DNA from: Natrinema mahii
Lineage (GTDB): Archaea; Halobacteriota; Halobacteria; Halobacteriales; Natrialbaceae
Assembly (NCBI GenBank): GCA_000690595.2
Contig: JHUT02000016.1
Coordinates: 1 to 46,264 of the forward strand
Length of the DNA: 46,264 nt
Direction of reading: 5' to 3'
The notes beneath the pieces are model-generated. The model did no database searches, was not told the DNA's origin, and saw only the letters and a list, made by a program, of their open reading frames with translations. Positions 1 through 46,264 of the stretch are shown here, in pieces; the first letter of the stretch is position 1, and each line of letters opens with the position of its first letter. Position numbers and translations under genes: made by a program.

Positions 1-912
1 ATGCTTTGTGAGGTACTGAGCCTCTATTCGAATAAGCATTCGTTCAGCACTCCGGTTATCTGGTGAATTAACCGGATGCATGACTGAATCACGTTTCTCC
101 TTTAAGTAATCTAAATTAGACAGTACTGCCGGCCGTTCCTCTTTATCGTATTTGTCCTCGAGTTCACCGATAACTTGACCCCAAGTCCGCGCTTCGATCT
201 CTCGCCCAGTTGTATGTTCATACCATACTCTCAGACAATCTTCAACTGCTCTCAGAGATAACATCACGCTTGCAGTTGATATTCCATGTATTATGCACAT
301 ACATGATTCCCTAAAGTCATTCTTTGTCCGGCTATTTAACCATCCCCACACCTCCTCTTCGAAAAACTCACTGGGGTTCTCCACTATATGTTCTAAATCA
401 AGTATACCGTCATACGATATTTCAATAATTTCTCTATTGCGTAGTTCGTCCTGTACATCCCCCATCCAATCTGAAATACAGCTTATGAGCTTGACTCCGT
501 CCACCTGATCCAAATATTCATCAGTATATTCATATCTCTGTATAAGATTGGCCCGAACCTCTGCCACTTCATCAACGATACCTTCAATATTAGTCTGATG
601 TAGTCGTATATTTAAATTCATCAACCTCTTTGCTATGTGGCCTACGTCTTTATCGAATTCACTAGGATGAAAACGACGGAGTTCTGCGGCGGAAGAATAG
701 TCCTTAGATAAAGCATAGTCCACTTCTTGTAGTAAAGTTGCCAATGTCATTCCCAACTTGTAGTACACGGATGCATTGAGATCCGGTAGTTGTGGAATGT
801 TTTCGATCCTATTTTCCAGCGTAGCACTATCCGGCATTTCATCAGTTGGGATCTCAGCAAAAAGATCCATCTCAGAAAGTACGTTTTGAGTTGTAAGTGG
901 CTTTTTCTCCAT
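1..912 (-). CDS. HEPN-domain (DUF4145-like) protein, 3' end beyond the window
   Basis: The reading frame starts at the ATG at 912 and stays open for 304 codons to the left edge, so the C-terminus is missing. The protein is helical and acidic. Near residues 274-279 it has R-D-S-V-M-H, an RX4H motif of the HEPN type, after a stretch that begins LRAVEDCLRVWYEH. This order (helix, loop, RX4H) resembles DUF4145/HEPN proteins, which in other systems are RNases or accessory proteins of toxin and defence loci. The function here is not known. The gene is much richer in A and T than its neighbours and uses codons such as TTA, ATA and AGA, which suggests recent transfer. Its promoter would lie in the AT-rich DNA between 913 and 1020. 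Confidence 0.75.
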   Translation of the reverse strand, partial: MEKKPLTTQNVLSEMDLFAEIPTDEMPDSATLENRIENIPQLPDLNASVYYKLGMTLATLLQEVDYALSKDYSSAAELRRFHPSEFDKDVGHIAKRLMNLNIRLHQTNIEGIVDEVAEVRANLIQRYEYTDEYLDQVDGVKLISCISDWMGDVQDELRNREIIEISYDGILDLEHIVENPSEFFEEEVWGWLNSRTKNDFRESCMCIIHGISTASVMLSLRAVEDCLRVWYEHTTGREIEARTWGQVIGELEDKYDKEERPAVLSNLDYLKEKRDSVMHPVNSPDNRSAERMLIRIEAQYLTKH

Positions 913-1102
913 ACGATTAGACGATAGTGACCCACAATCAATCTTATTACTGTTCTATAATTGGGATTCACAATTGTGGCGGTATGCCAGTTAGATAGCG
1001 CGCGTCACACATTTATATAGACCTCCGCTGGTTCATATCGTTCGCCCATCGGTCGCGACGCTCTCGATTGGGAGCGAGCAGTGAATGGTGGGCCAGCGTT
1101 CA

Positions 1103-1176
1103 CTATATTATAGGGGGGTGGCTAAACATTTACACTTGGATATCGCGACGCTGTCGTGCGATTATCGGTTCGGTAG
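1103..1176. repeat. Possible decayed copy of the palindromic MITE
   Basis: The stretch begins CTATATTATA and has a core, TATCGCGACGCTGTCGTGCG, close to the core of the intact MITE copies at 25242 and 1504. The left half can be matched loosely (ATTTACACTTGG against ATTCACACACTG). The right arm is not recognisable. The call rests on eye alignment only. Confidence 0.3.
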
Positions 1177-1242
1177 TGTTCAAGAGATCACACCAACGGA
1201 CTCTCACTGTTTCAATTGGAAAGACAAGATTCAGTAGATGTT

Positions 1243-1482
1243 ATGCCAAGGCGGGTTGCCACCCGCTGCATGGCGCTGAACAAACTCCGGAAACTGGACA
1301 AGAATTCGGCCGGCGTGACGCTCCCAAAAGGAAATCTCCGACTCGAGGGCCTTCTCGACGAAAAGAGCGACCTCGAGGGAGAACATCACGTCCATATCCG
1401 CCACATCGACGACGGGGAGTGGTCGATCAAGCTCGTCGAGGAGATCGACGATCAATCGAAGCCGCCGGAACAGGGTATTTGA
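1243..1482 (+). CDS. Small AbrB-like (swapped-hairpin) protein
   Basis: This encodes 79 residues from the ATG at 1243; the ATG at 1270 gives a 70-residue form beginning MALNKLRKLD that fits the family core equally well. The core KLRKLDKNSAGVTLPK followed by LRLEGLLDE and a C-terminal DGEWSIKLVEE resembles small haloarchaeal AbrB/MazE-like proteins, which bind DNA as dimers and act as regulators or antitoxins. No toxin partner is seen beside it. A MITE starts 22 bp after its stop. The exact role is unknown. Confidence 0.6.
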   Translation: MPRRVATRCMALNKLRKLDKNSAGVTLPKGNLRLEGLLDEKSDLEGEHHVHIRHIDDGEWSIKLVEEIDDQSKPPEQGI

Positions 1483-1503
1483 ATCCGACCCTCGGGGTGT
1501 TCG

Positions 1504-1589
1504 CTATAGTAGCCACTGAAACGATTCACACACTGATCGCAACGCTATCGTGCGAGCAGGTATGCAATGACTGTCAGCGGCTACTATAG
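1504..1589. mobile_element. Palindromic MITE, copy A (86 bp)
   Basis: The element starts CTATAGTAGCC and ends GGCTACTATAG, so the ends are perfect inverted repeats of 11 bp. The inner halves also pair, so the whole element can fold into one hairpin. It has no coding capacity. Related copies lie at 10979, 25242 and 45894. The reading frame after it (1592-1714) looks like the cut-off end of a gene. Confidence 0.85.
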
Positions 1590-1591
1590 TA

Positions 1592-1714
1592 GAGGCGAGG
1601 CAGAACATCGACACTGCCCGTGGCGAGATCAATCCAGAGACGATCACGACGGTAGCAAATACCTCAGTGGTCGGAGTGAGATATCGGACCGCAATCGATA
1701 GCAAGGACCGCTAA
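1592..1714 (+). pseudogene. 3' remnant of an unidentified gene next to MITE copy A
   Basis: One frame reads 40 residues beginning EARQNIDTARGEINPETITT and ending IDSKDR before TAA at 1712-1714. Codon choice looks like real coding sequence, but there is no start codon and the frame begins at the edge of the MITE. I read it as the end of a gene cut by the insertion or by a deletion. The family is not recognised. Confidence 0.4.
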
Positions 1715-1918
1715 TTGTACCTGCGAGGTTTTCGTAGGCGAAGCATTTAGGTTGTAAGCGTTGTAAGGATTGCACACGAGCTCTGAATAATGACGTACGG
1801 GTGGCGTCGGACGTCAAAAACGGTGTTCGTCCCTCTCCCCGGATAACAGGTTCACCGGATAATGGGTTCACGCCTGCTAAAACGGGGACGAATTCACTGT
1901 CAAAAATCACGTAACACC

Positions 1919-2116
1919 ATGTCGAACGCAAACAAGCGAATTCCTGTCACGGAGGAACGATGGAAGGAATTGAACGAACTGAAAGAAGCAGGCGAAACGT
2001 ACGACGACCTACTTGCGGAGTTGATACAGGACCATCAACGGTACGAACTCGCCGAACGAACACGCGAGGTTCGCGATGCCGACAGCGAGGAGTTGACGTC
2101 GCTTGATGAGTTATGA
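1919..2116 (+). CDS. RelB-like antitoxin
   Basis: This encodes a 65-residue acidic, helical protein from the ATG at 1919. It begins MSNANKRIPVTEERWKELNE, the ribbon-helix-helix style N-terminus seen in haloarchaeal antitoxins paired with RelE (DUF7557-like), and ends with charged helix that would wrap the toxin. Its stop overlaps the start of the next gene by 11 bp, so the two are translationally coupled. The expected role is to neutralise the RelE-like product and repress the pair. The earlier in-frame ATG at 1862 lacks family-like sequence and was not chosen. Confidence 0.75.
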   Translation: MSNANKRIPVTEERWKELNELKEAGETYDDLLAELIQDHQRYELAERTREVRDADSEELTSLDEL

Positions 2117-2399
2117 CGTTTTGCTCGCGGACGAAGCTCGCGAGTACGTTGATGCCCTTGACCAGAAGAGTACGCGGATTGTAAAAGAAAACCTGCGGAA
2201 GTTGGAAGCCGATCCGTATCCCCGACCCAGATCTGGCTCTGGTGACAAGGAGAAGATCGTGGTTGATGGAGAAGCGGTTTATCGGCTCCACATCGGCCGG
2301 ACTCATACCGCATTCTACACCATTCTTGATCACGAGGAAGAAGTCCGTGTGATTGAGGTTTTGGACATTGACGACGCACACAAACGGTACGGCTTTTAA
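2106..2399 (+). CDS. RelE/ParE-family toxin
   Basis: This encodes 97 residues from the ATG at 2106, overlapping the antitoxin stop. It has the RelE plan: a start with strand and helix (SYDVLLADEAREYVDALD), a helix with RIVKENLRKLEADPYPRP, then the strands VYRLHIGRTHTAFYTI and VRVIEVLDIDDAHKRY. RelE toxins cleave mRNA on the ribosome; ParE relatives block gyrase. The HIGRTHTAFY strand and the C-terminal KRYGF fit the RelE mRNA-interferase side. With the preceding gene it forms a complete type II toxin-antitoxin pair, a common plasmid-stabilising module. Confidence 0.82.
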   Translation: MSYDVLLADEAREYVDALDQKSTRIVKENLRKLEADPYPRPRSGSGDKEKIVVDGEAVYRLHIGRTHTAFYTILDHEEEVRVIEVLDIDDAHKRYGF

Positions 2400-2465
2400 C
2401 CAATTATCGTAGCCTCTTCATTCTAGACTGTACTTGCTCGAGCTTCTGAATTTCCCCGTCTAACA

Positions 2466-2601
2466 CTACTCAAGGTCGTCTTTTTCCAGTTCAGCCGCGA
2501 GATAGGTCTAGCCCCTATTCGTGATCTGATATCGACCATCTGCAATTTGGTCGGTCTCGAATAGACACGGTCACCTGTTAGTACTCTCGTGAGAGATATC
2601 A
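2466..2601 (-). pseudogene. Remnant of a haloarchaeal winged-helix regulator
   Basis: On the minus strand one frame reads ETDQIADGRYQITNRG, a stop, then TYLAAELEKDDLE and a stop. This is the wing and C-terminal end of small haloarchaeal winged-helix regulators (pattern DGRYRIT.RG..YLAGELDA.DLE). In-frame stops at the RG position and further upstream, and the lack of a start and recognition helix, mark it as dead. Confidence 0.5.
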
Positions 2602-2956
2602 TTCCCATCAATGAGTCACGATACCGTGTTTCAGAAGCATAATTTCGTGACTAAATTTGAGTTATCAGGGTGTTGGGAGGGGAGTCCCGGAAGTCAGATA
2701 GACCCGCCGCTGCTCGGTCGGGTCCTCAGTGAAAATGCGGACCCGGTGTTAGGGCCACCGCCCCGCCTGGCTTCCGTATTCCAGGTACGGCAGGGATGTC
2801 ACGTGTGGCTGTCCGTGATCAGCAAGATTCGAGATAGAACCCGTTAATAGCACGCAATAGAAGGAATTATATTGATCATACTACGATATAAATATATCCG
2901 CCTGGCGTTGTCGTTCTCCCAGATGGGTCGTCACCCGGGTCGGTTGTAGTGAACGC
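2602..2956. other. Non-coding stretch before the 1425-residue gene
   Basis: I see no convincing gene here. A 78-codon open frame at 2611-2847 lacks family features and is rich in proline and arginine in a way typical of non-coding frames. The AT-rich end (about 2865-2900, with ATATTGATCAT and ATATAAATATAT) is a good candidate promoter for the gene starting at 2957. Confidence 0.4.
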
Positions 2957-5900
2957 ATGGTATCTTCGATACAGGAAGTCAGACCTGACGAACTGATAGA
3001 TGTCCTCGAGCCGGGTGACGTGACCCTCGTTCTCGGTGCTCCCGGCGTCGGACAGTCACAGCACCTGCGGTCACTCGGCGAGGTGGTCACCCAACTGTCC
3101 CAAACAACCGCCGTCGACGACCAGGAACTCGTGATCGTCGAGGACTTCGTGTCCGCGGTGTTCGACCTCGAGGACGATGTTGTGGGGACCTACAGTGCCG
3201 AGTACGGCGAGAAGTCGCTGTTTTCCAGATCGGGCGGTGCAGCGCTTGTCACCCGTCCACGGAGCTTCGACTGGCTTTGCCAGAGCGCTCATGGCGTCTC
3301 CGGACGGTTCATCGAGACTGTCGACACCGTCCTGCTGGTCCGAACACCGCCGACTGGGGCCACAGCCGCGATCGACGATGTTCGGCAGCGTCTCAACAAA
3401 CGGAGTCCGGGCGGACTGCGAGACGACAAGCGAGAGGCAGTGCTGGAGTGGGCCAGGTATCCGCCATACTACTTCGACACCCCGGAGCTGCAGGAGAGGC
3501 TGGGATGGTACGATGCGACGGTCACGCCCGCAGCGTTTCTTTCCCGCTCGAAATACGACGCGACGGAGCTACTCCTGCCTGGCGACGTCAGGCAAGCGTT
3601 CGGAGACCGTGACGTCTCGGTCGGACCGTTCAGCGAGGAGGTCGCGGACGTTGTCTCGCGACTCGTCCCGACCGGTGGTCTCCCCAGTCGAACTCCGACC
3701 GAACGTTCGCCAGCGGCCCTCGCTGCGGGAGCGTTGGTCGCCGTCGAACTCGCCGAGGATGCAGACTGGTCTCGACCCCTCGTTCGGGCTCGCCCACTCC
3801 CCACAACCGCCGAGGCACTGGAAATCGCCCTGGATCTCCCGCCCGGAACGATCGAGTCTCTCCACGTGTTCGCCACCGATCCCGCTCGAGCAGTGATCCG
3901 CGATCGGCTCTCCGACGCCGACGAGGACGCAGTCGTCGACGTGGCACGTGGCGTGATCGGAGAAGCGGTGGACGCGCTCCAATCGGTGGCCCCAGCGCTG
4001 GAAACGATGTCGATGGGGCCTGAGACGTACGGCTCGTCGCCACTCGTCGGTGCCTGGCACTGGGACGGACCACAAGCGTTACACGATTCCGCAGCCGAGC
4101 GCGAGCTCCCGGAACTGATCCAGAAGCCGGACGGAACCGACGACGAGGCGGGGTCGGACTGGCGGGCGTTCGTCGACGAAGCGGCGTTTCTCGACGCGCT
4201 CGACGGGGGCCTCGTGGTTCTTTCCGGTCCTAAAGCGAGCGGGAAGCGACGGGTGGCCGCATCCCTCACATCGGAACTCACCGACTGGGGAACGACCGTT
4301 CGACTACCCGCTCTCACACACCCTGACCACGTTCGGACGGGAATCGAGGCAACGCCGAACGCGATCGTCGTCGCAACGTACGGTGCCGAGCCGGCGAGTG
4401 TCGACAGCGACGACGGCGTTCGAGCGGTCCCCGAGTGGGTCGACGACGGGCGCTGTGCGGGTGCACTGCTCATCTGTGACGACAGCAACCGCGAGCGACT
4501 CGACGACGTCGCCGAACGGGCTGGCTGTGACGAACTGGACGCCTGGACCGACCGCGTCGAGTTCTCGCTCGACGACCCGACCGCCAATATCGACCGAGAG
4601 CCGGCGACCGTCGCTCGCGACCTGCTCGATGCGATCGGCTGGAACGAGAGCCAGTCGCCGTCTCGTCGGTCAGTCGACGTCGAGTCCGTCACGGGTCAGA
4701 GCACACTGGCGGCGATTGCAGGTGTTCCGGATCACGCCCTCGACGGCGAGTTCGTCGGGACGGTCGTTGCCGAGGCCGTCGACGTCATCTCGACGACGCA
4801 CGGGCCAGCCGCGGCCGAGCAGTGGCTCTCGTTCATCGACGACCTCGTGGCGGACGTCGGGCGAAATCGAACCGCCGACTCCGACGAGTCCCTCCTGTAC
4901 CGTGGTGCGGTCTACGAGACAGCGATCGCAGCCGTCGCACGAGCGAACCCGAGAACCGACGAGTGGGTCCACGCGGTCGCGCGTGGCGTGCTCGAGGTCA
5001 CGAACGAAACCGCCGCCCCGCACGGACGGGAGTCGGTCGGTGGCGACCTCGAACCGTTTGCCACCGCCTTCACGGGCGCACTGGCGCGGCTCGCACAGCC
5101 CCCGGACGGCTCGAGGATGAACCACGGTGCGATCGAGTGTGTCGACCAGGCACTCCACGATATGGTCGCGGATGACGGGTGGCAGTTTCCGCTCCACTTC
5201 GTTTACGGGGGTGCAGTCGGCCGAATCGTTCGACGGGCTGACGATCCGACGGCGGCGAACGGCGGCATCACCACCATCGTCTCCCGTGTTCGACAGCATG
5301 CAATGAGCCCCAACGATCACTACACGATGGGCGTCCTCGGGAGCAGTTTCGCGTCTATGCTCGGGGCAGTCGCAGGCATCGAGTGTGCACCCGAGGAACT
5401 GTCGGCCTGGGTAGCCGATATCGAGTCCCGTGCCAGGGAGGCAGTCCAGATCATCATCGATCCGGAAGTTCAACGGATGATGCTCACGGAGTTCTACGTC
5501 GCAGGGATCGGTCTGTGGCTGTTCGAGCACGGCTGTCCGGACGAGGAGGTCGGCCCCTTCCTCGACGCCGTCGGCCGAAGCATGTGCCACACGGCGACAG
5601 CGTCCGATCTCGACGACGATCCCGAGACGTTCGTCCTCGAGGGGTACGGTCACGCCGTTCGGACGATCGTCCAAACGGGCGATCTCGACCGAGCGGAACT
5701 GTTGTTTTCGACGAGTCACCGGCTCGTCGATACGATCGCGGAGTCCGGACAGTTCGAGTCGGAACGGCAACTCCGGGCTGCCCTGCACGCGAAAGCGCTG
5801 GCCTCCTTTGGCGACGTCGAGCAGGACGATCCCGACGCGGTCAGCAGGTACCCGTACGGGATGGACACGATCCCGTTCGGTGACTCCCTCGGCTTCGAGG

Positions 5901-7234
5901 ACTGGATGGAGCGATACGACGCCGCAGTGATGCGAGGGAGTGTGGTGGACGCATCCACCGAGGAGCGAACACAATATTTGACTGATATCTACCGTGATGC
6001 GCTCTCGACACATGTCCAGGGCTTCGACGCCGATTCGGACGATGGAGTGACGCCACGCGAGGAACACACCTGGTACGCCGGCCTCACGGAGCGGATCCAG
6101 GCACGGGCGACTACGACTGATTCCGTCGACGATCCGATGCAGTTCCTCGCAGACGTGTACGGCGGTGCAGCGATCAGGTGGGCAACTGACGGGAACTCGA
6201 GTCGCACTCAGGAGTGGATCACGGTGCTCGTCCAGTCACTACGGACCAGTCGCGAGTCCATCGACGGGTCTGACACGGTAGACTGGTTCGACGCGTTCGC
6301 GTCGACCGACGCCGAGATCCTGGCGGCAGTGGTGACGCGGACGGACGTCGGTGAACGGACACACGAACGGTTGGTCGAGGCGGTGCTATCCCAAATTCAG
6401 GCGGCTGCGACAGCGCCGGACACTCCACCGCACCCGGTCACGTACGTGGCCTCGGTGTTCGGTGGTGCACTCGCACTCATCGCCGACACCGAGCCCGCGG
6501 AACACCGATTCGGGGTGACCGAAGTCCTGGCAGTCCTCGACGAAGCGCTCTCGCTCGACTGGATCGAACGCGAGCGAGCAGACGTCTTCGAGCGACTATA
6601 CGCCGAGGCGCTCACGAGGGTCGGTCGAACCGACACCGACGTCTCGGAGACGACGGAGTGGCTCGAGATCGTCACCGCGAGAATCGAAGCGACCGCGGCG
6701 AGAGAAGCGTCGGAGCGTCCAGCCGATTTCGTCGCCGCCGTGTACGTTCGAGCCCTCTTCGACGCAGCCCAGAACGGTGGCGACGAGTGGCGGCGACGAC
6801 TCGAGTCGACGCTCCGAGAGTACGCGACCGGAGCGTCCGTCGACGATCCGGCGACGTTCCTCGAAGGCATCTACGCCGACGTGATCGTAGAGGGGGCAAC
6901 GAGACACGGCTCCGGAAGACGGATCGAAGCGTGCATCGACGCCGTCAGCGAGTCGCTCCAGGCCGCGAGCGACGCGGATCTGCTCCGCTCCGACGGCGCT
7001 CTGGAACGAACGGTTTCGCGAGCCGCCGACACGCTGTCGTCGGCTGACGTCGAACCCCCCGGCGATTACGTGATCCGCGTCGACCGCGGACTCCGGAGAA
7101 CGGGTTACGAGGCCCTCGCAAACGACCTCTTCGATCTCGAGGGGGGCGACGACCACGACGACCTCGACGGCGAACCGATCTCGAATACGGGCGGAGGATC
7201 CGGCAGTAGCCCACCAGAACGGGAGGATCGGTGA
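2957..7234 (+). CDS. Giant acidic protein with two degenerate P-loop modules and helical repeats
   Basis: This encodes 1425 residues. Module 1 has GAPGVGQS at residues 27-34, a Walker A-like loop with Q in place of the catalytic lysine, and ELVIVEDF as a possible Walker B. Module 2 has GPKASGKR at 424-431, with the lysine but R where S/T is usual, and ALLICDD later as a Walker B candidate. After about residue 600 the protein is helical. A recurring pattern of D/E-x-P-x-x-F/Y-V/L-x-x-V/I-Y/F occurs near residues 1058, 1158, 1253 and 1296. No signal peptide or membrane segment is seen, so it is probably cytoplasmic. The layout recalls STAND-type NTPases with a sensor array, but no known family is recognised and the P-loops may be inactive. 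It stands alone, with about 290 bp of empty DNA downstream. Confidence 0.8.
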   Translation: MVSSIQEVRPDELIDVLEPGDVTLVLGAPGVGQSQHLRSLGEVVTQLSQTTAVDDQELVIVEDFVSAVFDLEDDVVGTYSAEYGEKSLFSRSGGAALVTRPRSFDWLCQSAHGVSGRFIETVDTVLLVRTPPTGATAAIDDVRQRLNKRSPGGLRDDKREAVLEWARYPPYYFDTPELQERLGWYDATVTPAAFLSRSKYDATELLLPGDVRQAFGDRDVSVGPFSEEVADVVSRLVPTGGLPSRTPTERSPAALAAGALVAVELAEDADWSRPLVRARPLPTTAEALEIALDLPPGTIESLHVFATDPARAVIRDRLSDADEDAVVDVARGVIGEAVDALQSVAPALETMSMGPETYGSSPLVGAWHWDGPQALHDSAAERELPELIQKPDGTDDEAGSDWRAFVDEAAFLDALDGGLVVLSGPKASGKRRVAASLTSELTDWGTTVRLPALTHPDHVRTGIEATPNAIVVATYGAEPASVDSDDGVRAVPEWVDDGRCAGALLICDDSNRERLDDVAERAGCDELDAWTDRVEFSLDDPTANIDREPATVARDLLDAIGWNESQSPSRRSVDVESVTGQSTLAAIAGVPDHALDGEFVGTVVAEAVDVISTTHGPAAAEQWLSFIDDLVADVGRNRTADSDESLLYRGAVYETAIAAVARANPRTDEWVHAVARGVLEVTNETAAPHGRESVGGDLEPFATAFTGALARLAQPPDGSRMNHGAIECVDQALHDMVADDGWQFPLHFVYGGAVGRIVRRADDPTAANGGITTIVSRVRQHAMSPNDHYTMGVLGSSFASMLGAVAGIECAPEELSAWVADIESRAREAVQIIIDPEVQRMMLTEFYVAGIGLWLFEHGCPDEEVGPFLDAVGRSMCHTATASDLDDDPETFVLEGYGHAVRTIVQTGDLDRAELLFSTSHRLVDTIAESGQFESERQLRAALHAKALASFGDVEQDDPDAVSRYPYGMDTIPFGDSLGFEDWMERYDAAVMRGSVVDASTEERTQYLTDIYRDALSTHVQGFDADSDDGVTPREEHTWYAGLTERIQARATTTDSVDDPMQFLADVYGGAAIRWATDGNSSRTQEWITVLVQSLRTSRESIDGSDTVDWFDAFASTDAEILAAVVTRTDVGERTHERLVEAVLSQIQAAATAPDTPPHPVTYVASVFGGALALIADTEPAEHRFGVTEVLAVLDEALSLDWIERERADVFERLYAEALTRVGRTDTDVSETTEWLEIVTARIEATAAREASERPADFVAAVYVRALFDAAQNGGDEWRRRLESTLREYATGASVDDPATFLEGIYADVIVEGATRHGSGRRIEACIDAVSESLQAASDADLLRSDGALERTVSRAADTLSSADVEPPGDYVIRVDRGLRRTGYEALANDLFDLEGGDDHDDLDGEPISNTGGGSGSSPPEREDR

Positions 7235-7524
7235 GTGGCGTGGTCTCGATGAGTGCTGCCAGTCGCTGGTTCGGTGCCTTGCGTTCGCGCTCTCGTTCGC
7301 CCTTACTGAGAGTTTGCTAAGTGGACTGAGAGTGACTCCTGGGACTACCGGACCGTAGACGATCACAGTATCGTCCCACGCTCGGGCAGCCACCGCCTGC
7401 CACCAGGATTGGGGTGTTCGGACGCTGGCCGCTGGTCGGCGTTTCTCCGGGGGGCGAAATCACGCGGCTACTATCGGTCGATTGCTACCGAGTACCGACT
7501 CGAGCACCCGACTCCGAAGTCGGC

Positions 7525-9489
7525 TCACGGCGTAGCCTCCGAACGAGGCAGTCGAAGTCGAACGATTGTGCCGGTCGGGTCGTTTTCGTCGGTTTCGATC
7601 GAGCCCTCCGAGAGCGTGAGGATCCAGTAGACGAGCCACAGCCCCATCCCGGTCCCGTGATTGAGCGGTTCGACGTCCTGCTCACCGGTCAAGATTTTCG
7701 CCTCCTCCGGCGGCAATCCCGGGCCCTCGTCAGCGACCTGCACCGCCACCGTCTCGGCGTCGCCCGTCACCGTTACTTCGACCTGTGTTGTCGACGTTCC
7801 ACTGTGGGCGACAGCGTTCCGTAGCACCTGCTCGATTCCCTCCTCGAGCATCGGAACCGCCCGGACCTGACCGGCAGCATCTATGTCGACCGTGATCTCT
7901 GCCTCGGGATACGCTCGGTGGACGGTCTCGACCGCCTGCTCGACAACGACATCGATTTTGCAGCGACGCGGTGTCGGCCGCTCGCTCAACAACTGCACGA
8001 TGTCGCGGTGCGTGTCCGTTGTCGCCAACAGGCGGTCGATCTCTTCGATACCGGCTTCGGCCATTTCCCGGATCTCGCCGTCCGCTCGAGACGCCGCTTC
8101 TTCAGCATATCCTCGAATGAGACTCAGTTGATTCGCGAGGTTGTGTCGAAGGATCCGATGGAGAACGCGAAGTTGTCGGGTCGCCTCCTTCCGTTCGGTG
8201 ACGTCCTGTTGGAACCCGACGTAGTTCGTGACAGCGCCCGTCTCGTCCTGAACGGGCGCGATCGAGACGCGGTTCCAGAACCGACTGCCGTCCCGTCGGT
8301 AATTCCGCAACTCGACGGTGACCGGTTGCGCTTCGTCGATCGCCGTTCGAATCTCCTGGACCGGCTCCGAATCGGTGGCCTCGCCCTGAAGGAATCGACA
8401 GTTCCGACCGACGATTTCCGCCTCGTCGTAGCCGGTGAGCCGCTCGAACTGTTCGTTGACGGCGATGAGCGGATTGTCCGCTTGAGACGGATCGCTGATC
8501 GTAATCCCGATGGGTGCTTCCTCGATGGCTCGATGGCGCAACTCAAGTTCCCGTTGGCGGTCCCGACGATCGGTGATGTCTCGGACGAGCCAGAGCCGGC
8601 CGAATACCGGCCCGTCGTCGCCTGCGACGGCTGTCGTATACCACTCGAAGACCCGGCCGTCGCGGAGCCGTAGCTCCGCCGTCTCCGTCGTTCCGGACGC
8701 CGCTTCGAGTTGGTCGGTCACGTCCTCGATACTGGTCTCGTCCGCCAGTTGGGAACGGATGGATTCGAAGGCGGCATCGGTAGTAGCCGACTCGAGAACG
8801 TTCGGAGAGAGATCGAACAGGTCACAGAAACGGTCATTGTACGAGACGAACTCGCCGTCGGAATCGATGACCGCCACGCCGTCCGGCATCGCTTCTTGTT
8901 GAGCCTTCAGTAGCGACCGCCGGAACTCCAACTGCTGCCGCTGGCGACGGCTACGATGATTGCGTAACGCTCGGTGGACGACGTCGGCGATCTCGGTCGC
9001 CAGCTGCCGTTCGGTCTCAGTCCATTCCCGGGTGGAGTCGGTTTGTTCGTGACAGACGACGCCGATGACCTCACCTTCATCGTGGAGCGTCGCGTCCAAG
9101 AGGCTGTAAATGTCGTTGGGGATGAGATACTGATCGGTGAGTTCCTCGGTACGTGGGTCGTCTCGCGCCTCGTCCACTGCGAAGGAGCGGTGGGATCGAA
9201 GCACATCGACGTAAGTTGGGAATTCGGTAGCCTCGAGTTCAGTACCGGCACGGTGAGTATCGGTCGATCGCTCGTACTGATCGACACAGCGGAGTCGCTG
9301 ACGATCATCCTCGAACAGCCAGACACTGACCCGCTGGACCTCGAGAATGGCGGTCGCGGTTTCGGTGATCGTCCGAGCAGCACGCTCGAAGTTGCCGTCG
9401 ACGACGTCGTCATCGGTCGTCAGCTCGAGGAGTCGCTGTTGGGACCGATGAGACGGTTGCGACCTTGACCCATTCTCATCGTTGGCCAT
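7525..9489 (-). CDS. LOV-domain sensor histidine kinase (GAF-PAS-LOV-HisKA-HATPase)
   Basis: This encodes a 654-residue soluble kinase with no membrane segment. A GAF-like region lies at about 30-175, a PAS domain at about 195-310 and a second PAS at about 320-430. The second PAS holds GRNCRFLQG with Cys364, the flavin-adduct motif of blue-light LOV domains, followed by the usual NYRRDGSRFWN and YVGFQQDVTE. The phosphoacceptor region is HRILRHNLANQLS (His449), then an ATPase domain with N-box VLRNAVAHS, DEGPGLPPEE and HGTGMGLWLV. It should autophosphorylate in response to light or redox state and pass phosphate to a regulator encoded elsewhere; no response regulator gene is adjacent. Such kinases are common orphans in haloarchaea. 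Confidence 0.9.
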   Translation of the reverse strand: MANDENGSRSQPSHRSQQRLLELTTDDDVVDGNFERAARTITETATAILEVQRVSVWLFEDDRQRLRCVDQYERSTDTHRAGTELEATEFPTYVDVLRSHRSFAVDEARDDPRTEELTDQYLIPNDIYSLLDATLHDEGEVIGVVCHEQTDSTREWTETERQLATEIADVVHRALRNHRSRRQRQQLEFRRSLLKAQQEAMPDGVAVIDSDGEFVSYNDRFCDLFDLSPNVLESATTDAAFESIRSQLADETSIEDVTDQLEAASGTTETAELRLRDGRVFEWYTTAVAGDDGPVFGRLWLVRDITDRRDRQRELELRHRAIEEAPIGITISDPSQADNPLIAVNEQFERLTGYDEAEIVGRNCRFLQGEATDSEPVQEIRTAIDEAQPVTVELRNYRRDGSRFWNRVSIAPVQDETGAVTNYVGFQQDVTERKEATRQLRVLHRILRHNLANQLSLIRGYAEEAASRADGEIREMAEAGIEEIDRLLATTDTHRDIVQLLSERPTPRRCKIDVVVEQAVETVHRAYPEAEITVDIDAAGQVRAVPMLEEGIEQVLRNAVAHSGTSTTQVEVTVTGDAETVAVQVADEGPGLPPEEAKILTGEQDVEPLNHGTGMGLWLVYWILTLSEGSIETDENDPTGTIVRLRLPRSEATP

Positions 9490-9615
9490 ATGGTATCCTC
9501 ACACTTCCATCGAATGACTGTTTTGGCTGAATTCGCAATCCCCGTCAGCCGTTTTCGTTCTCCACACCCGACAATCCCGTAGCAGAACCCCTCAAAACGG
9601 AACAGGTGACATCCT

Positions 9616-9635
9616 CCTCGCCGTAAACGGCGAGG
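9616..9635. other. Hairpin at the right end of an IS200/IS605-type element
   Basis: CCTCGCC and GGCGAGG flank a short loop, forming a perfect stem just downstream of the tnpB remnant. IS200/IS605 elements have subterminal hairpins at their ends, and in TnpB systems this end also encodes the guide RNA scaffold. Here it is most likely a scar. Confidence 0.5.
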
Positions 9636-9659
9636 CTTCCCACGCATGGGGAATACCAG

Positions 9660-10025
9660 TCAGTCGTCGCTGGTAGAGGGTTCCGACTCTTCGTCGGCCG
9701 TGAGCGTCATCTGCGCTGGTGCGCTCTTCTCACGGTGAGTCGTGGCGGTGTCACAACCGCTCCCATCCCGAGGTGAGTCATCGCGTTCCACCTTGTCAAG
9801 CGGGACGCTCTCTCCCCACGGGTCAATCCGTCGTGCGATATTCGCGGAAGCGTTGATGTCGGCCTGAAACGTCGAAACGTGGCAGTCATCGTTCGGACAC
9901 CGAAACTCGGCTTGAGAGTCCCCGCCGACCGATGCGGTGGCACGAGTGGCACGTCTTCGAGGTGTCGCCCGCGAACTGCCGGGCGTCGGCGAGGCGTGCA
10001 GATGGCTCTCGTGGGAGAAGGTACG
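9660..10025 (-). pseudogene. tnpB remnant (IS200/IS605), 5'-truncated and frameshifted
   Basis: The minus strand encodes only the C-terminal zinc-ribbon part of a TnpB RNA-guided nuclease. One frame reads ADARQFAGDTSKTCHSCHRIG, and near 9920 the match moves to another frame with EFRCPNDDC, DINASANIARR and a tail DPWGESVPLDK ending at 9660. TnpB proteins are about 400 residues, so over two thirds is missing. The piece abuts a moaB fragment at about 10020, so the element inserted in, or recombined with, that gene. Confidence 0.75.
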
Positions 10026-10200
10026 AACGCGTATCGTTTCAACCCGTGCGACAGCGGACATCACCCGCGACGTACCAGTGTTCGTGCTACCGGGAAGTGT
10101 GAACGCCGTCGAGTTCGCTACGGCGGAGATTATCGCCGAGGAAGCCCCACATCTCACCGCGCTTGCAACCCGGCAGACGGTCAGTGAGACTGATGAGTGA
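10021..10200 (+). pseudogene. 3' fragment of moaB (molybdenum cofactor biosynthesis)
   Basis: The frame reads ADITRDVPVFVLPGS, then NAVEFATAEIIAEEAPHL and LATRQT, ending at TGA 10198-10200. VFxLPGSxNAV and EII.PEA.HL are the C-terminal signature of MoaB/MogA-type proteins, which adenylate molybdopterin. The N-terminal two thirds is absent and replaced by the tnpB scar on the other strand. It lies 42 bp before the broken cbiL gene. Confidence 0.65.
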
Positions 10201-10242
10201 ATGCGGAACCGAAGTTCTAGACTCGGAGGGAGAACGTAAACG

Positions 10243-10908
10243 ATGACACTCTACGGAATCGGGCTGGGACCGGGTGCGACCGACCTGCTCACGGTTCGCA
10301 GCAAGCGACGACTCGAATCGGTCGATGTCGTCTACTCACTAGGACGACTGTCACGGCCCGTCGCAGCCGAGTATGTTTCCGAATCGAAACTGAGTGACCT
10401 CGAGTTCCCGATGACGACCGGTCCCGAAGAACTCCAAGCAGCGTGGGAGACGGCGGCCGCGGAAGTCGCGCCGAAAGCGCGAGAGGCCGACGCGGCGTTC
10501 GTGACGCTCGGCGATCCCTGTATCTACTCGACGTTCGGGCACTTGCGTCGGACGCTTCGCGAGCAACATCCCAGCGTCGACATCGAAGTCGTCCCCGGTG
10601 TCAGCAGTGTGACGGCGTTCGCTTCGGTCCTCGAGGTCGACATCGACGCTGGCGCTGAACTGACGCTACGCGAGGCGACCGACGGAGAAGCACCGATCGG
10701 TCCGAATCGGTTGATCCTGTTCAACGTGACTGACGCACCGACGACCTACGAAAAGATGACTGAAGCAGGGTGCGAGGTGACGTTCGGACGGTGACGCTTC
10801 ATGGATACGGAGGAGGTCCTCGGTACGAACGATCCCGGTGAGGTAACTGCTCGAGACGACTACACGCTCGCGTACGCAGAGAAACGGGAGGCGACCGGGT
10901 CTGCGTGA
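10243..10908 (+). pseudogene. cbiL: cbiL-like precorrin-2/cobalt-factor II C20-methyltransferase, interrupted by TGA
   Basis: The product begins MTLYGIGLGPGATDLLTVRS, the tetrapyrrole-methylase nucleotide-binding start, and contains VTLGDPCIYSTFGHL and VEVVPGVSS-like sequence, the marks of the SAM-dependent C20 methylase of the cobalamin ring. Codon 184 is TGA (10792-10794). The same frame continues RFMDTEEV and then DDYTLAYAEKRE to a second stop at 10906-10908, which is the normal C-terminal end of the family. A CGA to TGA change would explain it. As it stands the product is a 183-residue truncated enzyme, probably inactive, unless the stop is read through. Confidence 0.8.
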
Positions 10909-10978
10909 TGGGCGGACGCTGTCAGTCGTCCGGGTAGGACCAACGTGACGTAGCCTCAGGCGATGACACCGACGGGTT

Positions 10979-11063
10979 CTATAGTAGCCACTGAAAGTCA
11001 TTGCACACCTGATCGCACGACAGCGTCGTGATCAGTGTGTGAATCGTTTCAGTGGCTACTATA
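10979..11063. mobile_element. Palindromic MITE, copy B (85 bp)
   Basis: It starts CTATAGTAGCCACTGAAA and ends TTTCAGTGGCTACTATAT. The core arms TGATCGCACGAC and GCGTCGTGATCA are perfect complements, so this is the most regular of the copies. Its right end supplies the stop codon of the small minus-strand frame at 11059-11172. Confidence 0.88.
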
Positions 11064-11172
11064 TTTCTTCGGTGGTGTATTCCGCGCGGAGTTCTTCCGT
11101 CGAGTGGTCTTCGAGAACCTCCGCTCGCTCTTCGTCACTCATCCCGGTCAAGTCGCTGAAGCAGTGATACAT
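11059..11172 (-). pseudogene. Small acidic ORF cut off by MITE copy B
   Basis: From the ATG at 11172 the frame encodes 37 residues starting MYHCFSDLTGMSDEERAEVL and ending in TTEEI, where the stop lies inside the MITE end. Codon use looks genuine. I read it as the N-terminal part of a small protein whose 3' end was lost on MITE insertion. The family is not recognised. Confidence 0.45.
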
Positions 11173-11379
11173 TGCAACCGGATCTGAGTGCCACAACTGC
11201 TAAATGCCTGTTAACGCCCCCCTCAGTGCATGTAATGCAGGATTTGAGGCAGTAACAAGTGGTGATTTCAGGACCCAGATTAGTCATCCAGCTATAAGCT
11301 AGTAAGAACCACTCCCAATCTGTGGGTTAGTTATTAACTCTATTGTTTGAGATCATAGCTCTTATTATCTAGTGGATTA

Positions 11380-11392
11380 GCGTTAACAACGC
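11380..11392. promoter_or_regulatory. Short dyad directly before znuA, candidate metal-repressor site
   Basis: GCGTTAACAACGC has arms GCGTT and AACGC and ends one base before the znuA ATG. An AT-rich box, CTTATTATCT (11361-11370), sits at the distance expected for a TATA box of a leaderless transcript, which would place the dyad over the transcription start. The role as an operator is inference from position. The rest of 11173-11392 holds no gene. Confidence 0.4.
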
Positions 11393-12883
11393 ATGCCGCA
11401 GTACACTCGACGACGACTCATCGCGACTGGACTCGGTGCCGCCACGATCAGTGCTTCCGCGGGTTGCCTGGGCAATAGCAACTCGAATCAGGGAGCGACA
11501 GCACAGGCGTCATTTTTTGTGTTCGGCGACTTCGCGAGTGAGATCGCCGGCGACGTCACGACGGCGGAGACACTTGTCCCGATCGGCCAACACGGCCACG
11601 GTTGGGAACCGGGACCCAAGATTCAGGGAACCGTCCTCAACTCGGACCTCTTTCTCTACGGGATGGAAGGGTTCCAACCGTGGGCTGACGATCTCGTGAC
11701 GAGTCTCCGTGACGACGAAGCAGAAGTCAACATCGTTGCTGCCGGTGCTGGTATCGACCTCATCGAAAGTGGTCACGACCACGGTCACGAAGAACACCAC
11801 GCGGGAGAACACGAGGACGGCCACGACGGCGACGGAGAGACTCCCTGGGAGTGGGCTGGTCTCTACCACCTCGAGGCTGGCTCCTACACATACACGTTCC
11901 ACGACGGACCAGACCCCAAGATGCAGTTGGCCGTCCTCGAAACCGAGGAGGGCGGCGACCACGGCATTCACCACGTCGAGGAGGCGGCAACGCAGCTCTA
12001 CGGCAATCACGACACGCACACGCCTGTAGAAGACGGAGGGACACTCACGCCGTCCAGCGAAGCGCTATATCACCTCCGGTTCGCGGACTCCGACGATACG
12101 ACGTTCACCCTCGACATCGAAACAGAGGGCCAGTACGTGCTGTTCGGCCAGCACGTTCCCGCGGAGTTCGACGCGATGCTCACTGACGACAGTGGGTCGG
12201 TTATCGAACCCGAGGTGACCGAAAGCGCCGGCGAACATGACCACGGGGGAGGGCATGAAAACGAACACGAGGGAGAGCACAATCACGAACACGAGAGTGA
12301 TGGTGACCACGAGGGAGAGGATGGACACGGGCACAACCATTCCGGTGGGACCGACCCGCACTTCTGGTTGGATCCCGAGCGCGCGAAGCAGGCGGTAGAC
12401 AACATCCAGAGCGGATTCGTCGATGTCGACGGCGACAACTCCGAGACCTACGCGGAGAACGCCGAGACATACCGCGGTCGACTCGATGAACTCGACGATT
12501 CGTTCCAGTCGACGCTGGAAAGCGCCTCGAAGGACGTCGTGTTCGTCGCCGGCCACAACGCCTTCCAGTATCTCGGCCAGCGCTACGGCTTCGAGATCCA
12601 GACCCTGACGGGACTGTCGCCGGACGACCAGCCGACCCCGAAAGACATCGAACGCGCTCAGGAGATCATCGCCGAGCACGACCTCGAGTACGTCTGTGCG
12701 GATCCGCTCGAATCTCAGACGGCGGCGAATCAGCTCGTCGAGGAAACCGACGCCACCGAGATCCTGCCGCTGACGCCGATTCCGGGCCAGACTCAGGAGT
12801 GGGCCGACGAGGACTGGGGCTACGTCGAAATCATGGAGAACGTCAACCTCGAAACGCTCGCGACGGCCCTCAACGCAGAATGA
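11393..12883 (+). CDS. znuA: Zinc/manganese-type ABC transporter substrate-binding lipoprotein
   Basis: This encodes 496 residues. The N-terminus RRRLIATGLGAATISASAGC is a twin-arginine signal with a lipobox Cys, so the protein is exported and lipid-anchored outside. It is a cluster A-I metal-binding protein: GHGWEPGPK near residue 65, DPHFWLDPERAK, AGHNAFQYLGQRYGFEI and a C-terminal domain follow the ZnuA/TroA order. Two His/Asp/Glu-rich loops and an extra domain of about 130 residues (WEWAGLYHLEAGSYTYTF to the second His-rich loop) interrupt the fold, making it longer than the usual 300-350 residues. It delivers Zn(II), or possibly Mn(II), to the permease encoded downstream. Its stop overlaps the next ATG (ATGA). 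Confidence 0.9.
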   Translation: MPQYTRRRLIATGLGAATISASAGCLGNSNSNQGATAQASFFVFGDFASEIAGDVTTAETLVPIGQHGHGWEPGPKIQGTVLNSDLFLYGMEGFQPWADDLVTSLRDDEAEVNIVAAGAGIDLIESGHDHGHEEHHAGEHEDGHDGDGETPWEWAGLYHLEAGSYTYTFHDGPDPKMQLAVLETEEGGDHGIHHVEEAATQLYGNHDTHTPVEDGGTLTPSSEALYHLRFADSDDTTFTLDIETEGQYVLFGQHVPAEFDAMLTDDSGSVIEPEVTESAGEHDHGGGHENEHEGEHNHEHESDGDHEGEDGHGHNHSGGTDPHFWLDPERAKQAVDNIQSGFVDVDGDNSETYAENAETYRGRLDELDDSFQSTLESASKDVVFVAGHNAFQYLGQRYGFEIQTLTGLSPDDQPTPKDIERAQEIIAEHDLEYVCADPLESQTAANQLVEETDATEILPLTPIPGQTQEWADEDWGYVEIMENVNLETLATALNAE

Positions 12884-13101
12884 CCGAGTCCACGTCTGGC
12901 GACCCCGAACCGGAGTGGGACGGGAACGCCGAACCCGGACCGTCCGATCGTCCGCGCTCGGGATTGACGGGACTGATCGCCGGCCCATCCCACAGACCCA
13001 TCTGTACGATCTATCCGCCGGACATGGCTGTGCCGTATCGACCAACGACGTGGATAACGGCGTACGGGGACTCGTTCGTCGACCTCGAGGACTGCCGATG
13101 A
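12880..13101 (+). CDS. DUF7511-like micro-protein coupled to the znu operon
   Basis: This 73-residue protein has a start that overlaps the znuA stop (ATGA) and a stop that overlaps the znuC start (ATGA), so it is locked between them by translational coupling. The C-terminal half, with CTIYPPDMAVPYR, TTWITA and SFVDLE, matches the pattern of haloarchaeal DUF7511 proteins, whose function is unknown. The N-terminal part is acidic and probably disordered. No signal or membrane segment is seen. Its place suggests a role in assembling or tuning the transporter, but that is inference. Confidence 0.7.
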   Translation: MTESTSGDPEPEWDGNAEPGPSDRPRSGLTGLIAGPSHRPICTIYPPDMAVPYRPTTWITAYGDSFVDLEDCR

Positions 13102-13871
13102 CGACCGCAACTGCGAAGAGCGAACGGTCGGTGGATCCAATCGTTAGCGTCGACGACGTCACGTTCGGCTACGGTGACCTCCCGGTTCTCGAGTCGGTGT
13201 CGATCGAGGTCGAACCCGGGTCCTTCCTCGGATTGGTCGGGCCGAACGGGAGCGGCAAGAGTACGCTCCTCGGTCTGATGCTCGGCCTCCGCCGGCCCGA
13301 CGACGGGACTGTTACCCTGTTTGGCGAGCCGGCAGACGAATTCGCCGCCGGCGAGCGAATCGGATACGTCGCACAGGACGCGACGAAAGCGGCGCGCGAT
13401 ATGCCGATTACGGTCCGAGAAGTGGTCGAGATGGGGCGCTACCCGCGGCGACTCGTCGGTCGATTCTCGAGTAAGGATCGGCGAGCAATCGAGGAGGCGA
13501 TGGAACGAGTCGGCATCACCGACCTCGCGTCGCGTCGCGTCGGCCGACTGTCCGGCGGCCAACGGCAGCGAGTCTTCATCGCCCGAGCGCTCGCATCCGA
13601 GGCCGATCTGCTCGCGCTCGACGAACCGACGGTCGGCGTCGATGCCGAATCCAGAGAGGAGTTCTACAGCCTCCTGGCTGACCTGAACGCGACCGGGCTG
13701 ACCGTTATCCTCATCGAACACGACATCGGCGTCGTCACTACCTATGCCACTGATATCGCGTGTCTCAACCGACAGTTGTACTTCGACGGTGACCCGAGCG
13801 CGTTCGTCGAAACTGACGCTCTCGAGCAAGCGTACGGAACTGACCAGCACGTCCTCCACCACGATCACTGA
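13098..13871 (+). CDS. znuC: Metal ABC transporter ATP-binding protein
   Basis: This 257-residue ATPase starts at the ATG at 13098, which overlaps the preceding stop; upstream in-frame codons from 12915 do not resemble the family. It has Walker A GPNGSGKST, Q-loop VAQDATKAARDMP, signature LSGGQRQRV, Walker B LLALDEPTVGVD and the switch histidine in LIEHDIG. The tail is histidine-rich (HVLHHDH), as often seen in metal transporters. It powers the ZnuB channel at the inner face of the membrane. The znuB start follows 2 bp after its stop. Confidence 0.92.
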   Translation: MTTATAKSERSVDPIVSVDDVTFGYGDLPVLESVSIEVEPGSFLGLVGPNGSGKSTLLGLMLGLRRPDDGTVTLFGEPADEFAAGERIGYVAQDATKAARDMPITVREVVEMGRYPRRLVGRFSSKDRRAIEEAMERVGITDLASRRVGRLSGGQRQRVFIARALASEADLLALDEPTVGVDAESREEFYSLLADLNATGLTVILIEHDIGVVTTYATDIACLNRQLYFDGDPSAFVETDALEQAYGTDQHVLHHDH

Positions 13872-13873
13872 CC

Positions 13874-14929
13874 ATGATGGGATCCGCCTCTCTTGACGCA
13901 AGCGTGCCGTTCGACGAAGCAACGACCGTCCGATGGACCGGTAGCATCCTCCTCGACGGCGTCGAGTGGTTTCTCGACCACGTCTTCGGCGCCGGAATGG
14001 ACGTGCTGGCCGACCTGCTCGGTATGCCGATGCTCGGATATCCCTATATGCAACGGGCCTACCTCGCTGCGGTCTGTATCGCCATCATCGGACCGCTTGT
14101 CGGTACGTTCCTTGTCCACCGAGAGATGGCGATGATCGGCGACACGCTCGCACACACAGCCTTCGCCGGCGTCGCCGTCGGATTGTTCCTCAATTCGGCC
14201 CTCTCGCTCACGGTATCCCCGCTGCTCACCGCGTTCGTGGTCGCAGTCGTCACGGCACTACTCGTGGAGTTGCTCGTCGAACACGCCGGGGCATATAGCG
14301 ACACCTCGCTGGCCATCGTCCTGACAGGGGGATTCGCCGTCGGTAGTATCCTCATCACTGCAACCGACGGCGGTATCGCGGTCGGCATCGACGCTTACCT
14401 CTTCGGCAGTCTGGCGACTGTCTCGACTGAGAACGTTGCAATCCTCGTGTTGATGAGCTTCCTCGTCGGCAGCCTCGTCACGCTGGCGTATCGACCACTC
14501 CTGTACGTCACATTCGATGCGACGGCCGCCCACGCGGCGCGGCTGAACGTGAACTTGTATAAACGCCTCATGGTCGTACTCACGGCGCTGGTCGTCGTCA
14601 GCGCGATGCAGATTATGGGCGTTATCTTGGTCGCTGCGATGCTCGTCGTTCCGGTCGCCGCCGCGGCGCAGGTCGCTCGGAGTTTCAAGCAGTCCATCTT
14701 GCTGGCGATCCTCGCTGCCGGATTCGCAGCGATAGCCGGTGTGACACTATCGTACGTCTACGGGATCGCGGCTGGTGGTTCGATTGTCGTCGCAGCGATT
14801 GCCGTGTACGCCGTCGCCCTCGGTTTCCAGGGACTATCGCATCGTCTCCCGACCGTGCGACGGCTCCGCAGCCAATGGCCCGGAGAGACCCGAGACGAAC
14901 TCGAGGCCGACGGAGGCGAGCGAGAGTGA
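13874..14929 (+). CDS. znuB: Metal ABC transporter permease
   Basis: This 351-residue protein has about eight or nine membrane segments and is of the ABC-3 family. Typical stretches are GPLVGTFLVHREMAMIGDTLAHTAFAGVAVG near residue 80, where the AHTAFAG motif is diagnostic, and VILVAAMLVVPVAAAAQVA. The N-terminal 60 residues form an acidic extension with an amphipathic helix not needed by the family. It would form the zinc path through the membrane with ZnuC. The stop overlaps the next gene (GTGA). Confidence 0.92.
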   Translation: MMGSASLDASVPFDEATTVRWTGSILLDGVEWFLDHVFGAGMDVLADLLGMPMLGYPYMQRAYLAAVCIAIIGPLVGTFLVHREMAMIGDTLAHTAFAGVAVGLFLNSALSLTVSPLLTAFVVAVVTALLVELLVEHAGAYSDTSLAIVLTGGFAVGSILITATDGGIAVGIDAYLFGSLATVSTENVAILVLMSFLVGSLVTLAYRPLLYVTFDATAAHAARLNVNLYKRLMVVLTALVVVSAMQIMGVILVAAMLVVPVAAAAQVARSFKQSILLAILAAGFAAIAGVTLSYVYGIAAGGSIVVAAIAVYAVALGFQGLSHRLPTVRRLRSQWPGETRDELEADGGERE

Positions 14930-16218
14930 CCGTCGACGGACCGGACGCCGATCCCACCTCGAGCGGTCGACAACCCTACGAGTACGTGATCATCGGTGGC
15001 GGTATTCACGGCACTTGCCTGGCGAACTATCTCCTCAGCGAGGGGGAGTACAGTCACCAGGATCTCCGTCTCGTCGACCCTCGCGAGCAGTTACTCGAGT
15101 CGTTCGCGACGAAGGCCCGTCAGTGTGGAATGCGGACGCTCCGGTCGACGTTCGTCCAGCACATCGACACGGAGCCGTTCTCGCTCGAATCGTTCGCAGA
15201 GGGGGCGGGTCGGGTGGACGAACTCGTCTCGACGGAAAACTATCCGAGTCGACCGACGCTCGAGCTCTTCCTCGACCACGCTCGGTACGTCATTAACCGG
15301 CGTGACATAGACGATTGTCACCTCCAGTCGACGGTGACGGGAGTTACGAAGACTGGGACGGGAGACCGACTCGAAGTACGGACGGACATGGGAACGCTCG
15401 AAACTCGCCACGCCGTGCTGGCTATCGGACTCGGTGGCTCGCCGACGGTTCCGACGTGGGCGACGTCACTCCCCGATGACGCCCCGCTCGTACACGCCTG
15501 GGACGACGAGTTCGACCCGGTGAAAGCAGCGGAATTTGCGGGACCCACGTTCGTCGTTGGGGGCGGCATCACCGCTGGGCAACTTGCCTGCCACCTCTCG
15601 GAACACACAGACGTGACACTCCTCTCGCGTCACGACCTCGAGGTCGAACTGACCGAAGCCGACCCGTACTGGATCAACTGGCGACACATCGAACGGGAGA
15701 TTCACACGTACCCACCGGGGTCGAAGGCCCGTCTCGACCGGATCCGAGCCGCTCGCAACGATGCGACGATCCCCCCGTACGTCAAACGTCGGCTGGACGA
15801 GGCCCGTGACTGTACCGGCCTCGACAGCCGGCGGGGCGAGATCACGGCTGCATACGCGACGGACGACGGATTACTCGTGCGGTTCGACGACGGCACGACC
15901 GCAACGATTGCACAGATTGTCCTCGCGACCGGACTCGATCCGATCCCGGAACACCCCTTGGTCGGTTCCGTCGCCGAATCGTTGTCACTCGAGCGTGGGG
16001 CCGACGGCTTTCCGGTCCTCGACGACCGGACGCTCGCGTGGCGAAGGACCGACGGCACCCGTTCTGCGGTGTCCGTTTCGGGAGCGCTCGCAGAACCCAG
16101 CGTCGGTCCCTTCGCCCGGAACATCGTCGGCGCTCGTCGAGTCGCAGAGCGACTCCTCGCGTCACGACAGGGGCCCGGTTCGGAGAGCGTTCCGTCGGCT
16201 CCCAAAGGGAGGTCCTGA
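14926..16218 (+). CDS. FAD/NAD(P)-binding protein attached to the znu operon
   Basis: The GTG at 14926 overlaps the znuB stop and gives 430 residues. The first dinucleotide-binding loop is [20 protein letters not shown], and a second one ([19 protein letters not shown]) lies in the middle, the two-Rossmann plan of flavin N-monooxygenase-like enzymes. The stretch [16 protein letters not shown] is a typical ATG motif. Relatives hydroxylate amines in siderophore or metallophore synthesis, or are uncharacterised. Being the last gene of the operon suggests a role in metal acquisition, but no partner biosynthetic gene is present, so the substrate is unknown. The start is chosen for the overlap and because residues upstream are arginine-rich non-coding sequence. 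Confidence 0.75.
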
Positions 16219-16241
16219 AATGCCGTCGAAGCGTGACGCCG

Positions 16242-16781
16242 ATGCAGGAGTTCCAGGCGATCGTTATCTTCCTCGGACTCCCTGTCGTCGGCGGGTTCCT
16301 TACCCGGTACGTCGGCACGCGAGCCAAGAGCGAGGAGTGGTACGACGAGACGTTGGTCCCGAAAATCGACCCAGTCACACTCGTCGCGCCCCTCTTCACC
16401 GTGATCGTGATGTTCGCCACGCAGGGTGAGAACATCGTTGCCTCCCCCGGTGACGTACTCCTGATCGCTGTCCCGCTGACGATCTACTTCGTCGTGATGT
16501 TCCTTGTGAGCTTCGGGATGGGCAAAGGCATCGGCGCGGATTACTCGACGACGACGGCCATCGGGTTCACCGCCGCCTCGAACAACTTCGAACTCGCGAT
16601 CAACGTCATCACAATGGGTTGTTCAGCCGACGACGTCTGTCCCGCAGGATGGGCTGGAGAAAACCGCGATTGGAATCTCGACGACCCGGACGGGAAGTCG
16701 GCTGCTGAGGTCGGTCGCATCCGCGACGAGATCGAACGACGCGTGAACGACCTCGTTGACGAAGTTAAAAACTCTAGATAG
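16242..16781 (+). pseudogene. Chimeric remnant: middle of ACR3 fused in frame to the end of ArsC
   Basis: Residues 1 to about 120 match the second half of the arsenite exporter ACR3 ([48 protein letters not shown]). The match stops abruptly before the last membrane helices. The frame then continues as [17 protein letters not shown] and [11 protein letters not shown] with [13 protein letters not shown], the C-terminal half of a low-molecular-weight-phosphatase-type arsenate reductase. The ACR3 N-terminus and the catalytic CX5R loop of ArsC are both missing. A deletion between adjacent acr3 and arsC genes explains this. Full-length ACR3-ArsC fusions exist elsewhere, but this one lacks essential parts of both and is probably dead. 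Confidence 0.8.
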
Positions 16782-16841
16782 ATTATCGACCACGACACGG
16801 CAGCCAGAGACGGTCAAAACACGTCTGATACGAGTCGTAGC

Positions 16842-17402
16842 TTAGCAACCACACCCACAGTCCGATTCGTCACTGTCTGCCCCTTCGAAAAAGTCCCGGA
16901 CGTTCGACGAAAGCTGATAGGCTTGGCTCTCGCGTGATTTACTAGACTGCATCCCATTCGGTGCAATAGCTTGCACTAGCGACTCGACAAGGAGTCCGAC
17001 AGGCGCTGTCGAGTATTCCTCACCGCGGTACTGCCAGAGACGACAATCAACGTCCCCCTCACACTCACAGAGGTCTCCACACGATTCGCAGGTGTTTTCA
17101 ATATAGTCGGGCTGGATATCCCGACCATTGACACGGATCGTCGGAGACACGGCGAGTTGCGTCGCTTCAGCAGCCTCTAGCGTCGAGACGTGGATGTTTC
17201 TGACGGTTATGCCGACATCCAGCGCATCGAGAACCGGTTCGATCCGCTCAATCGCCGCCTCGAGTGCATCTTCAGTCCCCATACATCGGTCGCAGGATTC
17301 GTTGTCCAGATAGAGGAAATCGACAGTAACCGTCCGTCGTGTATACTCTTCGGCTGCGGGCTGAATAATCGATACCGTCTTGCTGTCTGTGGGATCGTCC
17401 AT
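16842..17402 (-). CDS. Cysteine-rich DUF2703 protein
   Basis: This encodes 186 residues. VDFLYLDNESCDRCMGTE (Cys37, Cys40) followed by a helix and SPTIRVNGRDI gives a thioredoxin-like outline typical of DUF2703. A second cluster, CESCGDLCECEGDVDC, and a tail DCGCGC add ten or more cysteines, so metal or metalloid binding is likely. It sits divergently from an HxlR-type regulator and between arsenic-type genes, which supports a role in metal or metalloid handling in the cytoplasm. The reaction is not known. Confidence 0.75.
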   Translation of the reverse strand: MDDPTDSKTVSIIQPAAEEYTRRTVTVDFLYLDNESCDRCMGTEDALEAAIERIEPVLDALDVGITVRNIHVSTLEAAEATQLAVSPTIRVNGRDIQPDYIENTCESCGDLCECEGDVDCRLWQYRGEEYSTAPVGLLVESLVQAIAPNGMQSSKSRESQAYQLSSNVRDFFEGADSDESDCGCGC

Positions 17403-17536
17403 CGCATTTCACCAGATGGCTTGCTGGCTCTTATACTGTTCAGTAATCAAACATAAACGTGCTTAGCGTATTGAAACCGTCTGGAGTAGGGGAGATACCG
17501 AACGTATATTTCGCTATAGCGGCTGATACTACAGTA
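17403..17536. promoter_or_regulatory. Divergent promoter between the DUF2703 and HxlR genes
   Basis: On the minus strand CGTTTATGTTTG (about 17447-17458) resembles a haloarchaeal TATA box for the DUF2703 gene. On the plus strand CGTATATTT (about 17506-17514) could serve the HxlR gene. The same TTTATGTTT string occurs before the arsR gene (about 18589-18597, minus strand), so these units may share a promoter type. Confidence 0.4.
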
Positions 17537-17947
17537 ATGAGCGAGCGCGAGCAGTGGCAAGCAAAATGGCACGGGTTACAGGACATTCTCGGGCCGAAGT
17601 GGACGCTGCACATCCTTCGTCTCCTGTCAGAAGGGCCCCAGGGGTTCAACGCTATTCAGCGCGAGCTTGATGACTTGACCGCACCGGTGCTCTCTCAGCG
17701 GCTCAAAGAGCTTCGGTGTCACGGCCTCGTCGAGCGGATGGTCGCAGATACGACCCCGCCGACGACGACGTACTCACTGACCGAGCAGGGAACTGAAATC
17801 GCTACTCAGCTTCGAGAACTGGAACCGCTCGTCGAGTTACACAATTATGAAGACGACCCCGAAACCGATGGCTGTTCGCCCACCTCACAGGAGTGTCGCG
17901 ACGAGGCCCTCACAACCGGATGCGTAACGGCTATTGATCACTGTTGA
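17537..17947 (+). CDS. HxlR-family winged-helix regulator with cysteine tail
   Basis: The ATG at 17537 gives 136 residues with the HxlR pattern: LGPKWTLHILRLLSEGPQGF, then FNAIQRELDDLTAPVLSQRL as the recognition region and YSLTEQG as the wing. After the HxlR core the tail carries four cysteines (DGC, QEC, TTGC, DHC), a likely site for thiol or metal sensing. It is divergent from the DUF2703 gene and probably controls it. The further upstream in-frame ATG at 17459 would place the promoter inside the gene, so it was not chosen. Confidence 0.85.
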   Translation: MSEREQWQAKWHGLQDILGPKWTLHILRLLSEGPQGFNAIQRELDDLTAPVLSQRLKELRCHGLVERMVADTTPPTTTYSLTEQGTEIATQLRELEPLVELHNYEDDPETDGCSPTSQECRDEALTTGCVTAIDHC

Positions 17948-18100
17948 ACCCGATATGACCAACGTACTTTTTTGGCGGCAGGCACTCCTCAGCGAGAACC
18001 ACGGGAAACACTAGCCGGACGGACGCTGGAAAACGAACTGGCAGCAAATAGCGGACGTGATGCTATGAATCGATTAGCACCGTTTCAATACTCGACCGGA

Positions 18101-18481
18101 CTATACCGGCTCTTCTGCCAGTGCGTCCGCGATATCGAGTAATTGCAGGACAGCTGTATCACCAATGCGGTAGTATGTCCACTTCCCCTGCCGGCGTGTT
18201 TTGACGAGGCCAGCGTCTTTGAGTTCTCGGAGGTGGCTCGCGACCGTCGATTGTGGGGCATCAAGGACGACCTGTAGCTCACACGCACAGAGTTCGCCAT
18301 CCCTGAGGGCTGCGAGGATGCGAATCCGATGTTGGTTCGCCAGTGCTTTGAACATCGTGAGCTGGCTTTCCACCTGTTCGTCGTCCGGAGCGAGTTCGAA
18401 CAGCGACGTCAGTCGGTTTTCCGGGTTCTCGTACAGTCGATCCAGCGTTTGTCGTGTCGATTCGGGTACTGAGTCAGTCAT
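18101..18481 (-). CDS. arsR: ArsR-family metal(loid)-sensing repressor
   Basis: This 126-residue winged-helix protein contains ELCACEL (Cys65, Cys67), the alpha-3 metal-binding motif of arsenic and cadmium sensors (ELCVCDL type), followed by APQSTVASHLRELKDAGLV as recognition helix and RRQGKWTYYRI as wing. It should release DNA when it binds As(III), Sb(III) or a similar metal. It lies downstream of the permease gene on the same strand, with its own upstream region of about 200 bp. Confidence 0.9.
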   Translation of the reverse strand: MTDSVPESTRQTLDRLYENPENRLTSLFELAPDDEQVESQLTMFKALANQHRIRILAALRDGELCACELQVVLDAPQSTVASHLRELKDAGLVKTRRQGKWTYYRIGDTAVLQLLDIADALAEEPV

Positions 18482-18585
18482 TCTCTCGTCTGTTTGTCTC
18501 CCTGGTCGCGTCTCCAGAGGAATATCTGCTCGTATTTCGGGTCGAGTCGCCCCGTCGATCGTGGTGACGTGCTAGTAGATGTCCG

Positions 18586-18600
18586 CAAAACATAAATCGG
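18586..18600 (-). promoter_or_regulatory. Candidate arsR promoter (TATA box)
   Basis: On the minus strand CCGATTTATGTTTTG contains a TATA-like box about 105-120 bp before the arsR start. It shares TTTATGTTT with the region before the DUF2703 gene. The stretch 18482-18679 has no gene. Confidence 0.35.
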
Positions 18601-18679
18601 TAATGTTCGGTTTGACGCAAATCTGTATGGCACTCAGCTGTCCACGTCCTCGTGCAAGGGAATAGTTCGATCTGCTGTG

Positions 18680-19609
18680 TTACAACAGCAGATTGAACAG
18701 GAGCCCGATACTCAGGATCCCCGTCGCGACCGTCGCCGCGAACGCCGCGATAAGCTCTTTCTTCATTACCTTCTTGAGGATCATGAACTGCGGGAGCGAG
18801 AGCGCTGCGACGGACATCATAAACGCGAGCCCCGTCCCCACGGGCAGTCCCTTCCCGATGAGCGATTCGACGACCGGGATAACGCCGAGGATATTCGTGT
18901 AGATCGGGACACCGACGGCGACCGCGCCGAAGACACCGAGCGGGCCGGACAGGTACTCGGTCACGATCGCCTGTGGAACGAATCCGTGGATGACTGCGCC
19001 GAGTCCCACGCCGATCACGACGTACGGAATTATCTCTTTGATAATGTCTTTCGCCTCGACGTACGCCTGTCGTGCACGTTCTCTGTGCGTTGGCTCGTCG
19101 ATGTCGACGTCCGAATCGCCGAAATCGAACTCTTCGATATACTTCTCGAGGCCAGCCTTGTTCAGGACGAACCCGCTTGTCATGCCGATGGTGATACCGC
19201 TCACGGCGTACAGTGCCGTCAGTTCGATCCCGACGACGCCGGGGAGAACCACGAGCGCAGCCTCGTTGATCATCGGAGAGACGGCGAGGAACGTCATCGT
19301 GACGCCGAAGGGGATGCCCGCGCCCACCATCCCGAGGAATATCGGAATCGTCGAACACGAGCAGAACGGCGAGACGATGCCGAGCAGTGCAGCGAGGAGA
19401 TAGCCGGTGATCGCTCGCTTGCCCGAGAGGTAGTCTCGAATCTTCTCCGGCGGGAAGTACGTCCGCAGGTAGCCCACGCCGAAGATGACCGCCACCAGCA
19501 GCGTGATGATCTTCAGCGTGTCGTAGACCCAGAAGTGGACTGCTGCTCTGGGTGCGCCAGTCAGGCCGAGCGTCTCGACGACCCAGGTCGCGAACTGCTC
19601 GACGACCAT
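18680..19609 (-). CDS. ArsP-like permease (DUF318/UPF0718 family)
   Basis: This 309-residue membrane protein has about eight helices. The first conserved block, GIVSPFCSCSTIPIFLGMVGAGIPFG (Cys83, Cys85), and the later NILGVIPVVESLIGKGLPVGTGLAFMMSVAALSLPQ are the two hallmark repeats of this family. ArsP members export trivalent organoarsenicals; others move unknown metals. A charged loop (FDFGDSDVDIDEPTHRERA) separates the halves. The small redox protein gene ends 4 bp upstream of its start, and an ArsR gene follows, supporting metalloid export. Confidence 0.85.
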   Translation of the reverse strand: MVVEQFATWVVETLGLTGAPRAAVHFWVYDTLKIITLLVAVIFGVGYLRTYFPPEKIRDYLSGKRAITGYLLAALLGIVSPFCSCSTIPIFLGMVGAGIPFGVTMTFLAVSPMINEAALVVLPGVVGIELTALYAVSGITIGMTSGFVLNKAGLEKYIEEFDFGDSDVDIDEPTHRERARQAYVEAKDIIKEIIPYVVIGVGLGAVIHGFVPQAIVTEYLSGPLGVFGAVAVGVPIYTNILGVIPVVESLIGKGLPVGTGLAFMMSVAALSLPQFMILKKVMKKELIAAFAATVATGILSIGLLFNLLL

Positions 19610-19613
19610 CCTG

Positions 19614-19856
19614 TTACAGGCGCTCCTCGATGTACTCTTTCAGTTCGGCTGCAGGTGGATTCGACCCAGTGAACACCATCTCGTCATCGATTTCGAACCC
19701 GGGCGTCGACATGATGCCTTTCTCGGCGAGCTTCACGGTATCACCTTCTTTCTCGACGTCGGCGTCGAATCCGTGCTCGTCGACGACATTCTGCGTCTTG
19801 GCTTTCAGGTTCGAACAGTTGCTACAGCCGTCCGGTCCGTAGATTGTGATCTTCAT
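19614..19856 (-). CDS. Small thioredoxin-fold redox protein
   Basis: This encodes 80 residues. MKITIYGPDGCSNC has the CxxC site (Cys11, Cys14), and GIMSTPGFEIDDEMVFTG carries the cis-proline of the thioredoxin fold. It matches the redox-active disulfide protein 2 family (MTH895 type). It is the first gene of a two-gene operon with the permease and is often found with it in other genomes, presumably handing a thiol-bound metalloid to, or reducing, the permease CxC motif. This partnership is inference. Confidence 0.85.
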   Translation of the reverse strand: MKITIYGPDGCSNCSNLKAKTQNVVDEHGFDADVEKEGDTVKLAEKGIMSTPGFEIDDEMVFTGSNPPAAELKEYIEERL

Positions 19857-20235
19857 TGTATCCCTCTGGCAGCTCTCCTACCGGAAGTACCACTGAAACC
19901 AGAGCCGCAGGCAACTGATCTCGTTCGGCCTGTGGTGGTCATGGTTCCACCGGAGTTTGGCGCTGCCATTCATATCGAGTTTTCTCGGTTTGGCACAAGT
20001 ACGTTTCGACTATCTTCGATTCGTCTTTACTGCTGTCACGAAGTAACTGTCTACCTCCTCCGGTGCCTCTTTGGCCCGTCCGTATCGAATTACGGTGCTC
20101 ACAGAGTCTGTGAGTGCCGTTGTATGACGATCTCTCCGTGGGGTTGTGCAGTCTGATCTTCGTACTCCTCGGCCGTTACACCTCGAGTTCATTGGAATCG
20201 TCAGGATCGGCCTCGAGCATCCAACCCTCACCGAA
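19857..20235. other. Intergenic stretch without a recognised gene
   Basis: The first part probably carries the promoter of the redox-permease operon on the minus strand. No RNA gene, repeat or convincing reading frame is seen. Confidence 0.3.
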
Positions 20236-20401
20236 AGGAGTCCTCATTGACGAGTTCGGGGGCGGCGAACAGGTCATCGTTGACCGCGACGACCTCGCCT
20301 ACGCGATCAACTCCGACATCGGCGACGGCTATTTACACGCCGTCAACGCCAAGTCGAATCGGGACATGAGAGAGGACTACGAACTCGAGAGAGCGACGTG
20401 A
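20236..20401 (+). pseudogene. Coding-like fragment of unknown origin, no start
   Basis: The frame reads KGVLIDEFGGGEQVIVDRDD and continues with SDIGDGYLHAVNAKSNRD before TGA at 20399-20401. Third positions are strongly G/C, as in real haloarchaeal genes, but the sequence upstream changes character and offers no plausible start near by. I treat it as the 3' end of a lost gene. The family is not recognised. Confidence 0.35.
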
Positions 20402-20586
20402 TCAAGATCGTGAGCAACAACTGACGGCCGGTGTGAACGGTCGGACCACGACTGCGCTTGTCGTCGCCGAACGGAGTGGTCGTCTATCCGAGAAACACGT
20501 ATCCGGGAGGTAAGTGCCGGGCAACGAAACGAGACGGAGATGGCAATACGATCACAGATGTCTCCCACTTCGTTTCGCGTCTCCAC

Positions 20587-20979
20587 ATGAACGCTCGCCG
20601 CAATCGCCGCCTGAGTGCTATCGTTGGAGCGGTTCTGCTCCTCATCGCGGGTGGGACGGCGTTCTTGTGGGAGGGGCTGTTCGAAGCGCCGGTGTTGCTC
20701 GCTCAGGTAACGGTGCTAGGACTGGCTGGCTGCTGTGATATCGTCGCGGCGGCCAACACCCGGCTGACCGATCGCTGGGCGTGATATCAATGGAGCGGTC
20801 TCGGCAACGTCCTGCTTGGATTGGCGCTCCCACTCGGAGTTGTGGGCAGCGATGACGAACTCGTCTTCGCTGTCGTGGCCGGGGACGGTTCCCGCTCGCT
20901 GGTATCACTGGGAATCGACATGTTCGGATTCCACGGGGCGTATACTCGAGGTGAACGACTCAACCGAACCGACAGCTGA
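20587..20979 (+). pseudogene. Small membrane protein interrupted by an in-frame TGA
   Basis: The ATG at 20587 opens a frame with two membrane helices (SAIVGAVLLLIAGGTAFLW and VLLAQVTVLGLAGCCDIVAA) and stops at TGA 20782-20784 after 65 residues. The same frame continues YQWSGLGNVLLGLALPLGVV, a third helix, and ends naturally at 20977-20979 after RLNRTDS. A CGA to TGA change would restore a protein of 130 residues. The function is unknown. Confidence 0.6.
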
Positions 20980-21043
20980 AACCGTCGGTCACGCGTCTGG
21001 GTTTAGAAAGCGCTATACGACTGGGATACGAGAGTATCTCAAA

Positions 21044-21817
21044 ATGAATGCGCTAAAGCTTGACATGGTCCAGTACGATTGCCCGTACATCAGGACCAGC
21101 CGGGAACATGACGTCGCCTTCCATACCCAACACTGGGAGTTCAATCAAGCCGATCGCACTCTCGAGACGCGGCTGCTCGCGATCGGAGCGAACGCCGAAG
21201 AGTTACACGGTGCATTCGAGACGCTCGATGGGTACGAAATGCTTCGGGGATACGATCTCCTCTCTCGGAAACAGAACACGGCACTCGTTCGCTCACGGAT
21301 CGACGAAACCGACGCCATGCGAACGATTCGAGAGAACGACGGTTACGTGACCGGCCCGTTCGTGGTTCGAAACGGCAGCGAGATTTGGAACGTCGGCTTC
21401 GACCGAGAGCAGTCGGCAGACGACGCCCTTGCAGAACTCGAGGGTTCGAACGAGTTTACGGTCAGAAGCGACGACTCGGTCCATATCGACGACTTTTTCG
21501 ACATCCTCCAGAACGTCGAATCCCTCGGTGCGATGCTTCGAGCCCTGCAAAGCCTCACGGACAGGGAACGCGAGACGCTCGAGGCCGCAGTCGAGAAGGG
21601 GTACTTTTCGACGCCACGGGGGGCAACCCTCGACGACGTTGCCGACGCGTTCGACATCTCGAAGATGGGTGCCTCCAAGAACCTCCGCCGAAGCCAGCGA
21701 AAGGTCCTCCGTCAGGTCGTTCGTGTCATGAACGACGTCGAAGCCCAGATGCAGTTACAAGAGGAGACGTCGACGACCCAGCGGGAGCCGGAAACTGCCG
21801 ATCGGGTCGAAGAGTGA
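21044..21817 (+). CDS. HTH-10 (bacterio-opsin activator-like) regulator
   Basis: This encodes 257 residues from the ATG at 21044. The N-terminal part (to about 180) is the sensor-like domain common to haloarchaeal HTH-10 proteins. The C-terminal part LTDRERETLEAAVEKGYFSTPRG, then DVADAFDISKMGASKNLRRSQRKVL, is the HTH-10 DNA-binding domain. It ends at 21817, immediately before the 3' end of the CoA-transferase gene on the other strand (21818). It is a reasonable candidate regulator of the two catabolic operons, on position alone. Confidence 0.88.
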   Translation: MNALKLDMVQYDCPYIRTSREHDVAFHTQHWEFNQADRTLETRLLAIGANAEELHGAFETLDGYEMLRGYDLLSRKQNTALVRSRIDETDAMRTIRENDGYVTGPFVVRNGSEIWNVGFDREQSADDALAELEGSNEFTVRSDDSVHIDDFFDILQNVESLGAMLRALQSLTDRERETLEAAVEKGYFSTPRGATLDDVADAFDISKMGASKNLRRSQRKVLRQVVRVMNDVEAQMQLQEETSTTQREPETADRVEE

Positions 21818-22576
21818 TCAGCGAATAACGCCTCGTGGGTCGATCTCCGCGCGCAGCAGCCGTAACTGTTCCGCAGTCGGCTCCGGACTCCGCTCGTACT
21901 CGCCGATATGAATCCGGAAGCTGCTTTCCTCGTTGATCGTCGCCTCTTCGATACCCGGGTGTAAGAACTCGAGTGTCAGTTCCCGGTCGTCGTCGAAGCC
22001 GTAGACGCCATACTGGGTGATGACGTGGCTCGGCCCGGTCTCGGCGGGCAGTCCAGCTTCTTCGCGTGCGCCCGGCCCCTCAAGGTAGCCCGGCGTGGTG
22101 CGAAAGTCAAGTTCCTCGACGAAACTCGCCTCGTCTTGACGCATCGTGACGATCGTTTCGTTGGCGAGCGATCCGATGTCGTTTGCACCGCCGCTGCCCG
22201 GGAACCGGACGGTCGGACGCTCCCAGTCGCCGATAACTGTCGAGTTGAGGTTACCACGGCGGTCGATCTGTGCAGCGCCGAGAAAACCGTAGTCGACGAA
22301 GCCGGCGCTCATGTAGGACATGACGTCGTGCATCCCGGCGGCTTTGACGCCCCTGTGGAAGGTTCGCTCGTCGCCGACCGAGATCGGCAGTTCGGGTGCT
22401 TCTGGCCCGATACCGCCGGCCTCGTAGATCATGGTCGCATCGGGTGCGTGCGTTCGCTGAGCGAGCATCGCCGCAAGCATCGGCATTCCCGTCCCGACGA
22501 TGATCGTACTCTCGTCCTCGATGAGACTCGCCGCGACGGTCGTCAGCAGTTCCGTCGACGTATACTCCTCGCTCAT
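21818..22576 (-). CDS. CoA-transferase, beta subunit (GctB/IpdB-like)
   Basis: This 252-residue family I CoA-transferase subunit has IIVGTGMPMLAAMLAQRTHAP, a glycine turn MIYEAGGIGPE and GAAQIDRRGNLNSTVIGDW, then FPGSGGANDIGSLANETIV. These are the beta-subunit blocks of glutaconate CoA-transferase and IpdB-type proteins. With the alpha subunit it should move CoA between short or ring-derived acyl groups, or hydrolyse a ring CoA ester. The substrate cannot be read from the sequence. Its start overlaps the alpha-subunit stop. Confidence 0.85.
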   Translation of the reverse strand: MSEEYTSTELLTTVAASLIEDESTIIVGTGMPMLAAMLAQRTHAPDATMIYEAGGIGPEAPELPISVGDERTFHRGVKAAGMHDVMSYMSAGFVDYGFLGAAQIDRRGNLNSTVIGDWERPTVRFPGSGGANDIGSLANETIVTMRQDEASFVEELDFRTTPGYLEGPGAREEAGLPAETGPSHVITQYGVYGFDDDRELTLEFLHPGIEEATINEESSFRIHIGEYERSPEPTAEQLRLLRAEIDPRGVIR

Positions 22577-23595
22577 GCCCGCTCACCTCCTTCGGGGCCG
22601 CCCGCGTCCGGGCGCTCGTAGTTCTCGATCGCTTCGAGGTCGGCGAGTCGCTCCTCACCACCGATAACCTCGAGATACTCCGCAAAGTCCTCGGTCCCGG
22701 TGACGTAGCGCTCGAGGTACTCCTCGAGGCCGTCCTCGGTCGTCGTGAGGTCCATCCACTCCTCGAGGTGGTCCTCATCGAAGTAGTACTGGTAAGGCAT
22801 CTCTCCGGGATGGCTCCCGTAGGGCGCTTCGACGACCGCATCGACGAGGAAGTAGGGGATCTCGACGTCTTTGGGCCGCGCCCGAAGTTCGTCGCTGTCG
22901 ACGATTTCTTCGGCGGTGATGATCAGACGCTTCGCTGCTCCTGCGAGTTCCGGGTCCTCGACGCTGATTCCGTCGATGACCGCGTTGCCGTACTTGTCGG
23001 CTTTCGAGACGTGGATGCAGACGGCGTCGGGATAACAGGCGGGCACGAGCGTGATCGGGTCGCCGGTCCAGGGTGCTTCGACGATCTTCGCTGCACTCTT
23101 CTCGAAGGTCTCCGTCCCTGCGAGGATGCGAGCGGGGACGAACGGGACACCCATCTTCGCGGCGAGGAACCGCCACTGCAGGGTCGCGTTGCTCGCTTCG
23201 GCAACGACCTCGACATCGCCCTCTTCGACTCGCCGGCGGCCTGCAGGAGCGAGTCCACGGGTTTCGTGAGCGAAACAGTAGGCAGCTTCGACTTTCGAGA
23301 CTGCCCCTGCTGCGATCAGCAGATCGGCGTCGAAGACGGTCGTCTTCCCCGAGAGTGTCAGGTTCTCGATGTCCTGTCTGACAATCTCGTGGAGGATCGG
23401 CGTCGAAATCCGGACGTGACCGAAGCCGCCGCTGGCGAGGAGGTCACCGTCGTCGACGAACCGCTCGACCGCCTCGCTCGCGGACATCCGTTTGTCCTCG
23501 AACGCCCGCGAGCGCTTTTCCCGGTTCCACGCTCTAACGTCGTCTGGGTGTTCCCAGCCGACGAGTTCGCCGTCTCCCTCCTCGATGACGTTCAT
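22573..23595 (-). CDS. CoA-transferase, alpha subunit (GctA/IpdA-like)
   Basis: This 340-residue protein has the alpha-subunit order: KRMSASEAVERFVDDGDLLASGGFGHVRIS, then KIVEAPWTGDPITLVPACYPDAVCIHVSKADKYGNAVIDG and a long acidic helical tail (DHLEEWMDLTTTEDGLEEYLERYV) typical of GctA/IpdA. It overlaps the genes on both sides by 4 bp, so thiolase, DUF35, alpha and beta are made as one unit. Confidence 0.87.
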   Translation of the reverse strand: MNVIEEGDGELVGWEHPDDVRAWNREKRSRAFEDKRMSASEAVERFVDDGDLLASGGFGHVRISTPILHEIVRQDIENLTLSGKTTVFDADLLIAAGAVSKVEAAYCFAHETRGLAPAGRRRVEEGDVEVVAEASNATLQWRFLAAKMGVPFVPARILAGTETFEKSAAKIVEAPWTGDPITLVPACYPDAVCIHVSKADKYGNAVIDGISVEDPELAGAAKRLIITAEEIVDSDELRARPKDVEIPYFLVDAVVEAPYGSHPGEMPYQYYFDEDHLEEWMDLTTTEDGLEEYLERYVTGTEDFAEYLEVIGGEERLADLEAIENYERPDAGGPEGGERA

Positions 23596-23987
23596 CGATC
23601 GCTCACCTCGCCTGCAGGACGGAACGCGACGAACCGCTTGCCGCTCGTCTCCGTCTCGAGTGCCGTCACTGCGACCTCGAGACCGGTCTCGACGGCGTCG
23701 GGATCGATTCCAGTGATCTGTCCCGTCAGCGTCACGGGACCGAACTCGGCGATCGCGATCGCGTCGGGAGTGTCCGCGCCGAAATCAGGATGCGGAACCC
23801 GGATGATGGTTTTCGATTCGACCGTCCCGGTTTCCGGCAGCGGCTCGCGCTCGAGGGCGGTCGCTGCTCCCGTCATGGCCGGTGGGACGAGCGTCCGCCC
23901 GTCACAACGGAGGTAGTAGCCCTCGCCAGCCTCGAGTGCGTCGAGCCAGGCGTCGTAGCCGGTTTCGCGGGCTATTTCGACGCTCAT
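23592..23987 (-). CDS. DUF35-type OB-fold protein, partner of the thiolase
   Basis: This encodes 131 residues. The N-terminal helix DAWLDALEAGEGYYLRCDGRTLVPP and the strands VTLTGQITGIDPDAVETGLEVAV fit the DUF35 OB-fold, whose members bind CoA esters and form complexes with SCP2-type thiolases. The usual zinc ribbon (two CxxC pairs) is lost; only one cysteine remains. The gene overlaps the thiolase stop and the CoA-transferase start by 4 bp each, so a complex with the thiolase is likely. Confidence 0.8.
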   Translation of the reverse strand: MSVEIARETGYDAWLDALEAGEGYYLRCDGRTLVPPAMTGAATALEREPLPETGTVESKTIIRVPHPDFGADTPDAIAIAEFGPVTLTGQITGIDPDAVETGLEVAVTALETETSGKRFVAFRPAGEVSDR

Positions 23988-25156
23988 CTCGCCACCTCCA
24001 GAACGTGGACGGCAGCAGTTGCGACCGTCCCACCCGCATTGTGGGTCACGCCGACCTCCGCATCGGGGACCGCGTCGGCGTTCGGGTGAGTGCCCGCGAG
24101 CAGTTTGGTCAACTCGACGAGTTGGCCGACACCCGTTGCACCGACGGGATGGCCCGTCGCTTTCAGCCCGCCGGAGAGGTTGACCGGCAGCTGTCCGTCG
24201 TGGGCCGTTTCCCCGTCGCGGGCTGCCGTGATCGCGTCACTGGGCTCGTAAAAGCCCAGTGCCTCGAGTGCGAGCACTTCGGCGATCGTAACGCAATCGT
24301 GGACCTCGGCGACATCGACATCGTCGGCGGTCACGTCGGCCTGGCCGTAGGCGGCCTGAGAAGCCGATTCGGCCGCTTTCGTCCGCGTCAGGTCCTCTCG
24401 GTCTTGCAGGGACAGCGAGTCCGTCCCGCGTCCGGAGCCGGTAATCGCAACTGCCGGCTCGAGGTCGTGTTCGGCCGCGTACTCGCCCGAGACGAGGACG
24501 GCCGCCGCCGCGCCATCGGAGATCGGACAGGCATCGAGCAAGCCGAGCGGATCGGCAACCGCTGGTGCCTCGAGGACGTCCGCGACGTCGATTTCGTCGT
24601 GGAACTGTGCCTTCGGATTGGTCGCCGCGTTCTCGTGGTTTTTCACCGCGACATGTGCGAGGTCTTCGTGCGTGCCGCCGAACCGCTCCATATAAGCATC
24701 CGCGAGCAACGCGTACGCTCCGGGGAACGTCAGGCCCGGACGGCCCTCGTAGAGTTCGTCCGCGGTCCGTGCGAGTGCTGCCGTCGTCGCCGCCGTCTCG
24801 AGGTTCGTCATCCGCTCGAGGCCGCCGACAAGGACGACATCGGCTGCGCCGCTCTCGATCGCTCGGACGCCGTCGGCGACGGCGTAGCCACCCGAGGCAC
24901 ACGCGTTCTCGACGCGCGTCGCCTCGAGACCCGCCGTCTCGCCGATCCCGGCAGCCATCAGCGGGGCCTGATGGCTCTGTCTCTCTGCGGTTTCGCCCAT
25001 GTAGTTGCCGTAGTAGAGGGCATCGACGTCAGAACGCGGGACGGCGCTTTGCTCGAGTGCGCTCGAGCGTGCTTCGGCGAACAGTTCCCGACCGGTTCGA
25101 CCGGTATGGTCGCCGAACTCGGTCGCACCGACACCAGCTATCAGTATTGCTGCCAT
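23984..25156 (-). CDS. SCP2-type thiolase (acyl-CoA acetyltransferase)
   Basis: This 390-residue enzyme starts at the ATG at 25156 (MAAILIAGVGATEFGDH). The nucleophile is Cys86 in VENACASGGYAV, and LSGGLKATGHPVGATG carries the catalytic His. The third motif is HNAGGT instead of the C-x-G of bacterial degradative thiolases, as in SCP2-type archaeal enzymes that need a DUF35 partner. It would split or make 3-oxoacyl-CoA in the cytoplasm. It is the first gene of a four-gene operon. Codons upstream of 25156 cover the promoter and were excluded. Confidence 0.88.
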   Translation of the reverse strand: MAAILIAGVGATEFGDHTGRTGRELFAEARSSALEQSAVPRSDVDALYYGNYMGETAERQSHQAPLMAAGIGETAGLEATRVENACASGGYAVADGVRAIESGAADVVLVGGLERMTNLETAATTAALARTADELYEGRPGLTFPGAYALLADAYMERFGGTHEDLAHVAVKNHENAATNPKAQFHDEIDVADVLEAPAVADPLGLLDACPISDGAAAAVLVSGEYAAEHDLEPAVAITGSGRGTDSLSLQDREDLTRTKAAESASQAAYGQADVTADDVDVAEVHDCVTIAEVLALEALGFYEPSDAITAARDGETAHDGQLPVNLSGGLKATGHPVGATGVGQLVELTKLLAGTHPNADAVPDAEVGVTHNAGGTVATAAVHVLEVAR

Positions 25157-25192
25157 TACCGAAAAAAAGGACTCTAGCGGCGAAAACCGGTG

Positions 25193-25204
25193 GGTTGATA
25201 TGTA
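25193..25204 (-). promoter_or_regulatory. Promoter motif shared with the dehydrogenase operon (thiolase copy)
   Basis: On the plus strand GGTTGATATGTA (minus strand TACATATCAACC) starts 37 bp before the thiolase ATG, the place of a TATA box for a short-leader transcript. The same 12 bp lie 39 bp before the dehydrogenase start at 28520. Here it extends into an imperfect dyad with GGTTG and CAACC arms, which could be an operator. Confidence 0.5.
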
Positions 25205-25241
25205 TACCAACCCGCGATCGCGGGCGCTGCCACACGACGGA

Positions 25242-25327
25242 CTATAGTAGCCACTGAAACGGTTCACACACTGATCGCACCGCTGTCGTACGATCAGGTG
25301 TGGAAGGACTTTCAGTGGCTACTATAG
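25242..25327. mobile_element. Palindromic MITE, copy C (86 bp)
   Basis: It starts CTATAGTAGCCACTGAAAC and ends TTTCAGTGGCTACTATAG, with the core GATCGCACCGCTGTCGTACG. It lies between the two catabolic operons, downstream of the symporter unit and upstream of the thiolase promoter, and disrupts no visible gene. Confidence 0.88.
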
Positions 25328-25456
25328 AAGACGAGATGGTCGGCACGTCTCGGACTGTCAGGTGGGACTAATGGACGACAGTCGTTGTGGGGGCTTCGAA
25401 AAGCGGTCACAACCGCCGCCGTGAGACGGCGAAGAGGGCGGTCAGCGGGGAGCCGC

Positions 25457-25528
25457 CTATATTTTCCAGAAGAGAACGATCAGGTTGCTTATCATCATCG
25501 CAACGAAGCCGACGAGCCAGAGTTCCAT
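25457..25528 (-). CDS. 23-residue single-helix membrane peptide after the symporter
   Basis: The ATG at 25528 is preceded by GGAGGTGA at a spacing of 5 bases, a strong Shine-Dalgarno sequence that decides the start. The product MELWLVGFVAMMISNLIVLF, then WKI and a stop, is one hydrophobic helix. The gene starts 14 bp after the symporter stop, so it belongs to the same transcript. It may be a small subunit or stabiliser of the symporter. The length is below most gene-finding limits, so homologues may be unannotated. Confidence 0.6.
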   Translation of the reverse strand: MELWLVGFVAMMISNLIVLFWKI

Positions 25529-25542
25529 GTCTCTCACCTCCG

Positions 25543-27057
25543 TTAGAGTTTGAAGATGGGTTTGACGTGCTCCGGAACGTTCTCGCCGCTGGCTCCGTCA
25601 GTCAGATACGAGACGAAGATCGTCACGGAGATCGAAACGGCGATCGCGATGAAATAAAAGTCCATCCCGATCGGGAACGAGTACCCGAGCTGTGTCGCAG
25701 CCAGCAGCGTGACGTTGAGCAGGAGCGCGGCGGCGAGGCCGGCGGTGACGCCCTCTCGGCTTGCATCTTTCCAGAGGAGGCCGACGACCACGGCGGGAAT
25801 CGTTCCACTGACGAACGTCCCCCAGCCGAAGGTGCCAAGGATCGCGACGAGGTGGCCGCCGTACAGGCCAAAGATCACTGCGCCAACGCCGACGACGAGG
25901 ACTGCGACCCGGCCCAGCCACGTTTCCCGCCGCTCGGAGAACTCCCAGCCCATCGCTCGCACGAGGTCACGAGCGATCGCGCCGGAGGCGACCGACAGGA
26001 AGAACGCGGCGGTGGACATGATCGCAGCGACCAGCCCCGCGTAGATGATCATCTGCAGGGCGACGTGTAACCGTTCGACGAACTCGAAGGCGGCCATGTC
26101 GGGATCTGCAAGCGGTTCGATCGTCCCGGAGGCGACCAGATAGAGCGCAACCAAGCCGATGAGCAACCAGAGGATACTCCCGACGGCGTAGGTGACACCG
26201 CTGACGAGCCCGACGGTTCGCAGTCCCTTCGGGTCGTCGATCGAGAACATCCGCTGGAGGACCTGAGGCTGGCCCATGACGCCGATACTGAAGACGATCG
26301 GCCAGATCAACAGCAGACCGGGTGCGGAGCCTTCAGCGAGCCCCCAACCATCGAGCATCTGGGGTGTAAAGGCCTTCGTCACGTCTGCGCCGGTGAGTTC
26401 ACCGGCCTCGACGACGGTCATGGTCGTGTTCCCCATCCCACCGGCGATCTGGAAGAATCCAACCACGACACCGACCACACCGATGAGCATCACCGCGCCC
26501 GTGTACGCCCCCGCGAGTTGGGCCGAGGCCATCCCACCGACGGCAACGTAGACGATGATCAGCCCGAACACGAGCCAGACGGCGGTCTCCATCGAGATTC
26601 CGAGGATCACCGAGAGGACGTAGCCGCCACCGGCGACCTGCGAGGCGAGGTAGGCCCAACACGCGATAAAGAGGATCACCGCAAGTATCCCCCGGATCGC
26701 ACCGCTGTTAAACCGCTCGTCGGCGATGTCCCCGAGCGTGCCAATGTTAGCGACGTCGGCCATCCCGCGGACCCGCTTGCCAACGATCCAGTAGGCCATC
26801 GCGAACCCGAGACCGCTAGCGAAGGTCATCCACAGCGAGGACGTGCCCATCTGGTAGACGAGCCCCGGACCGCCGATGAACCCGAAGGCGCTCATGATCC
26901 CGGACATACTCGCGAGGGTGATGACCGCCGCACCGAACATTTTCGTCGCGCCATAGAACTCGTCGGAGGAGTCGATCAGGCGCTGGCTATACAGGCCCAC
27001 AGCGAACACCGAGAAGATAAACACTGCGACGAACCCGGGAACGAGCACGTTACTCAT
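25543..27057 (-). CDS. Sodium:solute symporter (SSS family)
   Basis: This 504-residue protein has about 13 membrane helices. The start FVAVFIFSVFAVGLYSQR with SSDEFYGATK, then the SGIMSAFGFIGGPGLVYQMG unwound helix and YVAVGGMASAQLAGAYTGAVML, are SSS hallmarks. It should import an organic acid with sodium. It overlaps the small-subunit gene upstream by 4 bp and is followed by a tiny membrane peptide gene. Together with the dehydrogenase, thiolase and CoA-transferase, a short hydroxy- or oxo-carboxylate is the likely substrate. Confidence 0.9.
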   Translation of the reverse strand: MSNVLVPGFVAVFIFSVFAVGLYSQRLIDSSDEFYGATKMFGAAVITLASMSGIMSAFGFIGGPGLVYQMGTSSLWMTFASGLGFAMAYWIVGKRVRGMADVANIGTLGDIADERFNSGAIRGILAVILFIACWAYLASQVAGGGYVLSVILGISMETAVWLVFGLIIVYVAVGGMASAQLAGAYTGAVMLIGVVGVVVGFFQIAGGMGNTTMTVVEAGELTGADVTKAFTPQMLDGWGLAEGSAPGLLLIWPIVFSIGVMGQPQVLQRMFSIDDPKGLRTVGLVSGVTYAVGSILWLLIGLVALYLVASGTIEPLADPDMAAFEFVERLHVALQMIIYAGLVAAIMSTAAFFLSVASGAIARDLVRAMGWEFSERRETWLGRVAVLVVGVGAVIFGLYGGHLVAILGTFGWGTFVSGTIPAVVVGLLWKDASREGVTAGLAAALLLNVTLLAATQLGYSFPIGMDFYFIAIAVSISVTIFVSYLTDGASGENVPEHVKPIFKL

Positions 27058-27557
27058 CGACTAGACACCTCCACAGGCTCGTCGACATCCTGTGTCTCGT
27101 TTTCCGCGTTTGTCTCCTCGACTTCCTCGAGGAACCGGTCCCACTCCTCGTCGGGTAGGAAGTGTGTCCGGAAGTACACCCCGTAGGCAAGCGTGACTGT
27201 CATGAACCCGCCGACCCAGTAGAGCCAGTAGGCGGCGGCGAAAGACGGGTGCATGCCGGTGATCAGAAACTCCGGTGACGTGCCCGCGAACGCGCTCGAG
27301 TAGTGCTCGGTCAGGACGAACGCCGATAGCTGGAGTCCGGTCCAGATGCCGAGAGGGTAGACGAGCAACTTTGTCGAGATTGTGCCGTTGGAACTCGCGC
27401 CGATGACGAACCACGGCGGGAAGAGAAACACCGAGACGAGCAAGGCGACGAACCAGTAGCCGGCCAGCCCGAGTCCGAGCACAGCCGTCCACAGGACACC
27501 GCTTGCGAGCATCAGCTCCGAGGTTCGGCCCTCGACATCGATCTCGCCGTCTAACAC
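27054..27557 (-). CDS. Small membrane partner of the SSS symporter
   Basis: This encodes 167 residues with four hydrophobic stretches (ASGVLWTAVLGLGLAGYWFVALLVSVFLFPPWFVIG; then LLVYPLGIWTGLQLSAFVL and YWLYWVGGFMTVTLAYGVYF) and an acidic C-terminal tail. It overlaps the symporter start by 4 bp. SSS transporters are often encoded with a short membrane subunit (DUF4212, DUF997 or DUF3311 types); this protein has the same position and build, though I cannot assign the exact family. Confidence 0.7.
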   Translation of the reverse strand: MLDGEIDVEGRTSELMLASGVLWTAVLGLGLAGYWFVALLVSVFLFPPWFVIGASSNGTISTKLLVYPLGIWTGLQLSAFVLTEHYSSAFAGTSPEFLITGMHPSFAAAYWLYWVGGFMTVTLAYGVYFRTHFLPDEEWDRFLEEVEETNAENETQDVDEPVEVSSR

Positions 27558-27647
27558 GTCTCTGCCCTCCTGGCGATTGATCCGTGGCCCCGATTCTCCC
27601 GTTCCAGTTCGTGTTGTCGCATCCGAATTGTGTATGCCATGTGTCCA

Positions 27648-28520
27648 TTACTCGTACGTATTCACGAAGCCGCCGTCCCACAGCAGGTCGTCGCCGTTAA
27701 GATGTTTGCCGTGACGTGACAGCCCGAACGCGAACAGGTTACCGGCCTCAACCGGCTCCATCATCTCGGACGTCCGGGCCTGCCCAAGCATCACGTCCTC
27801 GACGACCTCTCGTTCGGTAATACCGCGCTCGTCGGCCGTATCAGCGATCTGGTCCAAGACAAGCGGTGTCTTGACATAGCCCGTACTGACCGAGAACGCA
27901 CGAATATTCCCGTTGCCCTCGGCCGCAGTCGATTTGGTCAGCCCTCGCAGGCCGAACTTCATCGTGTTGTAGGCGACTTTATCGCGGGTCGCGTAGTGGC
28001 CGTGGACGGACGCCATGTTGGCGATCGCTCCGACGCCATCGTCGGCCGCTCGAATGTGGGGCAGCGCCAGTTTCGTGAGATACATCGGCGCACGGAGCAT
28101 CACCCGGTAGAGGAGATCGAACGTCTCCATGGGGAACGACTCGATCGACGCGATATGCTGGATGCCGGCGATGTTCGCGACGTACCGAAGCTGTCCCGCA
28201 TCCGCGGCCGTCTCGACGAGCGCCTCGATCTCGGCGTCGTCAGTCAGGTCACAGGGGACCGTCTCGAGGACGCCCTCGACCGCAAGGTCGTCCGCTTTCG
28301 CTGCCGTCTCGTGGAGTCCGTCTTCATCGACATCGGCCGCGATGGTCGTCAGGCCGTTTGCCGCCAAGACGAGTGCCGTCGCACGGCCGATCCCCGAGGC
28401 TGCGCCGGTCACGATTGCCACGTTTTCGCTGGTAAACCGTGGATCGTCGAGATGCTGGATCGATTCGGCGGTGATCTCGGGTGGATCGATACTATCGTGA
28501 GTGTCGGCTGTCCTGCTCAT
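27648..28520 (-). CDS. Short-chain dehydrogenase, 3-hydroxybutyrate dehydrogenase-like
   Basis: This 290-residue SDR has TGAASGIG at residues 38-45 for NAD(H), NIAGIQ, and the catalytic Ser171, Tyr184 and Lys188 (SVHGHY..., YNTMK). The C-terminal part LSRHGKHLNGDDLLWDGGFVNTYE is typical of classical SDRs. The opening VAIVTGAASGIGRATALVLA and the context of thiolase and CoA-transferase suggest oxidation of 3-hydroxybutyrate or a similar hydroxy acid to the oxo acid. It is the first gene of the symporter operon. Confidence 0.85.
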   Translation of the reverse strand: MSRTADTHDSIDPPEITAESIQHLDDPRFTSENVAIVTGAASGIGRATALVLAANGLTTIAADVDEDGLHETAAKADDLAVEGVLETVPCDLTDDAEIEALVETAADAGQLRYVANIAGIQHIASIESFPMETFDLLYRVMLRAPMYLTKLALPHIRAADDGVGAIANMASVHGHYATRDKVAYNTMKFGLRGLTKSTAAEGNGNIRAFSVSTGYVKTPLVLDQIADTADERGITEREVVEDVMLGQARTSEMMEPVEAGNLFAFGLSRHGKHLNGDDLLWDGGFVNTYE

Positions 28521-28558
28521 GCGACTAGAGAGACGAACGGTAACCGGTTCAAACGGAA

Positions 28559-28570
28559 GGTTGATATGTA
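28559..28570 (-). promoter_or_regulatory. Promoter motif shared with the thiolase operon (dehydrogenase copy)
   Basis: GGTTGATATGTA on the plus strand is identical to 25193-25204 and lies at nearly the same distance before the start codon. It probably contains the TATA box; identity beyond the box (GGTT) suggests a shared regulator. The rest of 28521-28703 holds no clear gene. Confidence 0.5.
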
Positions 28571-28703
28571 ATCACCGCCGCCTGCATGCGGTTTTGAACG
28601 CTGTTGGGCAGCGACGACGATACACGTCGGGACCACAGTTCGATCGCCTACCGTCCGAGGGCAGCCTGTTGAGGGGGCTCAACAACTGTGTCGGTTCGAC
28701 GTG

Positions 28704-28919
28704 ATGGGTGACGATCGTGACATCGACCGAGGTACCGGCCTCGACAAGGGTGCAGTCAGCACTGCGCTCTCGCGCCTGAAGGACCGTGACTTGGTCGAAC
28801 ACAAGGCAACGTACTGGGCCGTAACTGACGACACCGAGCGACTCGACGGGTATGGTGGCTACGAACGGGCGACCGCCCTGTTCAACGAGCAACTCGGTGA
28901 CGAAGACAAAGAGTCGTAG
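28704..28919 (+). CDS. Winged-helix antitoxin-type protein, shortened by a TAG codon
   Basis: The readable core TGLDKGAVSTALSRLKDRDL, followed by VEHKATYWAVTDD, is a winged-helix domain like those encoded before MazF toxins in haloarchaea. The frame stops at TAG 28917-28919 after EDKES, but continues RERAPSEPHPSVENEQ to TGA 28968-28970, which overlaps the toxin start (GTGA). A TGG to TAG change of a tryptophan codon would explain this. The N-terminal helix is also poorly preserved (MGDDRDIDRG). I therefore regard the antitoxin as damaged at both ends. Confidence 0.6.
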   Translation: MGDDRDIDRGTGLDKGAVSTALSRLKDRDLVEHKATYWAVTDDTERLDGYGGYERATALFNEQLGDEDKES

Positions 28920-28966
28920 CGCGAACGCGCACCCAGCGAGCCACATCCGAGCGTGGAGAACGAGCA

Positions 28967-29320
28967 GTGACTGACGAGAACGCAACCCCGATTTGTGAGC
29001 GGGGCGACGTCGTCTACGGTGACGACCCGTTCAAAGGCGACAAGGACGCTCGGCCCTGGCTTATCCTCTCGAATCACGAGAGACGGCCGTTTCACGGCGA
29101 CCAGTATATCGCGCTAACGTTGACATCAAAATCCTGGATGGACGGCCTTATCGACATCCCTGGGGAGAGTTGGCTTCATAGTGGAACGCCGGATGAGAGT
29201 CGGATCGTCCCGTGGGGCGTCCAATCAATTGACCACGAGGATATCGACTTCTGGCAGGGCCGTCTGGCGGATGGTATTGTCGATAACGCGACTACTGCTC
29301 TCGTCAACGAACTTCGGTAG
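28967..29320 (+). CDS. MazF/PemK-family toxin
   Basis: The GTG at 28967 gives 117 residues. ICERGDVVYGDDPFKGDKDARPWLIL opens the SH3-like PemK fold, with RPWLILSNHERRPF and YIALTLTSKSW as the next strands and VVPWGVQSID-like IVPWGVQSID near the end. MazF toxins cut mRNA. The original antitoxin stop overlapped this start, so the pair was translationally coupled; now 47 bp separate the premature stop from the toxin. If the toxin is active, control must come from the shortened antitoxin or another copy. Confidence 0.82.
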   Translation: MTDENATPICERGDVVYGDDPFKGDKDARPWLILSNHERRPFHGDQYIALTLTSKSWMDGLIDIPGESWLHSGTPDESRIVPWGVQSIDHEDIDFWQGRLADGIVDNATTALVNELR

Positions 29321-29520
29321 CAACTTTCGGGCACTCACACTTCTACGCGTTACAGCTTTTCCAGACCACAGTCTCAATGTATATGGACAGAGCCGTTTTA
29401 AACTCACCAGGAATTAGTGAAGCATCAGACTCTACTTGAACGGACGGATTCTGCAGTGAAGCAGACGCGCTTTACCCCCGCCCCGGTGGGGCGAGGAACT
29501 CGCGCTGTTTTTCATTTAGA

Positions 29521-30106
29521 AATCGTCGAGGAGTTCTTGGATTCGGCTGAGGATCTGGTTCACGTCGACAATGTGCTGATGGATCGGGAGTTCGATAGCC
29601 AGCACGTTCTGGAGATGCTCAGCCAGCGTGGGATCTCATACGTCGTCCCGAAACGAATGCAAACCAGCGAGAAAGCGCAGGCCAAGCGCCTCCTCAAACA
29701 CGGGGAAGATCGCTACGAGACCGACCGCAAACTCCACCCCGGCAAGAACGAGTGGCACGAGACAACGCTAATCTACCGTCGGAAAGAGGATTCAGAACAC
29801 GACGACCACCGACAGTATTCAGTGTTCATGACGAATCGGGGGAGCGGACACCTCACCGAGTACGGCTACCGCTGGGAGATTGAGAGTGGCTACAGGTCGA
29901 TCAAGCGGTTTATGGCCGCCACCACGTCAACGGATTTCGGGTTGCGATTCTTCTATTTCGCGTTCGCCTGCCTGCTGTACTCGATTTGGCGAGCAGTGGA
30001 CCTGCTCGTGCAGGTCGAATTGACCGGCCAATACGAGCATTCGCCGATCGTGACGGCCGACAATACCTGACGCTGCTAAAGAAGGAAACTGGAATCGGGT
30101 GAAGAG
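29521..30106 (+). pseudogene. Transposase fragment, same family as 31757-33433
   Basis: From IVEEFLDSAEDLVHVDNVLMD the sequence is collinear with the second half of the intact transposase at 31757. It keeps the second Asp (MDREFD) and the YREK region (YGYRWEIESGYRSIKRF) but lacks the first 360 residues. Near the 3' end a one-base deletion turns the frame to TGA after ADNT at 30068-30070, while the intact copy reads on for a further ten residues or so. The two copies differ at many third positions, so they are not recent duplicates. The 100 bp before 29521 do not match the intact copy. Confidence 0.85.
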
Positions 30107-30316
30107 ACATACTCTATCGGGTGAGCGCGATATCTGAGTAGCAATGCTACCTGAAGTCTCTGAGAGTTGGCCATACGGTAGGTATCTCAACAAGAATGCT
30201 TGTTTGAACGCCAATCTGGGAAAGTTCCCGCTAGCCGATCCGGCTGAAGCCACGCATTACAGTCCCGCTAAACCCACTGTAGTCTCAACTCCCAAAGCCC
30301 CAGAGTAGTTGAGACT
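30107..30316. mobile_element. Right-end sequence of the broken insertion sequence
   Basis: This stretch parallels 33434-33635 after the intact transposase; both contain CCGCTAAACCC, CTGTAGTCTCAACT and CCAAAGCCCCA. Here GTCTCAACT and AGTTGAGAC form an inverted pair around the end. The true outer boundary of the element is not certain. The following 120 bp to the lipoprotein gene hold nothing recognisable. Confidence 0.5.
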
Positions 30317-30435
30317 GGTTCTCTTAATGCATATGGTGTGAGCTATCTAAGGATCATCAAGCGTTGCTAAATCTATTTGAGTTCAGTCGAGATGTTCTGC
30401 TTGCTACGCTGTTGGCTGTTACCGTAGATCTCGCG

Positions 30436-31560
30436 TTATGATGGCTGAGTGAGAGCGTATAGAGTTCCGTTAGTTGTTTGTGCAAACACTTGCTCGTCAC
30501 CGGCACCTAGGAGAAATGTCTCACTGGAAATCGTCGTCTGAGCTTGCTCAAATGAAGAGAGTCTATCGACCCACGTGACCTGTCCGGCATCTGTTCCGAC
30601 AATGAACCTGTCCAAGGTCGAAGTCGTTTGTGTTACGGGCGTCTCAAAACGTCTCTCATAGCGTTCCGTACCGTTCTGAAGTGAGAGCTCATATAATGTA
30701 CCAAAAGTTCCAGAAGGTGCTTGCGCTGTCGACTCTGCAACTAAAAGGGATGATTCGGTTTTGTGGACCCCTTGGACTCGAGCATCCATTCCAAATGACG
30801 ATCGCCACTGGAGCTGGCCAGTTGTCCGATCAAGTGCGGCGACGTTACCGTCTGCTCCAACATATACATGGGTATCGACAGGAAGAGGGCCGACAGTTGT
30901 TGACGGCCAGTCCTCCGGCTGCCACGCCCACAGAAGTGTTCCGTTACTGGGTGAGAGTGCGACGACGCCCCCTTGGTTACCGAAGTAGACCGCCGTATCA
31001 TCAGCTGCAAGCTGGTCGTCTGGTGCGGCAATCACGGTGAAGTCGATTCCATCGATCGACGACTGCTCCCAGCGAAGTGTTCCATCACTCGTCTCAAGGG
31101 CTGCGAGGGAGCCGTTCGCCGCGTAGAGGGTCTCATCCGAAACAGTGAGCGCTGAAGCGAGGTTATTCACGGCCTGTGTCCACAATTGCTCACCACTCGA
31201 TGCATCGAACGCGTAGATCTGTGCTTGTGCACCACGGGGGCCGCCTCTCTCGCCGGCGTAGATGCGGCCATCTGAAGCAGTGAGGCCAGTTATTCGTTCT
31301 AGATCAATATCCCACTGTCGTGTCCCGTCTGTTGCATCAAAAACCGCGAGCTGGCTATTCCCAGATTGACTGCTATGATACCCACCAACTGCAAGCCATT
31401 CGTTCGTTACACAGGGTGGGGACAGTGATGTTGGTTCAGGAACTGATGCGGTCCATTGCGTCCCATCTGGCGATTGTGAAAGAATTGTCCCCGAGCAGCC
31501 AGCGAGAACACCTGCCAAGAGCGTACCACTAGTGGCGAGGAACGAACGGCGGGAGGGCAT
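30436..31560 (-). CDS. PQQ-type beta-propeller lipoprotein
   Basis: This encodes 374 residues from the ATG at 31560, chosen because SRRSFLATSGTLLAGVLAGC then forms a proper twin-arginine lipoprotein signal; the ATG at 31572 adds four residues. The body has repeated blades such as LAVFDATDGTRQWDID, IYAFDASSGEQLWTQA, LAALETSDGTLRWEQ, VVALSPSNGTLLWAWQ and VAALDRTTGQLQWRS, the G-x-x-x-W signature of PQQ-like propellers. It is an extracellular membrane-anchored propeller, with no catalytic residues visible, possibly a scaffold or a binding protein. It stands alone between two insertion-sequence copies. Confidence 0.85.
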   Translation of the reverse strand: MPSRRSFLATSGTLLAGVLAGCSGTILSQSPDGTQWTASVPEPTSLSPPCVTNEWLAVGGYHSSQSGNSQLAVFDATDGTRQWDIDLERITGLTASDGRIYAGERGGPRGAQAQIYAFDASSGEQLWTQAVNNLASALTVSDETLYAANGSLAALETSDGTLRWEQSSIDGIDFTVIAAPDDQLAADDTAVYFGNQGGVVALSPSNGTLLWAWQPEDWPSTTVGPLPVDTHVYVGADGNVAALDRTTGQLQWRSSFGMDARVQGVHKTESSLLVAESTAQAPSGTFGTLYELSLQNGTERYERRFETPVTQTTSTLDRFIVGTDAGQVTWVDRLSSFEQAQTTISSETFLLGAGDEQVFAQTTNGTLYALTQPS

Positions 31561-31756
31561 ACAGAAATCCACCCACCCGAATCATATAGACATTCTGGAA
31601 GCTATATCTAGAACCCACTCTGTTACATCCTCACTCTACATCTAACGATTAGCTACACCAGTCTTGTTCGCGACTGAGGAAGCCAATAGAGCTACTGAAA
31701 CCACGATACAGGATAGTTAGACGGACTCTTGGGTATGCCCGGGCTATCTATCCGTA

Positions 31757-33433
31757 GTGGTCGCGACTCGCGAGTCTCGATGCAGTGTCTTTCGACGAAT
31801 CGCACACCACCAGCACGTCAAGTGGCCCGCATATGACTCGGCGCCGCTGTACGATCAAACCTCGCTCGCCGGGTTAGAATCGGACGTTCGAGTCGTCTCA
31901 AGTGCCTGGTTTACGCACCCTGAGCATAACTCACTCGAACCGTTGGTCTACTCGATTCCTCTGGCCTACTTCCGCTTTGAGGCCCACGACTGCTACGGCA
32001 GTTCGACACGCTACGAGATGGATACCCTCTTTCGCGTGTTCGTGCTGAAAGAACTCCACGGATGGACGCACGAAACATCTCTCATCAAGTACCTCGATAG
32101 CCACCCCAATCTCTGCGGACGCCTTGAGTTGGAGACGGTGCCCGATCAATCGACACTGTGGCGCAGCTGGAACGAGCGCTTCACCCGAGATTTCCGCGAG
32201 ACGGTCCAGAAAGCGGCTCGAACGATCCTCATCAAAGCGCAAAACGCGGACGTCGCCGTCCCATGCGAACCAGAGCGAAACCTCCCGGACCGAGGCCACG
32301 ACGCCGCTGAATCGGCCCCTGACGACCAGACCATCCTCAACAAGGCAGGGACGATTACCAAGCACGTCAGTCGAGTCGTGTTCCCCGCATTCTCGCTCAA
32401 TCGTGGCGAGGGCTGTGAGATCACCGAGAACGCCTACTGGGGCTTACAGACCTACTTAGGGCTCCGTGAGAACTTGGCCGCCAACGAAGGCGCTCGCAGC
32501 TTCATCCACGAGTCGACGCGTGATCGAACACCACTCGGGCATGGTCATCGCGACCAGATTCGTGATCTATCGATCAAGCAGATTCGCGAGATGTACCGAC
32601 AGGCAATCCGGCAACTCATCAACGAGCTCGCGGAGACGGAGGAGTTCTTCCGAGCGGGTATCGTCGCGATCGACATCACCGAGGATGATCCTTTCACGGG
32701 CGACCGCACCGGCCACGAGGACGAGATAATCGGGACAAAGGAGAAGAACGACGAGTACGCCTACCAGTGGGCAACAGTCCAGCTAGTCGGCAACGCCGTC
32801 CCGCTCGTCCTTGATGCCCGTCCGGTACGGAAAGGCGAGTCACGCAAGGAAATCGTTGAGGACTTGCTGAATTCGGCTGAAGAGCTCGTTCACGTCGATA
32901 ACGTGCTGATGGATCGGGAGTTCGACAGCCAGCACATCCTGGAGATGATCAGCCAGCGGGGGCTCTCCTACGTCGTGCCGAAGCGGATGCAGACTAGCGA
33001 GAAAGCCCAAGCCAAACGGTTGCTCCAACGAGAGCAAGACCGGTACGAGACCGACCGGAAGCTCCATCTCGGCAAGAATGAGTGGCACGAGACGGCGCTG
33101 ATCTACCGCCGCAAAGAAGATTCTGAATACGATGATTACAGGCAGTACTCGGTGTTCATGTCGAACCGAGGCGGCAGTTTCCTGACCGAGTACGGCTATC
33201 GCTGGGAAATCGAGAGTGGCTACAAGTCGATCAAACGGTTCATGGCTGCCACCACCTCGACGAACTTCGGGCTCCGGTTCTTCTATTTCGCGTTTGCGTG
33301 TCTGCTCTACTCGATCTGGCGCGGGGTCGATCTGCTCGTGCAGGTCGAATTGACGGGTGAATACGACCATTCACCGATTGTGACGGCCGACAATACGCTG
33401 ACCCTGCTGAAGAAGGTGACTGGAATCGGGTAG
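31757..33433 (+). CDS. DDE transposase with YREK motif, intact
   Basis: The GTG at 31757 gives 558 residues. The N-terminal part (YEMDTLFRVFVLKELHGWTHE, then VPDQSTLWRSW) resembles the DUF772-type DNA-binding region of IS5/IS1182-like transposases. The catalytic triad is probably Asp306 (GIVAIDITED), Asp386 (NVLMDREFD) and Glu486 within Y-x2-R-x3-E-x6-K, the IS4-type YREK signature. The exact IS family cannot be fixed by eye; haloarchaeal ISH types are candidates. It appears complete and could be active and act on the fragment copy at 29521 in trans. Confidence 0.85.
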   Translation: MVATRESRCSVFRRIAHHQHVKWPAYDSAPLYDQTSLAGLESDVRVVSSAWFTHPEHNSLEPLVYSIPLAYFRFEAHDCYGSSTRYEMDTLFRVFVLKELHGWTHETSLIKYLDSHPNLCGRLELETVPDQSTLWRSWNERFTRDFRETVQKAARTILIKAQNADVAVPCEPERNLPDRGHDAAESAPDDQTILNKAGTITKHVSRVVFPAFSLNRGEGCEITENAYWGLQTYLGLRENLAANEGARSFIHESTRDRTPLGHGHRDQIRDLSIKQIREMYRQAIRQLINELAETEEFFRAGIVAIDITEDDPFTGDRTGHEDEIIGTKEKNDEYAYQWATVQLVGNAVPLVLDARPVRKGESRKEIVEDLLNSAEELVHVDNVLMDREFDSQHILEMISQRGLSYVVPKRMQTSEKAQAKRLLQREQDRYETDRKLHLGKNEWHETALIYRRKEDSEYDDYRQYSVFMSNRGGSFLTEYGYRWEIESGYKSIKRFMAATTSTNFGLRFFYFAFACLLYSIWRGVDLLVQVELTGEYDHSPIVTADNTLTLLKKVTGIG

Positions 33434-33635
33434 AGAGGCACTTAGTCCGGGCTAGCGCGGTGTCTGAGTGGCTACACTACCAAACGTCTTCGAAATTCGA
33501 CGATATAGTTCGTAGTGCAACAGGAACGGACAGTTGAGGATCAATCTGGAGCTGATCCCGATCACTAATTCGGCCGAACCCACGCATCATAGGCCCGCTA
33601 AACCCGCTGTAGTCTCAACTTCCAAAGCCCCACAT
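33434..33635. mobile_element. Right-end sequence of the intact insertion sequence
   Basis: It contains the same blocks as the end of the broken copy (CCGCTAAACCC, TGTAGTCTCAACTTCCAAAG, CCCCA). I could not find a matching inverted repeat in 31573-31756 on the left, so the element's ends remain undefined. The adjoining 33636-33726 is AT-rich and non-coding. Confidence 0.45.
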
Positions 33636-33726
33636 TTTGTATCGCGATATATGATTTATAAGCGGTAGAAGTGAAGCTCTCATACTCTACTACCCCTGAA
33701 ATCACCGAAAAAAGAAATTGACAAGA

Positions 33727-33756
33727 CACACTTGATTAGTCGAATAATCAAGTGTG
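33727..33756. promoter_or_regulatory. 12-6-12 palindrome upstream of the recombinase gene
   Basis: Arms CACACTTGATTA and TAATCAAGTGTG are perfect complements around the 6-bp spacer GTCGAA. The layout is that of a core site for a tyrosine recombinase (two binding arms and a 6-bp crossover region, as in Xer dif sites), and the recombinase gene starts 80 bp downstream. A TATA-like TTTTATGATA follows at about 33757, so it could also be an operator for that gene, or both. Confidence 0.55.
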
Positions 33757-33835
33757 GTTTTATGATAGTCCACTCCCTCTGGGAATCACGGACGATGAAT
33801 CTCGGCAGGACGCCGCGTCTCGAGGGTGATCGAGC

Positions 33836-34981
33836 GTGACTACCGACGTCGACTCGACAGCAGTCGAAGAGCCGCTCGAAGCATTCCTGCGATCGAAATC
33901 GAAGGGGGGCTCGGAGAGCGGGAACTACCGGCGAAACCTCGAGCGCTGTGTCGAGGACTTCCTGGAGTGGCTTGCAGACGACGTCGATTCTACTGTGACA
34001 TTCAGCGAGTTGGACGAACGCATATTTCGGCGGTACGCTCGCGAACTGACGAACAGAGACCTCGCTCCAGGGACGGTTCGGACCTACTATGCGCACGTGA
34101 GCGCCTACATTGGCTGGTGCGTTCGCGAAGGGCTCCTCGAGACGAACTACGCCCAGCAAAGCGTCGCCACGGAGCCGCTCCCCGACAACGACGGTCGGCG
34201 GTCGGGCGATCAACAAGCCTGGACCGACAAGCACAGATTGCGGATGACACGCTACGTCGACGAACGCGCTCACGATGCGGCTGACGAACAGGGGCTCGAC
34301 GCCATCCACGCGTTCCGCGATAGAGCGCTCGTCTACGTCCTCTGTTACTCCGGCGTCCGGGGCGGTGAGATCTTCGCGGATCCGAAGGACGATCGGCGGA
34401 ACGGCCTCACGTGGGCGGACGTCTCGCTCGAGGATCGGAAGATGACCGTCCTCGCGAAGAAGCAGGACTGGTCCGATCGATCGCTGACGAAGCAGACGAT
34501 AAATCCCATATCGCGATATCGAAGGATCCTCGATCCTGCCGGCGATGACTGGCCGGTGTTCCCCACGTTTCACCTCCCGACCCTCTACGAGACGCTTCGG
34601 ACGGGGTTACAGGAAAAGCACGGCTGGTCGTCGGCCGAGATCGAGGAGTTCGTCGACGGTCTAACCGGTCAGGTAGCCGTTTTCGACGCGCTCCGCGAGT
34701 ACGAACTGACGCCGCCTTCGATCAACACGGACGGCGCTCGACGGATCATGCGGCGACTGTGTGAGGACGCCGGGATTCGACTCGACGATAAACACGGGTA
34801 TCTGGCACCCCACGGTGGTCGACGCGGTGCCGGCGAAGTCATGGTCCGCCAACGGGGCTTCACCGCTGCCGCTCGGCTCTTGGATAACAGTGAGGAGGTG
34901 GTTCGGCAATCGTACTCGCATATCGAGGCGAAAGAGATGGCCGAAGACGCCGGTCACGCATTTTCCGAACACGATTCGTAG
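33836..34981 (+). CDS. Tyrosine recombinase/integrase (XerC/D-like)
   Basis: The GTG at 33836 gives 381 residues. An N-terminal SAM-like core-binding domain (FRRYARELTNRDLAPGTVRTYYAHVSAYIGWC) precedes the catalytic domain. Catalytic residues in view are Arg175 (CYSGVRGGEIF), a lysine near LAKKQDW, His326-x-x-Arg329 (PHGGRRGAG) and the nucleophile Tyr360 (VVRQSYSHIEAKEMA). It cuts and rejoins DNA at paired short sites and may resolve plasmid dimers or integrate the replicon. The palindrome at 33727-33756 is its best candidate site. About 250 bp of non-coding DNA follow. Confidence 0.92.
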   Translation: MTTDVDSTAVEEPLEAFLRSKSKGGSESGNYRRNLERCVEDFLEWLADDVDSTVTFSELDERIFRRYARELTNRDLAPGTVRTYYAHVSAYIGWCVREGLLETNYAQQSVATEPLPDNDGRRSGDQQAWTDKHRLRMTRYVDERAHDAADEQGLDAIHAFRDRALVYVLCYSGVRGGEIFADPKDDRRNGLTWADVSLEDRKMTVLAKKQDWSDRSLTKQTINPISRYRRILDPAGDDWPVFPTFHLPTLYETLRTGLQEKHGWSSAEIEEFVDGLTGQVAVFDALREYELTPPSINTDGARRIMRRLCEDAGIRLDDKHGYLAPHGGRRGAGEVMVRQRGFTAAARLLDNSEEVVRQSYSHIEAKEMAEDAGHAFSEHDS

Positions 34982-35198
34982 CGAAGCCATCCCGACAGCT
35001 CTTAACCAACACGACTGGCACTTCGCGGAGGATTGTTGGGTAAGGTCAGGTCTTTCCGGTCGGGATGAATGACACCGCCTTCCCGCTGATCGCCCAGATA
35101 TCCGCTGAAGAGCAGCACCGGATTGCGGCGGGAACCGACAGTCAGAGCTGTCATGGGCCTCGGTTTAGTTCGACAACGACCACTGGTGGAACAGCTTT

Positions 35199-35225
35199 AA
35201 TAGGAACAATAGGCTCAACAGGCAG
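35199..35225 (-). repeat. Three degenerate 9-bp units of the ACCTATTNN type
   Basis: On the plus strand AATAGGAAC, AATAGGCTC and AACAGGCAG follow each other with a period of 9 bp, the reverse complement of the CCTATT repeat seen in tandem at 40795 and 45495. With only three units, one of them degenerate, this may be chance. It sits just after the end of the hydrolase gene on the minus strand. Confidence 0.35.
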
Positions 35226-35229
35226 ACGG

Positions 35230-36105
35230 TTACGGTTCCAAAAACTCGAGGAGGAGACTGTTCACGCGGTCCGGAACCTCGTGGTGGAGCCAGTGGGTCG
35301 CGTCGTCGAGGAACTCGAGTCGGCCGTCGGTACACTGCTCGATGCTCGGTTTCGCCATTCCGCGGTGGAGATACGGATCATCGGTGCCCCAGAGCAGCAT
35401 CGTCGGCGGTTCGACTGTCATCGTGGGCGGGTCCGCCACGTCGCCGCGAAAGAGCGCCCGATACCAGTTGAGCATCCCGGTGAACGCACCGGGGCGGGAC
35501 CACGCGTCCCGGTATCGGTCGAGGGTATCCTCGGTGAACGTCTCGTCTCGGTTCGACGTATCGATGAACCACCGAAGGAGACGCCAGTCGGCCGCGCGCC
35601 ACGTCCGTTCGGGGACCGTCGGCAGCTGGAAGAAGAACATGTACCAGCTCTTCAGCAGTTGGCTCGGCTTCCGCCGAAGAAACGCCTCGAGTGCGACCGG
35701 GTGGGGAACGTTCATCGTGACGGCACGCCGGATCCGTTCGGGATGGGCAAGCAACGCCTGCCACGTAACGCCGGCACCCCAGTCGTGTCCGACGAACTGT
35801 GCCCGTTCGTACCCGAACGCATCGAGGAGGCCGATCACGTCGGCGGCCAGCGTATCGACCGTATAGGAATCGATACCCGCCGGTTTCTCGCTCCGATTGT
35901 ATCCCCGCTGGTCCGGGACGATGACTCGATAGCCGGCCGCTGCGAGCGCCGAGATCTGTGATCGCCAGCCGTACCAGAACTCGGGAAACCCGTGGAGGAG
36001 CACGACCGGCTCACCGTCGTCCGGTCCCGCCGTGACCGTGTGCAGTCGAATCCCGTTGGTATCGACCATCTCGTGGCTGGTCGAATCCGGGAGGTCATCG
36101 AACAT
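35230..36105 (-). CDS. Alpha/beta hydrolase, epoxide hydrolase-like
   Basis: The ATG at 36105 gives 291 residues (MFDDLPDSTSHEMVDTNGIR). HGFPEFWYGWRSQ is the oxyanion HGxP motif and GHDWGAG puts an aspartate (Asp108) at the nucleophile position, the mark of epoxide hydrolases and haloalkane dehalogenases rather than serine esterases. The base is probably the His in DDATHWLHHE. Two tyrosines that activate the epoxide are expected in the cap domain and candidates exist (WYMFFFQLP, NWYRALF). It overlaps the monooxygenase stop by 11 bp, which suggests that it opens an epoxide made by that enzyme. Confidence 0.87.
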   Translation of the reverse strand: MFDDLPDSTSHEMVDTNGIRLHTVTAGPDDGEPVVLLHGFPEFWYGWRSQISALAAAGYRVIVPDQRGYNRSEKPAGIDSYTVDTLAADVIGLLDAFGYERAQFVGHDWGAGVTWQALLAHPERIRRAVTMNVPHPVALEAFLRRKPSQLLKSWYMFFFQLPTVPERTWRAADWRLLRWFIDTSNRDETFTEDTLDRYRDAWSRPGAFTGMLNWYRALFRGDVADPPTMTVEPPTMLLWGTDDPYLHRGMAKPSIEQCTDGRLEFLDDATHWLHHEVPDRVNSLLLEFLEP

Positions 36106-37465
36106 GACGGACCACCTCCGTCGGGGCCAGTACCCGCCAGAGGATGGAGGGAGCGAAGAGCGTCGTCGGCGATTCTTCGAGGCGCAGGACTCTGGCAAAC
36201 CGGTCCGATACGTGAGCGTCCGTCTGGGCGGTTTCGATAACGCGTGCGAGATAGCGGTTCAGCAGGTCCGTTCCGAACGGCTTCGGTCCCGCCGTGTCGG
36301 CGAATTCGAAGTCGGCACCGACGGCCATTCGCCAGACGATATCGACGACGTCCCCGACGCGATCGAAAAACCGCGACGCGAGATTCGTCAGCCCGCCATC
36401 CGCGAGCGCATGATGAAGTTGGATCGCCTCGAGCGCTGCGACGGACATCCCTTGGCCGTAGATCGGATTGAAACTCGCGATCGCGTCGCCGGTAACGAGC
36501 AGTCCGGCCGGAAATCGATGGAGATCCTCGTACCGCCGTCTGCGGCTAGACGGGAAGGGGTACTGGCGAACATCGTCGGATACCCACTCGTGCGTCTCGA
36601 GGAGGCGGTGGATTTCCGGCGTCGGCAACCGGCGTGCGAACTGCTCGATACCGGCGGCGTCCGTCGGCGGGTGGTCCCCGTGGAGACCGAACAGCGTCAC
36701 GATCCAGCGATCGTCTTCGACGGGGATCGCCGTTCCGCCGCGAGTGTCCGGCGGTGAGGGAACGATCATCACCCCGTGTCGGTCCGCGGAGGGACGCTCG
36801 AGGGCGAGCGTACTGTAGGCGAGATCGACCGTGACTTCCTCTTCGACCGGTGGAGCGTAGTGATGTCGCTCGAGCCACGCCGGGGTTCGGGAGGTCCGGC
36901 CCGTCGCGTCGACGACCACGTCGGCCGCGAGCGTGTCGTCGTGTCCGTCACTATCGGTGATCCGGACGCCCTCGATCCGAGACGCGGGCCCGTCGAAATC
37001 GTACTCGGTGAACTGGCACTCGGCCCGCAACGTGACATCGTCGTGTTCGGCGAGGCGTCGGCGAACGACCCGTTCGAACAGCGGGCGACTGGCACAGTAC
37101 ATCGGGAGCCGGGTCGGTCCCTCGGCGAGGAACTTACCCCGCTGATAGTATTCGAGATCGGTCGCGTTGTCGATCCCCAGCCCGCCCGAGGAGAGGAGTT
37201 CCTCGCCGTATCCGGGGAACAGGTCTTCCAGGATCACACGTCCCGGCTCGAGCATCACGTGGACGTGGTCGGCCTGGGGCACGCTCGGTCTCGCGACGGC
37301 CGCGTCCGGTAACGGATCGCGATCGATGATCGTTACCCGTCGAAAACCGTCCGCGAGAACACGACCGGCTAACAGGCCCGCCATGCTCGCTCCGATGACC
37401 ACGGCATGCCCACCGACTCGAGGGACTCGATCACCGTCGTATCGCGGACGGGCAAGGGAGATCAC
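36095..37465 (-). CDS. FAD-dependent monooxygenase-like protein
   Basis: The GTG at 37465 gives 456 residues. HAVVIGASMAGLLAGRVLADGFRRVTIIDRD is the FAD-binding Rossmann start, DVVVDATGRTSRTP the DG-type middle motif and GLLVTGDAIASFNPIYGQGMSVAALEA the GD motif with the ribityl site. These three are the signature of class A flavin monooxygenases and geranylgeranyl-reductase or squalene-epoxidase relatives. There is no membrane anchor. With the overlapping epoxide hydrolase gene it could form a two-step epoxidation and hydrolysis unit; the substrate, perhaps a lipid or isoprenoid, is unknown. Confidence 0.83.
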   Translation of the reverse strand: MISLARPRYDGDRVPRVGGHAVVIGASMAGLLAGRVLADGFRRVTIIDRDPLPDAAVARPSVPQADHVHVMLEPGRVILEDLFPGYGEELLSSGGLGIDNATDLEYYQRGKFLAEGPTRLPMYCASRPLFERVVRRRLAEHDDVTLRAECQFTEYDFDGPASRIEGVRITDSDGHDDTLAADVVVDATGRTSRTPAWLERHHYAPPVEEEVTVDLAYSTLALERPSADRHGVMIVPSPPDTRGGTAIPVEDDRWIVTLFGLHGDHPPTDAAGIEQFARRLPTPEIHRLLETHEWVSDDVRQYPFPSSRRRRYEDLHRFPAGLLVTGDAIASFNPIYGQGMSVAALEAIQLHHALADGGLTNLASRFFDRVGDVVDIVWRMAVGADFEFADTAGPKPFGTDLLNRYLARVIETAQTDAHVSDRFARVLRLEESPTTLFAPSILWRVLAPTEVVRHVR

Positions 37466-37539
37466 ACGCTCGAGTATCTGTTATCCCGTCTTCAACCTAA
37501 CGAGAGTATACGAACCGACAGCTACCGAACGTCTGGTTG

Positions 37540-37576
37540 TAACCAACAGAGAGGGAGCAAAGCCTACTGTTGGTTA
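37540..37576. promoter_or_regulatory. Inverted repeat upstream of the monooxygenase gene
   Basis: TAACCAACAG (37540-37549) and CTGTTGGTTA (37567-37576) are perfect 10-bp complements with a 17-bp gap, lying 75-110 bp upstream of the monooxygenase start at the edge of the origin region. It may be an operator or a terminator-like stem. Confidence 0.4.
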
Positions 37577-37610
37577 AGCAACTGGAACCGAACTTCCTTC
37601 GACGCTATCG

Positions 37611-38213
37611 GACACGCCTCTATCGAAGTGTCTCTGGGAGACGCTCACAGATATCTCGAGCCCGAACGGATAATCGATGAGGAACGAACCGCCGTGGAAA
37701 GAATCGACAAAACTCGAGCGAAACGGGATACGCCTCTCTCGATTTGTTTCGCTCGGAGGGGTGTTGCCCGAGAAAGGAGCGACCGGGGTGGGCGGACAGA
37801 GACACCCCTTTATCGATGTGTTCGAAGTGTTCGTGGGACGGTGAAAACGCACGAGCGGACGAGAAGAAAAGACGTATGTTATCAAGAATTCGGACGAAGA
37901 AGCGGTCTGAGTGGTGATTGATGCCGATTTCGTGTGTGAAGAACGTTTTGTGGTAGCGGAAGCGGCGTCGAACAGCAGCAGAACACATCGATGAGAAGCC
38001 TACACATCGATTAAGGGGTGTAGGGGTTCCTAGTCTAGTTCTAGACTAGTATTGTAGTAGTATAGAAGAAAAAAGACGGCTGCTAAAGAAGTCTTCCGAC
38101 TTATCCAGTGATTTCATGCTCTTTCAGCGTTCTCCGGAGTCTCTGGTCCCGGTCGCAGTCGCTGACCACCCCCACCCCCTTCGACACTTCGAACACATCG
38201 ATAGAGGGGTGTC
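37611..38213. other. Candidate replication origin with opposed iterons and an AT-rich palindrome
   Basis: A repeat with consensus ACACCCCTNTATCGATGTGT occurs in plus orientation at about 37611, 37727 (weak) and 37801-37829, and in minus orientation at 38001-38022 and 38185-38213. The units at 37801 and 38185 agree at 28 of 29 positions on opposite strands. Between them lies AT-rich DNA with the palindrome CTAGTCTAG-CTAGACTAG arms at 38030-38049. Opposed initiator boxes around an unwinding element next to an orc1/cdc6 gene is the layout of haloarchaeal origins. The repeat differs from the common chromosomal origin recognition box as I know it. There is no other gene in 37466-38204. Confidence 0.65.
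38030..38049. repeat. Perfect palindrome in the AT-rich part of the origin
   Basis: Arms CTAGTCTAG and CTAGACTAG around TT. AT-rich sequence follows (TATTGTAGTAGTATAGAAG), a candidate duplex-unwinding element between the opposed iterons. Confidence 0.5.
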
Positions 38214-39398
38214 TGTCTCGGTGCGTTCCGCCGGAACACTTCGTCGCTCGCTCGCGTCGCGCTCGGCGACAACCGGCCGCCGAACCTCTTTCTTTACGGG
38301 CCCTCCGGCACCGGCAAGTCACTCATCACGAAAGCCGTCTGCAAAAACATTGGCTCCATCTGCGAGACACGAGATATTCGGTTCGGCATGATCGAAGTCA
38401 ACTGCCAGGATCTCGACACGCTCGGCGTGGCGGTCTACGAACTGGCGAGTCGCGCCGCGGAGGAAGCCGGCGTCGAGGTAGACGTCCCGAAACACGGCGT
38501 CGCGACGAAGGAAAAATGGGACGAACTGTATCGCATCGTCAACGAGAACTTCGACTCGGCGGTGTTCGTCCTCGACGAACTCGACATGCTCGTCGGCCGA
38601 CGCGACAAGCAAGAGCCGGCGTTTTCCCGTCTTCTCTATCAACTCTCTCGAGCCGGTGCGAACAACGACCTCACTGCTCACGTCTCCGTCGTTGCGATCT
38701 CAAACGACACGAAGATGATGGAGTCCGTGGGGAGCCGAGCCCTGAGTTCCTTTACGCCCGAAGACGTCCACTTCGACGACTACGACGCGAACCAGCTCCA
38801 GTCGATCCTCCGCCGGCGCCGGGACGCCTTCTACGACGACGTTCTCGACGAGGACGTCATCCCGCTGGCAGCGGCCTTCGCCGCCCAGACCCATGGCGAC
38901 GCTCGCAAGGCCATCGACCTGATACGCGTCGCCGGCGAACTCGCGGAACGGGAGGGCGACGAGCGCGTTCGCGAGGGCCACGTTCGCGAAGCCCAGGACA
39001 AGGTCGAGAAGAACCGCGTCCTCGAGGTCGTTCGCGGTATCAGCACTCAGAAGAAGCTCTGCCTCTACGCGACGGCCGCCGTCGCCGCTGAAACGGACGA
39101 CGAGTCCGCCCGGAGTACGACCGGCTACCGCGTGTACCAGTTTCTCACCGACGTGATCGACGCCGAGCAGTACCACCAGGAGACCTACGTCAACAAGATG
39201 AAAGAGATGACGACGTACTCGCTCGTCGACTTCGAACGCCGGAGCCACGGCCCCAGCTCGGGCATGTTTCTCGAGTTCCAGTTCGGCGAGCGCCCCGAGA
39301 CGATCCTCGAAACGCTTCGGGAAGACTCCCGTATTGACACGGTTTCGGCTGACGAAGTCTCGAGCGTCGTCAAAGCGCAGGTCCGAAACGAGAACTGA
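38205..39398 (+). pseudogene. Orc1/Cdc6 replication initiator, 5' end broken
   Basis: The frame holds Walker A GPSGTGKS (near 38298), Walker B AVFVLDELDML, sensor 1 VVAISNDTKMM, sensor 2 HGDARKAIDLI, and a C-terminal winged helix (TTGYRVYQFLTDV, SLVDFERRSHG). That is an AAA+ origin-binding initiator of the Orc1/Cdc6 family. There is no ATG, GTG or TTG between the in-frame TAG at 38202 and the ATG at 38388, and a start at 38388 would lose Walker A. VPPEHFVAR-like sequence, expected before the P-loop, lies in another frame at about 38225-38250. So the first 50 or so residues are missing or frameshifted, right at the iteron that ends at 38213. It is a damaged initiator unless the sequence holds an error. 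Confidence 0.75.
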
Positions 39399-39424
39399 CC
39401 TGCTGGTTCGCCAGCCGGTCCGTC

Positions 39425-39660
39425 GACACACCCCTATCGATGTGTGATTCGCGTTCTCACTGCCTGAGGATCGACTGACTGACTCTCACATATACTATAA
39501 TTATTGACTACCCTGTTTACTTTTCATCTCGTATGAATGCTAGTCTCTCCCTCAGAAACTGCGACTTTCGTTTCCACCTGACCACACACCTCTATCGAAG
39601 TGTTCGGCACCGGGTTCCGTCTGCACTCCTTGCAGGACACCCCGTTATCGATGTGTTCAA
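39425..39660 (+). repeat. Three iterons downstream of the initiator gene
   Basis: Units lie at 39426-39445 (ACACACCCCTATCGATGTGT), about 39584-39606 (ACACACCTCTATCGAAGTGT) and about 39636-39659 (GACACCCCGTTATCGATGTG), all in plus orientation. They match the boxes upstream of the gene. AT-rich DNA (CATATACTATAATTATTGAC, about 39489-39508) between the first and second could unwind. Nothing else is seen between 39399 and 39800. Confidence 0.65.
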
Positions 39661-39800
39661 CGCGGTTCGATACGGAGTCGCAGTCGGTATTGGTGTGTTT
39701 CTCCTTTGTTGAACCCCTCAGACGGTGATCGGTTTCAGAAAAGCAGCTGAATAGATCGCGCAGGTCTATTTTATCAGCGGTAGATATAAGTAAATATTTC

Positions 39801-40568
39801 TTATTCTTGCTCGTCAAGGCGGTAGGTAAAGTCGTACTTCGTACTCCCACCAGACCCCTGTACAATTGTGATTTCTCCGGTCCGATCCGTTCCGCCCCAC
39901 TCGGCGTTGCTGTCCTCAGGAACCGCAAAGGGTGCATACGTTGTCTCGAACGGTGCTGTCTCCCCCGGTGAAACGACTAAATCCGAACGGTTCGGGGACT
40001 GTGGGCGGCTCGGCCCGGTTCCCAGTACTCCCGGCCCAAACCCAAGCGCCGAGAGGTCGAACGATTCGTGCTGTGGATCAACTGTCGGATTAGGAACGTC
40101 CCCGGAGATAGCGACGAACCGCACGAGTAGCGGCGTTTCACCCTGATTCGTGATCTCGAACTGGGCTTGCCCTTCTGGTCCGACGTCGACAGTGGACGTG
40201 GAACCGTGTGCGGGCCCCTTCCAGATCCACTCGGTGACCGTCCCCCTAGCCGTTTTCACCTCGAGATGGAGTGATTTCGTGGCGTACGTCTCTAGGCGGT
40301 CGGGGAACACCACCTGAAACCGGCAGTTCGACGGTGGCTGTTCTACAGTCGCATACCGTGTCTCGCTCGAGGAATCGTAGATGCTGGCCTGCTCAATGTC
40401 GAACTCTTCGCTGAGTTGGACGACCAACTCGGTTTCCTCGTAGTGGTAACTCCTGATAACTGATTCGGCATCAGGGGGATCATTCCCAAACGGCACTGAT
40501 TCAGTACAGCCCGCTACAGTCCCGAATACGGCGGCACTGAGCGTACCGAGGACCCGACGACGATGCAT
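39801..40568 (-). CDS. Tat-exported lipoprotein of unknown function
   Basis: The ATG at 40568 gives 255 residues. HRRRVLGTLSAAVFGTVAGC is a twin-arginine signal with lipobox. The mature part is beta-rich (TELVVQLSEEF, VDVGPEGQAQFEITNQGE, DLVVSPGETAPFETTY), suggesting an immunoglobulin-like or sandwich fold on the cell surface. No enzyme motif is seen. It stands alone next to the origin. Codons between 40569 and 40658 were excluded because they precede the signal. Confidence 0.7.
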   Translation of the reverse strand: MHRRRVLGTLSAAVFGTVAGCTESVPFGNDPPDAESVIRSYHYEETELVVQLSEEFDIEQASIYDSSSETRYATVEQPPSNCRFQVVFPDRLETYATKSLHLEVKTARGTVTEWIWKGPAHGSTSTVDVGPEGQAQFEITNQGETPLLVRFVAISGDVPNPTVDPQHESFDLSALGFGPGVLGTGPSRPQSPNRSDLVVSPGETAPFETTYAPFAVPEDSNAEWGGTDRTGEITIVQGSGGSTKYDFTYRLDEQE

Positions 40569-40794
40569 ACTATCTGTTGTAGAACTGCCATTTAAATATG
40601 TTCTCCAAATCAAACTGCGGGACATATTTGTTACGGCTCTCAGCGAGAGATTCAACAAGACCTGCGTTTCGAATGTCGGTACTGTTGGGCCGTGCCATAT
40701 TGGTGCCGTCTCGGTGTCCTCCTACTCGAACACGCCGACGGAGAGAAACGAGTCGGAATCACCGCACACCTATCGCAACTGTCTTATCTTTTAC

Positions 40795-40848
40795 ACCTAT
40801 TTCATCTATTGTACCTATTATACCCATTGTACCTATTCTACCTATTTC
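40795..40848 (+). repeat. Six tandem 9-bp repeats (ACCTATTNN)
   Basis: The units are ACCTATTTC, ATCTATTGT, ACCTATTAT, ACCCATTGT, ACCTATTCT and ACCTATTTC, in exact 9-bp phase. They lie about 220 bp before the DUF234 ATPase gene. The same unit recurs before parA (45388-45701), so this is a candidate second partition site or ParA-system operator. No gene is convincing between 40569 and 41068. Confidence 0.8.
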
Positions 40849-41068
40849 TCTGTGATTGGCGGTAATTGCCCTGAATCTAGAATCAAGCTACCGGTACCGT
40901 CTCTCGGTCCGATTACTGTTCGAGTTCCTTTACCTGCTTTGACGCTCTGTTCCTTGCTGCGGAAGTCGGATCGGCGTCGCCAGCCGATTCGATCGGTGCC
41001 AGCCCACCATTGCGGGGTGCGATCGACGAAACGCATAAGTCATTATCACGATAACTATTATCCAGAGT

Positions 41069-42478
41069 ATGACCTTCTACGACCGGGTCGACGAGCTCGA
41101 CGCCCTCGAAACAGCGCTCGAGTCGCAAGGCCACGAACTCTACGTCGTTTACGGGCGCCGTCGCGTCGGGAAGACCGAACTCCTCAAGGAGTTCTGTTCC
41201 GACCGGCCGCACATCTATTTCCTCGCGTCCCAGGAGGCGGAACACCGCCAGCGGGAGAAATTCGTCGAGCAAATCGCCGGTCATTTCGACGATCGCGTTC
41301 CGCGCATCGAGGGCTGGGACGAGGCCTTCGACTACCTCGCCGAGAAACTCGCAACGCAACGACTCGTCGTCGTCATCGACGAGTTCCCCTATCTGGTCGC
41401 GGAGAACGACTCGCTCCCGTCGTACATCCAGTCGTTCGTCGACGAACACCTGCAGACGACGGAGTCGATGCTCGTTCTCTGCGGCTCGAGTGTCAGCACC
41501 ATGGAATCGGAGGTCCTCGGTCACGAGAGTCCGCTCTACGGTCGTCGTACGGGACAAATCGACCTCCAGCCGTTTTCCTTTCGGCAGGCTCGAGATGTCA
41601 TCGCATACGACATCGACGACGGGATTCGGTCGTATGCGATCACGGGCGGGACGCCGATGTACCTCACGTTGTTCGATTATACGCGGTCGCTCGCCGAAAA
41701 CGTCCGGTCGCATATTTTGACGCCGACGGCCGTCCTGTACAACGAACCCGAATTCCTGCTCCGGACGGAGTTGCGAAACCCCGCCCGGTACATGAGCATT
41801 CTCGAGGCCGTCGCAACGGGCCATACGACGCCGAACGAGATCGCCGGCGCGACGGGTATCGGATCGGGGCCGCTATCGAAGTACCTGCAGACGTTACGCC
41901 GACTGCGACTCATCGATCGCGATGTCCCGGTGACTGCCTCCGCCAAGCAATCAAAGCGGTCGCGGTATCGGGTCGCAGACGAGTTCCTGCGGTTCTGGTT
42001 CCGATTCGTCGAACCGAATCGATCCGGTATCGAAGAGGCCCCTGGCGTCGTCTACGACGGGACTATCGCGCCGAATCTTCCAGATCACGTCGCGTCGACG
42101 TTCGAGGACGTCTGTCTGGAGGCCGTGTGGGAGGCGATCCGACGCGACGAACTCGGGCCCTACTCGGAGGTCGGTCGGTGGTGGTACGGCGAAGACGAAA
42201 TCGACATCGTCGGTCTCGCGCCGGAGGCTGACCAGGTACTGCTCGCGGAATGCAAATGGACGTCGGACCCGGTCGGCCACGCGCTCGTCGACTCGTTGCG
42301 CGACAAAGCGACCCGCGTTCGATGGGGGCCGGACACGCGTACCGAGGAGTTCGCGCTCTTCTCGAGGAGCGGGTTCGTCGACGGACTCGCCGACGAACTC
42401 GAGGACGACTGGTCGCTTTTCGATCTCTCTGAGATTGATGCCCTTTTTGATTCCGACAGGCAGGGCCGCTGGAGTTAA
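41069..42478 (+). CDS. Archaeal ATPase with C-terminal DUF234 nuclease-like domain
   Basis: This encodes 469 residues. GRRRVGKTE (29-37) is Walker A, VVVIDEFPYLV Walker B, and VLCGSSVSTMES sensor 1, as in the archaeal ATPase family (STAND-like). A winged helix (TPNEIAGATGIGSGPLSKYL) joins to DUF234, where EDEIDIVGLAPEADQVLLAECKW gives the D-x(n)-E-x-K pattern of PD-(D/E)XK nucleases. Family members are very common in archaeal mobile elements; their role is not settled. The DNA before it holds tandem 9-bp repeats shared with the par region. Confidence 0.88.
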   Translation: MTFYDRVDELDALETALESQGHELYVVYGRRRVGKTELLKEFCSDRPHIYFLASQEAEHRQREKFVEQIAGHFDDRVPRIEGWDEAFDYLAEKLATQRLVVVIDEFPYLVAENDSLPSYIQSFVDEHLQTTESMLVLCGSSVSTMESEVLGHESPLYGRRTGQIDLQPFSFRQARDVIAYDIDDGIRSYAITGGTPMYLTLFDYTRSLAENVRSHILTPTAVLYNEPEFLLRTELRNPARYMSILEAVATGHTTPNEIAGATGIGSGPLSKYLQTLRRLRLIDRDVPVTASAKQSKRSRYRVADEFLRFWFRFVEPNRSGIEEAPGVVYDGTIAPNLPDHVASTFEDVCLEAVWEAIRRDELGPYSEVGRWWYGEDEIDIVGLAPEADQVLLAECKWTSDPVGHALVDSLRDKATRVRWGPDTRTEEFALFSRSGFVDGLADELEDDWSLFDLSEIDALFDSDRQGRWS

Positions 42479-42566
42479 TGCGTCAGAATCTGACCACAGT
42501 GGCGCCTCGGGACACCATACGAAACGAGCCGAACCCACGATTCAACAGCTCAAACTGACCAAGAAG

Positions 42567-42853
42567 TCAATCGCTGGCTTCTCCCTCTCGGCTGTATGCC
42601 CAGTACAGAAACAGCCCGACAAACGAAAACCCGGCGACTCCAGCAAGGAGACTCGAGACGGATTCTGTGAGGGAGAAAAACGTCGCCGCTCCCTCGATGC
42701 GTACGCGATCCACACGACGGCACCCAGCAACACGAAAGCCAGTTCTGATCGTGAGACCCGGCCATGATAGTACGCGTATCCGCCAAGCCCGATCATTGCC
42801 ACTCCGAGGACGACCAACACGAAGTGCAGTTCGAGGTTTCCGAGCCACCCCAT
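42567..42853 (-). pseudogene. Small membrane protein with a frameshift
   Basis: From the ATG at 42853 the frame gives two membrane helices (LHFVLVVLGVAMIGLGGYAYY and LAFVLLGAVVWIAYASRE). At about 42690 the coding signal moves to another frame, GAATFFSLTESVSSLLAGVA then FSFVGLFLYWAYSREGEASD, ending at 42567. Joined, they give a three-helix protein of about 95 residues. Without the shift the first frame runs on as low-quality sequence to 42542. It is either a recent pseudogene or a sequencing error in the run near 42690. Confidence 0.6.
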
Positions 42854-42939
42854 CGGGTGGCGTTTCGACCGTGGTCGTGATAAGTATCTGGAGTTATTGC
42901 ATATATCTTATCAACGCTGACAATCAACGCCAACTCGCT

Positions 42940-43830
42940 ATGGGAATGTTCAGCCGCCTCAAGACTGGGTTCGGTATGGCGCGGCGGAGCGGCCGCGTGC
43001 TCAGAGCCCACCCGAAACTGTTCGTGTTCCCGCTCGTCGGTGGACTCTCCGGCATCGCGTTCATCGCAACGTTGTTCGGGAGTCTGTACCTCACGGGACC
43101 GCTTTTCGAAGATCCTGGGCCGGCCGTGTACGCCGCCCTGTTCGTTGCGTACCTCGTCGAAACGTTCATCGCATCGTTCTTCACGGCGGCTCTCGTCGCC
43201 GCGACGCACACTGCCTTCCACGGTGAGGAGCCGTCGATCCGTGCGGCGCTGGCGACAGCCTGGGAGCGGAAACTTCCGCTGTTGATCTGGTCAGTTATCG
43301 CCGCAATCGTCGGCGTGATCATCCGGGCCATCGAGTCCGAAGAGAACCTCGCCGCTCAGATCGTCGCCGGGCTCTTCGCAGTCGCGTGGAGTGTGATGAC
43401 GTATTTCGTCGTCCCCGTGATCGTCTTCCGTGACCCCTCGGTCACGGAGATGTTCTCGGAGAGTGCGCGCACGTTCAAAGACACGTGGGGCGAATCCATC
43501 GGTGCGATGGGAGCGATCGATATCTTCTCGTTCCTGCTGGCGGTCGTCGGCCTCGGACTTGGTGCCCTTACGTTCGTCGTGACTGCGGGCACGGGTACGG
43601 TTCAACTGCTGGCAACGGTACTGATCGGCGGTTCCGCGTTCCTCTTCGGACTACTGGTCGGAAAAGCCCTCAGTGGCGTCGCCAAGACCGCGCTCTACGT
43701 CTACGCGACCGAGAGTACCGCGCCGGAATTCTTCGACGATATGGACTTCAGCGAACTCGGTGGTGACCGGTCGTCCTCCACGCGCGGCCTTGGAGGGGGT
43801 CTCGGTGGCTCCGGTGGCGGCCAGATCTGA
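42940..43830 (+). CDS. DUF6159-family membrane protein
   Basis: The ATG at 42940 gives 296 residues (MGMFSRLKTGFGMARRSGRVLRAHPKL). Six or so hydrophobic helices follow in pairs (LFVFPLVGGLSGIAFIATLFG, LFVAYLVETFIASFFTAALVA, LPLLIWSVIAAIVGVII, VMTYFVVPVIVF), with VFRDPSVTEMFSESARTFKDTWGE in a loop, the typical DUF6159 pattern. The tail is glycine-rich. The function is unknown. A TATA-like GCATATATCTTA lies about 40 bp upstream, which supports this start. Confidence 0.8.
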   Translation: MGMFSRLKTGFGMARRSGRVLRAHPKLFVFPLVGGLSGIAFIATLFGSLYLTGPLFEDPGPAVYAALFVAYLVETFIASFFTAALVAATHTAFHGEEPSIRAALATAWERKLPLLIWSVIAAIVGVIIRAIESEENLAAQIVAGLFAVAWSVMTYFVVPVIVFRDPSVTEMFSESARTFKDTWGESIGAMGAIDIFSFLLAVVGLGLGALTFVVTAGTGTVQLLATVLIGGSAFLFGLLVGKALSGVAKTALYVYATESTAPEFFDDMDFSELGGDRSSSTRGLGGGLGGSGGGQI

Positions 43831-43910
43831 CGACCGCTTCGGTTCGAGGCGAAACTAAACAGGATCTGATTCCCTTCGAACACGCCTTTCGACGAGTGAA
43901 CGGACCGATT

Positions 43911-43932
43911 CACACGGCGTCCCAGCCGTGTG
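43911..43932. terminator. Stem-loop between convergent genes
   Basis: CACACGGC and GCCGTGTG are perfect complements around GTCCCA. It lies between the 3' ends of the DUF6159 gene and the par operon, where a terminator is expected. Confidence 0.5.
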
Positions 43933-43940
43933 TCGCCGAA

Positions 43941-43975
43941 GCGAAGATCACCGATTCGCAGTTATCGATCTTCGC
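43941..43975. terminator. Second stem-loop, at the end of the par operon
   Basis: GCGAAGATC and GATCTTCGC are perfect complements with a 17-bp gap, 2 bp after the stop of the ParA-partner gene on the minus strand. Confidence 0.45.
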
Positions 43976-43977
43976 TC

Positions 43978-44463
43978 TCAATGACTCCCTGACTGTCGTC
44001 GTTCCTCGAGGACGAGTTCGGCGATCCGTTCGGGTTCTTCGTTCGCGAGTCGAAGGACGGCGTCGTGAATCTCTCGGGTTTCTTCGTCGATAACGTCTGC
44101 TTCGGCGAGTGTCGGGACGATCGTCGTTCGGATCGCGTTCTCGAACTCGTCGACCGTCTCGGAGCGAGCGTAGAACGGCTTCTGTTGGACCTCGCTGTAT
44201 TCGAACGCCGGTCCCGCTTCCGCGGGTGATTCTGGTTCGTCGGCCATGCCCGTCGCGTTTTCAGTGGCGAGTTCGGTGTCGGTCAGCGGTTCTGGATCCA
44301 GCTCCCTGTTCGGACTCGAGTCGGACGCTGTCGGCTCCGAAGCGCCCTCGTCGGTTCCTCCCGATGGCGATTTTGCGTCAACCTCGGTTTCGGTCTCGGT
44401 GGTCGAGTCGGCCGTCTCGGTCTCTTCGTCGTCTTCTTTGAGATCGTCGAACGGATTGCTCAT
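43978..44463 (-). CDS. Putative ParA partner (partition adaptor)
   Basis: This encodes 161 residues. The first 100 are acidic, low-complexity and rich in Thr, Ser and Glu, probably disordered. The last 60 (FEYSEVQQKPFYARSETVDEFENAI to ERIAELVLEERRQ) are a helical domain, in which KPFYAR may begin the folded part. The start overlaps the parA stop (ATGA), the position of the parB-type partner in partition operons. No known ParB fold or helix-turn-helix is recognised, so the role is inferred from position. Haloarchaeal plasmids often carry such unclassified partners. Confidence 0.65.
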   Translation of the reverse strand: MSNPFDDLKEDDEETETADSTTETETEVDAKSPSGGTDEGASEPTASDSSPNRELDPEPLTDTELATENATGMADEPESPAEAGPAFEYSEVQQKPFYARSETVDEFENAIRTTIVPTLAEADVIDEETREIHDAVLRLANEEPERIAELVLEERRQSGSH

Positions 44464-45356
44464 CGCTGGATCCCTCCAGTTGCGACGATTTCGGCCAGTT
44501 CCTCGTAGTACGGGATCTGGTCGTTCTCGGGATCGTAGTCTTGGAGCGGTTGGTTGTGCTGGAGCGACCGCGACAGCGCCGATCGATGGCGGATTCCGGG
44601 CTTCGGCGGACTCGTCTCGCCGGCATCGATCGCGTCGAACTCCTCGGCGGTAATCCGGGCGAAGTCAGGTACTGCCTCTTGGAGCGGCTGTCCGGGGTTG
44701 ACTTCGTAGGTCGCCGTGTTGAGGTTCTCGAGGAGTTCCCGATCCTCGGTCTGTTGATCGATCCGGTCCGAGAGCTTGTTCGGGACGACCGCCAGCACGT
44801 CGACGTCGATGTACTCCCGGGCCGGTTCGATGAGTCGCTCCATCGTTCGCTTGTAGCCGCCGATCGCGCTCGAGCCCGGTTCGATCGGGATCATCACGTT
44901 CCCCGTCGCGACGAGGGCGTTGTTGTTGAGCATTCCCGGGTATGCCGGACAGTCGAAGACCACGTACTCGTATTCATCGCCGAGCAGTGGATCGACGATC
45001 TTCGACTTGATTCGTGCCGAGCCCTGCATCGCGCCGGCGAGATCCTTCTCGACATCCTCGAGCGTGTTCGAGGACGGCAACAGATCGAATCCGTGGTCGG
45101 TCGAGCGGATCAAGTCGTGTGGCGTCGCCGACCCCTCGAGGATGACGTCCCCGAGATTAGTCTCGCCTTGATATGCCGCTTCGAACCCGAGCCCGTTCGT
45201 CGCGTGACCGTTCGGATCGAGGTCCGCGAAAAGGGTCGTCCCGTGCTCGGAGAGTTGGCGCGCGAGATTCATCGACGTCGTTGATTTCCCGACACCGCCT
45301 TTCAGAATGACCACGCTGACGGCACGTGGTTCGGCTGTTGTCTCAGTCATTGTCAT
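44460..45356 (-). CDS. parA: ParA-type partition ATPase
   Basis: This 298-residue P-loop ATPase has the deviant Walker A KGGVGKST (19-26, with the signature lysine at 19), ADLDPNGHATNGLG as the A' motif and YVVFDCPAYPGMLNNNAL as Walker B. ParA proteins coat the nucleoid and move plasmid copies through a partner bound to a centromere. There is no N-terminal DNA-binding extension, so it is the short type whose operon is usually repressed by the partner. The ACCTATTNN repeats upstream are the likely centromere or operator. Confidence 0.9.
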   Translation of the reverse strand: MTMTETTAEPRAVSVVILKGGVGKSTTSMNLARQLSEHGTTLFADLDPNGHATNGLGFEAAYQGETNLGDVILEGSATPHDLIRSTDHGFDLLPSSNTLEDVEKDLAGAMQGSARIKSKIVDPLLGDEYEYVVFDCPAYPGMLNNNALVATGNVMIPIEPGSSAIGGYKRTMERLIEPAREYIDVDVLAVVPNKLSDRIDQQTEDRELLENLNTATYEVNPGQPLQEAVPDFARITAEEFDAIDAGETSPPKPGIRHRSALSRSLQHNQPLQDYDPENDQIPYYEELAEIVATGGIQR

Positions 45357-45378
45357 ATTGGTTCGGTTCTATTGATCC

Positions 45379-45396
45379 ACAATAGGAACCTATTGT
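45379..45396. promoter_or_regulatory. Inverted pair of par repeats before parA
   Basis: ACAATAGG and CCTATTGT face each other around AA, 23 bp before the parA start. The half-sites are the same unit as the tandem repeats, so this is a candidate operator for the par operon. Confidence 0.6.
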
Positions 45397-45454
45397 CTTG
45401 GAAGGTTCCGTCTCAGCCTGTTGAGACTGTATTACATTCCTGAAGCATAGTTCT

Positions 45455-45562
45455 ACCTATTGCAACTCAAATCGGTCAAGTAGCTACAGTAAGTGAGATA
45501 GGTGGAGTAGATACAATAGGTTAAATAGGTTAAGTAGGTAGTTGTGGAAAGGTACCTATTGT
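45455..45562. repeat. Tandem 9-bp par repeats, central block
   Basis: A single ACCTATTGC is at 45455. From 45495 to 45539 five units lie in exact 9-bp phase in the reverse direction (GAGATAGGT, GGAGTAGAT, ACAATAGGT, TAAATAGGT, TAAGTAGGT), with a weak unit before them at 45486. ACCTATTGT at 45554 faces the other way. Confidence 0.75.
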
Positions 45563-45674
45563 AGATTGTGTGCCTGACGAGGGAAGCTATCCTACTTCTC
45601 GCCCCTGGAAAGGCTAACTGTAGCTAGCTGTTGGACCGATTTTGCAACAGTTCTCACAACAAGCAGGAAAAGGT

Positions 45675-45710
45675 ATCTATTGCACCTAACCTACCTATTG
45701 CTCTATTGGC
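45675..45710 (+). repeat. Tandem 9-bp par repeats, distal block
   Basis: ATCTATTGC, ACCTAACCT, ACCTATTGC and TCTATTGGC follow in 9-bp phase, the last two units less or shifted in match. Together with the central block and the operator pair they fill the otherwise gene-free stretch 45357-45893. Confidence 0.65.
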
Positions 45711-45893
45711 TGGGACGGTGACTCTCTCGAACCTCGGCAAAATCACACCACTCGGAATCGATTCGACCCACCCCTGTTTCGACAGTGGGAAGCGACATGG
45801 AGTCGTAGCGAGGATCGCGTCGGAGTAACTGTCTGCGTGGTGACGATCCTACTGCAACAGGTTGTCGAGTCCGGGCCTCGAACGAGGAGGTGG

Positions 45894-45965
45894 TATAGTA
45901 GCCACTGAAAGCCATTGCACACCTAATCGTACAACAGCGCTGCGATCAGTGTGTGAATCGTTTTA
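45894..45965. mobile_element. Palindromic MITE, copy D, right arm lost
   Basis: It starts TATAGTAGCCACTGAAAG and matches the other copies through TCAGTGTGTGAATCGTTT. After that the expected CAGTGGCTACTATA is replaced by TATAGTGCCGTGACC. The break may mark a later insertion or deletion that brought in the DNA to the right. Confidence 0.7.
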
Positions 45966-46185
45966 TAGTGCCGTGACCATGGGTCGAACGCCTGCTCGAC
46001 AAACGGAACATGACAGCGTTGCCAGCAACGTGAGCGTTCAACTTCGCCGCTGCTGGCGACTCTCTGATCGCCGTATCATCATACCCCGCCTCGGTAGATA
46101 CATCAGTGATCCATCGCTTCCCACTGAGGTTGAACGTCTGGTGATAGGCTTCCGCGAGATGGAACCGATCGAGTGACAACATCAA
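45946..46185 (-). other. Doubtful reading frame beside the truncated MITE
   Basis: A 79-codon frame on the minus strand begins MMLSLDRFHLAEAYHQTFNL and continues with SGKRWITDVSTEAGYDD. It could be a fragment of a transposase or another protein cut at the MITE, but its end reads into the MITE and I recognise no family. An overlapping frame on the plus strand is equally open. The last 80 bases of the window hold nothing clear. Confidence 0.2.
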
Positions 46186-46264
46186 GCGTGTAGTGAGCTA
46201 GGCAAATTCAATGCCGTAAGGCGATTCACCACGGCCCATAAATACAGAAAACCCCGACAGCCAC

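Follow-up and report, generated by a model that had tools for sequence, protein, structure and literature searches.

The delta/omega system of plasmid pSM19035 combines a ParA protein with an RHH ParB that acts on contiguous 7-bp heptads, WATCACW (PMC9499535). Its parS sites consist of several short consecutive repeats, direct and inverted, that overlap promoters, and several parS are present per plasmid (PMC9499535). In SegAB of the Sulfolobales, a ParA-type ATPase works with a small partner that recognizes specific sites, which are found upstream of the operon as well as scattered elsewhere on the replicon (PMC12284271). According to a ParB-fold survey from 2025, ParAB pairs are generally absent in archaea (PMC12704722). 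Haloarchaeal cells possess several large replicons, and the open-access literature searched gave neither a centromere nor a centromere-binding protein for them.

Here, a 46,264-bp window was analyzed that corresponds to a whole contig of the 3.79-Mb, 24-contig genome of Natrinema mahii, for which Natrinema thermotolerans is the closest named relative among those compared. Its parA gene (44463..45356, minus strand) encodes a protein of 298 amino acids with the deviant Walker A motif KGGVGKST, which matches Pfam AAA_31 (2e-28), the ParA-like PHROG 164 (1e-40), and ParA/Soj in the PDB (3.5e-16); Pfam recognized no N-terminal DNA-binding domain or HTH in it. The ATG of the partner gene (43978..44463, minus strand; 161 amino acids) overlaps the parA stop codon. 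In the partner, the N terminus carries the motif MSNPFDDL, and a variable acidic linker leads to a conserved 78-residue C-terminal domain (residues 84-161; 43981..44214, minus strand) that is presumed to bind DNA. As the first-pass annotation had stated, this gene encodes no recognizable ParB: no ParB-type match (ParB nuclease-like/CTPase, HTH) was obtained even at E values up to 1 or 5, and searches of Pfam, NCBIfam, PHROG, and PDB gave no match for the partner. AlphaFold predicts three helices for the C-terminal domain (mean pLDDT of 82) and a low-confidence linker, and the model of the full-length protein is of low confidence except at its N- and C-terminal ends. Structure comparison, including Foldseek, and a PDB profile search did not match the domain to any known DNA-binding fold. 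Judged by eye, a strand-like segment with helices after it could suit an RHH protein; no RHH match was found in Pfam, the PDB profile search, or Foldseek. Within the order, relatives of the domain are present in 188 of 392 genomes and 54 of 95 genera, and scans of IMG/VR found no viral relatives of either the partner or ParA.

The module has the sequence hallmarks of a type I (ParA, Walker-type) system, namely, a ParA with a deviant Walker A motif, a partner in the same operon, and a cis repeat that is linked to the operon and confined to its replicon. It also has those of type Ib, since its ParA lacks an N-terminal HTH according to Pfam, the arrays are upstream of parA, and the partner is small. 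With pSM19035 it shares the combination of ParA and a small partner as well as promoter-overlapping sites made of short direct and inverted repeats, several per plasmid. However, the contiguous heptads of pSM19035 have a 7-bp step whereas the register here is 9 bp, the haloarchaeal partner has no detectable similarity to any solved RHH protein, its gene overlaps parA, and different plasmid families have different words. By analogy, the simplest account is that the partner would be to the 9-bp array what omega is to the 7-bp heptads. SegAB is alike in having an archaeal ParA-type ATPase and sites both upstream of the operon and dispersed, comparable to the satellite arrays described below. SegB, in contrast, reads a 13-bp palindrome, TCTAGASTCTAGA, and is chromosomal, whereas the unit here is a phased 9-bp ACCTATTGY on a plasmid, and no sequence link between SegB and the haloarchaeal partner was found. 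Canonical ParABS systems also possess a ParA ATPase, an adjacent partner gene, and cis sites, but the haloarchaeal partner has no ParB/CTPase or HTH domain. Phage PhiCh1 has a ParA of 35% identity and a protein, gp46 (L123 3240-3635), whose gene overlaps parA and which has an N-terminal NPWED motif (compare NPFDDL) and an acidic linker. However, the C-terminal domain of gp46, possibly RHH-like, is not detectably related, and the 9-bp period upstream is not significant (z of 1.9); membership of PhiCh1 in this family is not supported.

The repeat word ACCTATTNNACCTATT, with up to 3 mismatches allowed, matches the window 19 times compared to 0.68 expected, and none of 100 shuffles reached 19. The 10 exact copies of ACCTATT (shuffle mean of 1.25) are all confined to 40795-40846 and 45388-45699. 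When units with at least 5 of 7 matches are counted, the longest 9-bp-phased run has 8 positions versus at most 3 in 60 shuffles. This run is the main array (45470..45539, minus strand), with 1, 2, 2, 1, 2, 0, 0, and 1 mismatches in steps of 9 bp; five or six units at 45486-45539, opposite in direction to the satellite array, had been noted before, of which the direction was right and the extent too short. Further upstream, at 45668..45699, one inverted unit accompanies three phased positions (45675-45699; mismatches 1, 2, and 0); three or four units had previously been placed at 45675-45710. Single exact ACCTATT units on the plus strand are found at 45455..45461, a conserved position at about -105 from parA, and at 45554..45560, about -200, within a conserved CAATAGGTACCTTT block. 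The inverted pair AATAGGA/ACCTATT (45381-45387, minus; 45388-45394, plus) lies 24 bp before the parA ATG (45356), close to the 45379-45396 and 23 bp given initially, and is presumed to be a promoter-proximal operator. The satellite array, located 3.6 kb beyond parA in an intergenic region, has the six units in exact 9-bp phase that had been reported at 40795-40848 (40795..40846, plus strand; mismatches 0, 1, 0, 1, 0, and 0). Finally, the three weak units reported at 35199 correspond to four phased ones at 35190..35223 on the minus strand, which are indeed weak (mismatches 2, 1, 1, and 2), uncertain, and may be due to chance.

Orthologs of parA with 73 to 100% identity are present in 30 of 119 related genomes, and all 30 have ACCTATT units upstream, typically 7 to 20 units over up to 600 bp. 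The consensus unit is ACCTATTGY in a direct 9-bp register: 248 same-strand pairs lie at multiples of 9 bp up to 54, of which 73 are spaced by 9 bp, 69 by 18, 34 by 27, 26 by 36, 22 by 45, and 24 by 54, and any other spacing occurs at most 4 times. The partner gene directly adjoins parA in 30/30 orthologs, encodes proteins of 117 to 188 amino acids, and overlaps parA by ATG and stop codon in 29, the exception being L017, where it starts 9 bp further on. The most conserved parts of the upstream regions are the inverted pair, a CAATAGGTAGAA block, and the CAATAGGTACCTTT block. The pair forms an identical block in the alignment; as judged by eye, its minus-strand half is present in all 30 orthologs and both halves, 7 bp apart, in 24. 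Compared with the window, N. thermotolerans has a 9-bp gap in the satellite array, and the arrays at parA also differ by 9-bp gaps, as expected if whole units were gained or lost.

The first-pass annotation had proposed a co-occurrence check across genomes, with random placement of the arrays as the outcome that would speak against a link. With a strict three-unit pattern in the 119 related genomes, array and parA were found together in 25, parA only in 5, the array only in 2, and neither in 87 (Fisher p = 1.4e-18), and the partner accompanies parA in each case. In the 5 parA-positive genomes that fall below this threshold, the word appears altered in those examined, for example to AGCTATT/TAGCTA. 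A four-unit pattern matched in 45 of 125 genomes of the family and a reversed control pattern in none. In 17 parA-positive genomes, 46 of 47 array matches are on the parA contig, which accounts for 9.5% of the DNA according to contig and genome sizes entered by hand; this count leaves aside the fragmented assemblies G047 and G071, whose further arrays on other contigs possibly belong to the same replicon.

At more distant loci, the period is retained and the word changes. For the upstream regions of 75 par loci, including 45 from distant clades, the strongest autocorrelation lag was 9, 18, or 27 bp in 91% of cases, compared to 27% of AT-rich control tiles, and about 9% of the loci have no clear 9-bp period. 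Because the loci are homologous, the effective sample is smaller than 75, an effect partly offset by the many genera and different words. Codon periodicity does not account for these lags, since at par loci the remaining multiples of 3 show no signal, averaging zero. The words by clade include ACCTATT, AGCTATT, ACCTAAG, GGTAGCT, ACGAATCGT, TTGTACAA/AATTTGT, and others, with the limitation that one word per locus was picked by an automatic score and a few of these are not true units but GC-rich words that resemble coding sequence. The same module architecture, with its own words, is found on pNRC100 and pHS3 of Halobacterium salinarum. The segment preceding Y-x-R in the partner C-terminal domain differs between DNA-word classes: x-Q-x-x-x-Y-A/P-R is paired with ACCTA/AGCTA, LRRSIY-T/A-R with ACGAATCGT, and TAKSIYVR with TTGTACAA/AATTTGT. 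Clades without the Q in this segment are also without the CCTA/GCTA core, an association that is only suggestive because the partners have a common ancestry. ParA and its partner co-evolve (r = 0.71), and a partial Mantel analysis could not attribute the word signal to the partner alone, as both contribute, with a higher partial correlation for ParA (0.37) than for the partner domain (0.24). A second par locus in G000 (L002, G000:C21:63193-64056) has a ParA of 48% identity, a related-looking partner, and a weak 9-bp period upstream.

Taken together, the arrays are likely the cis site, centromere and operator, of a plasmid-borne ParA module whose partner would be the reader, and the best reading of the sequence data is a haloarchaeal partition family with a cognate centromere/operator, undescribed so far. 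The earlier proposal, in which the partition system would have a binding protein and site of its own, agrees with the outcome of the co-occurrence check and, at the sequence level, with linkage, register, replicon confinement, and word specificity. A special link of the second array to the DUF234 ATPase is not supported. The DUF234/ATPase_2 gene (41069..42478, plus strand; Pfam DUF234, 3e-23) adjoins the satellite array, and either two centromeres or a shared regulator had been suggested on these grounds. This arrangement is shared only with N. thermotolerans, whose DUF234 protein is 95% identical; where a DUF234 gene is near a par locus in two other cases (60% and 74%), no array accompanies it. 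The secondary arrays of other replicons adjoin unrelated genes (PAS sensor, methionine-synthase-like, TnpB, GH88, Usp), among which no common regulon was found, and satellite arrays are mostly intergenic. Since the DUF234 link is not conserved and secondary arrays lie beside unrelated genes, the 40795-40846 array is more likely a satellite site of the par system, and the DUF234 gene is probably not part of it. The DUF234 ATPase also matches the PADLOC candidate defence family PDC-S27 (2.6e-56).

The inverted pair, which lies where a promoter is expected and is more conserved than any other element, together with the mostly intergenic satellite arrays, would also fit arrays that serve only as operators, through which the partner or ParA represses the par operon and a few plasmid genes, the true centromere being elsewhere. 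This is unlikely, as the 7 to 20 units over up to 600 bp exceed what an operator needs, the genes beside satellite arrays have no common function, and a cis partition site would be expected to stay on the parA replicon, as the arrays do. Reading of the arrays by a host-encoded regulator or nucleoid protein might be considered given that the partner domain is not a recognized DNA-binding fold. However, where a genome has two par loci, these differ in their words, and neither word forms a phased pair at the other locus (8/8), and genomes without this parA type almost never carry arrays, which makes a host reader highly improbable. The separate words argue strongly for a reader encoded by the plasmid.

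The window has a Cdc6 gene and two perfect ORB-like boxes at a distance of 3 to 7 kb, as might be expected if the arrays were replication iterons or Orc/Cdc6 boxes, but the ORB word TTCGAACACATCGAT has no relation to ACCTATT, and the arrays follow parA, not cdc6; on pNRC100 the neighbors of parA are AbiE genes and an IS element. A role in replication instead of partition therefore has a very low probability. The arrays are also distinct from haloarchaeal ORBs, which have a G-string and lie near cdc6: the boxes, of the form TTCGAACACATCGAT...AGGG, are separate, at 37806-37826 and 38188-38208, in opposite orientation beside the Cdc6 frame (38388-39398), whose first part has no obvious start codon. 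Boxes and Cdc6 gene are likely to form a replication origin 6 to 7 kb from par. An origin as CRISPR spacers or decayed repeats does apply to three arrays outside the parA replicon (G000:C14, G026:C1, and G015:C1): these adjoin 30-bp CRISPR-type repeats, spaced by 66 to 67 bp at G000:C14 and G026:C1, and because of this flanking they resemble spacers acquired from centromeres of this kind. CRISPR spacers are thus the exceptions to replicon confinement that can be explained. The window arrays, in contrast, have no flanking CRISPR-type repeat, and neither 30-bp flanks nor the spacing of about 66 bp seen at G000:C14; their runs exceed the length of a spacer and are conserved together with parA, and for them this origin is almost inconceivable. 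The G000 case (G000:C14:73530-73689; L128 7531-7689) is a small CRISPR-like array with three degenerate repeat copies 66 bp apart and a spacer of four phased ACCTATT units that resembles the plasmid arrays of G000 itself; G026 has a homologous array with a diverged spacer, and G015 is the third case.

In the partition model, the C-terminal domain of the partner would bind ACCTATTGY side by side along the phased array in its 9-bp register, with contact residues possibly in the segment before Y-x-R. The partner would then stimulate the ATPase activity of ParA, probably via the conserved N-terminal NPFDDL peptide, and nucleoid-bound ParA would move or space the plasmid copies and so segregate them. 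Binding at the promoter-proximal inverted pair would probably repress the parA operon, and satellite arrays elsewhere on the replicon may act as extra loading sites. A more far-reaching version is tentative and somewhat less likely than not: a haloarchaea-wide family with an evolvable word code and a centromere-binding fold that other partition systems lack, in which word identity and not replication genes might set which megaplasmids share a cell, with several dispersed centromeres per megaplasmid. If so, the short segment before the conserved Y-x-R would select the 9-bp word. The module is a concrete candidate for a haloarchaeal centromere and its binding protein, and its presence on pNRC100 of Halobacterium NRC-1 makes it directly testable. 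That a single cell can contain two par loci with distinct words may permit a sequence-based prediction of plasmid compatibility, and such loci supply naturally occurring protein-DNA pairs from which recognition could be decoded.

Phased ACCTATT arrays were also seen beside universal stress protein (Usp) genes in G002 (L126, G002:C8; L127, G002:C15), a genome without this parA, and a similar Usp gene context exists in G024 (L142), where a parA ortholog is present. In the window, the region at about 29520-33660 matches transposase genes on many haloarchaeal plasmids.
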